Source of the DNA: Paenibacillus stellifer
GTDB lineage: Bacteria > Bacillota > Bacilli > Paenibacillales > Paenibacillaceae
Assembly: GCF_000758685.1 (NCBI RefSeq)
Contig: NZ_CP009286.1
Location: 3,812,501-3,876,500 of the forward strand
Length of the DNA stretch: 64,000 nucleotides
Reading direction: 5' to 3'
The position numbers were made by a program, and so were the translations under genes. The notes under the pieces are model-generated. The model was not told the origin of the DNA. It was given only the letters and a program-made list of their open reading frames with translations, and made no database searches. Below, one piece after another: positions 1 through 64,000 of this stretch. The first letter of the stretch is position 1, and each line of letters opens with the position of its first letter.

Positions 1-1332
<1,332 letters not shown>

Positions 1333-1338
1333 ATTGAA

Positions 1339-1368
1339 AATATACCCAAAACATCACTGCTGTGTCAA
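1339..1368 (-). promoter_or_regulatory. sigma-A promoter of the T-box/metG transcript
   Basis: TTGACA (1363-1368) and TATATT (1339-1344) are 18 bases apart on the minus strand, just upstream of the T-box. The -35 box overlaps the TGA stop codon of yidD (1365-1367). Confidence 0.75.
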
Positions 1369-1634
1369 GTCCGCCCAGCTGCTTCACGGCGGCCGCCCTC
1401 ACCTTTCGGCTTGGCCGGCGGAACCGGATCTAGCCCTCCCGGGTGAAAGGGATGACACTTGGCGATTCGCTTGGCCGCAAGCAGCGAGCCTTTAACCGGT
1501 CCGTGCACCTCCACCGCCTCCAGGGCATATGCCGAGCAGGTCGGATAGAACCGGCAGGTCGGAGGCTTCAGCGGCGAAATGAAGCGCCGGTAGAACCGGA
1601 TCGGCGCCTGAACCGTTCTGCGTCCGATTCCCAT
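1365..1634 (-). CDS. yidD: membrane protein insertion efficiency factor YidD
   Basis: A small 89-residue protein with the family signature [19 protein letters not shown] in the middle. YidD is a membrane-associated protein that helps the YidC/Oxa1 insertase place proteins in the inner membrane. It follows the Fur-family gene almost without a gap: the regulator stops at 1636 and this ATG is at 1632-1634, with GAGGA inside the end of the upstream gene as its ribosome binding site. That spacing suggests translational coupling. The C-terminal tail is basic and glycine rich, as usual in the family. Confidence 0.93.
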
Positions 1635-1635
1635 A

Positions 1636-2094
1636 TTAATGTTCCTCTTCGGAGTGCGCAGCAGTCTTCAGCTCAGAGGCGGCCTCTTCACATTCGCGGC
1701 AGTAACCGAACACTTCGAATTTATGTTTGACCACCCGGAACTGCTCAGGCGTATCCGTCATATTCATTGGACAGAATGAAATGGGGTACGTCTTCTGGCA
1801 CTGCAGGCAGATCATATGATGATGGTGATGGTCCTGGCTGCAGCTGGATTTAAATTTGATGCCGTCTTCAAAGACAATCTGTTCCAGCACGCCGAGCTCT
1901 TCCATGACCCGCAAATTCCGGTAGACGGTATCAAAGCTGAGCCCGCTGTACTTGCATTCCATATGCTTATAGACATCCTTAGCGGACAAATATCCCGATG
2001 TTTCGCCGAACAATTTGGCAAGCGTCTTGCGCTGATCGGTGATTCGCAATCCCTGCTCCGACATGGCTTGCAGAATTTCGTCTGTCGACAGCAT
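1636..2094 (-). CDS. Fur-family metal-dependent repressor
   Basis: A 152-residue regulator of the Fur/Zur/PerR family. Residues about 10-80 form the winged helix ([13 protein letters not shown], then [20 protein letters not shown]). The C-terminal dimerisation part has a histidine run ([12 protein letters not shown]) and a second Cys pair (CREC), the usual structural zinc site. I chose the start at 2094 because AGGAG lies at a good distance; a longer frame from 2136 has no site. Whether it senses zinc, iron or peroxide cannot be decided from sequence alone; the histidine-rich segment leans towards Fur or Zur rather than PerR. Confidence 0.9.
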
Positions 2095-2142
2095 TAGCTC
2101 ATCTCCTAGTGCTCCGATTTCATGGGTGCAGCCCATCTATTA

Positions 2143-2171
2143 ATAATGACTCAAAAGAAAGCCGGCGTCAA
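2143..2171 (-). promoter_or_regulatory. possible promoter of the Fur-family gene
   Basis: TTGACG (2166-2171) and CATTAT (2143-2148) with a 17-base spacer lie about 50 bases before the chosen start codon. Inference from consensus match only. Confidence 0.45.
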
Positions 2172-2230
2172 TGAAGTACATCCCTTTGCGTATAGTCGGC
2201 GGCTTCTCACCATTTTTGTCTCTTCACGCC

Positions 2231-2276
2231 CAAAATAAACCGGCAGGCCGCTTGTAGCCAAGCGGGCCTGCCGGTT
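2231..2276 (-). terminator. Rho-independent terminator after the stalk/PKD gene
   Basis: On the minus strand a long GC-rich stem with arms AACCGGCAGGCC and GCCTGCCGGTT (2238-2276) is followed by TTATTTTG. It sits 20 bases after the stop of the secreted protein gene. Confidence 0.85.
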
Positions 2277-2296
2277 GTGAAATGATGGCGTTATGC

Positions 2297-4549
2297 TTAA
2301 TAAGATTTCTGTGCCGGAAGCGGCATGAACAACAGATTGACCGGAAGATTGCTTCCTGAAGCTGCGGTGAAGACAATTTCTACGGTCTGTTCCAGATTTC
2401 CTGTACGGTACAGAACGCTCGTCTGGTTCGGAGCGTCAACCGCACCGGAGTTCGGCGCTTCGATAATGTTGCCGTTGATCAGCAGAGGTCCTTGATACTT
2501 GCCTCCTCGCGGATTAAGCGTGATCAGCGTATTCGGAGCAACATGGCTCAATGTAATTTTGTATACGACGCCAAAGTTCCCCGAGTTCGATGCATCTGTT
2601 CCGGACAATGGATCTGTTCCCGGCAGATTCGGATCGCTGTTGTTATCGCCGATAACAAGACGGGACGGCGTTGCCCCTACCGCATCGGTCACATTTATGA
2701 TACGGTTGGCATTTGGATAAGTGCCCCGGTTATGAACCCCGTCACGATCCAGATAGCCAAGTGTCGGCAGTGTCAGCAGCGGGTCTTTATCCGAGTCGAT
2801 CATGATAACGGAATACTTCACCGGATAATCACTGAACACATCGGACATCAGCGAAATAACCTGTCCGGGCTTAACGGTCACATTATTAATCGTGGTCAGA
2901 ACAGCTTTGCTCTCACCAGGCTGAAGAGTAACTGTGCTAGTCGCGCTTCCGGTCAGCATGGACTGGAAGTACGTATCGATCGATTTTTTACCCGTCGCTG
3001 TCGGATATTCGCTCGGTCCGCCAAATCCGGAGTACTGTGTCGTAATATTGGCCGGATAGATGTTATCATTGGTCGCGATGACGTACATCTTCTTATTGGT
3101 TGAAGTCGAGTTCTTATGATGCACCATAATCCGGGTGCTGCCCATTGCTGTCTCCTGATACATAATGCCGTCCGAATATACGGTTTCCGGGCTGTTGCTT
3201 CGGATCAGCGTTACCGGCTCAGAGCTGGTGGTGTAAGAGACTTTGTTCCAGCTTGGGATTTGCGAACCGTCGAACGCATACAGATCACCAAGTGGAATGA
3301 ACAGCTTGTTGAAGTCATCCCGCGAATACAGCGTCTCGTTCGTAATGTTGATGACTTTCTCAAACGTACTGCTGAGACCGTGAGTATCCGTCACCGTCAA
3401 CTGGATGGCTACCGGACCCGGGTTGAAGAACGCCTGCGCCCGGTTGTTCCAAGACTCGGTCAATGCGTCGCCGTCGGGGTCCGAGCTCAGATCGGTGATC
3501 GTAATGGGCTCGCCCATTTTGTACTCGTCCTTGTTGGTTGTGAACTGCGCCACAGGCGGCTGATTGGGCTTCAGAACCGTAACCGTCACCGAATACGGAT
3601 CACTCCAGAGACCGTTGGAATCCATTACGGAATATTTCACCGTATAGAAGCCCGGCTGGTCGAAGATCTCCTGACGCCCTTCCCATTGCTCCTGAACAAT
3701 CGACGCTCCGTTAGAAGCGCTGTTGTAGGTTACGTAATCAACGGTCGTCTCTCCGGCAAAAATCTCTGCCGGCTGCACCGTGAACGAAGCCTTCGGTTTC
3801 GTCTGCAGATTAATAATGACTCTCTTCTGCACGTTATCCACGGAGTACTTCAGCCCAAGCGCCTGTGTAATCGAAGTTAGTGGAATCATGAAGGTATTCT
3901 TATACTGATAAGCCGGTCCCTTCATCAAAGTGGTCTTTCCGTTGACGGTATACCATTTGCTGTCGGTCTTGAACCGGAGCTCGTTGCCGTCTTTCATAAT
4001 AATGGTTTCTTTCGTTTTACCATTGTATGTGAGCGTCAGCCCGACCCGTTCCACCATGGCGCGGATCGATACATAGGAGACGCCGTTCTTCACCGCCATT
4101 GGCTGTGCTGCCAAATATTCTTGGCCGTTCAGATACATTTTGTTGCTGTTCATCATTAGTACCAGCTGCCCCGTACCCGCATTGCTGGCCGGAACCGGCG
4201 TTGCTGTAGGAGTGGCACTGGTTGTTGGAAATGCATCCGTTGATGCCGGAGATGGAGTGGCGCTCGGAACATCCGTGCTTGCAGATGCCAGCGGATCAAC
4301 GGAAGGCTGGGTGTCCACTCCTGTAATTGGCGAAGCGGTAGCGGCTGTCGGCGATGGTGAGGCGCTCGGAGCGGCTGTTGAGACCGCCGCAGGTGAAGAG
4401 CTGGATGTTGCCGCGGCTGCCGTTGATGAAGCTTTAGTACTGACAACAGTTCCTTTGACTGTGTCTGCAGATGCGGCAAACGCCGGTACTGCAGAAGCAA
4501 CCTGAGCCACAGTTAATGCGGCTGCTAAGGTCAGGGTTTTAAGATTCAT
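2297..4549 (-). CDS. secreted stalk-domain (copper amine oxidase N-like) and PKD protein
   Basis: A 750-residue exported protein. Residues 1-26 are a signal peptide ending AFAA. A low-complexity Ser/Thr/Ala/Pro linker covers about 30-125. A stalk domain of the copper amine oxidase N-terminal type follows at about 130-255 (YLNGQ, then SYVSIRAMVERVG and the second-half repeat MIPLTSITQALGLKYSVD). Two PKD-like folds follow at about 255-405 (PPVAQFTTNKDEYKMGEPITI). The last 340 residues are not recognised but look like beta-sandwich surface material. These stalk domains are common in Paenibacillus and occur without any oxidase. A cell-wall or matrix role is inference. It has its own terminator and a structured leader. 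Confidence 0.8.
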   Translation of the reverse strand: MNLKTLTLAAALTVAQVASAVPAFAASADTVKGTVVSTKASSTAAAATSSSSPAAVSTAAPSASPSPTAATASPITGVDTQPSVDPLASASTDVPSATPSPASTDAFPTTSATPTATPVPASNAGTGQLVLMMNSNKMYLNGQEYLAAQPMAVKNGVSYVSIRAMVERVGLTLTYNGKTKETIIMKDGNELRFKTDSKWYTVNGKTTLMKGPAYQYKNTFMIPLTSITQALGLKYSVDNVQKRVIINLQTKPKASFTVQPAEIFAGETTVDYVTYNSASNGASIVQEQWEGRQEIFDQPGFYTVKYSVMDSNGLWSDPYSVTVTVLKPNQPPVAQFTTNKDEYKMGEPITITDLSSDPDGDALTESWNNRAQAFFNPGPVAIQLTVTDTHGLSSTFEKVINITNETLYSRDDFNKLFIPLGDLYAFDGSQIPSWNKVSYTTSSEPVTLIRSNSPETVYSDGIMYQETAMGSTRIMVHHKNSTSTNKKMYVIATNDNIYPANITTQYSGFGGPSEYPTATGKKSIDTYFQSMLTGSATSTVTLQPGESKAVLTTINNVTVKPGQVISLMSDVFSDYPVKYSVIMIDSDKDPLLTLPTLGYLDRDGVHNRGTYPNANRIINVTDAVGATPSRLVIGDNNSDPNLPGTDPLSGTDASNSGNFGVVYKITLSHVAPNTLITLNPRGGKYQGPLLINGNIIEAPNSGAVDAPNQTSVLYRTGNLEQTVEIVFTAASGSNLPVNLLFMPLPAQKSY

Positions 4550-4627
4550 GGTATGACTCCTTCTGCTCCCATTTTCTCAATATTGGATCTCTATTAGTGC
4601 ATGGATTGCACGATAAATTACTCCAAG

Positions 4628-4720
4628 CAAAAACACAGCCGCCCTCCCAAGGCGGCATGAGCTTAAGTCTTGGCATCCCCAGAAACAAAACATACTATTA
4701 GACGCAAAGTCTGGGAAAAA
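4628..4720 (-). other. structured leader of the stalk/PKD gene, class unknown
   Basis: The 354-base gap upstream of the stalk/PKD gene holds two hairpins on the minus strand: an outer pair CCCAGA/TCTGGG (4711-4716 with 4679-4684), then a GC stem GCCGCC/GGCGGC (4639-4657) followed by TGTGTTTTTGC. The second looks like an attenuator about 80 bases before the ATG. I could not match it to a known riboswitch. Confidence 0.4.
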
Positions 4721-4850
4721 GTTTCATTTATAATCAAGAAAATTATTATCTATGTAAGCTTTAAGCATTAGTTTTGTAAGATCAGGCGCTTATGCCGGAT
4801 TCAGCAAAATGCTGATGTTAAAATTTACTTCTTTTGATTTCCTGGGAAAT

Positions 4851-4882
4851 CAAAAAATCGGAACCCCTCCCGGAATTCCGAT
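4851..4882 (-). terminator. terminator of the pflBA unit
   Basis: Arms ATCGGAA and TTCCGAT (4857-4882) followed by TTTTTG on the minus strand, about 20 bases after the pflA stop. Confidence 0.8.
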
Positions 4883-4903
4883 CTGTACGTGCTGCCTTAT
4901 ATG

Positions 4904-5641
4904 TTATACCGGTGTGGTCTGCTTTCGTCCTTCTTCGATAAGCTTATAAGCCCGGTCCACTTCATCCTGATCCGGTGAAGGAACGCCTTCAAGCTCGTAC
5001 GGACGGCCGAGCTCCTGCCATTTATATATCCCCATTTGGTGATATGGCAAGATTTCAAACTTCTCAACGCCGTTTAACGTACCGATGAATCGCCCAAGAT
5101 TGATCAGGTCTTCTTCTTTGTTGTGAATACCTGGTACATAGACGTGGCGAATCCACATTTTCCGGTCGTGATCGGAGAGCCAGCGGGCCAGCTTCAATGT
5201 ACGTTCATTGGATTTACCGGTCAGTTTAATATGAGCTTCATCATCAATATGTTTGAGATCAAGCAGGACCAGGTCCGTTACATTCAACAGGTCGGTAATT
5301 TTCTCACCGTCATTATAACCGTTAGTATCCAGCGTGGTATGAAGCCCCCACCGTTTCTTCACTTCAGTGAACAATTGCTCGACAAATTTCGCCTGAAGGG
5401 TCGGTTCGCCGCCCGATACGGTCAAGCCGCCGCCGGATGTGCGGTAATAATGCACATACGGTTCAATTTCTTTCAGCATTTCTTCAACCGTAACTTCCTT
5501 GCCTTCGTTCAAGCCCCAGGTATCCGGGTTATGGCAATATTGACATTTCAGCAGGCATCCCTGCATGAACAACACAAAACGGATTCCAGGCCCGTCTACA
5601 GTTCCGAAAGTTTCCAGAGAATGGATATGGCCTTTCAGCAT
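4904..5641 (-). CDS. pflA: pyruvate formate-lyase activating enzyme
   Basis: A 245-residue radical-SAM enzyme that uses S-adenosylmethionine and a [4Fe-4S] cluster to place the glycyl radical on PflB under anaerobic conditions. The cluster motif [14 protein letters not shown] (CX3CX2C) lies near residue 30, and SGGEPTLQ marks the SAM-binding region near 80. Length is normal. It lies downstream of pflB in the same direction with about 145 bases between them, so the pair probably shares the Fnr-controlled pflB promoter. A 9-bp hairpin sits in the gap. Confidence 0.96.
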
Positions 5642-5715
5642 ATGAGGTCATCCTTTCCGCTCGACTGACTGCAACTTAATTATTTAAAATTTTAACGTTC
5701 TTGATACAAGATTTT

Positions 5716-5738
5716 ACCGCCCTTGGATCAAGGGCGGT
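5716..5738 (-). other. hairpin between pflB and pflA
   Basis: Perfect 9-bp stem ACCGCCCTT/AAGGGCGGT without a following T-run. It may mark RNA processing or protect the pflB message; it is not a convincing terminator. Confidence 0.5.
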
Positions 5739-5786
5739 ATCACCTTGTCATTCACTGCATTTTAAGAATTGTATTGAATAGTTTAC

Positions 5787-8048
5787 TTACATCGAACCAT
5801 GGAACGTACGGCTGATAACGTCCATCTGTTGTTCGCGAGTCAGCTTGATGAAGTTAACCGCATAACCGGATACACGTACAGTCAGCTGAGGGTAGTTCTC
5901 CGGATGTTCCATAGCATCCAGAAGCTGTTCACGGTTAAATACGTTAACGTTCAGATGCTGAGCGTTATTGTGGAAGTAACCATCCATCATGGACACCAGG
6001 TTGGATTTACGGGATTCTTCGTCTTTACCCAGAGCCTTAGGCACAATGGAGAACGTATTGGAGATACCATCTTGGCTGTCAGCGTAAGGCAGTTTGGCTA
6101 CGGAGCTCAGGGAAGCCAGTGCGCCTTTCTTGTCGCGTCCATGCATCGGGTTAGCGCCAGGTGCGAACGGTTCGCCTTTCTTACGGCCATCAGGAGTAGT
6201 ACCAGTCTTCTTGCCGTATACAACGTTCGAAGTGATAGTCAGTACCGATTGAGTCGGCATTGCATCACGATAAGTTTTATTCTTGCGGATCATGGTCATG
6301 AAGGTTTCAACCAGTTCAACTGCGATGCTGTCAACAGCATCATCGTTGTTGCCGTACATTGGGAATTCGCCTTCGATTTCGAAATCAACAGCAATGCCTT
6401 GTTCGTTGCGGATAGGCTTAACCTTCGCATACTTGATTGCGCTCAAGGAGTCAGTGGCAACAGACAGACCAGCGATACCGCAAGCCATCGTACGCAGGAT
6501 GTCACGGTCATGAAGCGCCATTTCAATCCGTTCGTAGGAATACTTGTCATGCATGTAGTGGATGACGTTCAGCGCATTGACATAAGTCTTGGCAAGCCAT
6601 TCCATCATCGGTTTGAAGCGTTTCATGACTTCTTCGTAATCCAGATACTCGGAAGTGATACGCGGGAATTCCGGTCCGACTTGTACGCCGGATTTCTCAT
6701 CCACACCACCGTTGATTGCATACAGCAGAGCTTTTGCCAGGTTGGCACGGGCTCCGAAGAACTGCATTTGCTTACCAATACGCATTGGGGATACGCAGCA
6801 AGCGATCGCGTAATCTTCGCCCCAGAACGGACGCATCAGATCGTCATTTTCGTACTGAATAGCACTTGTTTCGATGGATACCTTGGCGCAGAACTTCTTG
6901 AATGCTTCAGGCAGTCTTTCAGACCACAGAACAGTCAGGTTTGGTTCTGGTGCTGGTCCCAGGTTGTACAGGGTGTGCAGGAAACGGAAGCTGTTCTTAG
7001 TTACACGAGTTGTTCCGTCTTCAGACATACCGCCGATGGATTCCGTTACCCAAGTAGGGTCTCCGGAGAACAGTTCGTTGTAGTCAGGAGTACGCAGGAA
7101 TTTAACGATACGCAGCTTCATGACGAAATGGTCAACAAGTTCTTGTGCTTGTTCTTCCGTCAGAGTACCTTCTTCCATATCGCGTTGCACATAGATGTCG
7201 AGGAAGGAAGATACACGTCCCAGGGACATAGCAGCACCGTTCTGTTCCTTGATTGCAGCCAGGTAGCCGAAGTATACCCACTGGAAAGCTTCCTTAGCAT
7301 TGTTAGCCGGCTTGGAAATGTCGAATCCGTGAGCAGCAGCCATTTCTTTCAGTTCGCCCAGAGCGCGAATTTGTTCGGACAGTTCTTCACGAAGACGAAT
7401 GACGTCTTCAGTCAGGGAATTCACTTCAAGCTCAGCCAGTTCTTGTTTCTTGGTTTTGGCCAGGAAATCAATACCGTACAGAGCAACACGGCGATAGTCG
7501 CCGATGATGCGGCCACGGCCATAAGCGTCCGGAAGACCTGTGATAACGCCGGATTTACGCACAGCTCTCATTTCAGGTGTATATGCATCAAACACGCCTT
7601 GGTTATGCGTTTTGCGGATATTCGTGAACATTTCAACAATGCTGTTCGGGAGCTCGAAGCCATAAGCTTTAGTGGCATCGATCATCATCTTGATGCCGCC
7701 GAACGGCTGGATGGAACGTCTGAAAGGAGCATCGGTTTGAACACCAACGATTTGTTCCTTATCCTTGTCGATATAGCCAGGTTTATGGGAAGTGATAGTG
7801 GAGACCGTGTTCAGGTCAATATCCCAAACGCCGCCTCTGTCTCTCTCTTCCTTGCTCAGTTGGGAGACAATCTTCCACAATTCTGTCGTGTTGTTGGTCG
7901 GACCAACGAGGAACGATTCATTGCCTTCGTACGGCTTGATGTTCTTGGAGATAAAATCGTTGACGTTAACTTTCTTGGCCCATTTGCCACTTACAAACCC
8001 GCGCCATCCCGACTTTACGTCTTGTACTTCTTTTTCAATCACCGACAT
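5787..8048 (-). CDS. pflB: formate C-acetyltransferase (pyruvate formate-lyase)
   Basis: Converts pyruvate and CoA to acetyl-CoA and formate in anaerobic mixed-acid fermentation. The 753-residue protein has the double catalytic cysteine in IACCVSPM (about residue 410) and the glycyl-radical site RVSGYAVNF near the C-terminus (about 728). Length matches the family. The ATG at 8048 is preceded by GGAGGG. Three Fnr-type palindromes lie upstream, and the activating enzyme gene follows. Together with adhE it gives the formate/ethanol fermentation branch. Confidence 0.98.
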
Positions 8049-8133
8049 GCTAATCCCTCCATATATTTATATGATTTGTAGAGATCGCGGGCTTGAAGGT
8101 TAATCCCGTGTCTCGTGATCCCAAGCTATTGTT

Positions 8134-8149
8134 TGTAACATATTTCACA
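8134..8149 (-). promoter_or_regulatory. Fnr-type box, pflB upstream (proximal)
   Basis: TGTAACATATTTCACA, one mismatch from TGTGA-N6-TCACA, 86 bases before the pflB start. No good -10 at the class II distance, so its role is uncertain. Confidence 0.55.
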
Positions 8150-8210
8150 TTTGCAATTCTTATAACTGGGACCTTATATAAACATCTTAGTTTACTTTCC
8201 AAAAGAAAAC

Positions 8211-8226
8211 TGTGATAAATATCACC
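8211..8226 (-). promoter_or_regulatory. Fnr-type box, pflB upstream (middle)
   Basis: TGTGATAAATATCACC. A possible -10 (TAAGAT, 8184-8189, minus strand) would place the box centre about 41.5 bases before transcription start, the usual activating position for Fnr. Confidence 0.75.
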
Positions 8227-8241
8227 TTTACGAGCCTATTT

Positions 8242-8257
8242 AGTGATATTTATCACT
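8242..8257 (-). promoter_or_regulatory. Fnr-type box, pflB upstream (distal)
   Basis: AGTGATATTTATCACT, a perfect palindrome 31 bases (three helical turns) from the middle box, so two dimers would bind on the same face. Confidence 0.7.
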
Positions 8258-8288
8258 TTATTTATGTCCCAGATTTTTCCAATGAAGC

Positions 8289-8323
8289 GCCCGGATTCTG
8301 GCGCTTAACCTGACAATCCGGGC
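8289..8323 (-). terminator. probable end hairpin of adhE
   Basis: Stem GCCCGGATT/AATCCGGGC about 30 bases after the adhE stop. The T-run after it is poor, so termination may be incomplete and could feed pflB. Confidence 0.45.
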
Positions 8324-8353
8324 ACTGTTTCTTCATATAATATTCTCTAAAAA

Positions 8354-10975
8354 TTAGTTGTCGAATTTGCCGTAGAATGCGTTGCGGTATACGTCGGCCA
8401 GTTCGCTAACGAGCGGCAGCTTCGGATTGGCAGTTGTACATTGGTCTTCAAATGCACGGTCTGCCAGGTAATCAACACGGGATTCGAAGTCCTTCGGATC
8501 GAAGCCCAGGGCTTGGAAGGATTCTTCGATACCCAGCTTCTTGTTCATTTCGCGGATCGCGTTGATCAGGCTGGTTACGCCTTCTTCCGTCGTGCGAGCC
8601 GGCAGTCCCAGAATGCGGGCGATTTCGGCATAGCGCTCGTCGGCTACGAAGTGCGAATATTTCGGGAACGAAGCGAACTTCGAAGGCTTCTTCGCATTGT
8701 AACGGATAACGTGCGGCATCAGGATGGCGTTGGTGCGTCCATGAGCAGTGTGATACTGACCGCCCCATTTATGCGCCAAGCTGTGGTTGATGCCCAGGAA
8801 TGCGTTCGCGAATGCCATACCAGCCAGCGTCGATGCATTGTGCATTTTTTCGCGGGCAAGTTTGTCGCCGGTCAGAGCGGATTTCTCCAGGTATTGGAAT
8901 ACCAGTTGGATAGCTTTGATAGCCAGACCATCGGTATAATCGCTCGCCATTACGGAAACATAAGCTTCAATCGCATGCGTCAGAACGTCCATACCGGTAT
9001 CAGCTACGGCAGTCTTCGGCAGGCTGTATACGAATTCCGGATCGATGATGGCTACGTCTGGAGTCAGCTCATAATCGGCCAGCGGGTATTTCGTGTTGTT
9101 GCCAGTTGTTTTGTCAGTGATAACCGCGAAGGAAGTAACTTCCGAACCAGTACCCGAAGTGGTCGGGATAGCAACGAATTTCGCTTTGTTGCCCAGTTTA
9201 GGGAATTTGTATACGCGCTTGCGGATATCCATGAATTTCTGTTTCAGGCCTTGGAAGTCTGCATCCGGATGTTCGTAGAACAGCCACATGCCTTTCGCAG
9301 CATCCATTGGGGAACCGCCGCCCAGTGCGATGATGCAGTCCGGTTGGAATCTGTTCATCATAGCGGTACCTTTTTCAACTGTAGTTGTCGACGGATCCGG
9401 TTCAACTTCCGAGAACACTTCAATGGCTACAGGAGTCTGACGTTGACGCAGGTAGTGCTCAACTCTTTCCACATAGCCCAGTTTAACCATCATCGGGTCG
9501 GTAATAATTGCAACGCGAGTGATGTCAGGCATTTTGGCCAGGTATTGAGTAGCGCCTTTTTCGAAGTAAATCTTATCCGGTACTTTAAACCATTGCATGT
9601 TCACGGTACGACGATTCACCCTTTTCACGTTGATCAAGTTGATTGCGGTAACGTTCTGCGATACCGAGTTGCGGCCGTAGGATCCGCAGCCCAGAGTCAG
9701 CGAAGGGATGTTCGTGTTGTAAATGTCGCCGATAGCGCCATGCGTGGAAGGCGAATTGACGAGAATACGTCCGGTCTGCAGACGGTTGGAGAACTTCATG
9801 ATAACTTCTTCGTTGTTCGAGTGGATAGCCGAACTGTGGCCCATGCCTCCGAATTCAACGATTTGAGCAGCGCGCTCGATACCCTGATCAGCGTTCTTAA
9901 CTTTGTAGCAAGCCAGAACCGGGCTCAGTTTCTCAGCGGACAGCGGGTACTTCGTACCTACGCCTTCCAGTTCGGCGACCAGAATCTTGGTTCCTGCCGG
10001 TACTTGGATTCCGCACATTTCGGCGATCTTCGTAGCGGATTGACCTACGATTGCCGGGTTAACTGCGCATTTCTCAACGTTCATAGCGCCGTTGGTCAGC
10101 TTGGCAGCTTCTTCTTTATTAACGAAGTAGCAGCCATTCGCGATCATCTTCTTCTTCACTTGGTCGAAGATGGCTTCTTCAATAATAACAGCCTGCTCGG
10201 ATGCGCAGATCATGCCGTTGTCGAAAGTTTTGGAAAGGATGATGTCGGTAACTGCTTGGTCGATGTCCGCGCTCTTCTCGATGAAGGCAGGAACGTTACC
10301 AGGGCCTACGCCGAGAGCCGGTTTGCCGCAGCTGTATGCCGCTTTAACCATTGCAGCACCGCCTGTTGCCAGGATCAGAGCCACGTCCGGATTGTTCATC
10401 AGGGCGTTGGTTTTGTCCATCGTCGGCTGTTCGATCCATTGGATGCAGTTCTCAGGAGCGCCGGCTTTTACCGCTGCATCATGCAGGATTTTTGCCGCCG
10501 CGGCACTACAAGCTTGCGCCGACGGGTGGAAACCGAATATAATAGGATTACGTGTCTTAATGGAAATCAACGCTTTGAACATCGTGGTGGATGTTGGGTT
10601 GGTTACCGGTGTGATACCCATTACAATGCCGACCGGTTCGGCGATCTTCTGGAAGCTGTCGTAAGAGTTGTCTTCAATAACCCCTACTGTCTTGTCGTAT
10701 TTGATTCCGTGCCAGATATATTCAGTGGAGAAAATATTCTTCGTGATTTTGTCTTCGTAAACGCCGCGGCCTGTTTCTTCAACAGCCAGTTTTGCCAGGT
10801 ACATGTGCTTGTCGAGACCGGCAAGCGCCATAGCGTGCACAATGTTGTTCACTTGCTCTTGATCAAGAGCCATGAAAGCTTCTTGAGCCTTCTTTGCTTT
10901 ATCCACCAAAGTCTGAATGTACTCTTCAGCGGTTGGTTGCTGTACCTGGGCGGCGACTTCATTCTTAACTGCCAT
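8354..10975 (-). CDS. adhE: bifunctional acetaldehyde/alcohol dehydrogenase
   Basis: Reduces acetyl-CoA to acetaldehyde and then ethanol, regenerating NAD+ during fermentation. The 873-residue fusion has an aldehyde dehydrogenase half (about 1-450, catalytic Cys in DNGMICASEQ near 250) and an iron-dependent alcohol dehydrogenase half (about 460-873, with GGGSPMDAAK and the metal-binding histidines in HAIEAYVS, HSLAHKWGGQYHTAHGR). The start at 10975 is chosen because AGGAGG lies upstream; a longer frame from 11020 lacks a site. Upstream are an Fnr-type box at -42 and a cre-like box, which fit anaerobic and carbon control. Confidence 0.97.
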   Translation of the reverse strand: MAVKNEVAAQVQQPTAEEYIQTLVDKAKKAQEAFMALDQEQVNNIVHAMALAGLDKHMYLAKLAVEETGRGVYEDKITKNIFSTEYIWHGIKYDKTVGVIEDNSYDSFQKIAEPVGIVMGITPVTNPTSTTMFKALISIKTRNPIIFGFHPSAQACSAAAAKILHDAAVKAGAPENCIQWIEQPTMDKTNALMNNPDVALILATGGAAMVKAAYSCGKPALGVGPGNVPAFIEKSADIDQAVTDIILSKTFDNGMICASEQAVIIEEAIFDQVKKKMIANGCYFVNKEEAAKLTNGAMNVEKCAVNPAIVGQSATKIAEMCGIQVPAGTKILVAELEGVGTKYPLSAEKLSPVLACYKVKNADQGIERAAQIVEFGGMGHSSAIHSNNEEVIMKFSNRLQTGRILVNSPSTHGAIGDIYNTNIPSLTLGCGSYGRNSVSQNVTAINLINVKRVNRRTVNMQWFKVPDKIYFEKGATQYLAKMPDITRVAIITDPMMVKLGYVERVEHYLRQRQTPVAIEVFSEVEPDPSTTTVEKGTAMMNRFQPDCIIALGGGSPMDAAKGMWLFYEHPDADFQGLKQKFMDIRKRVYKFPKLGNKAKFVAIPTTSGTGSEVTSFAVITDKTTGNNTKYPLADYELTPDVAIIDPEFVYSLPKTAVADTGMDVLTHAIEAYVSVMASDYTDGLAIKAIQLVFQYLEKSALTGDKLAREKMHNASTLAGMAFANAFLGINHSLAHKWGGQYHTAHGRTNAILMPHVIRYNAKKPSKFASFPKYSHFVADERYAEIARILGLPARTTEEGVTSLINAIREMNKKLGIEESFQALGFDPKDFESRVDYLADRAFEDQCTTANPKLPLVSELADVYRNAFYGKFDN

Positions 10976-11022
10976 TTCCCTCGTCCTCCTGTCAATTTGT
11001 GGTGTTTCCTCTCTACACATTG

Positions 11023-11066
11023 ATCATAACATATCATGTACGTCTTGTATAGTGAAATCTTTCACA
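11023..11066 (-). promoter_or_regulatory. adhE promoter with Fnr-type box at about -42
   Basis: On the minus strand the box TGTGAAAGATTTCACT (11051-11066) is followed by TATGAT (11023-11028). With a start point near 11016 the box centre falls about 42 bases upstream, the class II position used by Bacillus Fnr. Confidence 0.75.
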
Positions 11067-11092
11067 AAGTATAAATTTTTTTTGATCAGTTT

Positions 11093-11106
11093 TCAAAGCG
11101 CTTACA
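11093..11106 (-). promoter_or_regulatory. cre-like box upstream of adhE
   Basis: TGTAAGCGCTTTGA on the minus strand, 12 of 14 matches to TGAAAGCGCTTTCA, centred about 83 bases before the predicted adhE start point. CcpA binding is inference. Confidence 0.5.
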
Positions 11107-11502
11107 TTTCGGGTATTTTTCCATGGTGTCATTAGCCCTACGGCAATGCTTTCCCAGTACACAAGCCCGCTGCCGTGCGCGAATCTTTTTTTCGCATTGA
11201 CTGAAATTCCACAATATGGTTCTTGAAATTTAGCCCGGTAAGCTGTTATTCCTATTTTTAAATATTCAAAAGTTTTTATTAAAAAGTAGTTTCATATAAT
11301 ATACGCAATACGCAAAAATAAACCGCAGCGGGCTTCTCCGATCTGATTACTCGTTAGAATCCCTTTCCTTCATTATGTATCCCCTTGGTCTTCTCCGTTG
11401 TGAAAGCGCGTTGTATCAGTCTGCATAATGCGGCAGCATCCTCTCATGTAACAACTTCTCTATCACTTTCTAGTTGCCTAAGTCATTTCCATCATTTATA
11501 GT
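11107..11502. other. intergenic stretch with no gene seen
   Basis: AT-rich spacer between adhE and fnr. I see no open frame with a ribosome binding site and no clear structured RNA. A TATAAT at about 11295 lacks a good -35. Confidence 0.5.
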
Positions 11503-11523
11503 AAAAAAAACTCCTTCGGAGTT
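11503..11523 (-). terminator. orphan minus-strand terminator between adhE and fnr
   Basis: Stem AACTCC/GGAGTT with a 3-base loop followed by eight T on the minus strand. No gene ends here; the nearest upstream minus-strand promoter would have to lie within the fnr promoter region. It may end a short RNA. Confidence 0.65.
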
Positions 11524-11583
11524 GTCGTTTACCCGCATATTGCGAAAACCTATTAAATATGGCACTGAAATTCCGGCTTTTTG

Positions 11584-11665
11584 AGTGAAATTAATCACAA
11601 TGTTGAAATTTAGACACTATTTTTCGAGTTTTTTTCAACGCAAAGTCAGGAATTCATTGTATAAT
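11584..11665 (+). promoter_or_regulatory. fnr promoter with Fnr-type box
   Basis: AGTGAAATTAATCACA (11584-11599) lies about 80 bases before the start point implied by TATAAT at 11660-11665. The -35 is weak. This suggests autoregulation from a class I distance; the same box is also about 42 bases from a possible divergent start on the minus strand. Confidence 0.6.
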
Positions 11666-11713
11666 TAATTTAAAATTTATTGAAAAACTGAGGGAATAAA
11701 GGGGATATCGATT

Positions 11714-12430
11714 ATGAATGAGCATACGAATGTTATCGAGGCCCATGGCAATACGAACTGTTTCTCTGAACAAAACTTCAACCGACTGCTCGTGACAATG
11801 AAAGATCGTCTGGTCCCTGAGGGATCGCATTTGTTCTGGGAAGGGGATTATTCGGATAAGCTGTTCTATCTGAAACGGGGACGCGTCAAGCTCACCAAAT
11901 CCACGGACGAAGGCAAGGAACTCATCCTCTATATGTATCAAGCGGGTGATATGGTCGGCCAAGCGGATCCTTTCTTCAGCACGAAGCACAGCTTCACCGC
12001 CGAAGTCATCGAAGAAAGCGAAGTCGGCGTTATCGAGCATAAGGATCTGGAGATTCTGATCTGCCAGCACTGCGATTTCGCGATCGACTTCATGAAGTGG
12101 ATGGGCATTCACCACCGGCTTACCCAGACCAAGTTCCGCGACCTGATGATGTACGGCAAACCGGGCGCTCTATGCTCCACGCTTATCCGGCTTAGCAACA
12201 CCTATGGCGAGAAGAACGGCGACACAATTCTGATTAACAAAAAAATCACGCATACCGACTTATCCAACATGATCGGCGCGACGCGCGAGAGCGTTAACCG
12301 GATGCTTAGCGATCTCCGCAAAAAGGACGCCGTCGAGTATGAGAACGGCATGATCGTTATTAAGGATCTTGAGATGCTTCAGGATATTTGCCACTGCGAG
12401 CTTTGCCCTAACGAGATCTGCCGCATCTAA
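11714..12430 (+). CDS. fnr: oxygen-sensing anaerobic regulator Fnr
   Basis: A 238-residue Crp/Fnr-family activator. Residues about 20-140 are the cyclic-nucleotide-type sensor fold and about 155-225 the helix-turn-helix (LSNMIGATRESVNRMLSDLRK). The C-terminal end CHCELCPNEICRI supplies the cysteines for the oxygen-labile [4Fe-4S] cluster, as in Bacillus subtilis Fnr, where the cluster is C-terminal rather than N-terminal as in E. coli. It sits among its likely targets: pflBA, adhE, nirBDC and ric. An Fnr-type box lies in its own promoter and a strong terminator follows. Confidence 0.93.
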   Translation: MNEHTNVIEAHGNTNCFSEQNFNRLLVTMKDRLVPEGSHLFWEGDYSDKLFYLKRGRVKLTKSTDEGKELILYMYQAGDMVGQADPFFSTKHSFTAEVIEESEVGVIEHKDLEILICQHCDFAIDFMKWMGIHHRLTQTKFRDLMMYGKPGALCSTLIRLSNTYGEKNGDTILINKKITHTDLSNMIGATRESVNRMLSDLRKKDAVEYENGMIVIKDLEMLQDICHCELCPNEICRI

Positions 12431-12565
12431 TAAGTCTTCACGCTTGAACGTCATGGACTTCATGTTGTAGACGGACTAATCATCTGCCGACTAGTGATTA
12501 CCCTCTTTACACCTCAGTGAAACATACACGTTCGTTTTTTTCGGCTCGGGTCCAGGTAGCCGAGA

Positions 12566-12590
12566 AGCGCCCTCGCAGGGCGCTTTTTTT
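12566..12590 (+). terminator. terminator of fnr
   Basis: Stem AGCGCCCT/AGGGCGCT with a 3-base loop and a seven-T tail, about 135 bases after the fnr stop. Confidence 0.85.
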
Positions 12591-12614
12591 ATGCGATAAA
12601 GACTTTCCAAGTGC

Positions 12615-12663
12615 AATCAAAAAAGGCCGCCGCAGACCCCAAAAGGGACGAGCAGCGACCTTA
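12615..12663 (-). terminator. terminator of the nirBDC operon
   Basis: Imperfect stem AAGGTCGC / GCGGCGGCCTT followed by TTTTTTG on the minus strand, about 30 bases after the nirC stop. Confidence 0.7.
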
Positions 12664-12694
12664 AGCTACCTATGGTACAGTGCGTGCAAATCTT

Positions 12695-13492
12695 CTACTT
12701 TGCTTGACCGGAAGAGCCTCGGCGAACCGGGGAAATCAGCCAGTAGGCCATTCCTACGAACACACCGCCTCCGACGATGTTGCCAAGCGTGACGGGGATC
12801 ATGTTATGAAGCCAGCCGGCCAGCGTTACGGTCTCCGGATGGTTCGGCAGCAGCAGGGCAACGCTCAGCAGCGTCATGTTGGCAACACTGTGCTCGTAGC
12901 CGCTGGCGATAAATGCGAGCAGACACCACCAGATCAGCACAAGCTTCGCCCCTTCACTCTTGGCGCGGGAGGACATCCAGATCGCCAGACAGACGAGCCA
13001 GTTACACAGAATTCCCCGGAAGAAGAGCTGGGAGAACGGCAGACCCATCTTCTTGGCCGCGGAGGCGAAGATAAGATGATCCGGTGCGGCAGCCTTGAAC
13101 AGTCCCGTTCCCTGGATAAGCCAGGCGAGCAGCAGAGCGCCAGCCAGATTCCCGATAAAGACAACGATCCAGTTCTTGACGGTATCCCACACACTCGTTC
13201 TGCCTGCCAGGGTGCTGACGGTAAAGAACATATTATTGCCTGTGAACAGCTCGGAGCCGGCAAAGATGACAAGCGTCAGCGCGATTCCGAACGTCGATCC
13301 CATAATCAGAGGCTGGAATGGAGACTTGGCCGCCGCCAGAGGCGCACCCAGGGTAAATATCAAGATGATGCCAATACCGACGTACGCACCCGCCAGCAGC
13401 GCCGCCAAGGCGTACCTTGGCAGGCTCTCATTCATTTTATCCCGTTTGGCTACCGCCGCTTCAACAATGTTCTCCACGCTTTGCGTAAACAT
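12695..13492 (-). CDS. nirC: formate/nitrite transporter family channel (NirC-like)
   Basis: A 265-residue integral membrane protein of the FNT family with six predicted membrane spans. Family marks are ELFTGNN, CNWLVCLAIWMS, GYEHSVANM and NIVGGGVFVG. It probably moves nitrite into the cell for NirBD: it is the third gene behind nirB and nirD, 44 bases after nirD, in one direction. A formate channel role (FocA) is the alternative because pflB is close, but the operon favours nitrite. It is likely anaerobically induced through the Fnr boxes in front of nirB. Confidence 0.88.
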   Translation of the reverse strand: MFTQSVENIVEAAVAKRDKMNESLPRYALAALLAGAYVGIGIILIFTLGAPLAAAKSPFQPLIMGSTFGIALTLVIFAGSELFTGNNMFFTVSTLAGRTSVWDTVKNWIVVFIGNLAGALLLAWLIQGTGLFKAAAPDHLIFASAAKKMGLPFSQLFFRGILCNWLVCLAIWMSSRAKSEGAKLVLIWWCLLAFIASGYEHSVANMTLLSVALLLPNHPETVTLAGWLHNMIPVTLGNIVGGGVFVGMAYWLISPVRRGSSGQAK

Positions 13493-13536
13493 GTAACTAC
13501 CCCCGCCCTATTTTCTCGTCTTTTTCATCTAACTGC

Positions 13537-13857
13537 CTAAATGCCGATTGCGATTTCATCCCCGTTTACATAGACCGGAAAGACAACGGCCTGACCTTTG
13601 TCCGGAGCCTGAACTTCGCCTGTGCGAAGATCGATCTTCCAGTCATACAGCGGGTCATACAGATAGTGCCCGGATACGATCCCTTCAGCCAGCGGACCGC
13701 CCTTCGGGTGCGGATTCCGGTTCTCCAGAGCATAGAACTCGTCTTGGGAAGTGCGGAAGACCGCGACCTCCTTGCCTTCAATGACGACCACACGGCCGAT
13801 CTGTCTCAAATAATCCTCCACACGGCCGGCTGTATAGACCGCTTTTGCTGTATCCAT
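13537..13857 (-). CDS. nirD: nitrite reductase [NAD(P)H] small subunit
   Basis: A 106-residue Rieske-fold subunit of assimilatory/detoxifying NADH nitrite reductase. The segment ENRNPHPKGGPLAEGI ... YDPLYDWKIDLRTGE corresponds to the Rieske core but the Cys-His cluster ligands are absent, which is normal for NirD. The start at 13857 has AAGGAGAG upstream; the longer frame from 13902 would overlap into the nirB end and has no site. It lies 28 bases after nirB and pairs with it in one enzyme. Confidence 0.93.
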   Translation of the reverse strand: MDTAKAVYTAGRVEDYLRQIGRVVVIEGKEVAVFRTSQDEFYALENRNPHPKGGPLAEGIVSGHYLYDPLYDWKIDLRTGEVQAPDKGQAVVFPVYVNGDEIAIGI

Positions 13858-13885
13858 TGTGCTCTCTCCTTTTCCCGGTAATGGC

Positions 13886-16312
13886 TTAACGGATCTCCGC
13901 ATGCTCGAACAGAGCGGTGCGGGTCTTGTCGTCGTTCAGCATCTTTTTCCACGGATCCTTGACTTGTGCAAGTGCGAAGTCGATGCGCTGCGCAAGCGCA
14001 CGCCGTTCCTCCGGTTGATCCAGAATTACCGATTTGATCTGCTCAAGTCCCAGGCGCTCTACCCACTCGGACGTACGTTCCAGGTAGTTGCCGGTCTCCC
14101 GGTAATACTGCATGACCGCAGAGCAGATTTCCACCAGCTCCTCGTCTGTCTTGACCTTGCAGAGCGAATCCGCGATACGGGGCTTGATGCCGCCATTCCC
14201 GCCGATAAAGATCTCCCATCCGCCGTCGTTGCCGACGATGCCGATGTCTTTGGTGCATGATTCCGCGCAGTTGCGGGGGCAGCCGTTGACCGCCATTTTA
14301 AATTTGGCCGGGAAGTCCAGACGCTCGTATTTCCGCTCCAGCAGAGCACCCATGCCGAGCGAATCCTGCGTGCCGAACCGGCAGAACTGCGAACCGACGC
14401 AGGTCTTCACTGTACGCAGCGACTTGGCATAGGCATAGCCGGAAGGCATATCAAGCTCTTCCCACACCTTCGGAACGTCTTCCTTCTTAACGCCGATCAA
14501 ATCCAGACGCTGACCGCCGGTTACCTTGACGACTTTGACGTCATATTTAATGGAGACATCTGCGATTCTCTTAAGATCCTCCGGAGTTGTTACGCCGCCG
14601 TACATGCGGGGAACGACTGTAAAGGTGCCGTCTTTCTGGATATTGGCGCTCATCCGCTCGTTAACGAAGCGCGACTCCTTCTCGTCCTGATGCGTGTCAG
14701 GATAAATCATGCCCAGGTAATAGTTGACAGCCGGACGGCATTTCGAGCAGCCTTCCTCCTGCTTCCACCCAAGGACGTTCATGACTTCCTTTGTCGTAGT
14801 CAGCCCCTTGGCCTTGATCTCGGCAACAATCTCATCCCGGCTCAAGGTTGTACAGCCGCAGATTCCGGTCTTGGCGCTCTGCTGGAATCCGTCTCCCAGC
14901 ACATATTGGAGAATTTGCTCCACGACAGGCTTGCAGCCGCCGCAGGAACGGGTAGCACCGGTGCAGGCTTTGATTTCATCTACCGTCGTAAAACCGTTAT
15001 CCTGGATAGCGTCCACGATTGCTTTCTTCGTAACACCGTTGCAGCCGCAGACAATTTCTTCGTCCGCCATCGTTTCAACGGAAGCTGTCTTCTTCGCACC
15101 GCCGCCGCAGCAGCCGGTTCCCATCAATTCGCTGTATAATTCGTCTGTCATCTCGGCGCCCGTCTTCACAAGCTTCTGCAAGTTCGCCGATTCGGTTACA
15201 TCTCCGAACAGAACCGCGCCGACGATCCGGCCGTCTTTGAGCAGAATTTTCTTATATGTGCGCTTCCAGTCATCCTTCGCGGCAATGACGGTGTGCTCCG
15301 CCGTATCAATGAACTCGCCAGCCGAGAAGACGTCAACGCCGGAAATTTTCAGCTTGGTCGATACGACCGAACCCTCATACGGAGCGGTGTCCACACCGCT
15401 TAGATGCTTGGCCAGAACGCTGCCTTGTTCGAACAGCGGCGCCACAAGGCCGTAGCATACTCCCCGGTGCTCCGTGCATTCGCCTACCGAATACACATCT
15501 GGCAGCGAAGTTGCCAGGTAATCGTTAACCACGATTCCGCGATTCACATCGATTCCGCTGTTCTTCGCCAGCTCCACATTCGGCTTGATGCCAACCGCCA
15601 TAACGACGAACTGGGCTTCCAGCTCCGTGCCGTCGCTGAATCGCAGTCCGCTTACCCGGCTGTCCCCGGTCAGCTCTGCCGTCTGCTTGCCCATGGCAAA
15701 TTTCACGCCCTGGCGCTCCAGCTCCGCTTTCAGCATCGTAGCTGCGGTGTGATCAAGCTGGCGTTCCATCAGGTCCTCCATCAGGTGGACGACCGTAACG
15801 TCCATCCCCAGATTCACCAGACCTTTGGCCGCTTCAAGGCCGAGAAGCCCGCCGCCGATAACGGCCGCTTGCTTGTAAGACTTGGCGGCATCCAGCATTT
15901 GTTCGCAATCGGCGATGTCCCGGAATCCTACAACGCCCTCTTTATCGCTGCCGGGAATCGGCAGGATGAAGGAATTCGAGCCGGTGGCGATTATGACTTT
16001 GTCATAAGGGAAGACTTGACCGTTCTCCGCGACAACCTGCCGGGCCTCTCCATCAATCCGGACAGCCCGTGTTCCGGTGTGCAGCTCGATGCCGTTGTCC
16101 TTGTACCAGTCCAGGTCATTCAGGATAATATCATCGATCGTCTTGCTGCCTTCGAGAACGTAAGATAGCATAATGCGGTTGTAGTTGGGATGGGGCTCGC
16201 TGCCCAGCACCGTGATGTCGTAGGCTCCGCCCAGCTTCAGAATCTGTTCAACCGTGCCGACACCGGCCATGCCGTTGCCGATCAGCACCAATTTTTTGCG
16301 TTCGGTAGTCAT
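13886..16312 (-). CDS. nirB: nitrite reductase [NAD(P)H] large subunit
   Basis: Reduces nitrite to ammonium with NADH in the cytoplasm. The 808-residue protein has an FAD/NAD reductase part (about 1-400, GNGMAGVGTVEQI), two BFD-type [2Fe-2S] segments (CGCNGVT ... CGGCKP near 425-460 and CGCTTLS ... CSKCRP near 490-525), a ferredoxin-like half domain, and the siroheme/[4Fe-4S] ligands TCVGSQFCRFG and CPRNCAESCTKDIG (about 635-690). GGAGGAG precedes the ATG at 16312. Two Fnr-type boxes lie upstream. No siroheme synthesis genes are visible in the window. Confidence 0.97.
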   Translation of the reverse strand: MTTERKKLVLIGNGMAGVGTVEQILKLGGAYDITVLGSEPHPNYNRIMLSYVLEGSKTIDDIILNDLDWYKDNGIELHTGTRAVRIDGEARQVVAENGQVFPYDKVIIATGSNSFILPIPGSDKEGVVGFRDIADCEQMLDAAKSYKQAAVIGGGLLGLEAAKGLVNLGMDVTVVHLMEDLMERQLDHTAATMLKAELERQGVKFAMGKQTAELTGDSRVSGLRFSDGTELEAQFVVMAVGIKPNVELAKNSGIDVNRGIVVNDYLATSLPDVYSVGECTEHRGVCYGLVAPLFEQGSVLAKHLSGVDTAPYEGSVVSTKLKISGVDVFSAGEFIDTAEHTVIAAKDDWKRTYKKILLKDGRIVGAVLFGDVTESANLQKLVKTGAEMTDELYSELMGTGCCGGGAKKTASVETMADEEIVCGCNGVTKKAIVDAIQDNGFTTVDEIKACTGATRSCGGCKPVVEQILQYVLGDGFQQSAKTGICGCTTLSRDEIVAEIKAKGLTTTKEVMNVLGWKQEEGCSKCRPAVNYYLGMIYPDTHQDEKESRFVNERMSANIQKDGTFTVVPRMYGGVTTPEDLKRIADVSIKYDVKVVKVTGGQRLDLIGVKKEDVPKVWEELDMPSGYAYAKSLRTVKTCVGSQFCRFGTQDSLGMGALLERKYERLDFPAKFKMAVNGCPRNCAESCTKDIGIVGNDGGWEIFIGGNGGIKPRIADSLCKVKTDEELVEICSAVMQYYRETGNYLERTSEWVERLGLEQIKSVILDQPEERRALAQRIDFALAQVKDPWKKMLNDDKTRTALFEHAEIR

Positions 16313-16366
16313 TCTCGTCTCCTCCTCAAAGCGTTCACTCACTGCTCTCAGTTACTTTATAGTGAG

Positions 16367-16431
16367 ATTATACGGTTCAAATTTTAAGCATACGCGTGAC
16401 CGCTATCACACCAATAGTGAATAATTTCACA
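16367..16431 (-). promoter_or_regulatory. nirB promoter with two Fnr-type boxes
   Basis: TATAAT (16367-16372) on the minus strand with boxes TGTGATAGCGGTCACG (16395-16410) and TGTGAAATTATTCACT (16416-16431). With a start point near 16360, the box centres lie at about -42.5 and -63.5, two helical turns apart. Good evidence for Fnr activation of nirBDC. Confidence 0.8.
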
Positions 16432-16463
16432 ACATTTTGTAACAAAAGGAGCGGTGATTCCTC

Positions 16464-16492
16464 TTGACAAATGCTATGACCATCACTTTAAT
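16464..16492 (+). promoter_or_regulatory. plus-strand promoter facing a GGA-rich repeat
   Basis: TTGACA (16464-16469), 17-base spacer, TTTAAT (16487-16492). It faces away from nirB into the repeat block, where no real gene is seen on this strand. Confidence 0.6.
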
Positions 16493-16572
16493 GCATCTTT
16501 TTCACCGTTCATGGAGAATCTGCGGAGAATCCATGAGGAACACATGGGGAGCATTTTGAATACATGGGAACC

Positions 16573-16675
16573 CATGGAGACTGACGGAGAACGCATGGAA
16601 CTTATGGGGAACGCATGGAGACGACGGAGAACGCATGGAGACTGACGGAGAACGCATGGAGACTGACGGAGAATG
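16573..16675 (+). repeat. five 20-21 bp tandem repeats rich in GGA
   Basis: Five units of the type CATGGAGACTGACGGAGAACG (two of 20, three of 21 bases) with partial copies on both sides. About seventeen GGA triplets occur between 16510 and 16695. Short open frames cross it on both strands but none has convincing coding character. Confidence 0.85.
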
Positions 16676-16700
16676 CGGAGAACGCAAGGAGCGTTACGCC

Positions 16701-16737
16701 AAAAAAGCCGCCTTCCGGAGACCGGAAAAGGCGGCTG
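16701..16737 (-). terminator. terminator of ric
   Basis: Stem GCCGCCTT...AAGGCGGC followed by six T on the minus strand, 16 bases after the ric stop. Confidence 0.85.
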
Positions 16738-16752
16738 CAAACTCCTCACGTA

Positions 16753-17457
16753 TTATTGATAACGAGGGAACAGGATATTGTTCTCCAGATGGACATGCTC
16801 GAATGTCATCGCTTCAAGCTCCTCCAGCCGGGCATAGGTCAGCCGGTAGGTGGTGCAGGCATGTGCCGGCGGCTGATAATCGTTCGTAACTTCGCGAAGC
16901 TGTCTGAGGATATTCCCCGCAGCGTCATGTTCTTCTTCCAGGTGGACAAAGCTGTCTCGCAGTGAAGCCAGAGCGGCAGCATCTCCGCCTTTTTCATAGT
17001 CGGCAATCGCCGGAAACTCATGCTCTTCCTCATGCGCAGTATGCTCCAGCAGTTCGTCCTTCAATTGGTTGAACAGGCGGTACATCTCTCCCAGATGCGG
17101 GGAATCTTCGCCGTGCACGCGGAATACCTTGGTGACATTTTGCGCGATCAGCGGCAGTTCCTGGCGCAGGTAGGCATGATGTTTGTGTATTATATGAGAG
17201 ATCAGCTCTGGAGACGGCGCATCATTCCAGACATAATCCCCTTCGAGCACTGGGTAGGATTCAAGAAGTCCGTACAGCTCGCCAATGACGGTGTCCGTCA
17301 GCAGGCCCTTCTCCTCCGCAGCTGTCTTCAAAGGCTTGGCGCCTCCGCAGCAGAAATCGATTTTCTTCATTTTAAAATAATCCGATGCTTTCGGAAATTG
17401 CAGAACGATATCTTTAACCAGGGAATCGGGTTGAAATACAGGCTGTTTAATGGCCAT
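16753..17457 (-). CDS. ric: iron-sulfur cluster repair di-iron protein (RIC/ScdA/YtfE)
   Basis: Repairs iron-sulfur clusters damaged by nitric oxide or oxidants. The 234-residue protein has the N-terminal ScdA_N domain (about 1-70, with DFCCGG) and a hemerythrin-like di-iron domain (about 80-230) with the expected histidines and glutamates: HKHHAYLRQELP, EHTAHEEEHEFP, HLEEEHDAAG, EHVHLENNILFPR. It stands next to nirBDC, whose nitrite reduction can generate nitric oxide, and has its own Fnr-type box upstream. Cytoplasmic. Confidence 0.94.
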   Translation of the reverse strand: MAIKQPVFQPDSLVKDIVLQFPKASDYFKMKKIDFCCGGAKPLKTAAEEKGLLTDTVIGELYGLLESYPVLEGDYVWNDAPSPELISHIIHKHHAYLRQELPLIAQNVTKVFRVHGEDSPHLGEMYRLFNQLKDELLEHTAHEEEHEFPAIADYEKGGDAAALASLRDSFVHLEEEHDAAGNILRQLREVTNDYQPPAHACTTYRLTYARLEELEAMTFEHVHLENNILFPRYQ

Positions 17458-17525
17458 GATGCTCTCCTCCTCGTAGATAAGGGTTAATCTTCTCCTTAAC
17501 CTTACCTCCTGAAGGCAAGCGGGCT

Positions 17526-17541
17526 AGTGATTGCAATCACG
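17526..17541 (-). promoter_or_regulatory. Fnr-type box upstream of ric
   Basis: CGTGATTGCAATCACT, a perfect 14-bp inner palindrome, 70 bases before the ric start. A weak -10 (TAAGGT, 17499-17504) would put it at about -41.5. Confidence 0.6.
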
Positions 17542-17570
17542 CCATTTCCGTCAAGTTGTTGAACATGTAC

Positions 17571-18290
17571 CTAGTGCACACAAGCGTCCATATAAGTGCG
17601 TCTGCCTTCCGCATCTTTCAAATACGGTCCGAGTCCGGCGAATTTCGCCTCATTGACATAGACGCCCGTCATCCATCTTCCCTCCGTCAGACCGCCGTCC
17701 CATTGAAGAACGATATCCGGAGCCGAGACCCATTCCTGGTAGACGCGAACGCCGGTATCGGTGTATGTCTTCCAAGGTTTGCCCTGCTCGCGCAGCCATG
17801 AATCATGTACATATGTCGGGACGAAATATGCCGCAATCGTCTCCAGCTCTTCTCCTTCCAAAAAGGCTTCACAGCCTAAAAAAGGATGCAGCAGCATCGT
17901 CTTCTCATACAGCGACCAGATGACTGCCTGAAGCAGAAGACTCTGTCTTCTTCCGTTGTGAAACGTATACGTTCGCTGCTGTCCTTCTGTCTCCGCCTGT
18001 CCTCGCTGCCCATGCTCCAGACAATGCCGTTCACAGCCGATACACTTCCAGCCTGAGGGGCCATTGATCCACTTTTGAAAAACCGTGCCTTCTCCATTCC
18101 CCTTATATAAGGAGGAAATAATTTCGTATGGCACTCCGATCGTCCTGTCCCACACCGATGATGGAAGATGGCTGTACAGCATATGCAGGACCTTGTCATA
18201 CATAAACTGAACCTTGACGGAAGCCAATTCGAGTTCGGCGACCTCCGCCTTTTCATAAGGGGCTTCCTTCGAGAACAAAGTGGTCTTCAA
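17571..18290 (-). CDS. hypothetical protein with a Cys motif
   Basis: A 239-residue soluble protein I do not recognise. It starts with TTG at 18290, supported by AGGGAGG about 9 bases upstream. It contains CIGCERHC near residue 83, which could bind a metal, and aromatic-rich segments such as WSLYEKTMLLHPFLG. No signal peptide or membrane span. It is transcribed alone from a promoter at 18455-18482 and ends just before the ric control region. Function unknown. Confidence 0.7.
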   Translation of the reverse strand: MKTTLFSKEAPYEKAEVAELELASVKVQFMYDKVLHMLYSHLPSSVWDRTIGVPYEIISSLYKGNGEGTVFQKWINGPSGWKCIGCERHCLEHGQRGQAETEGQQRTYTFHNGRRQSLLLQAVIWSLYEKTMLLHPFLGCEAFLEGEELETIAAYFVPTYVHDSWLREQGKPWKTYTDTGVRVYQEWVSAPDIVLQWDGGLTEGRWMTGVYVNEAKFAGLGPYLKDAEGRRTYMDACVH

Positions 18291-18615
18291 TATGCTCGCC
18301 TCCCTAAATGTTCCCGCATCAGGCAGGGAACCGGTTTGGAAATCTTCAAGCAGTCAAAGGGACATGGAGACCGATCGTTAGCCTTATAACTGAGCATGGG
18401 CCATAAACAGCGCTCGGGAAATCGCTTTCAAAAAAGCGGGCATTGTTTTCTATAATATTACCGGTTCACAGGGATAGTGCAACACTTTTTTGAGCCGGTT
18501 ATCTAAGCAGGTGTGAATACTCGTCCATGAAAGCTTCCGCAGCGAGTCTTCCAGCCTATAAATCAGGGGGACGGTGATCGATAATTCATGGAGTATAGTA
18601 CCGCCCCCTTAAAAA
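18291..18615 (-). promoter_or_regulatory. intergenic stretch with promoter of the hypothetical gene
   Basis: Contains TTGCAC (18477-18482), a 16-base spacer and TAATAT (18455-18460) on the minus strand, a plausible promoter for the gene at 17571-18290. The rest (18483-18615) carries the AraC gene's end region; I see no clear terminator or other gene. Confidence 0.5.
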
Positions 18616-19500
18616 TCAGGTGTGACGAACGGTGTGGCCCATTTGAAGCCGATACCGGGCAGGCGGGGTGCCGGTATGCCGTTTGAACGCTTTGGAGAAT
18701 GAAAAGAGATCAGGGTAGCCAACTGAATCGGCAATTTCTGCAAGTGTATAGCTCGTTTGTTCAAGTAACTGCCTGGCCTCTTTCATTTTAAGTTCCTGAA
18801 TAAATAAAATCGGTGTAATCCCGTATGCTTTGCGAAACTGCTTCGTGAAATACGTCCTCTCTACGCCGGCGTGTTCAGCCGCCTTCTCAACGGTGATCCC
18901 TTCAGCATAATGAATCTCCATATACTCCCTCCCTCTCTGAAGCCAGGTTACGTTTCGGGAGTCCACCCCATTCCGTCCATTAGCCAGAATCCCAAGCCGG
19001 TCAAAGATAAGATGAAACATCGCAAGTCTCCCGAGATCCGTATTTCGCCCCTCCCTGGATTCAGCCAGACGAAAGAACTCTTCGAGCACCTCCATGAGCT
19101 CCGGAGACAACAGTCCCGCACTATGCGAATGATGAGGCGTTAACCCGATTCTTTCAAGCAGGCGAAGAGCGTGCTTGCCGTCAAAAGCGATGAATGCCTT
19201 GTGCAGAAGATCGTCGGGATTTGTGTAATACTCATGCTGGACTTGTGGAAACAGGCAGAAGACATCATTCGGTTGGAGGTTGTAGGTTTCATGATTTTGG
19301 CGCAGGATGCCGCTTCCCTTCAAGACAAAGATCAAGTAGTAATACGGTGAAGTGCGAGGACCGATATGATAATGCGGTTTGGCAATATTTCGGCCCAGAC
19401 GGATCGGCCAGGCTCCGCCGGATTTCTCGTAGCAGGATGGAGTGAAGAAGCATACTTCCAGATACTCAGCAGGGTCTTCTCTCATAAACGCGTTCATCAT
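18616..19500 (-). CDS. AraC-family transcriptional regulator
   Basis: A 294-residue regulator with an N-terminal cupin-type ligand domain (YNLQPNDVFCLFPQVQHEYY near 75) and a C-terminal double helix-turn-helix (VEKAAEHAGVERTYFTKQFRKAYG, then YTLAEIADSVGYPDLFSFSKAFKRHTG is the second helix pair). The start at 19500 is preferred because AGAGG lies 8 bases upstream; the frame is open further to 19542. It is divergent from the ABC importer/radical-SAM cassette and probably controls it in response to the imported compound. Confidence 0.9.
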   Translation of the reverse strand: MMNAFMREDPAEYLEVCFFTPSCYEKSGGAWPIRLGRNIAKPHYHIGPRTSPYYYLIFVLKGSGILRQNHETYNLQPNDVFCLFPQVQHEYYTNPDDLLHKAFIAFDGKHALRLLERIGLTPHHSHSAGLLSPELMEVLEEFFRLAESREGRNTDLGRLAMFHLIFDRLGILANGRNGVDSRNVTWLQRGREYMEIHYAEGITVEKAAEHAGVERTYFTKQFRKAYGITPILFIQELKMKEARQLLEQTSYTLAEIADSVGYPDLFSFSKAFKRHTGTPPARYRLQMGHTVRHT

Positions 19501-19639
19501 GTGCATAACCTCTTTTTCACAATATCCAAGTCTACCTGACAAGACTACCCGCTTAATATTCCATTAATCTTATCTAATAACTCATATTTATGCTGTGATA
19601 TTTCCACTACTCAAAATGACAAATCGAAAAACACGCGAA

Positions 19640-19668
19640 TTGACATTCCCCATGCATAAAACGATTGT
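19640..19668 (+). promoter_or_regulatory. possible promoter of the importer cassette
   Basis: TTGACA (19640-19645) with a weak -10 GATTGT (19663-19668) after 17 bases. A weak -10 fits a promoter needing an AraC activator. Inference. Confidence 0.4.
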
Positions 19669-19741
19669 TATGATTTAAATATAATTTTTCCAATCTGTTT
19701 GATAGGAAATATAAATTCATACGAATAGGGGAGGTATTTTT

Positions 19742-21043
19742 ATGAGAAAAAACGCATTTCGGGCTCTTTTGCTTGCTTTTTCGCTTGGAGCCACGGGATT
19801 ACTGTCTGCTTGCGGAGGAGATAACACAGCTGCGCCGGGAGCCACTGATAAGGCTGCAGCCACTAATGAAACAACCGCGTCAGCCGCACAGACGGTTACC
19901 ATCAGCTTCTTTCATTGGCGCGGTGAAGATGTCCCCGCTTTCAAGCCGATTATCGAGCAATTCGAGAAAGAAAATCCCGGGATTAAGGTAGAGATGCAGA
20001 CGATGCCGTCCGACCAGTATCAAACGACAGCACAGGCTAAAATTTCGGACGGCTCGGCTGGCGATGTCTTCACCTCGTTTCCCGGCGCACAGTTTGAGGT
20101 ATTTGCCAAAGCGGGACTGTTCACCGATTTGACAGGCCAACCGTTTCTGTCCAACTTTAATCCAGCGCTAATCGAGGCCGGAGCGAAAGACGGCAAGCAA
20201 CTAGCAGTCCCATACCAGCTTGTCTATAACGACCCGATCTACAATGTGAAGTTGTTTCAGAAATACGGTCTCGAACCGCCGAAGGATTGGGACGGATTCC
20301 TCGCGCTGTGCGCGAAGCTGAAGGAGAATGGGATTATCCCTATTGCCTTTGCCGGAGCGGACATCGGGCCTGGTCAATTCATGAATACGATGGTCATGAA
20401 CAACCTGCCTTCACCGGACGCACTCGCCAAAATCGAGACCGGTGAAGAGAAGCTGACCAATGATTGGTGGGTGAAGACACTGGGTCAGTTTAAAGAGCTA
20501 AATGACAAAGGATATTTTCAGCCGAACGCTCTAGGGACAAAAGATGCCGCAGCCGGAGCACTGTTCATCCAGGAGAAAGCGGCTATGCTGGCCAGCGGCT
20601 CATACCAGCTCGCTCAGAATAAGCAGCAGAATCCGAATCTGGAACAAAAGCTTCTGGCTCCGATTACAGTACCGGCAGATGAGGCCAAATACGAAGGCAT
20701 TCATACCAGCACTTTCCTGCTGGCGGTAAACAGCAAATCCAGTCATCCTAAAGAAGCGGAGAAGTTTCTGGAATTCCTGAGCCGCAAGGATATCGCTGGC
20801 CAATACGCTAATGCAACCGGACAGAATGTGACGGTCAAAGATGTGAAATACACAAGTCCGGAACTGCAGACCGTCAGCGAATGGAGCACCAAGAAGACGC
20901 TGTTCCAACCGCGCTTTACGATTACCAATGCCGACATTCAAAAGGCCGTCACTAGTTCAATCCAGTCGGTGCTTGGAGGCAAGTCGCCTGAAGATGCCGC
21001 CAAGGAAGCACAGGCTATCGCGGACCAGCAGATCGGACATTAG
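19742..21043 (+). CDS. ABC importer solute-binding lipoprotein, sugar type
   Basis: A 433-residue extracellular binding protein of the MalE-like family 1. Residues 1-24 are a lipoprotein signal ending LLSAC, so the protein is tethered to the membrane outer face by Cys24. The mature part starts with a Thr/Ala-rich linker and has the family pattern (TISFFHWRGEDVPAFKPIIEQFEKENPGI cut: FHWRGED, FEKENPGIKVEM, KDWDGFLALCAKLKENGI). GGGGAGG precedes the ATG. It begins the cassette with two permeases, a radical-SAM protein and a flavin split-barrel protein. Substrate unknown. Confidence 0.93.
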   Translation: MRKNAFRALLLAFSLGATGLLSACGGDNTAAPGATDKAAATNETTASAAQTVTISFFHWRGEDVPAFKPIIEQFEKENPGIKVEMQTMPSDQYQTTAQAKISDGSAGDVFTSFPGAQFEVFAKAGLFTDLTGQPFLSNFNPALIEAGAKDGKQLAVPYQLVYNDPIYNVKLFQKYGLEPPKDWDGFLALCAKLKENGIIPIAFAGADIGPGQFMNTMVMNNLPSPDALAKIETGEEKLTNDWWVKTLGQFKELNDKGYFQPNALGTKDAAAGALFIQEKAAMLASGSYQLAQNKQQNPNLEQKLLAPITVPADEAKYEGIHTSTFLLAVNSKSSHPKEAEKFLEFLSRKDIAGQYANATGQNVTVKDVKYTSPELQTVSEWSTKKTLFQPRFTITNADIQKAVTSSIQSVLGGKSPEDAAKEAQAIADQQIGH

Positions 21044-21045
21044 GC

Positions 21046-21918
21046 ATGCGGAAGCCCTTCCTGCTCTGGATATTTGTTCTGCCCGGCCTGTTGCTCTATG
21101 GGATCGTATTCCTGTATCCGACCTTTTCGGGGCTTCTGTACTCGTTCACGGATTGGGACGGCATTTCCGCAACCTTTCATTATGTCGGAGCAGGGAATTA
21201 TGCCACGGTACTGAAGAGCATTCTTTTCCGGAAAGCACTGCTGAACAATGTTAAATTTATGATCGTCGTTGCCTTGGCGCAAACCGGACTTGCTCTTGTC
21301 CTGGCTCTCCTGCTCGTCAAAAAAACGCGGGTCCGCGTGTTTCTGCGCACACTGTTCTTCTTCCCGGCCATTCTGTCCAACGTATCCGTCGGATTGATCT
21401 GGTCATTCGTCTACGATCCCTCAATCGGTCTGATACAGGCGGTCGTGAACCGGATCGGTCTTGGACATTCGGCACTTAATTGGATTGGAAATGAGCATTA
21501 CGCCATTTACGCGGTCGCCGCCGTGCAGATCTGGGCTCATACCGGGCAAATGGCAATCGTCTTCATCGCCGGACTTGGCGGTATCCCTGCTGAATTGCAC
21601 GAAGCGGCAGTCATTGACGGCGGAAGCCGTTGGACGGTCTTCCGGAAAGTGACCTGGCCGTTGCTGGCGCCTTCCGCGGCAATTGTTCTTGCGTACACCA
21701 CGATCCAGTCCTTTAAAGCGTTCGATCTGATCTTCACGATGACGGACGGAGGTCCGAATTACGCAACGGAAATCCTGACCACCTATATTTACCATCTGGC
21801 GTTCTCCAGCTATCACTTCGGCGAAGCCTCAGCCGCCTCCGTTCTTTTCCTGTCACTGGTTGCTCTGATTACTTTCCTTCAATTCAAGGCGCTGGGAGCG
21901 GGCCGGACTTCTTATTAA
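21046..21918 (+). CDS. ABC importer permease, MalF type
   Basis: A 290-residue membrane protein with six spans. The EAA loop is seen as ELHEAAVIDGGSRWTVFRKVTWPLL near residue 185-210, where the cytoplasmic ATPase docks. It begins two bases after the binding-protein stop, so translation is coupled. It would form a heterodimer with the next gene. No ATPase gene is present; CUT1 importers of Firmicutes often share a general ATPase such as MsmX. Confidence 0.93.
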   Translation: MRKPFLLWIFVLPGLLLYGIVFLYPTFSGLLYSFTDWDGISATFHYVGAGNYATVLKSILFRKALLNNVKFMIVVALAQTGLALVLALLLVKKTRVRVFLRTLFFFPAILSNVSVGLIWSFVYDPSIGLIQAVVNRIGLGHSALNWIGNEHYAIYAVAAVQIWAHTGQMAIVFIAGLGGIPAELHEAAVIDGGSRWTVFRKVTWPLLAPSAAIVLAYTTIQSFKAFDLIFTMTDGGPNYATEILTTYIYHLAFSSYHFGEASAASVLFLSLVALITFLQFKALGAGRTSY

Positions 21919-21942
21919 TCGTACAGGAGGTGCACTTTCCCC

Positions 21943-22767
21943 TTGAGCCGCACATTCAGCAAGACGCTAGGCGGCGGCATTCTGACATTGTACGCCTTTA
22001 TTGTTGCAGCGCCTTTGTATTTCGTAGCGGCATCTGCGTTTAAAGGATCGGTCGGCTTCTTCGCCAATCCTCTGGGATTGCCTAGACCGTTCACGCTGGA
22101 CAACTTCACCGGCGTTCTTCAAGGCCAGCCGATGCTGCGCTATTTCCTTAACACCGTGCTGGTCACAGCCGGAACGCTGATGTCGGCACTGCTTCTCGGG
22201 AGCCTGATCTCGTACGCAATCTTCCGGTTAGGCGGTCGAAGCGGTTCGGTACTGTTCTCCCTGTTTGCAGCCGGATTGATCGTTCCTTCGCAGGTGAATA
22301 TGCTGCCGCTCTATGCTCTGGTCCGGCAAGTCGGCGGATCTGACCGATTGTTTAGTCTGGTCATAGTATCCGCCTCCACACTTCTTCCCCTCACCGTGTT
22401 TATGCTGACCGGGTTTATGAAATTACTGAGCAGAGAGCTTATGGAGGCGGGATGCTTGGACGGCTGCAGAGAGTGGACACTCTTCTGGCGTATCGCACTG
22501 CCGCTGACCGCCCCTTCCATTGCAGCGACCGCCGCTTTTTTACTTGTAATCGTATGGAATGACTTGCTGATGCCCATGCTCCTGCTCAGCAGCAAGTCCA
22601 AGCTGACCCTTCCACTTGCGCTGCTGGAATTCCGGGGCGAATATGTGACCAATTATCCCATGCTATTAGCAGGCATTCTAATGACCGCTCTTCCATTAGC
22701 TATTGTCTTTGTTCTTCTTCAGCCCTATTTCGTAACCGGCTTGACCGAAGGAGCGCTTAAAGGATAA
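21943..22767 (+). CDS. ABC importer permease, MalG type
   Basis: A 274-residue membrane protein with six spans and the EAA motif ELMEAGCLDGCREWTLFWRI near residue 165. It starts with TTG at 21943, with AGGAGGTG 12 bases upstream. Partner of the preceding permease in the same importer. Followed after 36 bases by the radical-SAM gene. Confidence 0.92.
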   Translation: MSRTFSKTLGGGILTLYAFIVAAPLYFVAASAFKGSVGFFANPLGLPRPFTLDNFTGVLQGQPMLRYFLNTVLVTAGTLMSALLLGSLISYAIFRLGGRSGSVLFSLFAAGLIVPSQVNMLPLYALVRQVGGSDRLFSLVIVSASTLLPLTVFMLTGFMKLLSRELMEAGCLDGCREWTLFWRIALPLTAPSIAATAAFLLVIVWNDLLMPMLLLSSKSKLTLPLALLEFRGEYVTNYPMLLAGILMTALPLAIVFVLLQPYFVTGLTEGALKG

Positions 22768-22803
22768 ATGCAGTACCCATTTTGAAGCGAGGTGCTAATC
22801 ATT

Positions 22804-24066
22804 ATGAACACTCTTTCTAGCAGTCCCGCCGGACCCCCACGGGAGCTGACATTACAAGAAGTCATTCGAAAGTATCATGATGTTTCTCCATTTGCCATTA
22901 TTAAAGCCGATGTTACCCGCAGATCCCTATCATACACCGAAAAAGCACTGCGAGCAGTGGACCCGAGAATACATCAGTACGAGCAGCGGGTCTTAATCGG
23001 TTCGAACGGAGATGATCAGGCCGCTGTACCGGTCGCTCTTACTTTAAGAGACGGGAGTTCCATCATTGCCATGCCTTCAAGAACAGCGACGAATCCCTAT
23101 GTCGTAGATGAAATTGACGGCAGGCTTTGGCTTACTGACAAGGGCGAAGCAGTCGAAGAAGTTGAGTATTGGTATAAACCCGCCTACTACGATCAATTTA
23201 CCAGCGCCGGCACTCCAATGTGGCAGGTCGCCTCAGCCCGGCCGCAGCGGATCGACATTGATCCGAACAGCCATTGCGAATTTTGGAACAAGGGCGGAGG
23301 CTGCAAGTTCTGCAATATCAACGCCAACTCGGCTAAGAGCCATAAGGAACGGAATATCGCCAAACGGCTGTCACCCCGGGATGTTTACGAGACGGTCAGA
23401 GAAGCACTGAAGGAGCCGGGAGCTTTCACCAATCTCAAGATGAGCTCAGGTTCGATCCTGAGCGGCGAGCAACTTCTGGATGATGAGGTTGATATGTATA
23501 TCGAAATGCTCCAAGCCGCCGGAGAGAATTTCAAAACCAAGAAATTCCCAAGCACGATCGTTGCGTCAGCTTTCAGCGAGAAGCAATTGGCCCGGCTGTA
23601 TGAGAATACAGGTCTTCTTACCTATACTTCCGATATCGAAATACCAAACGAAGCGCTGTTCGCCTGGATCTGTAAAGGGAAGCATGAGAAAGTTGGGTAT
23701 CAGGAATGGAAGCGGCGCATTATAGCGGCGGTCGATATTTTTGGGCCTGGGAATGTAAGCACAGGGATTGTCGGAGGTTGCGAGACGGCACAGCCGCATG
23801 GCTTTCAGAATGAGAGTGAAGCGTTAAAAGCCGTGCTTGAAGAAGCGGAGGATTTTGCCAGCAGGGGCGTGAGCGTGGTTCATACAGTCTGGGTACCGAT
23901 GCATGGCTCGGCTTTCCATAAACAGAAGACTCCGTCGCTCGAATATTATGCTCAATTAGCCAAAGGGCTGCATAATCTGCGCCGTAAATACAAGCTGAAC
24001 ATCGATATGGACAATTACAGAAAATGCGGAAATCATCCCGATACTGATCTGGACCGGGTAATTTAA
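22804..24066 (+). CDS. radical-SAM family protein with CX8CX2C motif
   Basis: A 420-residue protein that looks like a SAM-dependent radical enzyme. The likely cluster cysteines are in CEFWNKGGGCKFCN (about residue 157-170), a CX8CX2C spacing instead of the usual CX3CX2C. Later segments KMSSGSILSGEQ, TIVASAFS and SDIEIPNEALF fit the strands of a radical-SAM barrel, and GIVGGCETAQPHGF adds another Cys. The start at 22804 follows AGCGAGGTG; an upstream GTG at 22792 is less likely. It lies between a sugar-type ABC importer and a flavin split-barrel protein in one direction, so the imported compound or a derivative may be its substrate. The reaction is unknown. Confidence 0.75.
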   Translation: MNTLSSSPAGPPRELTLQEVIRKYHDVSPFAIIKADVTRRSLSYTEKALRAVDPRIHQYEQRVLIGSNGDDQAAVPVALTLRDGSSIIAMPSRTATNPYVVDEIDGRLWLTDKGEAVEEVEYWYKPAYYDQFTSAGTPMWQVASARPQRIDIDPNSHCEFWNKGGGCKFCNINANSAKSHKERNIAKRLSPRDVYETVREALKEPGAFTNLKMSSGSILSGEQLLDDEVDMYIEMLQAAGENFKTKKFPSTIVASAFSEKQLARLYENTGLLTYTSDIEIPNEALFAWICKGKHEKVGYQEWKRRIIAAVDIFGPGNVSTGIVGGCETAQPHGFQNESEALKAVLEEAEDFASRGVSVVHTVWVPMHGSAFHKQKTPSLEYYAQLAKGLHNLRRKYKLNIDMDNYRKCGNHPDTDLDRVI

Positions 24067-24100
24067 TACAGGTGGATCTTAGTTTTGTAGGAGGAGTAAA

Positions 24101-24562
24101 ATGACTATTCAATTGAACGATGACATTAGGGGACTTCTGCTGAATCCCTCGATACTCAAAGTGTTAGCAACAACTGACGCTGAGGGAGAACTCCATGTTC
24201 TGTCGGATTCATCCATTACGCTTAACAGTTACGGACAGATCATCTATTTGGAACGTATTGAGACTTCGCAGAGCAACTCAAATCTCGTATCCTCCCTCTG
24301 GTTCAAGCGCCTGGTTGCCTTGTATGTTACAAATGGCGATGACGCTTATTTGATAAAAGGATACCCCATCCGGTCGATCATCAGCGGCCCCCAATTCAAA
24401 CAGTATTACAAAGAGACCCTAGCGCGTAATCCCGATGACGATCTGTCCACGGTATGGATAATCGAGCCGGACGAAATCGTTAACGAGTCCTACGAATTCC
24501 GAAAAAAGAAGGAGCGCACAGAACACCCGCTTATCATGCACTTGGACCGGTTGGCCAAATAA
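24101..24562 (+). CDS. pyridoxamine 5'-phosphate oxidase-like split-barrel protein
   Basis: A 153-residue protein whose start (LLNPSILKVLATTDAEGELHV cut: ILKVLATTDAEGELHV) matches the first strands of the PPOx/flavin-reductase split-barrel fold, which usually binds FMN, F420 or haem. Central strands IIYLERIETSQSNSNL and RLVALYVTNGDDAYLIKGYP continue the barrel. GGAGGAG precedes the ATG. It is the last gene of the importer/radical-SAM cassette, 34 bases after the radical-SAM gene. A redox partner or product-handling role is inference. Confidence 0.78.
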   Translation: MTIQLNDDIRGLLLNPSILKVLATTDAEGELHVLSDSSITLNSYGQIIYLERIETSQSNSNLVSSLWFKRLVALYVTNGDDAYLIKGYPIRSIISGPQFKQYYKETLARNPDDDLSTVWIIEPDEIVNESYEFRKKKERTEHPLIMHLDRLAK

Positions 24563-24582
24563 TCAATTAAAAGCTGAACACC

Positions 24583-24614
24583 AAACAGACGCCGTTTCCG
24601 GCGCCTGTTTTCTC
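24583..24614 (+). terminator. terminator of the importer/radical-SAM cassette
   Basis: Stem AAACAGACGCCG / CGGCGCCTGTTT with one mismatch and the tail TTTTCTC, 20 bases after the last stop. Confidence 0.7.
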
Positions 24615-24638
24615 TTCACGGACATAAGTATTCCGCTG

Positions 24639-24728
24639 CTATTCTACCCACTTTGCCTATTCTACCCACTTTGCCTATTCTACCCACGTCTGCTATTCTA
24701 CCCACGTCTGCTATTCTACCCACGTTTC
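24639..24728 (-). repeat. five 18-bp tandem copies of the hxlR stop region
   Basis: Five units CTATTCTACCCACKTYTG-type (plus strand) at 24639, 24657, 24675, 24693 and 24711. Read on the minus strand, each unit is six codons long and ends TGG GTA GAA TAG in the same frame, so the last codons and the stop of the regulator gene are repeated four more times after the real stop. Confidence 0.9.
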
Positions 24729-25028
24729 GGCCCAGCTCTGAATCTGCTTCATGACCGGCTCCAGCGCGCGGCCTTTCTCTGTCAGCTCATACTCGATGCG
24801 CACCGGGGTCTCCGGGTATACGTGCCGGACCAGTATGCCTTCACTCTCCAGATCCTTCATGCGCTCCGACAGCATTTTATCGCTCATCAGAGGAATCAGG
24901 CCGGAGATATCCTTGAAACGCTTCGGTCCGCTCATCAGCGTCTGGATAATGAGGCCGTTCCACCGTTTGCCCAAAAATGAGAAAGCCGACTCAAATCGCG
25001 GACACATCGTTAATTGATGCTGCTCCAT
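24711..25028 (-). CDS. HxlR-family transcriptional regulator
   Basis: A 105-residue winged-helix regulator. Family marks are CPRFESAFSFLGKRWNGLII, then GPKRFKDISGLIP and the recognition helix region MSDKMLSERMKDLE, with YELTEKGRALEPV near the end. These regulators often answer reactive electrophiles, with Cys near residue 9 (MCPRF) as a sensor candidate. The end WAETWVE and stop lie within an 18-bp tandem repeat, so the present C-terminus may be a product of repeat expansion. Target genes unknown. Confidence 0.92.
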   Translation of the reverse strand: MEQHQLTMCPRFESAFSFLGKRWNGLIIQTLMSGPKRFKDISGLIPLMSDKMLSERMKDLESEGILVRHVYPETPVRIEYELTEKGRALEPVMKQIQSWAETWVE

Positions 25029-25125
25029 TGTTCTTCACCTCTCGCTTAAGAAAAACTTACGTTTAGTTAGTATATATAATTTTAGCATATTTCGTCCCCG
25101 CTGAACAATGTCTGCCAAAAAAAGT

Positions 25126-25428
25126 TTATTTTCGGGCGGATATCGCTTCGGATACGATAAATGCCAGGTCTTCATTGCCGAACATTGAGAGTACGCCAAG
25201 CACAGTATCATCGGGGATCTCCCCGGCTTCCTCCTTCGATACGGTCAGTTCCAGAGCCCTGGCCAGACGCTCATTGCCAGCCTGATCGGGATAGGCTTGA
25301 AGGTAAAGAGCCTCCGGGTCGAGATCATGGTTGACGCACCACTGGGCGAAGACGAGAATCATCATATCCTCTTCCTGCCTGTAGCTCTCGATAATCTGAT
25401 CTTCCATCGCTTTCCGGTATTCGTCCAT
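25126..25428 (-). CDS. hypothetical acidic protein
   Basis: A 100-residue, acidic, helix-rich protein without signal or membrane span (starts MDEYRKAMEDQIIESYRQEE). GGAGG precedes the ATG. It lies 30 bases after the Gfo/Idh-type gene in the same direction and is probably in one transcript. I do not recognise the family. Confidence 0.7.
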   Translation of the reverse strand: MDEYRKAMEDQIIESYRQEEDMMILVFAQWCVNHDLDPEALYLQAYPDQAGNERLARALELTVSKEEAGEIPDDTVLGVLSMFGNEDLAFIVSEAISARK

Positions 25429-25458
25429 TTCTGCTGCCTCCTCCTGTTGGTTGCGGCC

Positions 25459-26391
25459 TCACGCCAGCTCTGCCGCAAGTCTGTGGGACGCGAGAACCTT
25501 GGATGCGGAAATTCGGCACAGCTCCGGCGTGTTCAAATGATCGAGAAAATGACGGACTGCTCCGTCAAAGCCGCGCCTCTGGAGAATCGTGTCCCAGCTT
25601 CCGAACCCGCGTACAGACTGGGCTCCGCCCCGCTCGGAGAGCACCGCCCGTTCCATGTCGGCCACTTCAGCCGACCGGCCTCCGCCGTGAAGCTCGAGCC
25701 TCTCCGAATCGGCGCCGGCGTCTCTCGTCATGCCGTACATGCCGGCAGCCCCGCCGTCCCAGCCGATCAGACCCGAGGCCTGAATGAGCCGTCCTTCGGA
25801 GTCACTGCGGAGATTTCCGCGCAGCAGCTCATAATCCTCTCCACCCAGCCATAGCAGCAGATCCAGCATATGAATCAGATCGTCATGAATCGTCTCCCTG
25901 CTGCTGATGCTCTGCTGGCCGGTCCGCTGCTTAAACGCCGAGCACTGGGTAATGCCGCCGGCTTCGCCGACCCACATCTTGGCTTCGGCATACAGCGGAG
26001 CAAACCGGCGGTTAAAACCGACCCCGAGCAGGAGTCCCTTGCTCTCCGCAAGGGCAGCCATGCTCTCCGATTCGCTCAAGCTGTATGATAAAGGCTTATC
26101 GACATACACCGAAATTCCCCGCTTCAGACACTGTGTCACCAACTCGTAATGGGCAGGTGTCGGAGCATGGATGAATACGGCGTCCAATTGCCAGCTCAGC
26201 AGTTCCTCCAGGCTGGTCGTTCCCCTCGGGAGCCGATAAGTATGTACCGTCTGTTCCACGGTGGATGAGGAAGAACTGAGGATGCCTTCTATACGTACTT
26301 CGTGCATCTGCGACAGCAGCGGGAGATACACTTTGCGGGCAATGCCGCCGATTCCCGCCAAAGCGATTTTGATCTGTGGTGAAGCGTTAAT
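25459..26391 (-). CDS. Gfo/Idh/MocA-family oxidoreductase
   Basis: A NAD(P)-dependent oxidoreductase of about 310 residues. The Rossmann motif AGIGGIARKVYLPLL is at the start, and the family pattern DKPLSYSLSESE (the EKP-like motif) is near 100. The first strand IKIALAGIGG needs codons before the first TTG (26361), and no ATG or GTG exists in that frame after the nearest stop. GGGGGAG lies just before ATT at 26391, so an unusual ATT start is possible; the conventional start would be TTG at 26361 and would lose the first strand. Substrate probably a sugar or inositol derivative, unknown. Confidence 0.82.
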   Translation of the reverse strand: MNASPQIKIALAGIGGIARKVYLPLLSQMHEVRIEGILSSSSSTVEQTVHTYRLPRGTTSLEELLSWQLDAVFIHAPTPAHYELVTQCLKRGISVYVDKPLSYSLSESESMAALAESKGLLLGVGFNRRFAPLYAEAKMWVGEAGGITQCSAFKQRTGQQSISSRETIHDDLIHMLDLLLWLGGEDYELLRGNLRSDSEGRLIQASGLIGWDGGAAGMYGMTRDAGADSERLELHGGGRSAEVADMERAVLSERGGAQSVRGFGSWDTILQRRGFDGAVRHFLDHLNTPELCRISASKVLASHRLAAELA

Positions 26392-26545
26392 AATCTCTCC
26401 CCCTTCCTGCGGATCTAACCGCCCATGTTAACAGTTCTCATGAAGCTATTATACAGTGTAAAGTCCATTCGACAATGAGCTTTCTTCTATTCTTGGACGT
26501 TTTTCAGTATGATGGTTGAAGAATTACGCGAAGGGACATATTACA

Positions 26546-27166
26546 ATGAGAAAATGGATGCTTGCGATCGCTTACGGCTTCGGCCTGACAGCGGTGTTTA
26601 TTTACCGGAATCCCCTATTGGACTGGCTCGGTGAAAGCGGCCATACCGGATACTCGTTGCTGGCAGCGACTGCGCTGGCGCTGTTTCCGGCTGTGCCCTA
26701 CAAAGCGGTGATCGGCCTGTTCGGTTATGTATACGGCAGTTTATTGGGAGGCGCCATGTGCTGGCTCGCCACAATGGCCGCCTCGGCGATTATGTACGGT
26801 GGCGTTCTGGCGATATTTCCGCAGCAGGGAAGAAAGGTTCTGGAGTCGGTTCCGGCGCTGGATTCCTTCACGGCCGCCGTCCAGCGCCGCCCGTTCGCTT
26901 CGGTGGCCGCGGCGCGTCTGCTGCCCGTCATTCCTCAGGCGGCGGTCAACGCATATGCAGCAGCGGCAGGCTTGCCCTTCTGGAGCTTTATGCTCGCCTC
27001 CGGGCTGGGCAAAATCCCCGGCATCGCCGTTTTTGCCTTTCTCGGAGGCAACGCCAAAGAGCATCCCTATGTGTCCGCAGGATTAACTGTTATATACCTG
27101 GGAGCGCTGCTCGTTCTCGTTATGATTCTAAAAAGCGGCGGTTTCAGATGGAAAGCGAAGGGGTAA
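26546..27166 (+). CDS. TVP38/TMEM64-type VTT membrane protein
   Basis: A 206-residue integral membrane protein of the VTT (SNARE-associated/DedA-related) superfamily, with a span at the N-terminus, the re-entrant segments ALFPAVPYKAVIGLFGYVYG and ARLLPVIPQAAVNAYAAA, and C-terminal spans. Members are thought to move lipids or ions. AAGGGA precedes the ATG at 26546; a TTG 30 bases upstream is not supported. It is divergent from the Gfo/Idh gene. Confidence 0.85.
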   Translation: MRKWMLAIAYGFGLTAVFIYRNPLLDWLGESGHTGYSLLAATALALFPAVPYKAVIGLFGYVYGSLLGGAMCWLATMAASAIMYGGVLAIFPQQGRKVLESVPALDSFTAAVQRRPFASVAAARLLPVIPQAAVNAYAAAAGLPFWSFMLASGLGKIPGIAVFAFLGGNAKEHPYVSAGLTVIYLGALLVLVMILKSGGFRWKAKG

Positions 27167-27280
27167 CGAAAAGGAGCAATGCCGCACGGTCGCCTTTCCA
27201 GTCATAATTGGCGCATCGCACAACAATGAATTATACTTTAATTGTGATCTATTTAATTGCTTTTTAGGAGGGATTCATAT

Positions 27281-28276
27281 ATGAGCGAGCTACAGGCAAA
27301 TCCTTCAGGCTCCCGTCCTGACGGTTCCCGCGCGGAAAAAGCGACATTCGCAGGCGGCTGCTTCTGGTGCATGGTCTCCCCGTTTGAAGAGCTGCCGGGT
27401 ATTCTGTCCGTTGTCTCCGGCTATACCGGCGGCCATACCGAGAATCCGACATATGAGGAAGTCTGCTCCGAGACGACGGGCCATGCCGAAGCGGTCCAGA
27501 TTACATTCGATCCCGACATTTTCCCTTACAGCCGGCTGCTTGAGCTGTTCTGGCAGCAGATCGATCCGACCGATGCCGGAGGCCAGTTCCATGACCGAGG
27601 CTCTTCCTACCGGACGGCTATTTTCTACCACACCGAAGCTCAGCGCAAGGAGGCCGAAGCCTCCAAGATTGCTGTTCAGAACAGCGGCCGCTTCCCGGGA
27701 CCGGTCGTAACGGAAATTGTGCCTGCAGCAGCCTTTTACCCGGCGGAGGAATATCATCAGGGCTATCACCGCAAAAATCCCGGCCATTACAAGCGCTACC
27801 GCAAAGCCTCCGGCCGTGAAGCCTTTATCGAGAGCCATTGGAAGCATAATGAGGACAAGACCAGCTTGAAAAAGCGGCTGACGCCGCTGCAGTATGAGGT
27901 CACGCAGAACAGCGCGACGGAATCTCCCTTCCACAACGAGTTCTGGGATCACCACGGCGACGGCATCTATGTGGATATCGTCTCCGGCGAGCCGCTGTTC
28001 AGCTCCAGAGACAAATACGATTCCGGCTGCGGCTGGCCGAGCTTCACCCGTCCTCTCCGCGAATATTCCGTCAAGGAGAAGACGGACCTCAGCCACATGA
28101 TGATCCGTACCGAGGTCCGGAGCCGGGAAGCCGACTCGCATCTCGGCCACGTCTTTCCGGACGGTCCGGGACCGAACGGGCTGCGCTACTGCATCAACTC
28201 CGCCGCCCTGCGGTTCGTTCCGAAGGAAGAGCTGGAGAAGGAAGGCTACGGCGAGTACCGGGTTTTGTTTGAGTAA
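27281..28276 (+). CDS. msrAB: peptide-methionine sulfoxide reductase MsrA-MsrB fusion
   Basis: Repairs oxidised methionine in proteins, both S and R forms. The 331-residue fusion has MsrA at about 18-175 (catalytic Cys in GGCFWC) and MsrB at about 195-325 ([10 protein letters not shown] and [24 protein letters not shown] cut: [17 protein letters not shown] with the catalytic Cys). MsrB lacks the two CxxC zinc pairs, as in several Firmicutes. AGGAGGG precedes the ATG at 27281. Cytoplasmic, no signal peptide. A terminator follows. Confidence 0.96.
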
Positions 28277-28290
28277 AAGATTATAGCGCT

Positions 28291-28330
28291 AAAAAACCTC
28301 CCGTCAGATTAACTGGCAGGGAGGTTTTTC
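28291..28330. terminator. bidirectional terminator
   Basis: Stem AAAAACCTCCC / GGGAGGTTTTT between the converging msrAB and lipoprotein genes; T-runs on both sides. Confidence 0.85.
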
Positions 28331-28339
28331 GTAAGTGCC

Positions 28340-29191
28340 TTATTTTAAGTAAATATATTCCGGACTTGTTATGCTGGTGATATCCTCTTTATCAACAAGA
28401 AGGACATCCTGCTCTTTAAGTTCTCCGGCCTGCAGTCCATCCATTATAAATGCTGCCGCCTCCTTATTGTACTCGGAAGCCAATACGATCGGCGCTTTCA
28501 ACTGGCTTATCACATGAACCGCCGTTTCCTTTTGGATATGCCAAGTCGGAGCGTCGTTAAAATACTGGATCAAAACATCGATCCGCCCCAGTTGTTTCAA
28601 CTGCTCCGCCGTTAGCTCATCCTGACCCAACGCTCCTGTATAGGCGATGCGCAATCCGTCAACCTCGTACAGATAGATTACCTCGGATGGACTTTCCGTC
28701 TTCACAAGCTCATTGGCATAGGATGCGGGAATGCCGGTTACTTTTACATCCTTGACGGTGAAGCTTTCCGCAGTCCATTCGGACACTCTGGCTTCAGGAT
28801 TGGCTTTGATAATTCCTCCGTCCCGATGATCGTGATTATTGATGCTTGATGTGATGACATCTGCGTGAAGCAAGCCGCCTGAATAATTAAGCCGGTTCGG
28901 TTCGGCAATGATGACTGTGCCTTTTGAGGAAACGATTGCAAAGGACATATGGTTTTGATTCGGTGTTGTGACACATTTAATCATTGTCTTGCCGCTTGTA
29001 TTGTTGAAAATTTCCGTATTCCATTTCACTTCGACTTTTTTCGGCTGGACATTCGCGGATTGGACGGCAGGTTGATCTGCCGATGCAGCCGGCTTTTCCG
29101 CCTTCGGCGAGTTATCCGCAGCGCAGGCCTGCAGAGAAGCGGCAGCCATAAGCGCAACGCAGATTCGAAGCATTTTTCCCGATCTGGTCAT
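28340..29191 (-). CDS. metallo-beta-lactamase-fold lipoprotein with altered metal motif
   Basis: A 283-residue exported protein. The N-terminus ends in a lipobox LQAC (Cys23), so it is anchored at the membrane. The core from about 60 resembles UlaG-like MBL hydrolases: FAIVSSKGTVIIAEP, then HADVITSSINNHDHRDGG and VIYLYEVDGLRIAYTGALGQ, LGRIDVLIQYFN. The HxHxDH metal motif reads HDHRDG here, so one ligand is lost. Possible loss of catalysis or a binding function. AAGGGGGAA supports the ATG at 29191. Confidence 0.75.
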   Translation of the reverse strand: MTRSGKMLRICVALMAAASLQACAADNSPKAEKPAASADQPAVQSANVQPKKVEVKWNTEIFNNTSGKTMIKCVTTPNQNHMSFAIVSSKGTVIIAEPNRLNYSGGLLHADVITSSINNHDHRDGGIIKANPEARVSEWTAESFTVKDVKVTGIPASYANELVKTESPSEVIYLYEVDGLRIAYTGALGQDELTAEQLKQLGRIDVLIQYFNDAPTWHIQKETAVHVISQLKAPIVLASEYNKEAAAFIMDGLQAGELKEQDVLLVDKEDITSITSPEYIYLK

Positions 29192-29308
29192 ATTAATGAT
29201 TCCCCCTTGTCATGTCGCTCTATGGATATTGTAGTTATTGCCTCTCCGCAGGAACATAGTGATAAGGAAGCATAATACTGCAAATCGGAAGTGCTGTGCA
29301 ACGGCCGC

Positions 29309-30214
29309 TTACTTCAGCATCCAACAAAACCTGGTACGGTATTCGGAAGGCGAATAACCGCTGTATTTGCGGAAATTGCGGATAAAATGAGCGCTGTCCT
29401 GAATGCCTACCATAACCATGATTTCACTCGTAGCCAATGTCGTATTCCGCAGCATCGATCCGGCCATTTGCATGCGGATGGAGTTTAAATAGGACATCAC
29501 GGTCAGGCCCGTACATTGCTTGAAGCGTTGATTTAATGTCGTCTTGTTGGTATGAAATGCACGCGTAATGTCCTCAACTTTGATTTTTTCCCGGTAATGG
29601 GAATGAAGAAACCGAAGAATCGGCTCGACTCCTTCATCGGAGAAACAACACGCCGTATGGGGGACAGCCTCGGACCGGTCATACAATCTTCGCACAAGAG
29701 ACAACAGCTCGAGCATATAGGAGCGGCTTCTGCAAGGCCAGCCTTCATCCGGCTGTTCAGCCAATTGCTCCCGAATATCATTCATAATCCCCGAAATATG
29801 CCGGGCATACATGGGGTCGACCGGAATGCTGCAGGACCTGTCTTTAAAAGGAATCATACACCATAGATCCTGCCTATCCGTCTCCGTCAGTTCATCATGC
29901 TCCCCTTCGCCAAAATCCATGGGAAAATCATATTTTCGGTTGACTGTCTGCGGGTTAAAGGCCAACGACCGGGCTATTATCCGGTTTTTTTGCAGAGGCA
30001 AAAAAGCATCCGCCTCGTTCAGACAAATGATGGAGGGAGAGGCTACCGAATGCAGTTGTCTCCCGAGCTGTAATGCCCCTTCACCCTCTTCTGCAAGGAT
30101 CAGCTGATATCTGTTCCCCAGCGGCGGATGTTCTGCCAGTTCTACTGAACCGCTCACCTGCATGAGATGGAGGTATCCGGGATAATGATTTCTACCGATG
30201 GTCGTCCACTGCAT
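29309..30214 (-). CDS. AraC-family transcriptional regulator
   Basis: A 301-residue regulator. The N-terminal half is a cupin-like sensor (RYQLILAEEGEG, LNEADAFLPLQK); the C-terminal 100 residues are the double helix-turn-helix (VEDITRAFHTNKTTLNQRFKQ and LATSEIMVMVGIQDSAHFIRNF, YSPSEYR). It stands next to a decayed second AraC gene on the other side of its start. No obvious target operon; the MBL-fold lipoprotein is the nearest downstream gene in the same direction. Confidence 0.88.
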   Translation of the reverse strand: MQWTTIGRNHYPGYLHLMQVSGSVELAEHPPLGNRYQLILAEEGEGALQLGRQLHSVASPSIICLNEADAFLPLQKNRIIARSLAFNPQTVNRKYDFPMDFGEGEHDELTETDRQDLWCMIPFKDRSCSIPVDPMYARHISGIMNDIREQLAEQPDEGWPCRSRSYMLELLSLVRRLYDRSEAVPHTACCFSDEGVEPILRFLHSHYREKIKVEDITRAFHTNKTTLNQRFKQCTGLTVMSYLNSIRMQMAGSMLRNTTLATSEIMVMVGIQDSAHFIRNFRKYSGYSPSEYRTRFCWMLK

Positions 30215-30306
30215 GAATGGTCACTCCTACACTAAAATCGCTTATCAGCGTACTTATCAACTTGTGAATATGATTCGTCATAAGGTGTTGAACACCTCTA
30301 TAATAA

Positions 30307-30537
30307 CGACTGCCGCCCAAGCTGTTCAGCCGCATTATTCGCTTCCAGAACGTCATTCATCTGCTGGAGAAGCAGCAATATGAACAAGCCTTGCCGCAAA
30401 TTTTCGAGTTGGGCTACTTTGACCAGAATCATTTTATTAAGGAATTCAAAGAATTCAGCATGCTTACGCCTAAAAAGTTCATCCAGCAGCTGGCTGCCGG
30501 CTCCTTGTCCGTGAATACCAGTCAAAGAGTAGATTGA
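30307..30537 (+). pseudogene. decayed AraC-family regulator, C-terminal fragment
   Basis: In frame from 30307 to the TGA at 30537 the translation gives LPPKLFSRIIRFQNVIHLLE ... LGYFDQNHFIKEFKEFSMLTPKKF, the typical second helix-turn-helix of an AraC regulator. A stop codon (30304-30306) lies just before it and the sensor domain is missing. No start codon with a ribosome binding site is present, so I call it a remnant. A 15-bp palindrome AGGTGTTGAACACCT (30283-30297) sits just upstream. Confidence 0.8.
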
Positions 30538-30561
30538 TCGTGCAAGTCTTTAGATTGCTAG

Positions 30562-30636
30562 GCAGCGATATCGCTGCGATAAAATGGAAAAGGCATTACC
30601 ATGAGCATGTCCTGTAAAGGACGCCCGTGATAATGC
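30562..30636 (-). terminator. palindrome and terminator after the DUF4349 gene
   Basis: On the minus strand a hairpin with arms GGGCATTA/TAATGCC (30591-30636) is followed by TTTTCCATTTT. Just beyond lies a perfect palindrome GCAGCGATATCGCTGC (30562-30577). Confidence 0.6.
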
Positions 30637-30684
30637 CCTGATTGCATATTTTCATTTCACGCTGCTGTTACTTGTTCATTCGAG

Positions 30685-31872
30685 TTACTTGTTCTCCGGC
30701 GACTCTCCAGCCGTCTCATCATCCCCGCTCTTAATAGAGGAGGATGGCTCGTGATCCGCCTTAATCGCTGTTCCATTCCCCCCGCTGGCCGCATTCCGGT
30801 AAAATCCGGACTCATGGCGGCTCCTGCCTCCCTTGCGAAGATACGACCGCCGCCGCCACAGGAAGAGAATCAGAAGGACAGCCGCCGCCGCAAGCAGCGG
30901 CAGCGCGCCAGCCAGCACGACGAACACCCACTGAAGCATTACGCCAAGCGCGTTCAATGTGCCGCGAAGCGCGTCGCCGGCTCTAACAAGCAGCGGTTCA
31001 TCCTCGTGTTTTTGCAAATTCTGAGCGTCTTCTCCCGGTTCATAGAGCCTCAGCTCCACTGTGGAATACAGCACGTTCTGATCGATATAGCGCATCCGGC
31101 CCTTGACCTGCTCGATCTCTTCCTGAACCTGGCTCAGTTCGCTGGCGAAAGAGACGAGATCAGAGGCTTTGGTCGCTTTTTTCATAAACTCGACATACTG
31201 GGATTCCAGCACTTGCTTCGCTTTCAGGCGAGCCTCCAGATCCACATATTCCTCCGATACATCCTGCCCCTCGATGCTGCGCTGAATCGCCTTATGCTCG
31301 ATCTTGTCCAGACTGTCCAGGAAGGAGGAGAAGCCGCTCGCCGGGACTTTCAGCACAAAAGTGCCGCCCTGTTCGGCATTGGTTACCGTCTCGGTGAACC
31401 CGATGATATAGCCCCCGGCCAGGTTGACGCGGTTCCGGACATCGCTCTGCGCTTTCTCGTAGCTCTCCACTTCCATGTTCAGGTTCGCATGGTAGATGAG
31501 CTTCTTGTTCAGCCCGGCTGCCGTGTCATTTGCGGTGAAACCGCCTGCGGCCGTATTGCCCTCAGTCGATCCTTCGACAGCTCCACCGCTGCTGCCGCCT
31601 GCTAGTGCGGCTCCCTTCTCAGCCGGAGCCGCCGCTTCATTGGCGGTTGAGCTCCCATCCTCGCTGGAGACGCCTGCCATGGGAGCCTCTGTGTCGCTTT
31701 TCACGACACCTCTGTCCATAGATGTCGAGGTCACCGACTTTTGCTTGGTTTCCACAGCCGAATCGGACCGATCTGCATCTCCTGCGGAATTCCCCGCGCT
31801 GCAGCCGGCAATCACCGCCGCCAGCACGAGCAGACAAGCCAGCATGCTCAACAGCCTGTACATTGTCTTCAT
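30685..31872 (-). CDS. DUF4349-type membrane-anchored lipoprotein
   Basis: A 395-residue surface protein. The signal peptide ends with lipobox IAGC (Cys24). A long Ser/Ala/Gly linker reaches about 115. The conserved part (about 120-300: KLIYHANLNMEVESYEKA, GGYIIGFTETV, SEEYVDLEARLKAKQ) contains a coiled coil around 215-260, and a membrane span (LLAAAAVLLILFLW) lies near 325-345, with a basic cytoplasmic tail. Fits DUF4349 proteins, of unknown function, possibly envelope-associated sensing. Expressed as a single gene. Confidence 0.85.
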   Translation of the reverse strand: MKTMYRLLSMLACLLVLAAVIAGCSAGNSAGDADRSDSAVETKQKSVTSTSMDRGVVKSDTEAPMAGVSSEDGSSTANEAAAPAEKGAALAGGSSGGAVEGSTEGNTAAGGFTANDTAAGLNKKLIYHANLNMEVESYEKAQSDVRNRVNLAGGYIIGFTETVTNAEQGGTFVLKVPASGFSSFLDSLDKIEHKAIQRSIEGQDVSEEYVDLEARLKAKQVLESQYVEFMKKATKASDLVSFASELSQVQEEIEQVKGRMRYIDQNVLYSTVELRLYEPGEDAQNLQKHEDEPLLVRAGDALRGTLNALGVMLQWVFVVLAGALPLLAAAAVLLILFLWRRRSYLRKGGRSRHESGFYRNAASGGNGTAIKADHEPSSSIKSGDDETAGESPENK

Positions 31873-31993
31873 TCTTCATCTCCCCCTGTATCTGTACATC
31901 CGGATTTGACCTCCAGACGTTTCCAGACATGGGGAGGTTGCACCATCCGCCGCTTTTTTGAGGAAATCTTATTTATTCAGGGATTACGTGCGT

Positions 31994-34285
31994 TTAAGCC
32001 CCCGTCTTGCGTCTCGCAGATACCGCAGCCTCGGTCATGTTGCGCAGCGCGGCCTCGGTCTCCTTCCAGCCGCGGGTCTTGAGCCCGCAGTCAGGATTGA
32101 TCCAGAATTGCTCCGGCTCGAGCACCCGCAGCGCCCTGTCGATGGCGGTCTCCATCTCCAGAACCGAAGGAACGCGCGGACTGTGGATATCGTAGACGCC
32201 AAGACCAATTCCTTTGTCGTAATGCATGCTCTCGAAGCTTTCAATCAGCTCGCCGTGACTGCGGGAAGTCTCGATGGAGATGACGTCGGCATCCATGTCG
32301 GAGATGGAGCCGATCATTTCACCGAACTCGCAGTAGCACATATGCGTATGGATTTGGGTTGTCGGGCGGACAAGGCCAGTGGAAATCCGGAACGCCCGAA
32401 CCGCCCAGTCCAGATAAGCCTCCTGGTCGGAAGCTTTCAGCGGAAGCCCCTCGCGGACCGCCGGCTCGTCGACCTGAATCATCTCGATCCCGGCGCTCTC
32501 CAGGGCAAGAATCTCCTGCCGGAGAGCAAGGGCGATCTGGAGGGCCACCTGCTCGCGGCTGAGATCGTCGCGGACGAAGGACCAGTTCAGAATCGTGACG
32601 GGACCGGTCAGCATGCCTTTGACGGGACGCTGGGTCAGGGACTGCGCATAGACCGTCTCCTTGACCGTCATCGGTTCGGTAAAGGCCACATCCGCATAGA
32701 TTACCGGCGGCTTGACGCAGCGTGAGCCGTAAGACTGCACCCATCCGCCTTCCGTGAAGAGGAAGCCGTCCAGCTTCTCGCCGAAGAACTCGACCATGTC
32801 GGTCCGCTCGAACTCGCCGTGCACGAGCACATCCAGTCCCGCCGATTCCTGGAAGGCGATCGCCGACTCAATCTCCTTGCGGATGAAGCTGTCATACTGC
32901 TCCTGGTTCCACTCGCCCCGCCGCCACTTCAGCCGGGCCTGCCGGACCTCTGGCGTCTGCGGGAAGCTGCCAATGGTCGTCGTCGGCAGAAGCGGCAGGT
33001 CCCACTTGACCCGCTGAAGACGCGCACGCTCGGCATATGCCGTGCTCCGGCGGTCCGGCAGCTCCGCAAGCCCGCGCGTAAGCTCCGCCACGTCCGCGCG
33101 GCTGCGCTCCGGCAGCGCACGGAACGCAGCCAGCGCGGCGTTCGCTTCCGAGAGTGCTTCGCCGGCCGCCTCCCGGCCTTCCCGCAGCGCCAGCTTCAGC
33201 AGCGCCAGCTCCTCAAGCTTCTCGTCGGCGAAGGCCAGCGCGCCCCGCACCTCCGGCTTCAGCTTACGCTCGCCGCGTACGCTAACGGGGACGTGCAGAA
33301 GGCTGCAGGACGGCTGAAGAATCAGGCTGTCTCCCGGAACCAGCGCCGCCAGCTCTTCAGCCAGCGAGAGCTTGGCCTCCGGATCGCAGCGCCAGATGCC
33401 GCGCCCGTCGATGATGCCGGCCCACAGCGACTTGCCGGCCGGCCATTCCAGCTGGCGCAGCGCCTCCAGATTGGCGCCGCCGTCATGCACGAAATCCAGA
33501 CCGAAGCCGCTGACCGGCAGCTTCAGAATATCCCCAAGCGGCTCGGCCGCTTCGAAGTATGTTTGCAGCAGGATGGAGAGCCCAGGTGCGGCCGTGCTCA
33601 GCTCGCCGTATATTTCCTCCAGCAGCTTGAGATGCTCCTGCGGAAATCCGGTGGCAAGCGCCGGCTCATCAAGCTGGACCCAGGTTGCCCCTTCTTCCGC
33701 CAGCTCTTTCAGCACTTGAACGTATACCGGCAGGAAGCGGCGCACGACGCTTTCGAATTCCTGCGCGGCATACCCTTTGGACAGTCTCACGAGGGTATAG
33801 GGGCCGACGAGAACAGGCTTGCCGGCAATCCCCAATCGGGACTTGGCGAACCGGTACGCTTCAAGCGGCTTGTTCCACACAAGCCGGGGAGCCGTCTCCC
33901 CGATCTCCGGCACAATATAGTGATAGTTGGTATTGAACCATTTCGTCATTTCGCAGGCCGTCGCATTCTCTCCGCCCCGGGCCATGGCGAAGTACAGATC
34001 CAGCCCTTCCTTGCCGTTCTCCTTCCGGAAACGCGGAGGCACTACATCGAACATGAAGGCCGTATCGAGCACATGATCGTAATAACTGAAATCCCCGACC
34101 GGGACGAAGTCCAAACCGGCGTCACGCTGCGTACGCAGATGACTCTCCTGAATGGCGCTCAGCTCTTCCTCCAGCTTCTCGCGGCTGATGCGTCCCGCCC
34201 AATAGGCTTCCAGCGCCTTCTTCCATTCCCGGCTGCCGCCGATTCTCGGATATCCGAGACTGCTTGTCCGAACATTAATCGTCAT
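31994..34285 (-). CDS. metE: cobalamin-independent methionine synthase
   Basis: Transfers the methyl group of 5-methyltetrahydropteroyltriglutamate to homocysteine. The 763-residue protein has both barrel halves; the C-terminal catalytic half carries the zinc ligands in HTHMCYCEFGEM and NPDCGLKTRGW. The N-terminus MTINVRTSSLGYPRIG is typical, and the start at 34285 (GGGGGAT upstream) is preferred over the longer frame from 34318. Upstream lies a leader with a terminator and an inverted repeat. Cytoplasmic, last step of methionine synthesis. Confidence 0.97.
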   Translation of the reverse strand: MTINVRTSSLGYPRIGGSREWKKALEAYWAGRISREKLEEELSAIQESHLRTQRDAGLDFVPVGDFSYYDHVLDTAFMFDVVPPRFRKENGKEGLDLYFAMARGGENATACEMTKWFNTNYHYIVPEIGETAPRLVWNKPLEAYRFAKSRLGIAGKPVLVGPYTLVRLSKGYAAQEFESVVRRFLPVYVQVLKELAEEGATWVQLDEPALATGFPQEHLKLLEEIYGELSTAAPGLSILLQTYFEAAEPLGDILKLPVSGFGLDFVHDGGANLEALRQLEWPAGKSLWAGIIDGRGIWRCDPEAKLSLAEELAALVPGDSLILQPSCSLLHVPVSVRGERKLKPEVRGALAFADEKLEELALLKLALREGREAAGEALSEANAALAAFRALPERSRADVAELTRGLAELPDRRSTAYAERARLQRVKWDLPLLPTTTIGSFPQTPEVRQARLKWRRGEWNQEQYDSFIRKEIESAIAFQESAGLDVLVHGEFERTDMVEFFGEKLDGFLFTEGGWVQSYGSRCVKPPVIYADVAFTEPMTVKETVYAQSLTQRPVKGMLTGPVTILNWSFVRDDLSREQVALQIALALRQEILALESAGIEMIQVDEPAVREGLPLKASDQEAYLDWAVRAFRISTGLVRPTTQIHTHMCYCEFGEMIGSISDMDADVISIETSRSHGELIESFESMHYDKGIGLGVYDIHSPRVPSVLEMETAIDRALRVLEPEQFWINPDCGLKTRGWKETEAALRNMTEAAVSARRKTGA

Positions 34286-34356
34286 CCTTCGTATCCCCCT
34301 GTCTTGTTGTAACCCCATGTGCCATGCCTCAATTCCGGTAACGAGTCCTGCAACCC

Positions 34357-34382
34357 CATATAACCATTATCGTTGTTATATG
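34357..34382 (-). promoter_or_regulatory. inverted repeat upstream of metE
   Basis: Arms CATATAAC and GTTATATG separated by 10 bases, 72 bases before the metE start. Possible operator. Confidence 0.45.
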
Positions 34383-34436
34383 AATTATTCAGAATCATCA
34401 GTATCCGCTGCACAGCCTTCGTACCCGAAGAAGCAA

Positions 34437-34470
34437 ATAAAAAGCGTCTCCCCCGTGACGGGAAAGACGC
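34437..34470 (-). terminator. terminator between uppP and metE (possible attenuator)
   Basis: Stem GCGTCT/AGACGC extended by CCC/GGG, followed by TTTTTAT on the minus strand. It lies 126 bases after the uppP stop and 152 bases before the metE start. It may simply end uppP, or act as an attenuator of a metE leader; sequence 34475-34590 shows further stem arms (GCCTTAA/TTAAGGC at 34524-34539) but no known riboswitch consensus. Confidence 0.7.
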
Positions 34471-34595
34471 AGCTAACGTTGCCGGCATCTTCCATTCGCC
34501 TACCCGGAATTCGGTATGCCTTAATGTTAAGGCAAGACCTGAATGTCCCGCAATAGGTTGAAGAGCCTCCAGTTATATCGAAACCTGATAACCGG

Positions 34596-35477
34596 CTAAA
34601 AGAAAATAATATAGACAAGTCCAGCCAGCAAAATCCGGTAAATCGCAAATGGCAGCAGCTTGATACGGTTAATCAGCTTCAGGAAGAAGCGCATGGACAA
34701 GAGAGCGAACACGAATGCGCTGATAAAACCGGCGATGAAGAAAGGCAGCGCGTCCATTGTGAAGTACTGCCAATTCTTCATGAGGGAGATCAAGCTGGCT
34801 CCGGCCATAATCGGCACCGCCATGATGAAGGTGAAATCAGCAGCAGCCCGATGGCTCATGCCAAGCATAATGCCGCCGGAGATTGTCGAACCGGACCGGG
34901 AGAATCCAGGCCACAGCGAGAAGCACTGGATCAGGCCCATCCCAAGCGCTTGACCGTATGTAATCTGGTCAACATTCTCCGTCCTGGGCTTCCTTCTGGC
35001 AGAGAACCGGTCCGCGATAATCATGAATATGGCGCCTACCACAAGGCCGATCAGCACCGTTGCCGTGGAGAAAAGGTAATTATCGATATAGTCCTCGAAC
35101 AGAAATCCGAGAATGCCGGCAGGAATCAGTCCGACGATAACCTGGCCGAGGGTCAGATGCCCGCCGCCTTCCGTCCGCTTCTGAACCGCCGCTCCTCCAG
35201 CTATGATGCGGTCCGGCTCCATTGCCTTACGGCTGAACCGTCTGAGCCCCAGCAGATCAATAAACCGGTTCCTGAAAATGACGACGACCGCCAATATGGA
35301 GCCCAGCTGAATGACAACTTTGAAGGTATTGGCCGTGTATTTTCCCAGGAACTCCTGAGACTTCAGCCACATGTCATCAACGATGATCATATGGCCTGTG
35401 GACGAAACCGGAGCGAATTCGGTCAGCCCCTCAACAATTCCCAGTACAATCGCCTTGATAATAGCGAACCAATCCAA
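34596..35477 (-). CDS. uppP: undecaprenyl-diphosphatase
   Basis: Dephosphorylates undecaprenyl diphosphate to recycle the cell-wall lipid carrier; overproduction gives bacitracin resistance. The 293-residue membrane protein has the signature GLTEFAPVSSTGHMII near residue 20 and PGFSRSGSTISGGIMLG near 180. It starts with TTG at 35477, with AGGAGG 7 bases upstream; the frame is open back to 35516. Several membrane spans. Next to a DedA gene in the same direction. Confidence 0.95.
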   Translation of the reverse strand: MDWFAIIKAIVLGIVEGLTEFAPVSSTGHMIIVDDMWLKSQEFLGKYTANTFKVVIQLGSILAVVVIFRNRFIDLLGLRRFSRKAMEPDRIIAGGAAVQKRTEGGGHLTLGQVIVGLIPAGILGFLFEDYIDNYLFSTATVLIGLVVGAIFMIIADRFSARRKPRTENVDQITYGQALGMGLIQCFSLWPGFSRSGSTISGGIMLGMSHRAAADFTFIMAVPIMAGASLISLMKNWQYFTMDALPFFIAGFISAFVFALLSMRFFLKLINRIKLLPFAIYRILLAGLVYIIFF

Positions 35478-35537
35478 ATTCCCGCCTCCTTCAATTCCTT
35501 GAATTATTGGGTACAATGTTATGAATGAAAGCAGATT

Positions 35538-36164
35538 TTACTGCTTAGATTCCTTCAGCTTCAGTCTTCGTCTGCGGAAAAACATCCAGCCGATCACGGC
35601 AGCTCCGCCAGCCAGCAGGGCATAAATAATGTTGGAGTACATGTCCATGTAAGCGCCGATCTCATGCCAGGATTCTCCCAGTGCGGCGCCGATCAGAACA
35701 AGCAGAACATTCCAGGCCAGACTGCCGATGGCGGTCAATATCAGAAAGGGACTCAGCTTCATTCCCGACATCCCGGCAGGAACGGAAATGAGACTGCGGA
35801 TCAGCGGTATCATCCGGCAGAACAGGACAGTCCAGTAGCCGTACCGGTCAAACCAGGCATCAGCCCGGCGTACATCCTCTTTCTTCACCCGCAGAAGGCG
35901 GCCGTATTTCTCGACAAGACGCTCCATCCGTTCAACACTCATCATGCGGCCGATCGCATATAGAATAATGGCGCCGAGCACTGAGCCCAGGGTGGCAGAT
36001 AGAACAACTCCGGATATCGTCAGATGGGAGGTGGTGGTCATGAACCCGCCGAAAGGAAGGATCACTTCGGATGGAATGGGCGGAAACACATTTTCCAGCG
36101 CCAGCAGCAAAAAGATGCCGATATACCCGAACTGCTCCATGAAATCGGTAATCCACGTTTTCAT
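35538..36164 (-). CDS. DedA-family membrane protein
   Basis: A 208-residue membrane protein with the DedA pattern NVFPPIPSEVILPFGG near residue 28 and FCRMIPLIRSLISVPAGMSG near 110. DedA proteins are linked to lipid-carrier flipping and membrane potential; a neighbour of uppP fits a role in undecaprenyl-phosphate recycling. GGAGGA precedes the ATG at 36164. Sixty bases upstream of uppP, same direction, so possibly one operon. Confidence 0.92.
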   Translation of the reverse strand: MKTWITDFMEQFGYIGIFLLLALENVFPPIPSEVILPFGGFMTTTSHLTISGVVLSATLGSVLGAIILYAIGRMMSVERMERLVEKYGRLLRVKKEDVRRADAWFDRYGYWTVLFCRMIPLIRSLISVPAGMSGMKLSPFLILTAIGSLAWNVLLVLIGAALGESWHEIGAYMDMYSNIIYALLAGGAAVIGWMFFRRRRLKLKESKQ

Positions 36165-36385
36165 CAAATTCCTCCAAATTCAAGATTTTTTCCATTATAC
36201 CGTAGCTTAAACGCCATCCGCAATTTCTGAAACTTGCAGCTTCCATTTTCAGGTGAACATACCTAACGCAGATATGCCGTTGTTCCTATTCCGTTAGCTG
36301 TCAATACTTGCTTCTGCCCGGGGTCCATATGTCATAATGAACATAAAGATTCGAAGAGATGTTAGAGTTGAGGGAGGAACTTGCA

Positions 36386-37207
36386 TTGTTTGAACGGTTG
36401 CGGGCGTTTGTCGCCGCCTGGAGAGACTATCCGCTGGAGCCGGGAGCGCTCATCGGTGGACGATATGAAGTGATCTCGCGCCTCGGACTCGGCAGCTACG
36501 GCCTCACTTACCGCTGTCTGGACCGGGAATCCAAGCGAGAGGTGGCCGTGAAGCAGGCTAAGCCCAGCAAAAAGGATATCGGATATACGATGCTGCTTCG
36601 CGAGCGGGACGTTCTTCTGCGACTGGATCATCCCCGCATCCCCTCCTGCAGGGACTTTATTGAGGATAAAGGCTCGGTCTGGCTCGTTACCGACTATATC
36701 TACGGCTCCACGTTCGAGCAGCTGATCTTCGATGAAGGCTCCGTCTTCGGAGAGAAAGAGACGCTGGGCTTCATCCTGAGGCTGATGGATGTCGTCGGCT
36801 ATATCCACGAAAAGGGAATCGCCCATCTAGACCTGCGCATTCCCAATATCATCGCGAAGGGCGAAGAGCTGTACGTGATTGATTTCGGGCTTGCCCGTCC
36901 GTTTGTTGAAGCATCGGATCAAGCGGACCAGAATTTCCTGCGGGACCCGGACCCTGACGGACTTCCGGCGCGCATGCCGGCCTCCATCTCCTCGGATTTG
37001 CATGACATCGGCCATTTGATGCTCTTCATGCTGTATTCCGGCTTCTCGCCGCAGCGGGGCCAGCAGGAACGAAGCTGGACGGAAGAACTGCCGTTATCTC
37101 CAGCCATGCGGGGACTTCTGCTTCGGCTGTTGGATCATCCTGAAAGCTACCAGGATACCGGAGAATTGATCGATGAGCTGCGGACAGTGCTAACTCAAGT
37201 GTCATAG
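36386..37207 (+). CDS. small Ser/Thr protein kinase
   Basis: A 273-residue soluble kinase consisting of one kinase domain and little else. The glycine loop is GLGSYGLTY, the ATP lysine is in VAVKQAK, the catalytic loop reads HLDLRIPN (so HRDxKxxN has Arg in place of Lys), and the metal motif is DFGLARP. The end is short and lacks PASTA or membrane segments, so it is not PrkC. It starts with TTG at 36386, with GGGAGG about 8 bases before. Partner unknown; it stands alone. Confidence 0.85.
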   Translation: MFERLRAFVAAWRDYPLEPGALIGGRYEVISRLGLGSYGLTYRCLDRESKREVAVKQAKPSKKDIGYTMLLRERDVLLRLDHPRIPSCRDFIEDKGSVWLVTDYIYGSTFEQLIFDEGSVFGEKETLGFILRLMDVVGYIHEKGIAHLDLRIPNIIAKGEELYVIDFGLARPFVEASDQADQNFLRDPDPDGLPARMPASISSDLHDIGHLMLFMLYSGFSPQRGQQERSWTEELPLSPAMRGLLLRLLDHPESYQDTGELIDELRTVLTQVS

Positions 37208-37243
37208 AGCAGTCATTCAGGGCATTGGACTCCCGGCATGATT

Positions 37244-37308
37244 CCGAGCGTGAACCCCGAACATGAAACTCGAACATGAAACTCGAACGTGAGTTCCGAA
37301 TATGAATC
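37244..37308. repeat. five 13-bp tandem repeats
   Basis: Five units of the type YCGAAYRTGARWY (CCGAGCGTGAACC, CCGAACATGAAAC, TCGAACATGAAAC, TCGAACGTGAGTT, CCGAATATGAATC) right after the kinase gene. Confidence 0.85.
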
Positions 37309-37317
37309 CCGAGCGGC

Positions 37318-37342
37318 AAAAAAATAACCCCGCAGCGCGGGG
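37318..37342 (-). terminator. terminator-like hairpin
   Basis: Stem CCCCGC/GCGGGG with TTATTTTTTT after it on the minus strand, opposite in direction to the kinase gene. Possibly a second terminator for the YitT-type gene. Confidence 0.6.
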
Positions 37343-37403
37343 CTTGGCATTTCAGCAATAGTCCAATCCTAAAGGAGTCAACGGATCGTAACCGTACTTC
37401 AAT

Positions 37404-37437
37404 CATACAAAAGGGCCAGCCGTTTCACGGCTGACCC
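37404..37437 (-). terminator. terminator of the YitT-type gene
   Basis: Stem GGGTCAGCCGT/ACGGCTGGCCC followed by TTTTG on the minus strand, 10 bases after the stop. Confidence 0.8.
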
Positions 37438-37445
37438 TATACCTG

Positions 37446-38129
37446 TTACAGCTTGCCCGCGGCGGCAGCTTCGTTCCGGCCGGCGAGACCCGAGCGGGTC
37501 TGCGGCTTCTTGAGCTTCTTCGGCTTGCCGAAGGAGGTCATGAACGTTATGACCTGGCCGGCCACAATGACCGCCATTGCGGTATACATCGTCTCTCTCA
37601 GCGGCATATACAGCAGCGAGAGCAGCAGAACGAGGATATCCATCAGGATAAATACCGTTCCCACCTTGATTCCCTTCCATTCGCTGATCAGCAGGGAGAG
37701 GATATCGTCTCCGCCGCTTGCCGCGCCGCAGCGCAGCACGAGCCCTGCGCCAAGTCCCGTCAGGAGACCGGACAGCAGCGCGGCAAGCGCCAGATTCCCG
37801 TGAAAATCCAACGTGAATGTCGAGTAACGTTCCATCCAGGCGTAGAATATTGTGAACGCACTGGAAGAGATAAACGTATTGCAGACAAACCCTTTGCCTT
37901 TAAGCAGCAGCGCCACCAGGAGAACCGGCAGATCCAGCAGCAAAACGGTGATGGAGGGCGACAGGCCGAGCACATACTTGCCGAGAAGCGACAAGCCCAC
38001 GAACCCGCCTTCGGTGAGATGATTCTGATAATTGATGTGATAATAAGCAAAGCTGAGTACAAACGTTCCGAACAAATTAATGATTAACTGAAGCGGCCAA
38101 TTTCCAGTTCCGCTGTCTTGATTCCTCAT
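37446..38129 (-). CDS. YitT-family membrane protein, short form
   Basis: A 227-residue membrane protein with five or six spans. The family marks are GGFVGLSLL near residue 40 and CGAASGGDDILSLLISEWKG near 140. Most YitT proteins have a C-terminal DUF2179 cytoplasmic domain; here the protein ends soon after the last span with a basic tail, so that domain is missing. Transport role unknown. Confidence 0.88.
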   Translation of the reverse strand: MRNQDSGTGNWPLQLIINLFGTFVLSFAYYHINYQNHLTEGGFVGLSLLGKYVLGLSPSITVLLLDLPVLLVALLLKGKGFVCNTFISSSAFTIFYAWMERYSTFTLDFHGNLALAALLSGLLTGLGAGLVLRCGAASGGDDILSLLISEWKGIKVGTVFILMDILVLLLSLLYMPLRETMYTAMAVIVAGQVITFMTSFGKPKKLKKPQTRSGLAGRNEAAAAGKL

Positions 38130-38448
38130 ACCTATTCCCCTTATCGTAAATGGCGGCTAAACGTCCCACCAACCCTCTACGACGGGGTGAACCGGGCAAA
38201 TCTTAGTCCTTCGCATTCCCATTCCCTTCCTTCGTAGAGGCGGTTTGGCGTCTATGGTCAGTACGCACCTTCTACGAGGAAGCTAAGTATAAGATAGATC
38301 ACAACGTTTCCAAATCGTCCTTTGGGGATTCGTCCTTCGGGGACACATGGTATCCTGATCCTTTCTCTTATGTTTTGATTACCACCTAATTATACCACGA
38401 ATACGCCGAAGCCTAAACAGGCAGACAAGTTTTTCCAGAAAAAAATAT
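38130..38448. other. intergenic stretch with inverted and direct repeats
   Basis: Holds CCTCTACGA (38174-38182), its inverse TCGTAGAGG (38232-38240), a related CCTTCTACGAGG (38268-38279), and two direct copies of a 15-mer TCGTCCTTYGGGGAY (38316-38345). No gene seen. It carries the YitT promoter region; the boxes could be operators. Confidence 0.55.
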
Positions 38449-38943
38449 TCAGCTCCGCAGCAGCCGGTTGACCGTTTCACGCCGCACGCCGATCAGCTGG
38501 CCGATCTCTTCCTGGGTAAGCAGCTCGGTCAGCGGCGTCTTCTGCGAGTATGTCTCCATCCATTCGGTCAACAGGCGCAGCCGTTCGGCCGGCGAACCGG
38601 CCGTCAGATGGTCGATCCGGGTCTGCATGAACCGGAGCTTCTCCTGGAGGAGCAGCGCCACCTCCATCGCCTTGCGCGGCTCCTCCTCCAGCTTGCGGTA
38701 CCACTCCTTGGCCGGAATCCGCTCCACCTCGCTGGTCATAAGCGCGGTAGCCGTGCCATGCGTCTCCTTGGGAGAGATCAGCGAATGATGGGGCACGATT
38801 TCCCCCGGGTATAAAATATTAAACAGGACGATATTCCCATTCTCATGCAGCCTTGTCACTTTGAACAATCCGCTCTTGATCTCATATAAATACCGCCCGT
38901 CATCACCCTGATGGAACAAAGCTTCTCCCTTGTGTATGATCAT
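38449..38943 (-). CDS. short Crp/Fnr-family regulator
   Basis: A 164-residue regulator with a cyclic-nucleotide-type sensor domain (about 1-105: MIIHKGEALFHQGD, SGLFKVTRLHENG, LYPGEI) and a Crp-type helix-turn-helix at the end (LTQEEIGQLIGVRRETVNRLLRS). The protein stops directly after the recognition helix, so the usual wing is absent. No cysteine cluster, so not an oxygen-sensing Fnr. The start at 38943 has AAGGAG upstream; the frame is open to 39060 but without a site. Might bind DNA in an unusual manner or act by dimerisation. Confidence 0.8.
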   Translation of the reverse strand: MIIHKGEALFHQGDDGRYLYEIKSGLFKVTRLHENGNIVLFNILYPGEIVPHHSLISPKETHGTATALMTSEVERIPAKEWYRKLEEEPRKAMEVALLLQEKLRFMQTRIDHLTAGSPAERLRLLTEWMETYSQKTPLTELLTQEEIGQLIGVRRETVNRLLRS

Positions 38944-39059
38944 GCTCCCCATTCTCCTTCTTACCGATATGCAGTCAGCCTCAGTATACGGGATCGGTGC
39001 CGCTTGGCTCAAGGCATGAAATCCCTCATCCGCCTGTTCCCCATCAGCGGAGGGAGACA

Positions 39060-39073
39060 TATGCTATAGCATA
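39060..39073. promoter_or_regulatory. 14-bp palindrome between two divergent genes
   Basis: TATGCTATAGCATA, a perfect palindrome between the Crp-like regulator and the small gene on the plus strand. Possible operator. Confidence 0.4.
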
Positions 39074-39099
39074 CGAATGAGCAAAGCGGGTGAGAGAAG

Positions 39100-39336
39100 G
39101 TGGCGAATAAAAAAAACGGCCCCCGGCAAGACGAACTGTCAGCCGAAGACTATGCCATTCTAGGAGCGGCCTTTTCCGCTCTGGGCGACTTCTTTGCCCT
39201 GCTGTCCCTGATCAAGCAGCGGGAAGCCACGCAATCCGGGGACAGCGGCAATAGCGGAACCGTAATTGTGCCCGGCATCGGCTCCGGTCTCATTGCGGGA
39301 GGCGCCCCTTCCCGGACGAATGGCCGACGGAGATAG
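39100..39336 (+). CDS. hypothetical small protein
   Basis: A 78-residue protein with a GTG start at 39100 and a weak GAGAGAAG site. The central region (DYAILGAAFSALGDFFALLSLI) is hydrophobic, possibly a membrane helix, and the tail is Gly/Ser rich and ends in basic residues. I do not recognise it. Reality as a gene is likely because of its clear composition and position between regulated genes, but not certain. Confidence 0.6.
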   Translation: MANKKNGPRQDELSAEDYAILGAAFSALGDFFALLSLIKQREATQSGDSGNSGTVIVPGIGSGLIAGGAPSRTNGRRR

Positions 39337-39412
39337 GAGATCAGAGCCTGCTTCGGCGCCCGCAGGTTCACTCAGCCAACCGGGCGGAGGTGATTCCCGG
39401 AAGAATGTTAGC

Positions 39413-39925
39413 CTAAGCGCCGGTATGCCCCGGCATAATTCCTTGGACGGCTTCAAGCGGGACAGGCTGATGACGTTCGAAGAGTCCGGTCACTTGATCT
39501 GCCTCCTCCCGGTCAACCTCTGCGATGAGGATGATCCGGTCCTTCTCCACATGCATCGCGCAGGCTTCGGCATCCTCCTCCGGAATACCGATGCCTACGA
39601 GTCCGGTGACGAGGCCGTCCTCAGCCGGATCATCCCCGAATTCCGCCCCGCTCAGCTTGGCAGCCGCCGGTCCAGCCGTTACCACCGTCTCCGGGAGCAT
39701 GTTCAGGCCGATCGCAATATCCTTCGCCGTTCCGAACAGCCCTCTGCCTCCCAGGGCCTCCCTCGGTTTGGACAAGCCGCCGTTCCGGCTGATTTCAGCG
39801 ACTGCGCTTCTGTCCTTGGCGATGACCGAGATTCGTCCGGCTTTGATTCCATGCCGCTTCAGCTCCTGGACAGTCCGTGAAGCATCGCTTTTATGGCCAA
39901 ATATGCCGACTACGAGATGCGTCAT
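39413..39925 (-). CDS. general stress protein of the YflT/GsiB-like type
   Basis: A 170-residue protein starting MTHLVVGIFGHKSDASRTVQ, the first strand of the YflT (heat-induced stress) domain, with later segments AGRISVIAKDR and RIILIAEVDREEADQV repeating the fold. Gly-rich middle part (GGRGLFGTAKDIAIGL). The start at 39925 follows AGGAGG; the frame is open further. Such proteins are often under the general stress sigma factor in Bacillus. Cellular role unclear. Confidence 0.82.
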   Translation of the reverse strand: MTHLVVGIFGHKSDASRTVQELKRHGIKAGRISVIAKDRSAVAEISRNGGLSKPREALGGRGLFGTAKDIAIGLNMLPETVVTAGPAAAKLSGAEFGDDPAEDGLVTGLVGIGIPEEDAEACAMHVEKDRIILIAEVDREEADQVTGLFERHQPVPLEAVQGIMPGHTGA

Positions 39926-40128
39926 GTTTTTTCCTCCTGAACGCTGTAGGATCGATTCCAATTATATGCACCATTTAACGCCGAAACTGCGTATTGAATC
40001 GTGCTGGAAGGTTCAGGGGTCAAGCTGGCTGAATCAGCGCCCTCCAATTCGGTTATTAACATAAGACGAACGCCATTCAATACATACCCGTTTGCTTATG
40101 ATATTCTTAAATTTGGGAGGTGCCCTTA

Positions 40129-41205
40129 TTGCTGCAAAACAAATTTTTCCGCACGACGCTCGGCATTATTTTTATCCTGCTTATTTTGTATCTGGGGGAA
40201 AAGGTCTCGGTGCTCTTCTCTCCGGTCGGCCGGATTGTTAACCTGCTGCTCGTGCCCTTCATGTTCGCCGGCTTCTTCTATTATCTGCTTCGGCCGCTCG
40301 TCAATTACCTGGAGAGGCGGAAGCTGAAGCGTCCGCTCGCGATTCTGCTTATTTACCTTGTTTTTCTCGCGCTGTTCGCCATATTCTGGGTGGCCGTATG
40401 GCCAACGCTTCAGGAACAGATCCAGAACTTCATCAACAATGCGCCTTTTATCGTTCAGGATATTCAGTTCCAGTTCAATAAGCTGAGCGATAATCCGGTA
40501 ATCGGCCGGTATCTGGGCGGCGAGTCGGATCTGACTGCAAGACTGTACCAATATTTGCAAAATGCCGTCACCTGGGTGACAAATTCGATGAGCAACCTGA
40601 TTACCGTGATCTCAAACATTGTCGTCGTCATTGCCACACTGCCGATTCTGCTGTATTACATGCTGAAGGACAGCCATAAGCTGCCCCGTATCCTCCTTGG
40701 TCTCGTTCCGCGCAAATACCGCAAAGAGGGCCAGGAGATGCTGGCGGATATCGATTCAGCGCTCAGCAGCTTCATTACAACACGAGTGCTTCTGAATGTG
40801 ATCCTTGGTGCCTTGCTGTATATCGGCTTTCTCATCATCGGACTGCCGTATGCGCTGCTGCTGGCGCTCGTCTCGATCCCGCTGAACTTTATTCCGTACA
40901 TCGGCGCCATTCTGTCCGCCATTCCCATACTGGCAGTAGGGTTTATCGAATCGCCAATGACCGCACTATGGTCTCTCATTATCATCGTGGTCGCCCAGCA
41001 GATTCAGGATAATCTCCTTACACCGATCATCACCGGCAAAACGCTGGATATTCATCCGATGACCACCGTGATTCTGGTTCTTGTCGGCGGCGAATTCTAC
41101 GGCATTATCGGCGTGCTCATCGCACTGCCCGTCTATATGACGATCAAGATCATTTTTCTTAAGGTATACGAGATTGCGATTGTCGGGAAGATGGACGAGT
41201 ATTAA
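40129..41205 (+). CDS. AI-2E family transporter (PerM-like)
   Basis: A 358-residue membrane protein with about seven or eight spans. The family pattern is FVTTRVLLNVILGALLYIG-like (here FITTRVLLNVILGALLYIG), GLPYALLLALVSIPLNFIPYIGAILSAIP near 235-265 and QIQDNLLTPIITGKTLDIHP near 290. The family includes autoinducer-2 and ion/sodium exporters, so the name does not fix the substrate. It starts with TTG at 40129 (GGGAGG upstream). A terminator follows. Confidence 0.9.
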   Translation: MLQNKFFRTTLGIIFILLILYLGEKVSVLFSPVGRIVNLLLVPFMFAGFFYYLLRPLVNYLERRKLKRPLAILLIYLVFLALFAIFWVAVWPTLQEQIQNFINNAPFIVQDIQFQFNKLSDNPVIGRYLGGESDLTARLYQYLQNAVTWVTNSMSNLITVISNIVVVIATLPILLYYMLKDSHKLPRILLGLVPRKYRKEGQEMLADIDSALSSFITTRVLLNVILGALLYIGFLIIGLPYALLLALVSIPLNFIPYIGAILSAIPILAVGFIESPMTALWSLIIIVVAQQIQDNLLTPIITGKTLDIHPMTTVILVLVGGEFYGIIGVLIALPVYMTIKIIFLKVYEIAIVGKMDEY

Positions 41206-41255
41206 TTTGCCCAGATTGCCGTCTTATTTCTCCCGAGCCTGCTCCATAATAACGA

Positions 41256-41284
41256 AAAGCCCGCAGACAAACCTGCGGGCTTTC
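41256..41284. terminator. bidirectional terminator
   Basis: Stem AAAGCCCGCAG/CTGCGGGCTTT between the converging transporter and the small hypothetical gene. Confidence 0.85.
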
Positions 41285-41335
41285 GACTCAATTGCGGTAT
41301 TTTTCGCCTGAGCTCCGGCAGATGCAGGTGCTAGC

Positions 41336-41740
41336 CTAGCCCCGTAAGGACCGGACGACGAACAGATGCGTGGACTTCACCAAGGTTCGGCCATCTTCAA
41401 GCGTGACCGAGCCCTTCGTATGCGACACCAGCGTCGTGTTCAACGCAATCAGCCGGTCGCCCTTCCACACCGTGACGGCAGATTTGAAATAGACGGCGTT
41501 ATCGAATTGCAGCCTGTCTTTCATAATATACCCCACGGAATGCAGAACGGGCGGAAGAGCGCGCTCCTTCGGAGCCAGCGCCTTGATAACGGCAATGTTG
41601 CGGATCGGAATGCCGGTCTCCTGGTGACCGACCACAATCCGCCCGGCGGCGGCGTCCCACTTGCGCAGAACACCTCTCAATGTTACGTAAGGAGGCTCTC
41701 CCAGGTATACGATTACGGGTTTGCCCAGCCAATGTCTCAT
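41336..41740 (-). CDS. hypothetical protein, SH3-like strand pattern
   Basis: A 134-residue protein with strongly alternating beta strands (WLGKPVIVYLGEPPYVTLRGVLRKWD cut: GKPVIVYLGEPPYVTLRG). The pattern VIVYL ... TLRGVLRKWDAAAGRIVVG resembles small SH3 or Sm-like barrels, and the second half repeats the theme (ALNTTLVSHTKGSVTLEDGRT). No signal peptide. It lies 30 bases after ung in the same direction. Function unknown; RNA binding is only a possibility. Confidence 0.65.
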   Translation of the reverse strand: MRHWLGKPVIVYLGEPPYVTLRGVLRKWDAAAGRIVVGHQETGIPIRNIAVIKALAPKERALPPVLHSVGYIMKDRLQFDNAVYFKSAVTVWKGDRLIALNTTLVSHTKGSVTLEDGRTLVKSTHLFVVRSLRG

Positions 41741-41770
41741 TTCATCAGCCTCCTGTTCTTGTCCGCCCTG

Positions 41771-42439
41771 CTAATTCGGGATATTCCAGTTGATCGGGGC
41801 AAGTCCGTGCCCTTGGAGAAATTCATTGGTTCTTGAGAATGGACGGCTGCCGAAGAAGCCCCTGTGTGCCGAGAACGGGCTCGGATGCGGCGACTGGATC
41901 ACCAGATGTCTTCTCTGGTCAATAAAAGCGCCCTTCTGCTGTGCGTGGCTGCCCCACAGAATGAACACAAGCGGCGTTTCCCTCTCATTCAGCTTCTCCA
42001 TAACAGCGTCCGTAAATGTCTCCCAGCCGATTCCTTTATGCGAATTCGGATTACCTTCCCGCACGGTCAATACTGCATTTAGCAGCAGCACGCCCTGATC
42101 GGCCCAGTGTAGCAGCGAACCGTGATTCGGAGGATTAGCCCCGATATCGTCGGACAGCTCTGTATAAATATTCCGCAGCGAAGGCGGAATCCGCACACCC
42201 GGGCCCACCGAGAAGCTAAGCCCATGGGCTTGTCCGGGACCGTGATAAGGGTCCTGTCCGAGAATGACAACCCTTGTCCCCATATAAGAGCAGCGTTTCA
42301 TTGCCGTGAAGAGCAGCTCTTTTGGCGGATAGACCGAATGCTCCTTATATTCACGCGCGAGTGTGTAACGCAGGTTCTGAAAATAGGTTTTTTGCGTCTC
42401 ATCCTGCAATACGTTATCCCAATCATTATCGAAAATCAT
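41771..42439 (-). CDS. ung: uracil-DNA glycosylase
   Basis: Removes uracil from DNA in base-excision repair. The 222-residue protein has the catalytic motif GQDPYHGPGQAHGLSFSV near residue 62 and the second motif HPSPFSAHRGFFG near 190. LLLNAVLTV supports the family. Standard length. In one direction with the small protein behind it and RNase H in front. Confidence 0.97.
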   Translation of the reverse strand: MIFDNDWDNVLQDETQKTYFQNLRYTLAREYKEHSVYPPKELLFTAMKRCSYMGTRVVILGQDPYHGPGQAHGLSFSVGPGVRIPPSLRNIYTELSDDIGANPPNHGSLLHWADQGVLLLNAVLTVREGNPNSHKGIGWETFTDAVMEKLNERETPLVFILWGSHAQQKGAFIDQRRHLVIQSPHPSPFSAHRGFFGSRPFSRTNEFLQGHGLAPINWNIPN

Positions 42440-42510
42440 CCTGTTCCCCTCCGCTCTCCTCGCCTGCCGGCCTGTATGCTATAAATTCCGATAGAAGACG
42501 CAGCGGCCGA

Positions 42511-43164
42511 TTATTTCCGTCCGTAATCCGCCTTGATCTCTCCCCATTCCCGCGTCTGCCACTTCAGCACCTTGTTGCTGTATGAATGGGTATGCAGCCA
42601 ATTGACGGCACGGTCCACCATGCCCCAAATCTCCAGCGTCGATTGGTCCCTGGGCAAGGTCGTGGACACCTTCTTCTCTCTTACCCATTTGATGGCATTC
42701 ACCGAGTCGCTGTAGACGGTTCGGGTGCTTCCCTCTTTCTGAAGCAGCGCAAGCGCGTGTACGATGGCGAGAAATTCCCCCAGATTATTCGTGCCCTTGT
42801 TAATCGGCCCGCAGGAGAAGATCGTTTCACCTGTTCGGGTATCTACACCTTTATATTCGACAGGACCGGGGTTACCCCTTGTTCCCACATCAACCGAAAT
42901 GCTGTCGTAATCGATGGAGCTTGTCTCGCCGGAGGAAGCCGCCGCTTTCGTTCTGCCTCCGCCAGTGCTCCCCTTCGCTGCTGCCGAACTGCCCCAATTG
43001 CCCTTCCAGCCCGCCCGAAACGCTTCTTCCGCGGCGGCCTTCGATTCATAGGATTTATATTTTGCTCCCGTGAACTGATCCGTCTGTTTTTTGCAATCGG
43101 CCCAGGTTGAATAAATTCCGGGTTTCCGGCCTTCCCATACTACATAATACTTCTGACCCGCCAA
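42511..43164 (-). CDS. ribonuclease H1 with N-terminal hybrid-binding domain
   Basis: Cuts the RNA strand of RNA-DNA hybrids. Residues 1-45 are the Cauli_VI/RNase H1 hybrid-binding module (KYYVVWEGRKPGIYSTW, TGAKYKSYESKAAAEEAF). A Ser/Gly/Ala linker covers about 48-80, and the nuclease domain about 85-217 keeps the acidic residues: SVDVGTRGNPGP (Asp), NLGEFLAIVHAL (Glu), YSDSVNAIKW (Asp), and IKADYGRK (Asp). The TTG at 43164 gives MAGQKYYVVWEG, the common beginning; GGGAG lies about 10 bases before. Confidence 0.9.
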   Translation of the reverse strand: MAGQKYYVVWEGRKPGIYSTWADCKKQTDQFTGAKYKSYESKAAAEEAFRAGWKGNWGSSAAAKGSTGGGRTKAAASSGETSSIDYDSISVDVGTRGNPGPVEYKGVDTRTGETIFSCGPINKGTNNLGEFLAIVHALALLQKEGSTRTVYSDSVNAIKWVREKKVSTTLPRDQSTLEIWGMVDRAVNWLHTHSYSNKVLKWQTREWGEIKADYGRK

Positions 43165-43572
43165 TGCTGACTGCTCCCTTCCACTTCCATATTTATTTAG
43201 TGTAAAGGACAAATCCGAAGGACACAACCTTGAATGCCGATCTTCCGATATGAAGGATAATTCGACAAATCACCCGCCAATCACCATGTTTTCGCAATTA
43301 ATGTCGAAATATAGCTGCAATCTTTCAGTTTTCGATAATTAAATTTTTAGGTAAACTGGGGAAGGCAATCGATTGAATTCGCAGGAAACACGAAAGGATT
43401 AAGGACTATGGGGCTATTTTGCAGCTTCGCAGTTTTCCGACAAAATCAACTCCTTCACGCTTCGGGGGCGTTCCGGTATCATACTGTATATACCAGTTCC
43501 GATGCACAGCCTGAAGGCTCGCCTGAACGGGCAACCTGGATGTGCTATCCATTTCGTTAGGAGGAACAGCCC
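43165..43572. other. intergenic stretch with no certain gene
   Basis: About 400 AT- and GC-mixed bases between RNase H and a small gene. Open frames (such as 43406-43624 minus) have no site or homology-like features. No clear terminator seen. Confidence 0.5.
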
Positions 43573-43860
43573 ATGATTCTCTTAATTCACAGTGTAAATA
43601 CAGAAAAGCTGGAGCGTCTGTCATCTGAAGTCCAGAAGGTGAATGAGGAAGCCCGCCAGTCCTTTTATGAAATGTCCTCCGTCCGAAAGCCCTGCGGCAG
43701 CGGTTATGAATGGGAGGTCACCGTCTATGGCAGAAAGGTCAGTGTGAAATCGGAGGACATCTTCAAGCTCCAGAAAGAACGGCTGCATCTGAGCGTTCCC
43801 GAGATTTTCAAGGAAATTGTCGCCTGGAAATTGAAAACGCTTACTATATTAGAGTCCTAA
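43573..43860 (+). CDS. hypothetical small protein
   Basis: A 95-residue soluble protein beginning MILLIHSVNTEKLERLSSE, with AGGAGG before the ATG. Charged N-terminal helix, then a strand-rich middle (YEWEVTVYGRKVSVKSEDIFKLQ), then helix. One cysteine. I do not recognise it. A GC-rich hairpin GGCCCTTCCCG/CGGGAAGGGCC (43889-43914) follows it. Confidence 0.7.
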   Translation: MILLIHSVNTEKLERLSSEVQKVNEEARQSFYEMSSVRKPCGSGYEWEVTVYGRKVSVKSEDIFKLQKERLHLSVPEIFKEIVAWKLKTLTILES

Positions 43861-43888
43861 TTTTCTGTCTGCTCGGCTATACAACAGT

Positions 43889-43916
43889 GGCCCTTCCCGG
43901 CTTCGGGAAGGGCCGC
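43889..43916 (+). terminator. possible terminator
   Basis: Stem GGCCCTTCCCG/CGGGAAGGGCC with a poor T-run (GCTTCGCG). About 28 bases after the small gene's stop. Confidence 0.45.
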
Positions 43917-44101
43917 TTCGCGTTTGATTGCGGTGAGCGGCTGTATATTTACTGCCATCATCTGTATTCTTTTTCAATCCTGTGACCGATGCGCCCGCCT
44001 ATTGTAACTTTCCAAACACCATTGTATAATTTAGCAAATTAACGCGTCTGTGCGAACTGAAATCCAGCACGCGAATTGGAATCCAGCATAGGAGGGACAC
44101 C

Positions 44102-44311
44102 ATGCCTTATACACTTATGAAGAATGTCGAATTTTTTACCGCTGCTCTTTCACGCAAATATGTATTCGCTCTTCAGCTTGGACCGGACGGCATGTACTCC
44201 CGGGTCGGCACAGGGATTGTTGAAATGTTCTCCGATGATCTCGTCCGATTGAAGAACTTCGACGGAACGGCGACGCTCTACTCCAGAAACGATACGAAGT
44301 TTCAGCACTAA
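44102..44311 (+). CDS. hypothetical small protein
   Basis: A 69-residue protein (MPYTLMKNVEFFTAALSRKY) with GGAGGG 8 bases before the ATG. It is strand-rich in the middle and ends in a charged tail; no membrane span. A strong terminator starts at its stop codon, which supports it being a real, independently transcribed gene. Not recognised. Confidence 0.7.
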   Translation: MPYTLMKNVEFFTAALSRKYVFALQLGPDGMYSRVGTGIVEMFSDDLVRLKNFDGTATLYSRNDTKFQH

Positions 44312-44334
44312 AGACCGCGATTGCGGTCTTTTTT
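44311..44334 (+). terminator. terminator of the 69-residue gene
   Basis: Stem AAGACCGC/GCGGTCTT followed by TTTT. Confidence 0.88.
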
Positions 44335-44371
44335 GTTGGTTATAGTGCCAGTCCTCCGTCTTCTCTTCCGA

Positions 44372-44827
44372 TTACACCCGTTCTTTCTCCAGATAGACCA
44401 GTGTCAGGTGTTCCGCCAGAGAATCCTTGCGAAACGGTCTATAGCCGAGCGAAGTATATAGCCTGATGTTATCCGTACTTTTCTCGCCCGCGAAGAGCTC
44501 ATACCTTGCACAGTTATCAAATATCCGTTCAATCTCCTTCATAAGTGCGGTCCCGGTTCCCTTCCCCTGGCGGGCAGGATGGACAAACAGCTTGCCAATT
44601 TTGCAGCTCCCGTCCTGGTCATATGCCCTTACAGATCCGATAATGCTTCCCTCGGACACAGCTTTCAGAACGACCTGTCTCTCCAGGTCCTCTCTCATCT
44701 CGTCCAGCGTCTGGACCAGGGGCGGAATCGTATAATCCCCGTAGCGTTCACCCTCGCTCTGATAAGACAGAATCTGAAGCTGAAGAAGCTCCTCCGCATC
44801 GCTAACTTCCGCTCTTGTAATCGTCAT
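44372..44827 (-). CDS. GNAT-family N-acetyltransferase
   Basis: A 151-residue single-domain acetyltransferase. The acetyl-CoA motif is LFVHPARQGKGTGTALMKEIE (cut: VHPARQGKGTGTALM, the Q/RxxGxG/A pattern) near residue 85, and LYTSLGYRPFRKDSLAEH near 130. Starts with MTITRAEVSDAEELLQLQ. Last gene of the six-gene HAD/GNAT/methyltransferase operon, 15 bases after the double GNAT. Substrate unknown. Confidence 0.88.
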   Translation of the reverse strand: MTITRAEVSDAEELLQLQILSYQSEGERYGDYTIPPLVQTLDEMREDLERQVVLKAVSEGSIIGSVRAYDQDGSCKIGKLFVHPARQGKGTGTALMKEIERIFDNCARYELFAGEKSTDNIRLYTSLGYRPFRKDSLAEHLTLVYLEKERV

Positions 44828-44842
44828 TTGCAGCCCTCCCCC

Positions 44843-45715
44843 TTATATAAGATCCCGGTTCACCCATCTCATGCCCGGCGCTCCGGCCGGACGTTCCTCG
44901 AATCCGAACTTTTTGTAGAAGCCTGCTTTATCCGCAGCGGCAAATAATTGAACAAGCGGAATATCCCGTTCTGCGCAGCGTGCCAGGAGCCGCTTCAATA
45001 TGCCGGAGCCTACGCTGCTTCCCTGATAATCCGGCAGGATAATGAGATCGCAGATCAACGCCTGCAGCACTCCATCCGATATGATCCGCCCCATACCGAT
45101 CACCCGGCCGTCATGAACAGCGGTTATCGTGTACCAGCTATTCGATAGAGCCTCTTCAAGCACTGCGGGGCCCTTCTCCGCTATTCCTTGCCAACCCGCA
45201 CTTTCGACCAAACTGGTGAATTCCATGCCAGAAGGCCGATGCTCACGGAAGATTACCGGGTTCAACTGCTTGACCATTACGATGCTTCTTCCGAAGCGCT
45301 CCGATTCCGAAATATGCTGTTCGATATAACCCATATTGGCATAGAAGTTCTGTGCCGTAATGCTGCTGGGGACCCACAGGGAATCAATTCCTCTGCTAAG
45401 CGCCATCTGCTCAAGCTTCCCAACGAGCATTCGCCCTATTCCCTGCCCATGATAACGGGCGTCAACAAATACGGTATATACCGTGTTCTCTTCAAGACTG
45501 GCTGTTCCGATTACGTGATCCTGGTCAACTGCAACCAGCATTTCACGGTTTTGGGCCAATCCGCTGATGTACTCAGGTGTGAATAACGAATGCATTTGCT
45601 GAATGACGGTATCCGGATAATCCAGGCTATTCACTTTCAACAGATTCTCGCGGATAAGCGCCGACAAGACCTCGCCGTCTTCTTCGGTATAATGACGAAT
45701 TTGAACCGGGTTCAT
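44843..45715 (-). CDS. tandem GNAT acetyltransferase (two domains)
   Basis: A 290-residue protein with two GNAT domains in a row. The first has the acetyl-CoA loop DARYHGQGIGRMLVGKLEQ near 90 and the second LPDYQGSSVGSGILKRLLARC near 235. The start at 45715 overlaps the stop of the methyltransferase gene in an ATGA arrangement (45712-45715), so translation is coupled; AGAGAGAGG lies upstream. The fusion of two acetyltransferases suggests one enzyme acting on two sites or one catalytic and one structural half. Substrate unknown. Confidence 0.88.
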   Translation of the reverse strand: MNPVQIRHYTEEDGEVLSALIRENLLKVNSLDYPDTVIQQMHSLFTPEYISGLAQNREMLVAVDQDHVIGTASLEENTVYTVFVDARYHGQGIGRMLVGKLEQMALSRGIDSLWVPSSITAQNFYANMGYIEQHISESERFGRSIVMVKQLNPVIFREHRPSGMEFTSLVESAGWQGIAEKGPAVLEEALSNSWYTITAVHDGRVIGMGRIISDGVLQALICDLIILPDYQGSSVGSGILKRLLARCAERDIPLVQLFAAADKAGFYKKFGFEERPAGAPGMRWVNRDLI

Positions 45716-46506
45716 CCTCTCTCTCCCCTCCCCAGTTTGCGCGCGATCCACAGAGTCCACCGGTCCTGTTCCACGACAGGGTCTCTCTCTGGTAATTTTT
45801 TGCCAATATAAGCGACAAGCTCAAGAAGTTCATCATCGTTCAGCTCATGCAAAAGGGATCTTCCCGTCCGTCCTAACAGATCACGGCTAAGTTCTTGAAA
45901 CTCCCTATAGGTTCTGCGTATTTCCCACAATGTAAATTCCTTCACTAAAGCCAGTCCGCTATTATTAATTGCATCTCTCACCATAGCTCCGGATGGACGC
46001 CGGCGAATGTCGAGCTCCAGCAACCGGGGAAATTTCTCGAAAAAATATCCTCGGATATGCTCCTGGCTTCTAGGCTGCAGACAATCATCTGGAGTACGAT
46101 CCTGTACAATCAAGTAACCGCCCGGTTTCAATACCCGCTCCACCTCTCGAAAGCTGTCAACCGGATTCTGAAGATGATGGATTACAGCTCTTTCAAGGAC
46201 GATGTCATAGCTCTCCCGCGCCATTCCCGTGTTGACAGCATCGCCCCATACGAACTCCACATTCCTGAGCCCTTCACAATTTTGTGCTGCGCCCTTCAGC
46301 ATCTCTGCCGAAGAGTCCAATCCGGTAACCCGCCGTGCCCCGGCAGCTGCCATAGCTTTGGTGTAAATCCCGCCGCCGCAGCCTATATCCAGAATGGTTT
46401 TATCCCAAAAAGTTATGTAAGGTGCAAGGGCTTGAATCCATCCGTTATCCGCATCTCTCGATGCATAGGAATGCTGATTATCACGATCATGAAAATTGAT
46501 GGGCAT
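45712..46506 (-). CDS. SAM-dependent methyltransferase, class I
   Basis: A 264-residue Rossmann methyltransferase. Motif I is ILDIGCGGGIYTKAMA near residue 38, then GLDSSAEML, EFVWGDAVNTGMARESYDIVLERAVIHHL and EVERVLKPGGYLIVQDR. GGGGGAGGACGAGG precedes the ATG at 46506. Downstream coupling by ATGA to the double GNAT gene. The substrate is probably a small molecule; it lies in an operon with HAD phosphatases and acetyltransferases. Confidence 0.9.
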   Translation of the reverse strand: MPINFHDRDNQHSYASRDADNGWIQALAPYITFWDKTILDIGCGGGIYTKAMAAAGARRVTGLDSSAEMLKGAAQNCEGLRNVEFVWGDAVNTGMARESYDIVLERAVIHHLQNPVDSFREVERVLKPGGYLIVQDRTPDDCLQPRSQEHIRGYFFEKFPRLLELDIRRRPSGAMVRDAINNSGLALVKEFTLWEIRRTYREFQELSRDLLGRTGRSLLHELNDDELLELVAYIGKKLPERDPVVEQDRWTLWIARKLGRGERG

Positions 46507-46539
46507 CCTCGTCCTCCCCCATTTTCTTATCCTCTCCGG

Positions 46540-46974
46540 CTAAAAGTGCTTGCGGAATCCCCGTACTTGTTCATCCCCGTAACCCAGCTGCTCATATAGC
46601 CGATGCGCTTCAGTTCGCTGCCTTCCCGACACCACAATAATGTAGGAACAGTCCCGACTTCTAGCAGCCTGCTCGATTTCCGCCATCAATCCCCGGGCAA
46701 TGCCCCGTCTGCGGAACGACTCCGATACGATCACATTCTCGATAACCATAAAAGGACGGCAGCTGCCGACAAGATCCTGGCAGACGATTCCCATTAGGGA
46801 ACCTGCCAGGACATTTTGTTCAAAAGCGCCGAGCAGGATGTAGGTTCCGGTACGCTCAATGCTTTCAAAGCTGCGGAGCAGCTTCCCATAATCGGTGGGA
46901 GTCCCCATCAACTCTTCATAAAGACTGCCTAGCCCGGGAAGATCCTCCCTGCTTATGCTCCGGATTTCGATCAT
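46540..46974 (-). CDS. GNAT-family N-acetyltransferase
   Basis: A 144-residue acetyltransferase with the acetyl-CoA loop SFRRRGIARGLMAEIEQAARS near 90 and LYEQLGYGDEQV near 130. Its ATG (46972-46974) overlaps the stop of the upstream HAD gene (ATGA). Same operon as the two HAD genes and the methyltransferase. Substrate unknown. Confidence 0.88.
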   Translation of the reverse strand: MIEIRSISREDLPGLGSLYEELMGTPTDYGKLLRSFESIERTGTYILLGAFEQNVLAGSLMGIVCQDLVGSCRPFMVIENVIVSESFRRRGIARGLMAEIEQAARSRDCSYIIVVSGRQRTEAHRLYEQLGYGDEQVRGFRKHF

Positions 46975-47642
46975 GGCTGAAGCTCCACCGTCTTGGTCGG
47001 GTCGAAAAAATCATGTAGCTCCCGCACCGTCTTGAGACAATAAGTGGGACGGATCGCTTCCATCTCGTCAACGCTGCCATAGCCGTACAGCACGCCGATC
47101 GAGGCGATTCCGTTGTTATGGGCTCCGATAATATCATGCTTGCGGTCGCCGATCATAACAGTCTCTGCCGGGACAGGCCGATGTTGGTCCAGTATGAACC
47201 GGATTATCTCGGATTTGTCCGACATCGTCCCGTCAAGACCGCTGCCGACAACCGCCGAGAAGAAGGAATCAATGCCGAAATGCTTCAGAATCCGCTCTGC
47301 GAACACCTGCGGCTTGGAAGTGGCGACAATCAATACCGCTCCATTCTCTGCAAGATGAGCCAGAAGCTCGGGAATGCCGTCATACAGCTCATTTTCAAAA
47401 ATCCCAGTGTCGGCAAAATACTCCCGGTAATTCCGTACCGCCTCCCACGCTTCCTCCTCTGTGAACCCGTAAAATTCGCGGAACGATGTGGCGAGCGGCG
47501 GGCCGATGAACGGCTCTAGCTCGTCCAGATTTTCTACGATGATGTTCGATTTGGACAGCGCATACTGAACGGACTTGGTGATCCCGATCTTGGGATCGGT
47601 CAATGTCCCGTCCAGATCAAACAGCACATGATTATACTTCAA
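46971..47642 (-). CDS. HAD hydrolase, phosphoglycolate-phosphatase-like
   Basis: A 223-residue HAD phosphatase. The nucleophile motif is LFDLDGTLTDPKIGI at the start, motif II VIVATSKP near 105 and motif IV MIGDRKHDIIGAHNN near 175. A cap domain lies between. It overlaps the previous HAD gene by about 11 bases and the next GNAT gene by ATGA. Family members remove phosphate from phosphoglycolate, nucleotides or other phosphometabolites; this one is unassigned. Confidence 0.9.
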   Translation of the reverse strand: MKYNHVLFDLDGTLTDPKIGITKSVQYALSKSNIIVENLDELEPFIGPPLATSFREFYGFTEEEAWEAVRNYREYFADTGIFENELYDGIPELLAHLAENGAVLIVATSKPQVFAERILKHFGIDSFFSAVVGSGLDGTMSDKSEIIRFILDQHRPVPAETVMIGDRKHDIIGAHNNGIASIGVLYGYGSVDEMEAIRPTYCLKTVRELHDFFDPTKTVELQP

Positions 47643-48297
47643 GCTCCCGTCCCCCTGCAGGCAAAATGGTATAAATATCCCTTACGGAATGAATGATAGC
47701 GTCAGCTTCGGACAAGTCCTGACTTCCCGAATTCGGATTCAGAAAGCCGACACAGTTCATGCCCGCCGCTTTGGCGGCAGTTACTCCGTTTCGGGAATCC
47801 TCCAGCACCCAGCAGGATGATGGGCTTGCGCCCAGCTTGCTTGCCGTCTCCAGGTAAATATCCGGCGCCGGCTTTCCGGCGGGCACTTCCTCTCCGCTGA
47901 TGATGCACTGGAAGACATCTCTCCACCCGAATTTAGCCAGCACGCCTTCAATAAATGAGCGTGGCGAAGAGGAGGCAAGCCCGATCGGCACCGATCGATT
48001 GCGCAAATAAGCAAGCAGCTCAGGAATGCCGTCAATCGGCTCCATCGGAGTATCACTGAGAAGTTTAAGCTTGCGGGCCAGCTGGTAATCGATCATTTCT
48101 TCCACCGTGTGCACCAATCCATGCTCCGCCTTGATGATGCTCCACATTTCCGGATTCGTCATGCCAACAAATTTCTCCAGGTAAGTTACATCCGGTGCAA
48201 CTCCCAGATACCCCAGCGTTACCAAATCGACTTCAAAGTGCAGTGGCTCGCTGTCGAGAATAACACCGTCCATATCGAAGATAAATGCATTCATCAT
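47632..48297 (-). CDS. HAD hydrolase, beta-phosphoglucomutase-like
   Basis: A 221-residue HAD protein with FIFDMDGVILDSEPLHFEV at the start, motif II IGLASSSPRSFIEGVL near 105 and motif IV VLEDSRNGVTAAKAAG near 165. The helical cap and the signature place it with the beta-phosphoglucomutase / sugar phosphatase group. First gene of the six-gene operon; a TATAAT at 48344 lies before it on the minus strand. Substrate unknown. Confidence 0.9.
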   Translation of the reverse strand: MMNAFIFDMDGVILDSEPLHFEVDLVTLGYLGVAPDVTYLEKFVGMTNPEMWSIIKAEHGLVHTVEEMIDYQLARKLKLLSDTPMEPIDGIPELLAYLRNRSVPIGLASSSPRSFIEGVLAKFGWRDVFQCIISGEEVPAGKPAPDIYLETASKLGASPSSCWVLEDSRNGVTAAKAAGMNCVGFLNPNSGSQDLSEADAIIHSVRDIYTILPAGGRELEV

Positions 48298-48566
48298 ACT
48301 CAGTCTCCCGCCTTTCCCGGCATGTCATTTGATATGTTAAAAATTATACAAAAAGAGAGATCATTCCGGAAATGCAATGTAACACACCCCGGTAATCGAA
48401 TGAAGGACGAATGATGTAAATAAGCGCAGCCTTCGGTGAATCCCGAAATAACAATCCCGCAATAAGACAATCTATGATAACGAGAAGTATGAGGTGTTCC
48501 GGGATTCGGCCGGGAACCAAAAAATGGAATGTCCCTCATGTGCCGCCAGACAGCAGCAGCTGATTC

Positions 48567-49322
48567 CTAAAAGGCCGCAGCCAGCGATCCCAGATATTCC
48601 TTAAGCACGGTGCTCACCTTACCGATTGCGTCTGCACTTGGAGCAAGCTTGCCTGGGTACCAAGCCGCAGCAGCAGACGAACTGGATTCGTAGGCGGTGG
48701 GATAAGGCTGCACCTCCATGCCCGCATGCTTGAATTCCGTTACCGCCCTTGCCATCTGAAAACCGGCAGTTACCAGCACCGCACGGCTGAGATCATGCTC
48801 TTTCATTAATTCCACCGAGTACTCGGCATTCTGCGCGGTGTTCAGCGACCGGTTCTCGATCAGAATATCCTCAGGCGCCACCCCCAGCCCAATCAGCTGC
48901 CGGCGGGCAATATCGCCCTCGTTGCCGCTATCCGCATACACCTTCCCGCCGCTGAACAGAATCGGCAGGCCGCTCTCGCGGTGCAGCCGTACCGCTGTGA
49001 GCAGCCGATTCGCGGCCGATCCTCCCATATTCCCCACACCGTCGACATCCGGAGTCCCCGTCACGGCTCCTCCGCCCAATACAACCAGAACATCGCCGGA
49101 AAGCTCCGAAGGCTGCGGATAACGGTTCTCCAGCGTACGCATCAGCGGGTCGGCGACGAGGGGCGTGGAGACCAGGTACAACATCAGGGTAATCGTGATC
49201 AGGAACGCAGCTGTGCCGCGCAGCTTCTTCCACAGCATCCACAGTGACAACAGCGCAAGAAAGACGATAATGATGCCCGGGGGCAACACGAAGCTGTATA
49301 CAAACTTGATAAAATAGAGCAT
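48567..49322 (-). CDS. YdcF/SanA-type DUF218 membrane protein
   Basis: A 251-residue protein with two N-terminal membrane spans (MLYFIKFVYSFVLPPGIIIVFLALL and a second near 35-55) and the DUF218 domain from about 75: DVLVVLGGGAVTGTPDVDG, SGGKVYADSGNEGDIARRQL, ILIENRSLNTAQNAEYSVELM, LVTAGFQMARAV. The group includes SanA and ElyC, which affect envelope integrity. The start at 49322 follows AGGAGG; a longer frame to 49463 overlaps the upstream gene and has no site. Confidence 0.88.
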   Translation of the reverse strand: MLYFIKFVYSFVLPPGIIIVFLALLSLWMLWKKLRGTAAFLITITLMLYLVSTPLVADPLMRTLENRYPQPSELSGDVLVVLGGGAVTGTPDVDGVGNMGGSAANRLLTAVRLHRESGLPILFSGGKVYADSGNEGDIARRQLIGLGVAPEDILIENRSLNTAQNAEYSVELMKEHDLSRAVLVTAGFQMARAVTEFKHAGMEVQPYPTAYESSSSAAAAWYPGKLAPSADAIGKVSTVLKEYLGSLAAAF

Positions 49323-49357
49323 GATTATGCCGCCTCCTCTACATCTGCATGATAAGA

Positions 49358-50194
49358 CTAATGATCCGGCGTGAGCCGTTCCCGGACTATCTTGGCAAGC
49401 TGTTCCTTCTCCGCTTCCGGAATTCCTTCCGACAGCCGGGCGGCAGCGACGGGCAGAAGCCACTCGTCGATTGAAGTGTAAGACAGACCCGAGGCTTTCA
49501 AATATTGACTTAAATAGGCCGATTTAAGCCTCCGCCTGCCCAGATTGATCAAGGAAGATATCGTGCGGGAAGTATTCTCCGGCATAGAGCCGATGCTTAA
49601 GAGCAGCAGGGTCCGCGCTGCATCCCCGGCGGGATGGCCGCATATGCCATTCATCCAGTCGACGATCCAGCTGCCGTCATTCACGATAACATTGTCCGGG
49701 TGAAAATCTCCGTGACACAGCGAATAGCCCGCAGGCAGCCGGTCCAGATGGTGCAGAGTCCGCTGCTTCTCTTCCGGCGTCAGCAGCGGAGCTGCTGATA
49801 TATGATCGGCAAGCATGGGCTTCTGCTCTCTGAGCCCGCCGCCCTCGCGGGAATGAATCTCCGCATGCACCCAAGCAAGCGACTTGGCGCTGGCTGAGAC
49901 AGCCCAGGGTTTGCCCTTAATCACGTCAAGCAAAGTAACTCCTGAAATATGCTGATAGACAAGCCCGATTCTCCCTTCGATCCGGACAATTTCATACGGC
50001 TTCGGGGTTCGGATGCCAAGTGAAAAGGCCAGACTGCTCGCAGCCCACTCCCGGTCGGCATCTTCCTCCGGAATTTCCGGCTGGTACAGCTTGACAACCT
50101 TGCCTTTCCCGTAGTCATGCACCGAAGCGGTCCGGCCTTGCCCCAGCAGCTTCAAAGCAGCGATATCCAGATCACTATTTTCAAGACGCTCCAT
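49358..50194 (-). CDS. APH-type phosphotransferase
   Basis: A 278-residue aminoglycoside/choline kinase-fold enzyme. The catalytic loop is LCHGDFHPDNVIV near 165 and the metal Asp is in IVDWMNG near 185; the nucleotide loop is GQGRTASVHDYGKGKVVKLY near 20. Most chromosomal members phosphorylate small alcohols rather than antibiotics, so resistance should not be assumed. The start at 50194 has GGGGAG about 6 bases before. Next gene behind is the DUF218 protein, 35 bases away. Confidence 0.88.
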   Translation of the reverse strand: MERLENSDLDIAALKLLGQGRTASVHDYGKGKVVKLYQPEIPEEDADREWAASSLAFSLGIRTPKPYEIVRIEGRIGLVYQHISGVTLLDVIKGKPWAVSASAKSLAWVHAEIHSREGGGLREQKPMLADHISAAPLLTPEEKQRTLHHLDRLPAGYSLCHGDFHPDNVIVNDGSWIVDWMNGICGHPAGDAARTLLLLSIGSMPENTSRTISSLINLGRRRLKSAYLSQYLKASGLSYTSIDEWLLPVAAARLSEGIPEAEKEQLAKIVRERLTPDH

Positions 50195-50327
50195 CAATGA
50201 TCTCCCCATTTCCAAAGCCTATAATCCTGCTGCTTCCGTTATTGTCATCTCTTGGTTAGTTCGATCATAACTGGACCAGTCGCTGTTGACAAGTAGCCGT
50301 AACCCGCACGGCAATTCAACAAAAACG

Positions 50328-50356
50328 GCAGCCGGAGAGTTTCTCCGGCTGCCGCA
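50328..50356 (-). terminator. terminator of the CE7 esterase gene
   Basis: Stem CGGCAGCCGGAGA/TCTCCGGCTGCCG followed by TTTTTG on the minus strand, 10 bases after the stop. Confidence 0.88.
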
Positions 50357-50366
50357 TAGCGTAAGC

Positions 50367-51326
50367 TTATAGTGTCTTCAAGAATTGATAGATCTTGTCG
50401 TTCATGCCCGGAAGATCCTCATGTCCGAAGTCCGGGTAAATTTCAAGCGTGAGCGGTGCAGGCATTTTGTTAATGGCTGCAAACTGGGTGGACGGCGGAC
50501 AAATATTGTCCATCAGTCCGACGCCGATAAGCAGCTCCGCCTCAATGCGGGGAGCCAGATTCTGAATATCGATGTAGCCAAGCCGGGTGAAAATCTCATC
50601 CTCCCGTTTGTGCTGCGGATCGAAATTGCGGAAATACTCCCGAAGTTCGCTGTAGGCTCCCGCAGCCAGATCCATTTCCCATACCCGCTTATAATCGCTG
50701 AGGAAAGGATAGACAGGCGCCGCCTTCTTGATTCTCGGCTCAAGCGCGGTGCAGGCAATCGTCAGGGCTCCGCCCTGCGACCAGCCTGTAGCCCCGACCC
50801 GGTTCTCATCTACTTCGTCGAAGCTCATGACTATGGAAGCGAGCTGCGCGGTATCCAGGAAAATATCCCGCATCAGCAGGCGGTCAGCCCGGTCATCCAG
50901 ACCGCGGATGAATTGCCCGCTGAAGGTCGTGCCCTTCACGCCGCCGGTATCCTCCGACAAGCCGGCCTGCCCCCGTACATCGAGTGCGGCGACGGAGAAG
51001 CCGAGCGCCGCATACGGCAGCTTGCCCTGCCAATCCCCCGAGTTCCCCGAGTATCCGTGGAATTGGAGAACCGCTGGGTGCGGCTTGGGAGCATTCGACG
51101 GGCGGATATACTTCGCATGAACCCTCGCTCCGCGTACACCGGTGAAATAAAGGTCATAGCATTCGGCCAATGGGGCCTGGAATTCCGAAGGAATCAGCTC
51201 AACCCTCGGATCAGTCTGCCGCATTTCCTGCAACGCTGCCTCCCAGTAGGCGTCAAAATCATCTGGACACGGATTGCGCCCCCCGTAGCTCTTTAGTTCT
51301 TCCAAAGGCAAATCCAGAATTGGCAT
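50367..51326 (-). CDS. CE7 acetyl xylan esterase / cephalosporin-C deacetylase
   Basis: Removes acetyl groups from short xylo-oligosaccharides or related sugars in the cytoplasm. The 319-residue alpha/beta hydrolase has the CE7 motifs RGQ (DVRGQAGLSED), the nucleophile elbow GWSQGGALT and the end motif FGHEDLPG with the catalytic His. No signal peptide, as typical. It opens the polysaccharide region, downstream of the cohesin/SLH gene. Terminator follows. Confidence 0.94.
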   Translation of the reverse strand: MPILDLPLEELKSYGGRNPCPDDFDAYWEAALQEMRQTDPRVELIPSEFQAPLAECYDLYFTGVRGARVHAKYIRPSNAPKPHPAVLQFHGYSGNSGDWQGKLPYAALGFSVAALDVRGQAGLSEDTGGVKGTTFSGQFIRGLDDRADRLLMRDIFLDTAQLASIVMSFDEVDENRVGATGWSQGGALTIACTALEPRIKKAAPVYPFLSDYKRVWEMDLAAGAYSELREYFRNFDPQHKREDEIFTRLGYIDIQNLAPRIEAELLIGVGLMDNICPPSTQFAAINKMPAPLTLEIYPDFGHEDLPGMNDKIYQFLKTL

Positions 51327-51454
51327 CTATTGATCACTCCTGTTGAATATTCGGTTCCTCTGTTAATTGTAACCGATGCATCCCGGAGGTGTTAGTAAGC
51401 GATTCCCAAATCTCTGATTTCTCCTCGGATGAAACTTGAATCTCCTTATTCAAT

Positions 51455-53191
51455 TCAGCGTTCTGCCATTCGGAACAGCGCCTGCGCCGCTTCGGCCCGC
51501 GTAAGCGCCGCCTGTGGATCGAACTCGGAAGCGGTTCGCCCTTGAATAAGTCCCTGGGCATAAGCCGACCGTACGGCGGCGTCCGCCCATGCTGCGATCA
51601 TGTTCATATCCTTGAACGGGACCGCCGCGCCGGAGTCTGCCGGAGACGGAGCAGAACCGTTCAGATAAGATGCCGCCTTGGTGAGCATCACAGCCATTTC
51701 CTGGCGGGTAAGCGTACCGCCGGGATCGAACACGCCGCCGGATCGTCCATTAACGAGACCGGCTTCATACGCGGCAACCACGGCTCCTGCGTACCATGAG
51801 CCGGATTGCACATCCTTGAACGCAGTGGCGCCGGTATGCTCCGGCAGACGCAGCATGCGGACGAGCATGGCCGAGAACTCCGCGCGCGTCACCTTCCGGC
51901 CGGGCTCGAAGCGCTCTGCGCCGCTGCCGTCTGCAATTCCTCTTGCGGCGAGCGTCTGAATCGCTTCATGCGCCCAGTGAGCGGCTGACACATCCTTGAA
52001 CTCGCGCGTTACCTTCAGAACGGAGTATACGCTGAAGTGACGGATGGGGGCCGATACGAGGTCTCCCTCCCATTTCGCGCCCTGAAATTCCGTATTGCCG
52101 GTTTCGTCAATGTAATAGATACCCGTCAGGCTCCGGTCCGGGGAAGAATCGCCCTTTAACCGCAAGGTCAGCGGAGAGCCGAAGGTTTCGACCGGAGTGG
52201 CTGCTCCCTGTCCGTTCTTCACGCTGAGCGTAAATCCGAAGGTCTGCCCGGCAATCTTGTTAGAACCTGTAGTTCCAGTACCTGCCGCGCTTCCTGAAGA
52301 CAGAAGGGCCGAAGCTTCTTCCGGGGAATAAGGCTTCACCTTCAGCGATATATAGCTTCCGGAAGATGATAGACGCCCGGCCAGCGCTGAGGACACCGAT
52401 GACGGAATATCGAGCGAGAAGGTCTGTCCGGATATCGTGACCACATGTCCGGATAATAGACCCATAACCTCGTTCGGGATGATGATTTCCAGAGCGTCTG
52501 CCGGGAAGGGCACTGTCGCTGTGGACGATCCCGCGCCGCCTTCCACCATCTCCGGTGTAATAATGACTTGCGTCCCGCCCGCTGCCGGCGAAGCCGCGCC
52601 GCTCTGCGAGGATGAGGATGAGCCTGTGCCAGTGTCACTGCCTGAACTGCCTGAACCGCCTGAACCGCCTGTACCTGTGCCGCTTCCCGCGTCCTGATTT
52701 GAGCTGATCATAATGGAAGCATCAGCCGTCTGCTCCAGCTTGACGCTCTTCAGCTTGCTGTCAATTAGCGTTATTCCGGACAGCTTCACAAGCGCCGGAC
52801 CGGAGCCTGCCGCCACGAAGGTGACGGTCAGGAGCCCATGCGAGCCGTCCGTTCCGGCCGTCTGATCGCCTAGCTTCGTGAAGGCAAAGGCCAGCTTGCC
52901 GTCCGCCATGCTGACCGGCAGTCCGTAACCGGTGGACTCCAGGTCGTAGACTGCGCTTTTGTATGTCAGCTTCTGCGGATCATAGGTCAGCGTCAGCTCG
53001 TAGGCATACAGATCCGCCAAGCTGTCTCCCTTCACCGTGACGCTGACCGAACCGCCCGGCTGAGCCGTGCCGGGCGCCTCAAGCGACAGGGCCGGGGCCG
53101 GGGCGGCGCTGGCCGCCTCCGAAACCGGAATCAGCAGCATTACCGCCGCAAGCAGGATGGACATGAAGCGGAGGAGCCTGTTGTTTCTCAC
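51455..53191 (-). CDS. cohesin-domain surface protein with three SLH domains
   Basis: A 578-residue secreted protein. Signal peptide 1-29. A cohesin-like domain covers about 35-160 (GSVSVTVKGDSLADLYAYELTLTYDPQKL cut: LYAYELTLTYDPQKLTYKSA; GLLTVTFVAAGSGPALVKLSGI). A Gly/Ser/Thr linker follows, then an unassigned middle (about 205-400), and three SLH domains at the end (FKDVSAAHWAHEAIQ, FKDVQSGSWYAGAVV, FKDMNMIAAWADAAV), which hold the protein on secondary cell-wall polymers. It lies 27 bases after the GH53 gene, whose product ends in a dockerin-like domain. An anchoring scaffold is the natural reading. Confidence 0.88.
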   Translation of the reverse strand: MRNNRLLRFMSILLAAVMLLIPVSEAASAAPAPALSLEAPGTAQPGGSVSVTVKGDSLADLYAYELTLTYDPQKLTYKSAVYDLESTGYGLPVSMADGKLAFAFTKLGDQTAGTDGSHGLLTVTFVAAGSGPALVKLSGITLIDSKLKSVKLEQTADASIMISSNQDAGSGTGTGGSGGSGSSGSDTGTGSSSSSQSGAASPAAGGTQVIITPEMVEGGAGSSTATVPFPADALEIIIPNEVMGLLSGHVVTISGQTFSLDIPSSVSSALAGRLSSSGSYISLKVKPYSPEEASALLSSGSAAGTGTTGSNKIAGQTFGFTLSVKNGQGAATPVETFGSPLTLRLKGDSSPDRSLTGIYYIDETGNTEFQGAKWEGDLVSAPIRHFSVYSVLKVTREFKDVSAAHWAHEAIQTLAARGIADGSGAERFEPGRKVTRAEFSAMLVRMLRLPEHTGATAFKDVQSGSWYAGAVVAAYEAGLVNGRSGGVFDPGGTLTRQEMAVMLTKAASYLNGSAPSPADSGAAVPFKDMNMIAAWADAAVRSAYAQGLIQGRTASEFDPQAALTRAEAAQALFRMAER

Positions 53192-53218
53192 CTTGTGTTC
53201 CCCTCTCTGCGATCCGCC

Positions 53219-55876
53219 TTAGAATTTGCCCGGAATCTTCTTGGCTGTTGCCGCAAGGTCCGCGATATTGATGATATTATCCTTATTGGCATCCAGCGGC
53301 TTATACAGGTACCAGTCACTGTCCCCAGAGGTTTTGCCATAGCCTTTGGATACGCTGGCCAAATCCTTGATCGTTACCGGAACGCCGAGCGTTTCGAGCG
53401 TATAAGCGGAATCCAGATAAGTCTGCACCGCCGCCGTCAGCGCCGAAGTCGCGCTGTTCACATCGTTTTGCGATGCTTCCGCATTGTTATACACCTGCTT
53501 CGCTGCCGCTATAGCCCCCTGGAATGCATTGCGGCTCTCGGTTCCATATCCGCCAAGGAAAGCGCCTGTCTTGGTGGCATTGTACTTCTCCTCGGCCGAG
53601 TTGATGGCCGTGAGCAGCGCGGCCTTGTCTGCCACGGCCGCTACCGTAATGGATGCTGAAGCTCCGGCGGATGCCGTAATATCCTCGCCGTCCGAGACCG
53701 ACACGTTGACGGCCGTTACCGTTGCCGCTCCGCTGGTGGCGCCATCCTTCACTTTAAACCGGAGATCCAGCAGCGACGGATTTCCGGATACGGTTCCGGC
53801 CGTCGAAGCCAGAACGAGATAGACCGAGCTGCTGTCATCATTGGCGGTCTGCTGGACAACCTCCAGTCCGGATACGAGAGAATTCGCTCCCAGGAATTCG
53901 AGGCGGGAAGGATCGAACCTGAGCGTCATTTCCTCTGTAAGAAACGGCTTCTCCAGATTGCTCAGTCCGAAGGTCAGGCTGAACTCGTCTCCCGGCGCCT
54001 TTGTGACGTCTCCGCCTGTCAGGGACGCCGATGGCTGCGAAGCCTTAATAAGCTCAAAGTCGTCAAAATATCCCCATACCTGAGCCGGCGCTTCAACATC
54101 AAATCCGACGGTAATCTGGCCGTTTGTCACATGAATGTTCTCTACCGTGTACTGCTTCCACACATTCCAGCCTGTATTGACGGCATCACTTCCCAGCGCG
54201 TCTCCGCCGAAGCCGTCCGCGAACAATCTCAGCTTCGTTTCGCCGCCTCCGCCCGAGGACCAGGCGCGAAGTGTATATACGCCGTTCTCAAGACCAGTGA
54301 TGGTCTGAGATACTTTGTAAGCATAATCCGAGGCATACCAATAGTTAAAAGCGCTGCTGCCGGTATGGGCGTTCGCCGCATTCTTTTCCACTTTTCCCGC
54401 AGCGGTGCCGGTTACCGTCCAGTTCGTCAGTCCATCTTCAAAGCCAGGGTTCAGTATGACATTCTGATTGGCAAGCACCTTAATGTCGATGGAGGCTTCT
54501 TCATCCAGACCGCTCACTTTCCCTTTGACGGTGAACGTTCCGGGCGTATTCAGACTGTCCGCCGGAATGCTGTCCCAGACGACTGGCGCAGATGTAATCG
54601 AACCGTCGTTGTACAGGACATCCGCCGTCTGGGGAAGCTCCGGCTGTACTCCTTTGACAATCGTGATTCCGGCGGAAGGATATACCTTGATTGGAGACGT
54701 ATCCAGACTTCCGGGCACGTATTGGAAAGCGTCAAGCGAATCCAGCGCATTGCCCTCAAAATCGAACATCGCCTGATTCTCCCAGCCGTTCACGTCGCCC
54801 GTCTTCCAACCTACTCCGGAGAGCCAGGCCGGTTCCCAGTAAAATACGCCGAGTCCCTTCCCGTCCGTTACATGCGCCACCGTGTTCATCACCGCTTCGG
54901 TTACCAGCTTCTGGTTCGCCACGGATGCCGTGAAGCCGGCAGTATCGGTCTCTTTTTGACCGGCGATATTGCCCCCTGCGTTATCCGCATCGTCCAGGGT
55001 AAAAGGATATGCCGTTTCGGCAACAACGACTTCTTTGCCATAGCGGGTGGCCATATCGTCCATGTTCGTCTTCAATTGCTGCAGAGTGCCGTGCCAATAC
55101 GGATAGTACGACATGCCGATCACATCATAATCGAGATTGTTGGCTTTGGCTTTATCAAAAAAGCTCCGGAACTTCGCGTTGTTGCCGCCCTCGGCCAGAT
55201 GGAGCATAATCTTGACGCTGTGCCCGTCCGGGGTCGTGTCCCGCACCGCCTGGATGCCTTCATTCAACAGCGCCGCGAGATTGGTAAAATTGCCGACAGC
55301 CCCATCCGGAAGAAGGATGCCGCTGTTAATTTCATTACCGACTTGAACCATATCCGGGTAAGCGCCGACCTGATCCAGCTCCGTCAGCACCTCACTCGTA
55401 TATGTATACACGGCTGTCTTCAGCGATTCAAAGTCCAGATTGGCCCATGCGGCCGGTTTGACCTGCTTGCCCGGATCTGCCCAGAAGTCCGAATAGTGAA
55501 AATCGACCAGCAGCTTGAAGCCGGCCGCTTTGATCCGGGGCGCGAGTTCGAGCAGCTTCTCCTTGTTGTTGAAGCCATCCGACTCGGTCGGATCGTTCCA
55601 TACCCGCAGCCGTACGTAATTTACTCCATGCTCTTTAAGAATGGCGAGCAGATCCTTCTCCTGTCCGTTCTCATAATACTTGATGCCTTTGGCTTCCAAA
55701 GCCTGAAGTGTGGAAATATCCACTCCCTTAATAAACGTGCCGGGATCGGACAATGCCGATGCTGCAGCCGCTTCGTTCTGCGGAAAGCTCATCCCCAATC
55801 CAGTAAGCGCTATCATAAAGATCAAAGCCATAATGCCCAGTTTGCGAAGCCTGATGCTGATCCAATCCGATCTCAT
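53219..55876 (-). CDS. modular GH53 endo-1,4-beta-galactanase with cohesin and dockerin-like modules
   Basis: A secreted 885-residue enzyme cutting arabinogalactan/galactan side chains of pectin. Signal peptide about 1-38; GH53 barrel about 45-390 with the acid/base Glu in VQVGNEINSG and the nucleophile Glu in VVVAETAYPF. Then a bacterial Ig-like Big_4 domain (about 400-470), a CBM61-like galactan-binding module (about 475-610, NPGFEDGLTNWTVTG ... GYFDDFELI), a cohesin (about 615-740), a FIVAR helical module (about 750-820) and a dockerin-like end (KDLASVSKGYGKTSGD and LDANKDNIINIADLAA; the calcium loop is clear only in the second repeat). First gene of a two-gene unit with the cohesin/SLH protein. 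Confidence 0.93.
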   Translation of the reverse strand: MRSDWISIRLRKLGIMALIFMIALTGLGMSFPQNEAAAASALSDPGTFIKGVDISTLQALEAKGIKYYENGQEKDLLAILKEHGVNYVRLRVWNDPTESDGFNNKEKLLELAPRIKAAGFKLLVDFHYSDFWADPGKQVKPAAWANLDFESLKTAVYTYTSEVLTELDQVGAYPDMVQVGNEINSGILLPDGAVGNFTNLAALLNEGIQAVRDTTPDGHSVKIMLHLAEGGNNAKFRSFFDKAKANNLDYDVIGMSYYPYWHGTLQQLKTNMDDMATRYGKEVVVAETAYPFTLDDADNAGGNIAGQKETDTAGFTASVANQKLVTEAVMNTVAHVTDGKGLGVFYWEPAWLSGVGWKTGDVNGWENQAMFDFEGNALDSLDAFQYVPGSLDTSPIKVYPSAGITIVKGVQPELPQTADVLYNDGSITSAPVVWDSIPADSLNTPGTFTVKGKVSGLDEEASIDIKVLANQNVILNPGFEDGLTNWTVTGTAAGKVEKNAANAHTGSSAFNYWYASDYAYKVSQTITGLENGVYTLRAWSSGGGGETKLRLFADGFGGDALGSDAVNTGWNVWKQYTVENIHVTNGQITVGFDVEAPAQVWGYFDDFELIKASQPSASLTGGDVTKAPGDEFSLTFGLSNLEKPFLTEEMTLRFDPSRLEFLGANSLVSGLEVVQQTANDDSSSVYLVLASTAGTVSGNPSLLDLRFKVKDGATSGAATVTAVNVSVSDGEDITASAGASASITVAAVADKAALLTAINSAEEKYNATKTGAFLGGYGTESRNAFQGAIAAAKQVYNNAEASQNDVNSATSALTAAVQTYLDSAYTLETLGVPVTIKDLASVSKGYGKTSGDSDWYLYKPLDANKDNIINIADLAATAKKIPGKF

Positions 55877-55905
55877 GAATCGTCCCCCTTTCGTTATCGC
55901 TTCCC

Positions 55906-55927
55906 ATTATAAGATTAAGCGTTTTCA
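55906..55927 (-). promoter_or_regulatory. galactanase promoter with overlapping cre-like box
   Basis: On the minus strand TATAAT (55906-55911) directly follows TGAAAACGCTTAAT (55914-55927), 12 of 14 matches to the cre consensus. A box between -35 and -10 would repress when preferred sugars are present. CcpA control is inference. Confidence 0.5.
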
Positions 55928-56112
55928 CTAAACATGGAGAGAAACAACGAATCCTAATACCTTTTCTACAATCTGCCAGGATGGGGAGGCATTTCGTGTA
56001 AAAGAGAGCGGTGAACCTTCCCCTTCCATCAGCAGCAATGAGACCGCCGCCGGGGGAGCTGACCAGTGCTTGTCTGTCAGTTGGGGATGGGCCTGAGCCT
56101 GGCAAGTCTCCG

Positions 56113-56333
56113 GAATATAACAGCCGGACATACGAACAGCAGACGCTCTCCGCCATCATGGATGCCGTCGTGGACATAGCCATGCATGAGGTCGAGCGTC
56201 TGCTGAAGGACAATGATTATTCGGTTTCGGTGATCGCCCAGGAGACATACTCCACTAGCAGCTTCTATCTGCATCGGATGTTCAACCGTCATGTCAGCGT
56301 CCCCCGAGCGAGTACCGACAATCCGCCAAGTGA
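56113..56333 (+). pseudogene. decayed AraC-family regulator, C-terminal fragment
   Basis: The plus strand reads VERLLKDNDYSVSVIAQETYSTSSFYLHRMFNRHVSV (cut: SVSVIAQET-YSTSSFYLHRMF), a clear AraC recognition helix region, then shifts frame near 56302. In the other frame it ends PSEYRQSAK and a stop at 56331-56333, the normal end of such a regulator. A Gly is missing after IAQET and the sensor half is absent. It stands divergent to the galactanase gene, so it may be the lost original regulator of that unit. Confidence 0.78.
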
Positions 56334-56445
56334 CAACATCAGGCGAATAAGCTTGCAGTCCGAGTTGAATCAAGAATCCGCTCACAGCTTGATTACTGAT
56401 GCAGCACACGGTATCAATATACGGTTTCAGTACTTGTTACAGGTT

Positions 56446-57825
56446 CTAAATGGAAGCCTGAGCCTCAGGCCGGCAGCTCTGGAAGCCCGCTTCCGATTCC
56501 CTGCTGCGAAGCCGCTTGCGGCCGCGCCAGCGCCGCAGGACAAGCACGCCTCTCAGCGTCTCGTCAGCGATCATGCACCAGTAGATGCCCGAGAGGCCCC
56601 AGCCGGCCATAATTCCGAACAGATAGGAGCAGCCAACGCTGATCAGGAACATGGAGACAACGGAAATATACATCGTGAACCGGGTATCACCGATCGCATT
56701 CAGCGCATTTCCCATTGCCATATTAAGCATTTTGGCGGGCTGCAGCAGCAGGTTCAGGGCCAGCAGCGACACCCCCAGTGATACGATGACCGGGTCGTTC
56801 GTGAAGAAACCGAGCAGCTGGCGGCCGGACAGGAAGAGAATGGCCATATTGGCCGTAACGATTGCCAGCCCGACAAAGAGGGTGCGGAACGCCCCGGTGT
56901 ACGCTTCCTGCGTTCTCCCTCCGCCGTACAGATGGGCGATCCGGATCTGGCCCGCCATCGCGACGGCAAATCCGAGGGCGAAGCAGTACGACTCCAGCGT
57001 GTTCAGATAGGTACGCACCGCCAGCGCTTCCGCACCTAACTGGGCGAGGAAAGAATAGATGATCAGCTGCGAGAACACCCAGCTGGAGGAATTGATGCCG
57101 AGCGGCCAGGCAATGCTCAGAATCTCCTTGAACAGCCGGACGCTGAAAGCGGCGAAGTCCTTCACCTTCACCCGGATCTCGAATGAACGGCTGAACAGAA
57201 CATAGAGAACGGCAGTTCCGATCAGTCTGCTGACCAGATTGGAGATTGCAATGCCCGCGAGTCCCATCTGGGGCAGGCCGAAGGCGCCAAAGATGAAGCC
57301 GTAATTGAGCACGATATGAATGACGTTCACCGCAATGCCCGTGTACATCGGCCCCCGGGTATTGCCCGTGTTCCGAATGGCCGTTCCGAGCGCCACGCTC
57401 ATGCCGACCAGGAACAACCCGCCGCCGACATAGGCGATATAAATATCGGAGAGCGGCTGAAGCTCGGGGGAGATACTGAGCATCGATCCGATCGGTCCGG
57501 CGAAGAAGAAGAGCAGAATGCTGACAGCTATGCCAAGACCTGCGCTGATGGAGACGCCGAGGATGGCAATCGAGCGGGCCTCTGTCATGCGTCCTGACCC
57601 GATTCGCTGGGCGATGAGAATGCCGGCGCCTCCCGCGAATGTCGTGAACAGCGTAGTTAACGCACCAAATAGCTGATTCGAAATACCGACGACCGCGACG
57701 GCGTCGTCCGAAATGCGGCTGACCATTAATGTATCGACCGTACCTAGCAGCGTCTGCAGAAACAGCTCCAGAAAAATAGGCCAAGCCAGCATCCACAGGC
57801 CAAAGCCATTCTGTTGATTTTTCAC
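56446..57825 (-). CDS. MATE-family efflux transporter
   Basis: A 459-residue membrane protein with twelve spans, exporting drugs or toxic cations by sodium or proton exchange. The pattern MLAWPIFLELFLQTLLGTVDTLMVSRISDDAVAVVG opens the first half (cut: ELFLQTLLGTVDTLMVS), and SIAWPLGINSSSWVFSQLII opens the second. GTG start at 57825, with AAAGGAAG 8 bases upstream; the frame is open to 57876 without a site. Divergent from an AraC regulator, which may control it. Confidence 0.9.
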   Translation of the reverse strand: MKNQQNGFGLWMLAWPIFLELFLQTLLGTVDTLMVSRISDDAVAVVGISNQLFGALTTLFTTFAGGAGILIAQRIGSGRMTEARSIAILGVSISAGLGIAVSILLFFFAGPIGSMLSISPELQPLSDIYIAYVGGGLFLVGMSVALGTAIRNTGNTRGPMYTGIAVNVIHIVLNYGFIFGAFGLPQMGLAGIAISNLVSRLIGTAVLYVLFSRSFEIRVKVKDFAAFSVRLFKEILSIAWPLGINSSSWVFSQLIIYSFLAQLGAEALAVRTYLNTLESYCFALGFAVAMAGQIRIAHLYGGGRTQEAYTGAFRTLFVGLAIVTANMAILFLSGRQLLGFFTNDPVIVSLGVSLLALNLLLQPAKMLNMAMGNALNAIGDTRFTMYISVVSMFLISVGCSYLFGIMAGWGLSGIYWCMIADETLRGVLVLRRWRGRKRLRSRESEAGFQSCRPEAQASI

Positions 57826-58002
57826 TATACAAACTTCCTTTCCGGCATTATCCTGTAGACAGCAGCACCCGGTCATACACAGTGATAATTGATGTTTGAT
57901 TATAATCCGTGTTCATCATTATAGAGGATTTCACCGAAATTTTAGTTCAGATTGCCAACCTGATCTTTCAATATTCCAACCTCATCAAGGAGTGCTTCCA
58001 TA

Positions 58003-58953
58003 ATGATCCTGCACCTGGCAGCCCCGCCGCTTCCCTTCTATATCGCCAGCGGAACCCATCAGTTCCCGCCGGGCCACCGGCATCTGAACCGTCAGCATAT
58101 CCACGTATTCGATCTGCTGTACGTTCGCAGCGGATGCCTGTATATGGGCGAAGAAGAACGCCGGTATGAGGTCCGGGAAGGCCAGGCGCTGATCCTCCTG
58201 CCGGACCGCCATCATTTCGGCTCCAGAGATTGTACGGAATCGACCCTCTATGACTGGCTTCACTTCTCGACATCCGGTCCGTGGAGCGTCAGCGGGACGG
58301 GCGGTCCTGAGTCCAGACATTCGGAGGCCGTACATTCGGAGACCTGGCCTCAGGGCTCCTGGCTTCAGGAAGCCGGAGAGCCGGTACACGGGCAGCCTGG
58401 ACCCGGCGGCAAAGTCCATGTTCACCGTGAATTCGAAGCGAATCCGTTCCTTCTTCGCCTGCCCCAATATACCTCGCTTCCCCAGCCCGCCCGTATGGAA
58501 GAACTGCTGGACCAATTGACCCGGCTCGCGCCGGAGGCGCATCTAAGCGGAACCCCGCTTCGCCAGCAGATTCTGTTCCAGGAAATGCTCGGCATGCTAC
58601 AAGGCGCGTCTGAAGCCGGGCGCTTATCGCCCCAGACCCAGTGCGCCGAGCTTGCCGCCTCCTTTCTGAGAGGGCATTTCAGCGAGGAGATCACCGCAGC
58701 AAGGCTGGGAGAATGCCTTAATTTCCACCCGGTCTATATCGCCCGATGCATGAACAAGGCCTACGGCTGCTCCCCCATGGAGTACTTGCTGCGCTACCGG
58801 ATCGAGCAGAGCAAGCTTCTGCTGATGCAGACCGGATACTCCGTCGCCCGGATCGCCGAGGAGGTCGGCTTCAGGAGCGCCTCCTATTTCAGCGCCACCT
58901 TCTGCAGGCTCGAAGGCATCTCTCCGAGACAGTTCCGACGCCAGTTCTCATAA
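58003..58953 (+). CDS. AraC-family transcriptional regulator
   Basis: A 316-residue regulator. N-terminal cupin sensor (FPPGHRHLNRQHIHVFDLLYV; metal-less pattern) and C-terminal double helix-turn-helix (ITAARLGECLNFHPVYIARCMNKAYGCSPMEYLL and YSVARIAEEVGFRSASYFSATFCRLEGISPRQFRR, cited here as motifs LGECLNFHPVYIAR and IAEEVGFRSASYFS). AAGGAG precedes the ATG. Divergent from the MATE exporter and upstream of the arabinofuranosidase region; either could be the target. Confidence 0.9.
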   Translation: MILHLAAPPLPFYIASGTHQFPPGHRHLNRQHIHVFDLLYVRSGCLYMGEEERRYEVREGQALILLPDRHHFGSRDCTESTLYDWLHFSTSGPWSVSGTGGPESRHSEAVHSETWPQGSWLQEAGEPVHGQPGPGGKVHVHREFEANPFLLRLPQYTSLPQPARMEELLDQLTRLAPEAHLSGTPLRQQILFQEMLGMLQGASEAGRLSPQTQCAELAASFLRGHFSEEITAARLGECLNFHPVYIARCMNKAYGCSPMEYLLRYRIEQSKLLLMQTGYSVARIAEEVGFRSASYFSATFCRLEGISPRQFRRQFS

Positions 58954-58992
58954 AAGTTCTCCGCGCCGACATCAGCCCATATAAAGAAGCAA

Positions 58993-59026
58993 AACCGGGT
59001 GCTCCAGAACGGAACACCCGGTTTAT
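58993..59026. terminator. bidirectional terminator
   Basis: Stem AACCGGGTG/CACCCGGTT with T-rich flanks, between the converging AraC and Cys-rich genes. Confidence 0.8.
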
Positions 59027-59034
59027 TAGCTTCT

Positions 59035-59322
59035 TCAGCTTTCAGCGTGCACAGCCTGCGCCTGCCAGCGGCTCCCGCCGGGGAGCGGGCAGGACCTTTC
59101 TTTCAGCTTCGCGACGACCGGGATGATGCAGCCGCATACCCGGCACGTAATGCCGCCCTCAAGCTTCGGACAGGCTCGGCATGCCTCCAGCCGTTCCTGA
59201 TACACCTGTTCCGGGACGCAGTGCTCCGATGCGAACATCGGAGCCGCCAATATGCGGGCGATCTGCTCATCAGTCACCCGGTATTCGTCACGGCAGGCTT
59301 TGCAAGATGATCCCTTGGTCAT
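59035..59322 (-). CDS. small Cys-rich zinc-binding-like protein
   Basis: A 95-residue protein with three cysteine pairs: CKAC near residue 7, CRAC near 48, and CRVCGC near 60. It looks like a small zinc-ribbon protein, possibly of the DUF6171 type. It lies 14 bases after the arabinofuranosidase gene in the same direction. Role unknown. Confidence 0.7.
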   Translation of the reverse strand: MTKGSSCKACRDEYRVTDEQIARILAAPMFASEHCVPEQVYQERLEACRACPKLEGGITCRVCGCIIPVVAKLKERSCPLPGGSRWQAQAVHAES

Positions 59323-59336
59323 TCCATCACCCCGGT

Positions 59337-60830
<1,494 letters not shown>

Positions 60831-60850
60831 GAGTATAACATCTCCTTAAT

Positions 60851-60997
60851 TAATATATTTATTAATTAATTTATATTTTACAAAACCATTATAGGGGGAT
60901 TTTGCTGTTCAAGTCAATTCATATATTAAATATATTTTTCCCCAAAAATAAGAAGTGAATTGCTTTACCTTGTTCATTTGAGTAATATATTTATTAA
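60851..60997. promoter_or_regulatory. divergent promoter region of abfA and its regulator with three AT boxes
   Basis: abfA: TTGACT (60912-60917), 18 bases, TATAAT (60888-60893), minus strand. Regulator: TTGCTT (60960-60965), 17 bases, TAATAT (60983-60988), plus strand. The 15-mer TAATATATTTATTAA occurs exactly twice (60851-60865 and 60983-60997), and a third related box TATATTAAATATATTT is at 60922-60937. One copy overlaps the regulator's -10, one lies in the abfA leader and one just upstream of the abfA -35. Confidence 0.75.
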
Positions 60998-61024
60998 CGA
61001 CATTTCCTGAAAAGGCGGAATTCC

Positions 61025-61951
61025 ATGAAACTCGATCTTACCGAACAATCACTTCCGGTCTATGAGGCCCTGGCTAGTCCGGTGCGCCTGCACATTCTCC
61101 GGCTGCTGACCGAACAGCCGATGAATATCAAGGAGCTTGCCGGCGCGGCCGGTCTGTCCAGCGCGATCATGACGATGCATGTCCGCAAGCTGAGCGAAGC
61201 GGGGCTCATTGAGACCCGGATGGCTCCCGGAAAAAGCGGGCTCCAGAAGATTTGCTCCCTTGCCGCGGCTTCCATTGAAATTGAGTTCCCGGCGGATTCG
61301 TCTGCAGTCCGCAAGAGCCACCGCATCGACATTCCGATCGGCCACTACTCGGATTTCAGCATTGAACCGACCTGCGGTCTCGCCACAACTAGTCATGTGA
61401 TCGGAAGCTTTGACGATCCCCGGTATTTCTGGGATCAGGACCGGATTCATGCCGCGATTCTCTGGTTCGGCAAGGGCTTCATTGAATACAAGGCGCCCAA
61501 CTTCCTGCTGTCCAGCCAGCATCCCGAGGAACTGCTGCTCCGCATGGAAATCGCCTCGGAGGCGCCGGGAGTCAGCGAGGATTACCCCTCGGACATCACC
61601 TTCACGCTGAACGGAGTGAAGCTCGGCACCTGGACAAGCCCCGGCGATTACGGAGACCGGAGAGGGAATTTCACCCCGGCCTGGTGGCCGCAGCGCACCA
61701 ATCAATACGGCCTGCTTAAGCAGCTGCGCCTGACGGATTCAGGCACCTATATCGATGGCGTGAAGCTCTCCGGAGTCACGCTGAAGGATGTCGACATCCG
61801 GCGGAAGGAATGGACCCTTCGCCTGTCAGTCGAAGAAGACGCCGTGCATCAAGGCGGATTGACACTGTTCGGCAAGGGCTTCGGCAATTACGACGAGCAT
61901 CCGTCGATGGAGCTCTTCTATACCGATTCCGGATACAGCGAGAACGTCTAA
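61025..61951 (+). CDS. ArsR-type regulator with a large C-terminal ligand domain
   Basis: A 308-residue regulator. Residues about 10-80 are the ArsR-type winged helix (LASPVRLHILRLLTEQPMNIKELAGAAGLSSAIMTMHVRKL, cited as motifs SPVRLHILRLL and LSSAIMTMHVRKL). The remaining 225 residues are a strand-rich domain, unlike metal-sensing ArsR proteins, and no metal ligand cysteines occur. It is divergent from abfA, and the AT-boxes overlap both promoters. A sugar-responsive repressor of abfA is the best reading. Confidence 0.85.
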   Translation: MKLDLTEQSLPVYEALASPVRLHILRLLTEQPMNIKELAGAAGLSSAIMTMHVRKLSEAGLIETRMAPGKSGLQKICSLAAASIEIEFPADSSAVRKSHRIDIPIGHYSDFSIEPTCGLATTSHVIGSFDDPRYFWDQDRIHAAILWFGKGFIEYKAPNFLLSSQHPEELLLRMEIASEAPGVSEDYPSDITFTLNGVKLGTWTSPGDYGDRRGNFTPAWWPQRTNQYGLLKQLRLTDSGTYIDGVKLSGVTLKDVDIRRKEWTLRLSVEEDAVHQGGLTLFGKGFGNYDEHPSMELFYTDSGYSENV

Positions 61952-61970
61952 GCGCCTGACATACAAGCGC

Positions 61971-62058
61971 CCCGTGCAGGATTACGAGCATCACGCACGG
62001 GTGAAATGGTAAAAAAGATGGCAAAAAAGCGCCCGCGAATTTCGCGGGCGCTTTTTGC
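61971..62058. terminator. strong bidirectional terminator, with a hairpin before it
   Basis: A perfect long stem AAAAAGCGCCCGCGA / TCGCGGGCGCTTTTT (62024-62056) serves both the regulator gene and galK. Just before it lies another hairpin CCCGTGC/GCACGGG (61971-62001). Confidence 0.9.
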
Positions 62059-62078
62059 GTACAGCCTATAGATAATAA

Positions 62079-63371
62079 TTAGAGAGCATTTACATTAACC
62101 GCTCCGTATTTACGCATGCGGATGCGGTAAATATGCGGCGTGCCGAAGGATTTCATGTAGGACGTGTATTCCTCGGTCGCGCTCTTTGGCAGCAGCGCCA
62201 TAATGACTCCGGCGAAGCCGCCGCCGTGAACACGGGTTGCGCCGGCGCCGATTTTCTTAATGAACAGCTCGGTCAGCACCAGGGAAATCGTTACCCCCTG
62301 CTCGCCCGGATCCGTGTTGGAGTAGCAGTTCTGCAGCCACTTCCAGGAGGAATTGCCCGATTCCGTCACGAGTCGGAGGAAATCCTCCGGACGGTCTTCC
62401 TCCAGCGCCAGGATCTGCTGGTCCACGCGGTTGTTCTCCTCGAAGAAGTGAAGGGCGCGAAGAACCGCACGGTCGCCGGCGCTTGCTCTAACCTCTTCCA
62501 ACCGTCCCAGCAGATCGTCCAGCGTCAGCTCGCCCAGAACCTGGGCTCCGAGTACGCGGGCCGCCGCTTTCATTTCCGTCGGAATGGAGGAATATTCTTC
62601 GCTGAGATCGGCATGGTTCGCGCCTGTCGGAACGATCAGCAGATCGTAATCCTTGTCGATGGCTTCAAAATCCACGCCCTTAATAACCGGATGGACGCTG
62701 TCTTTAAAATCAATCGTAATAAGACCGCCGTAGCCGCAGGCGATTTGGTCCAGCAGGCCCGACTGTTTGTCCCACTTATTGTTCTCGGCGTACTGGCCGA
62801 TTTTGGCGCGGATAACGATATCCATTTCGCCTTTGTTATAGAAATCATTCAGAATTTCGCAGATCAGCATTTCGAAGGAAGCGGAGGAGCTGACGCCCGC
62901 CGCGCTGATGACGTCGCTCGTGATGCAGACGCTGAATCCGCCGATGTTATAGCCGAATTTCTCGAACCCTTCCAGGATGCCCTCGACCAGCGTATAGGTG
63001 CCGGATTGCTCTCCAGCCTCGCCTCTACGGTCAAGGTCGATAACGAAGTCTGTGCCATAATCCAGACTCTTGACGCTGACTTTGCGGTCGCCTGTCTTCG
63101 CGGCAACGCCGACACAATCCATATTGATGCTGGTTGCGATAACCTTGCCCAGATTGTGGTCGGTATGATTGCCGCTGATTTCGCTGCGGCCCGGCGAGCT
63201 GAACAGATAGACATCGCCTTCCGCATAACGGCCCTCGTAGGCGTTTACAAGAGAAGCGTATCTGTCAGCCTGGCTCTTCAAAATTTCGGCGTTGTCTCCA
63301 TAGAGCTTGACCAGCTTCTCCTTGAAATCTTCACTTTGTATTAATTGAATCGTATCAGCGATTGACGGCAC
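62079..63371 (-). CDS. galK: galactokinase
   Basis: Phosphorylates galactose to galactose 1-phosphate, the first Leloir step. The 430-residue GHMP kinase has the galactokinase signature GRSEISGNHTDHN near 60, the phosphate loop AAGVSSSASFEM near 160, and the C-terminal GHMP motif GGGFAGVIMALL near 390. The start is GTG at 63371 (GGAGG 8 bases upstream); ATG at 63386 has no ribosome binding site. Longer N-terminus than typical GalK, as in several Paenibacillus galactokinases. galE and galT are not in the window. Confidence 0.92.
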   Translation of the reverse strand: MPSIADTIQLIQSEDFKEKLVKLYGDNAEILKSQADRYASLVNAYEGRYAEGDVYLFSSPGRSEISGNHTDHNLGKVIATSINMDCVGVAAKTGDRKVSVKSLDYGTDFVIDLDRRGEAGEQSGTYTLVEGILEGFEKFGYNIGGFSVCITSDVISAAGVSSSASFEMLICEILNDFYNKGEMDIVIRAKIGQYAENNKWDKQSGLLDQIACGYGGLITIDFKDSVHPVIKGVDFEAIDKDYDLLIVPTGANHADLSEEYSSIPTEMKAAARVLGAQVLGELTLDDLLGRLEEVRASAGDRAVLRALHFFEENNRVDQQILALEEDRPEDFLRLVTESGNSSWKWLQNCYSNTDPGEQGVTISLVLTELFIKKIGAGATRVHGGGFAGVIMALLPKSATEEYTSYMKSFGTPHIYRIRMRKYGAVNVNAL

Positions 63372-63633
63372 GTAGCATTCCTCCATACATGTTAATTCAG
63401 TATCTTAATGAACCGCTAGCTCAACCAAAGGATACCGCAAAAACGGGCTTTGGGCTATGGAGAAACGTTACTTTCTCATGGAATATTATGACCATTGGCT
63501 GGTGACGGAATCCCGGCAACCCGCATAGAACCTGGATTTCATCGAGATACCGTCCTTGTTATCCCACGTCAAATGTCGGATTTGGGTTCGGGCGGCATCG
63601 TTATCTTTTCCGCTCATTTCCGCTCAATAGAGA

Positions 63634-64000
63634 TTATCGAAGTCCCCGTGTGGCGTACATGAAACGAACGATGCTTTCGGCCGTCTTCTCGATATTCTCC
63701 CTGCCCTTCATTAACGCCTCTTCAATCGAACCGGCCTCCTTCATAATGCCAAAGACGGAATCGATTCCTTTCTCATACAACATCTCAATATCCTCGCCCA
63801 CTCGGCCAGCCAAAGCGACCACGGGCTTATTATGCTTCTTGGCTACGGCCGCCACGCCCAATGGCGTCTTCCCGTATTGCGTCTGAAAGTCGAGGCTTCC
63901 TTCCCCGGTCCACACGATATCCGCTTCTTTTATCTTTTCCTCAAGGTCCGTATATTGGATGACCAGATCAACGCCTCTATGAAGCCTTCCGTTCAGGAAG
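63634..64000 (-). CDS. glycerate kinase, C-terminal part (gene runs off the window)
   Basis: The last 121 codons of a glycerate kinase of the GlxK/GarK type. The segment ADIVWTGEGSLDFQTQYGKTPLGVA and VVALAGRVGEDIEMLYEKGIDSVFGI match the family's second half (cited as motifs TGEGSLDFQTQYGKTP and ALAGRVGED). It phosphorylates glycerate, feeding 2- or 3-phosphoglycerate. The reading frame stays open to position 64000, and the start is outside. Upstream galK has the same direction, 250 bases on. Confidence 0.9.
   Translation of the reverse strand, partial: FLNGRLHRGVDLVIQYTDLEEKIKEADIVWTGEGSLDFQTQYGKTPLGVAAVAKKHNKPVVALAGRVGEDIEMLYEKGIDSVFGIMKEAGSIEEALMKGRENIEKTAESIVRFMYATRGLR

Follow-up and report, generated by a model that had tools for sequence, protein, structure and literature searches.

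A galactanase and an adjacent cohesin–SLH protein as a probable surface-display pair in Paenibacillus stellifer

The Acetivibrio/Clostridium cellulosome has anchor proteins, such as SdbA, in which a cohesin is combined with SLH domains. A 2008 study by Adams is said to have described enzyme–enzyme complexes held together by cohesins and dockerins in Clostridium perfringens, with structures 2ozn, 2jh2, and 2vo8. In the part of a later account used here, one C. perfringens GH31 protein carries both a cohesin and a dockerin (PMC12997984). Within the genus Paenibacillus, the consulted sections on P. guangzhouensis list 35 cohesin proteins, 28 dockerin–cohesin adaptors that often include glycoside hydrolase (GH) domains, and five SLH anchors, and propose that “monovalent adaptors” dock on SLH-anchoring scaffoldins (PMC11557425). 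For Paenibacillus sp. JDR-2, the available excerpts describe a GH53/BIG4/2CBM4,9/3SLH protein (PMC4765114) and four SLH proteins but no dockerins (PMC2838879); the SLH class is there defined, as we read it, by SLH plus cohesin. The P. curdlanolyticus complex, as far as the excerpted source goes, is built around a protein without cohesins (PMC6823336). Here, we describe a pair of adjacent genes in Paenibacillus stellifer, the evidence that their products dock with one another, and how the pair compares with these systems.

The gene pair and its surroundings

We refer to the whole stretch of DNA that was analyzed, 64,000 nucleotides in length, as the “window”. The original prediction placed a GH53–cohesin–dockerin gene 27 bases ahead of a cohesin–SLH gene, and the open reading frames (ORFs), Pfam matches, and our own profiles confirm this arrangement at the following positions.

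53219..55876, minus strand: gene 1, GH53 endo-1,4-beta-galactanase with a C-terminal cohesin–FIVAR–dockerin part (885 aa, ATG start)
54725..55732, minus strand: GH53 catalytic domain (aa 49–384, Pfam E 3.5e-127)
54044..54472, minus strand: CBM-like module related to PDB 2xom (aa 469–611, E 7e-22)
53633..54034, minus strand: enzyme-side cohesin, clade E (aa 615–748)
53417..53632, minus strand: FIVAR three-helix module (aa 749–820)
53222..53416, minus strand: divergent one-loop dockerin (aa 821–885, profiles A2 and A4)
53258..53293, minus strand: second, canonical calcium loop of the dockerin, DANKDNIINIAD (aa 862–873)
53192..53218, minus strand: 27-base spacer with the RBS-like AGAGAGGGG; genes 1 and 2 are in the same frame
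51455..53191, minus strand: gene 2, cohesin–3xSLH cell-wall anchor (578 aa, GTG start)
52706..53095, minus strand: anchor-side cohesin, clade A (aa 33–162)
52004..52576, minus strand: domain common to related anchors (aa 206–396, alignment A3 and our own profile “anc”)
51464..52003, minus strand: three SLH domains (aa 397–576, E 9.4e-38, motifs TRAE, TRQE, and TRAE)

Gene 1 begins with a signal-like start, followed by GH53, Big_4 (aa 405–456, Pfam), the stretch related to 2xom, which is presumably CBM-like, and then cohesin, FIVAR, and dockerin. The protein is probably secreted. Both GH53 acid motifs are found, GNEIN at 180 and AETAYP at 286, which we take to carry the catalytic acids, and the likely substrate is beta-1,4-galactan, i.e., pectin side chains. 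The enzyme cohesin exceeds the cut-off of the Pfam Cohesin family (aa 622–745, E 6.4e-10); the FIVAR match (aa 751–818) lies slightly below its Pfam cut-off (28.6 versus 29.2 bits), and residues 750–869 align with C. perfringens 2jnk_A/2ozn at E 0.0064.

In gene 2, a signal-like start precedes the cohesin (Pfam Cohesin aa 42–150, E 2.4e-10, above cut-off), a linker, the domain shared among anchors, which matches no Pfam family, and the three SLH domains. The two window cohesins score 39.8 and 41.2 bits, with a curated PF00963 cut-off of 24.1, and the nearest folds of both are C. perfringens cohesins. The pyruvyl transferase CsaB is linked to SLH binding, and the genome encodes a homolog (TIGR03609, 275.3 bits versus a cut-off of 213.1), although 4 of the 14 control genomes also yield a match above that cut-off.

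The start codon of each gene is preceded by a G-rich stretch that resembles a ribosome-binding site. Since the gap is only 27 bases, contains the RBS-like AGAGAGGGG, and has no minus-strand terminator-like site listed by a pattern scan, the two genes are likely co-transcribed. Elsewhere in the window are an alpha-L-arabinofuranosidase C-terminal domain (59340-60830), a galactokinase-like GHMP kinase (62082-63386), an AXE1 acetyl esterase (50370-51326), and an AraC-type regulator (58003-58953); these neighbors fit arabinogalactan use.

Searches of the genome (5.66 Mb in a single contig) with Pfam and with broader profiles found two cohesins, both in this gene pair and one per protein, and a single dockerin, that of gene 1; neither Pfam nor the broader profiles gave a multi-cohesin scaffoldin. 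The search for other dockerins that the original prediction proposed returned none. No match of the Pfam dockerin profile reached an E-value below 0.6; the one further match of the 66-residue tail (E 0.118) falls in an ORF, not itself scanned, that we take for a DNA methylase and is regarded as chance, as is the one further match of profile A4 (E 0.85). The likeness to a “small cellulosome” that had been drawn holds as a likeness but not as a description, since the genome searches revealed neither a protein with several cohesins nor a second dockerin. We reject a cellulosome for this locus: an SLH-anchored cohesin is present, whereas the same searches found no scaffoldin with several cohesins and no set of several dockerin enzymes. 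The genome also encodes a second GH53 protein (L264:2442-10634, C1 ~4.36 Mb) of 2730 aa. It has 12 Big_2 matches and carries its three SLH domains within the same polypeptide, which would keep the same activity on the wall covalently.

The dockerin, the cohesins, and pairing across the family

The window dockerin matches no Pfam family, including Dockerin_1 (PF00404). Type I dockerins have two F-hand loops. Here, loop 2, DANKDNIINIAD, retains the calcium-loop pattern G-D-x-N-x-D-G, while loop 1 (aa 827–838) has lost the first three ligands, i.e., the D, N, and D of that pattern. The doubt raised earlier over a degenerate first loop was sound, and the objection that the end domain might lack calcium loops applies to one loop of the two; yet the dockerin assignment stands. 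An iterated profile seeded with the window dockerin alone gathered 103 distinct copies of at least 50 residues from the fetched loci, and Dockerin_1 matches 92 of them (Pfam, E ≤ 0.01), which marks the window tail, by its sequence, as a real if divergent dockerin. Profile A4, built on the 103 copies with the window copy among its rows, recovers that copy at E 1.7e-21.

Of 108 dockerin copies, the 104 distinct ones were used for the loop counts (the Pfam scan used 103). A FIVAR module precedes 44 of them, and 20 of these 44 lack loop 1, as do none of the 60 without a preceding FIVAR; 7 of the 20 lack loop 2 as well. Because the loss of loop 1 is confined to dockerins after FIVAR, it looks like the mark of a structural subtype rather than random decay.

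A survey of 295 Paenibacillaceae genomes found cohesins in 190 (E ≤ 0.001). The dockerin type defined by profile A2 (the window dockerin plus six relatives) occurs in 113 (E ≤ 0.01), and a cohesin is present in 110 of these 113 versus 80 of the 182 others. We then considered 33 anchors, namely the matches listed for the window anchor that reach its cohesin part, leaving out the window's own; they were selected by likeness to that anchor and not by neighbor. Among the matches listed, 31 of the 33 have a same-strand cohesin–dockerin gene at −59 to 132 bases, with 28 of the 31 anchors positioned downstream of it, as in the window. Close relatives are included, so the anchor and locus counts are not independent of one another; what they show is a rule. 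Two-gene pairing is a family-wide rule in the Paenibacillaceae, and the window pair is no oddity. As for the two exceptions, L167 has no cohesin–dockerin gene in its stretch and that of L174 lies 4.9 kb off; the L174 cohesin is invisible to Pfam at E 0.001.

A second class of anchors comprises cohesin–SLH genes taken from the best Pfam cohesin matches in stretches without a cohesin–dockerin gene. All 17 (loci within L185–L213) are downstream of a same-strand gene with a dockerin only, at −68 to 276 bases, and carry one to three cohesins plus three SLH domains. A Pfam scan of eight of the dockerin-only partners shows that the majority have Ig-like domains or InlB repeats and are adhesin-like in character; none of the eight has a glycosidase catalytic family, although one shows a mannosidase jelly-roll match below cut-off. 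This suggests that the second class uses cohesin–dockerin pairing for non-enzymatic surface display.

The first class is rich in enzymes. There are 98 cohesin–dockerin ORFs of >400 aa, from which sets of 57 and 33 were scanned with Pfam, together with that of L100 alone from the 8 longest. The set of 57 includes 15 amidases, five GH53, four rhamnogalacturonan lyases, and three GH3; the further 33 include four each of GH101, GH20, and GH31, and three GH95. Some of these proteins, e.g., that of L100, show no catalytic family in Pfam. One layout, in which an N-terminal cohesin–dockerin part is joined to a C-terminal part of ~490–520 residues and followed by a cohesin–SLH anchor, recurs at L143–L150, L152, L154–L155, L157–L159, and L161. 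Pfam names the amidase PF01425 in L143 and L157, and the same layout makes an amidase probable in the remaining loci of this group. Genome G053 (L176–L177) has seven cohesin–dockerin ORFs, one with GH101, and a single cohesin–SLH ORF in a 34-kb stretch.

How strictly a dockerin is accompanied by a cohesin in its own chain depends on the profile used. In 30 of 30 loci chosen by the dockerin profile alone (the window being one), the dockerin's own ORF also encodes a cohesin, and all 108 copies found by the first profile share their ORF with a cohesin, some of those loci having been chosen by cohesin. For 30 loci chosen by Pfam Dockerin_1, by contrast, 15 have both domains in one ORF, 14 have a dockerin only, and one has neither arrangement; with a separate dockerin profile, 110 of the 128 dockerin ORFs in L097–L222 carry a cohesin, duplicates included. 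That a dockerin never occurs without a cohesin is therefore true solely of the copies collected by the window-seeded profile.

Cohesins were compared in a tree of 131 copies, thinned from 179 to <75% identity and built by a quick method from few columns. It contains 73 enzyme cohesins, 38 cohesins from first-class anchors, and 20 from anchors that neighbor dockerin-only genes. Each of the three classes forms one side of a branch, with support of 99 (starred) for the anchors and 89 (unstarred) for the others. By these clades, enzyme and anchor cohesins belong to different types, comparable to the cohesin types of the cellulosome. Within the window, the two cohesins have only a 37-residue BLAST stretch in common.

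Docking at the cell wall and alternative readings

We consider it probable that the two genes encode a non-covalent surface-display pair, in which the dockerin of gene 1 sits in the cohesin of gene 2 and the enzyme is thereby held on the wall. Gene 1 would be secreted, its C-terminal dockerin would bind the gene 2 cohesin, and the three SLH domains of gene 2 would bind the secondary cell-wall polymer. With both interactions in place, the galactanase would sit on the cell wall, able to cut beta-1,4-galactan. The enzyme's own cohesin would be left free for a further dockerin-bearing protein; since no other dockerin was found, a partner from the same genome could at most be another copy of the same enzyme.

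Structure prediction of the pair, also proposed originally, favors docking. An AlphaFold model of FIVAR–dockerin and the anchor cohesin fused into one chain, made from a 17-row alignment, has a pLDDT of 84.2 and a pTM of 0.75 despite 38 disordered linker residues. From the domain sizes, the rough expectation for undocked domains is a pTM of ~0.46, and 0.75 equates, again roughly, to a between-domain error of ~4 Å. The FIVAR–dockerin fold matches 2ozn_B, from an entry titled as a cohesin–dockerin complex. The model supports docking of the dockerin on the anchor cohesin, although the pTM of such a fused chain is an indirect measure.

Evolutionary distances were compared over 37 pairs, thinned from 51 such that anchors are at least 20% apart; the window pair was dropped in thinning, being close to L097. 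Dockerin distances correlate with those of the enzyme cohesin (r 0.74) and of the anchor cohesin (r 0.47); the values are 0.62 between the two cohesins and 0.42 between the anchor cohesin and its own SLH domains. The link between dockerin and anchor cohesin remains when SLH distances are held fixed (0.36, p 0.0005), but vanishes once the distances of the enzyme cohesin are controlled for (partial r 0.016, permutation p 0.38). These correlations give no support to docking on the anchor; a shared chain and a shared operon may confound them.

Anchoring is nonetheless well supported by the computed linkage and co-occurrence, by the fused-chain model, by the C. perfringens-like folds, and by the surface logic of SLH, GH53, and CsaB. 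Against it stand the lost ligands of loop 1, the blindness of Pfam to this dockerin, and the unhelpful distance correlations. The proposal that the enzyme docks on a wall-anchored cohesin thus stands by inference from family linkage, the fused-chain model, and the SLH domains with a CsaB homolog.

It is possible, if rather doubtful, that the dockerin binds both cohesins, such that enzymes link head to tail, each inserting its dockerin into the cohesin of the next, with the SLH anchor carrying the resulting chain; such chains would add to anchoring and not exclude it. In its favor, a cohesin lies beside the dockerin in all 30 dockerin-picked loci, and with both in one ORF throughout, the enzyme cohesin looks kept by selection. 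The seven cohesin–dockerin ORFs against one cohesin–SLH ORF in the 34 kb of G053 point the same way, as do the close tracking of enzyme-cohesin distances by the dockerin and the precedent of single cohesins and dockerins on complex-forming hydrolases in C. perfringens, as described in the consulted part of PMC12997984. However, the separate clades and the 37-residue overlap mean that one dockerin fitting both cohesins is not a given, and the genome's one dockerin would allow only a chain of a single enzyme. A broader version, which we put forward tentatively, is a scaffold-free, self-extending surface system in which each enzyme serves as both plug and socket and a single SLH anchor seeds polymer arrays, replacing the scaffoldin in Paenibacillaceae; the dockerin-only, Ig-rich, adhesin-like pairs would be a sister form for non-enzymatic display.

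Closure in cis, with the enzyme cohesin binding its own dockerin and masking it until the anchor competes, is unlikely. Cohesin precedes dockerin as its neighbor along the chain in the family architectures, and the natural cohesin–FIVAR–dockerin chain, which has no disordered linker, folds at a pLDDT of 93.5; but its pTM of 0.68, equating to a between-module error of ~7–8 Å, describes an arrangement less fixed than the complex with the anchor, and the FIVAR three-helix bundle stands between the two domains.

Least probable is a decayed relic that no longer docks, as the lost loop 1, the lack of a Pfam match, and the 7 of 20 loop-1-less dockerins also without loop 2 might suggest, because the GH53 orthologs seen retain loop 2 (P0001–P0005 in one alignment; the window, L097, L098, L151, and L156 in another), P. 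sinensis HN-1, NFR01, G291, and G033 share the whole pair with the window, and loop-1 loss occurs only after FIVAR (20/44 versus 0/60). The window pair is real and minimal, and it is probably a working docking pair.

Comparison with known systems

If docking on the anchor is correct, cohesin–dockerin pairing would serve a family of soil bacteria as a general means of surface display, beyond the anaerobic cellulose degraders. The P. stellifer genome would hold its minimal form, one plug protein and one anchor, which is easily tested, and adjacent cognate pairs would be ready-made parts for enzyme display.

The pair resembles the Acetivibrio/Clostridium cellulosome in having cohesin–dockerin parts and a cohesin anchored by SLH. 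It differs in having no multi-cohesin scaffoldin, in its single dockerin, in its predicted action on galactan and not cellulose, and in an enzyme with its own cohesin. With C. perfringens it shares single cohesins on hydrolases, the FIVAR–dockerin module, and the nearest PDB folds. In that species, all five cohesin proteins bear a GH domain according to the portion of the account used here (PMC12997984), whereas in the window a separate cohesin–SLH anchor adjoins the enzyme.

The GH53 protein of JDR-2, as excerpted, has the same catalytic family, the same Big_4/CBM order, and wall attachment by SLH. There the enzyme is attached covalently; in the window the design is divided over two proteins, and the pair looks like a split version of the JDR-2 design. 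As for the JDR-2 SLH proteins described without dockerins in the available excerpt, the profiles then in use may have missed dockerin partners that had diverged too far.

The original prediction regarded a two-gene version in Paenibacillus as notable. This was too strong, given cohesins in 190 of 295 genomes of the family and the published P. guangzhouensis system (PMC11557425, consulted in part). In the sections consulted, that system is similar in having one cohesin and one dockerin per protein and separate cohesin–SLH anchors, in the same genus. It differs in scale, with 28 adaptors and five anchors as against one of each, adjacent, in the P. stellifer genome. The enzyme families named in those sections are GH2, GH20, GH29, GH31, and GH43, with GH53 not among them (PMC11557425), and the account given there covers neither gene adjacency nor cohesin clades nor loop loss (PMC11557425, section 15). 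Among the matches listed in the open-licence literature, titles and the starts of abstracts mention no family-wide rule of cohesin–dockerin gene pairs and no GH53 enzyme of such a build. A system of this kind has thus already been sketched for one Paenibacillus; what is new here is the two-gene family rule, the three cohesin clades, the loop loss linked to FIVAR, and the minimal case.
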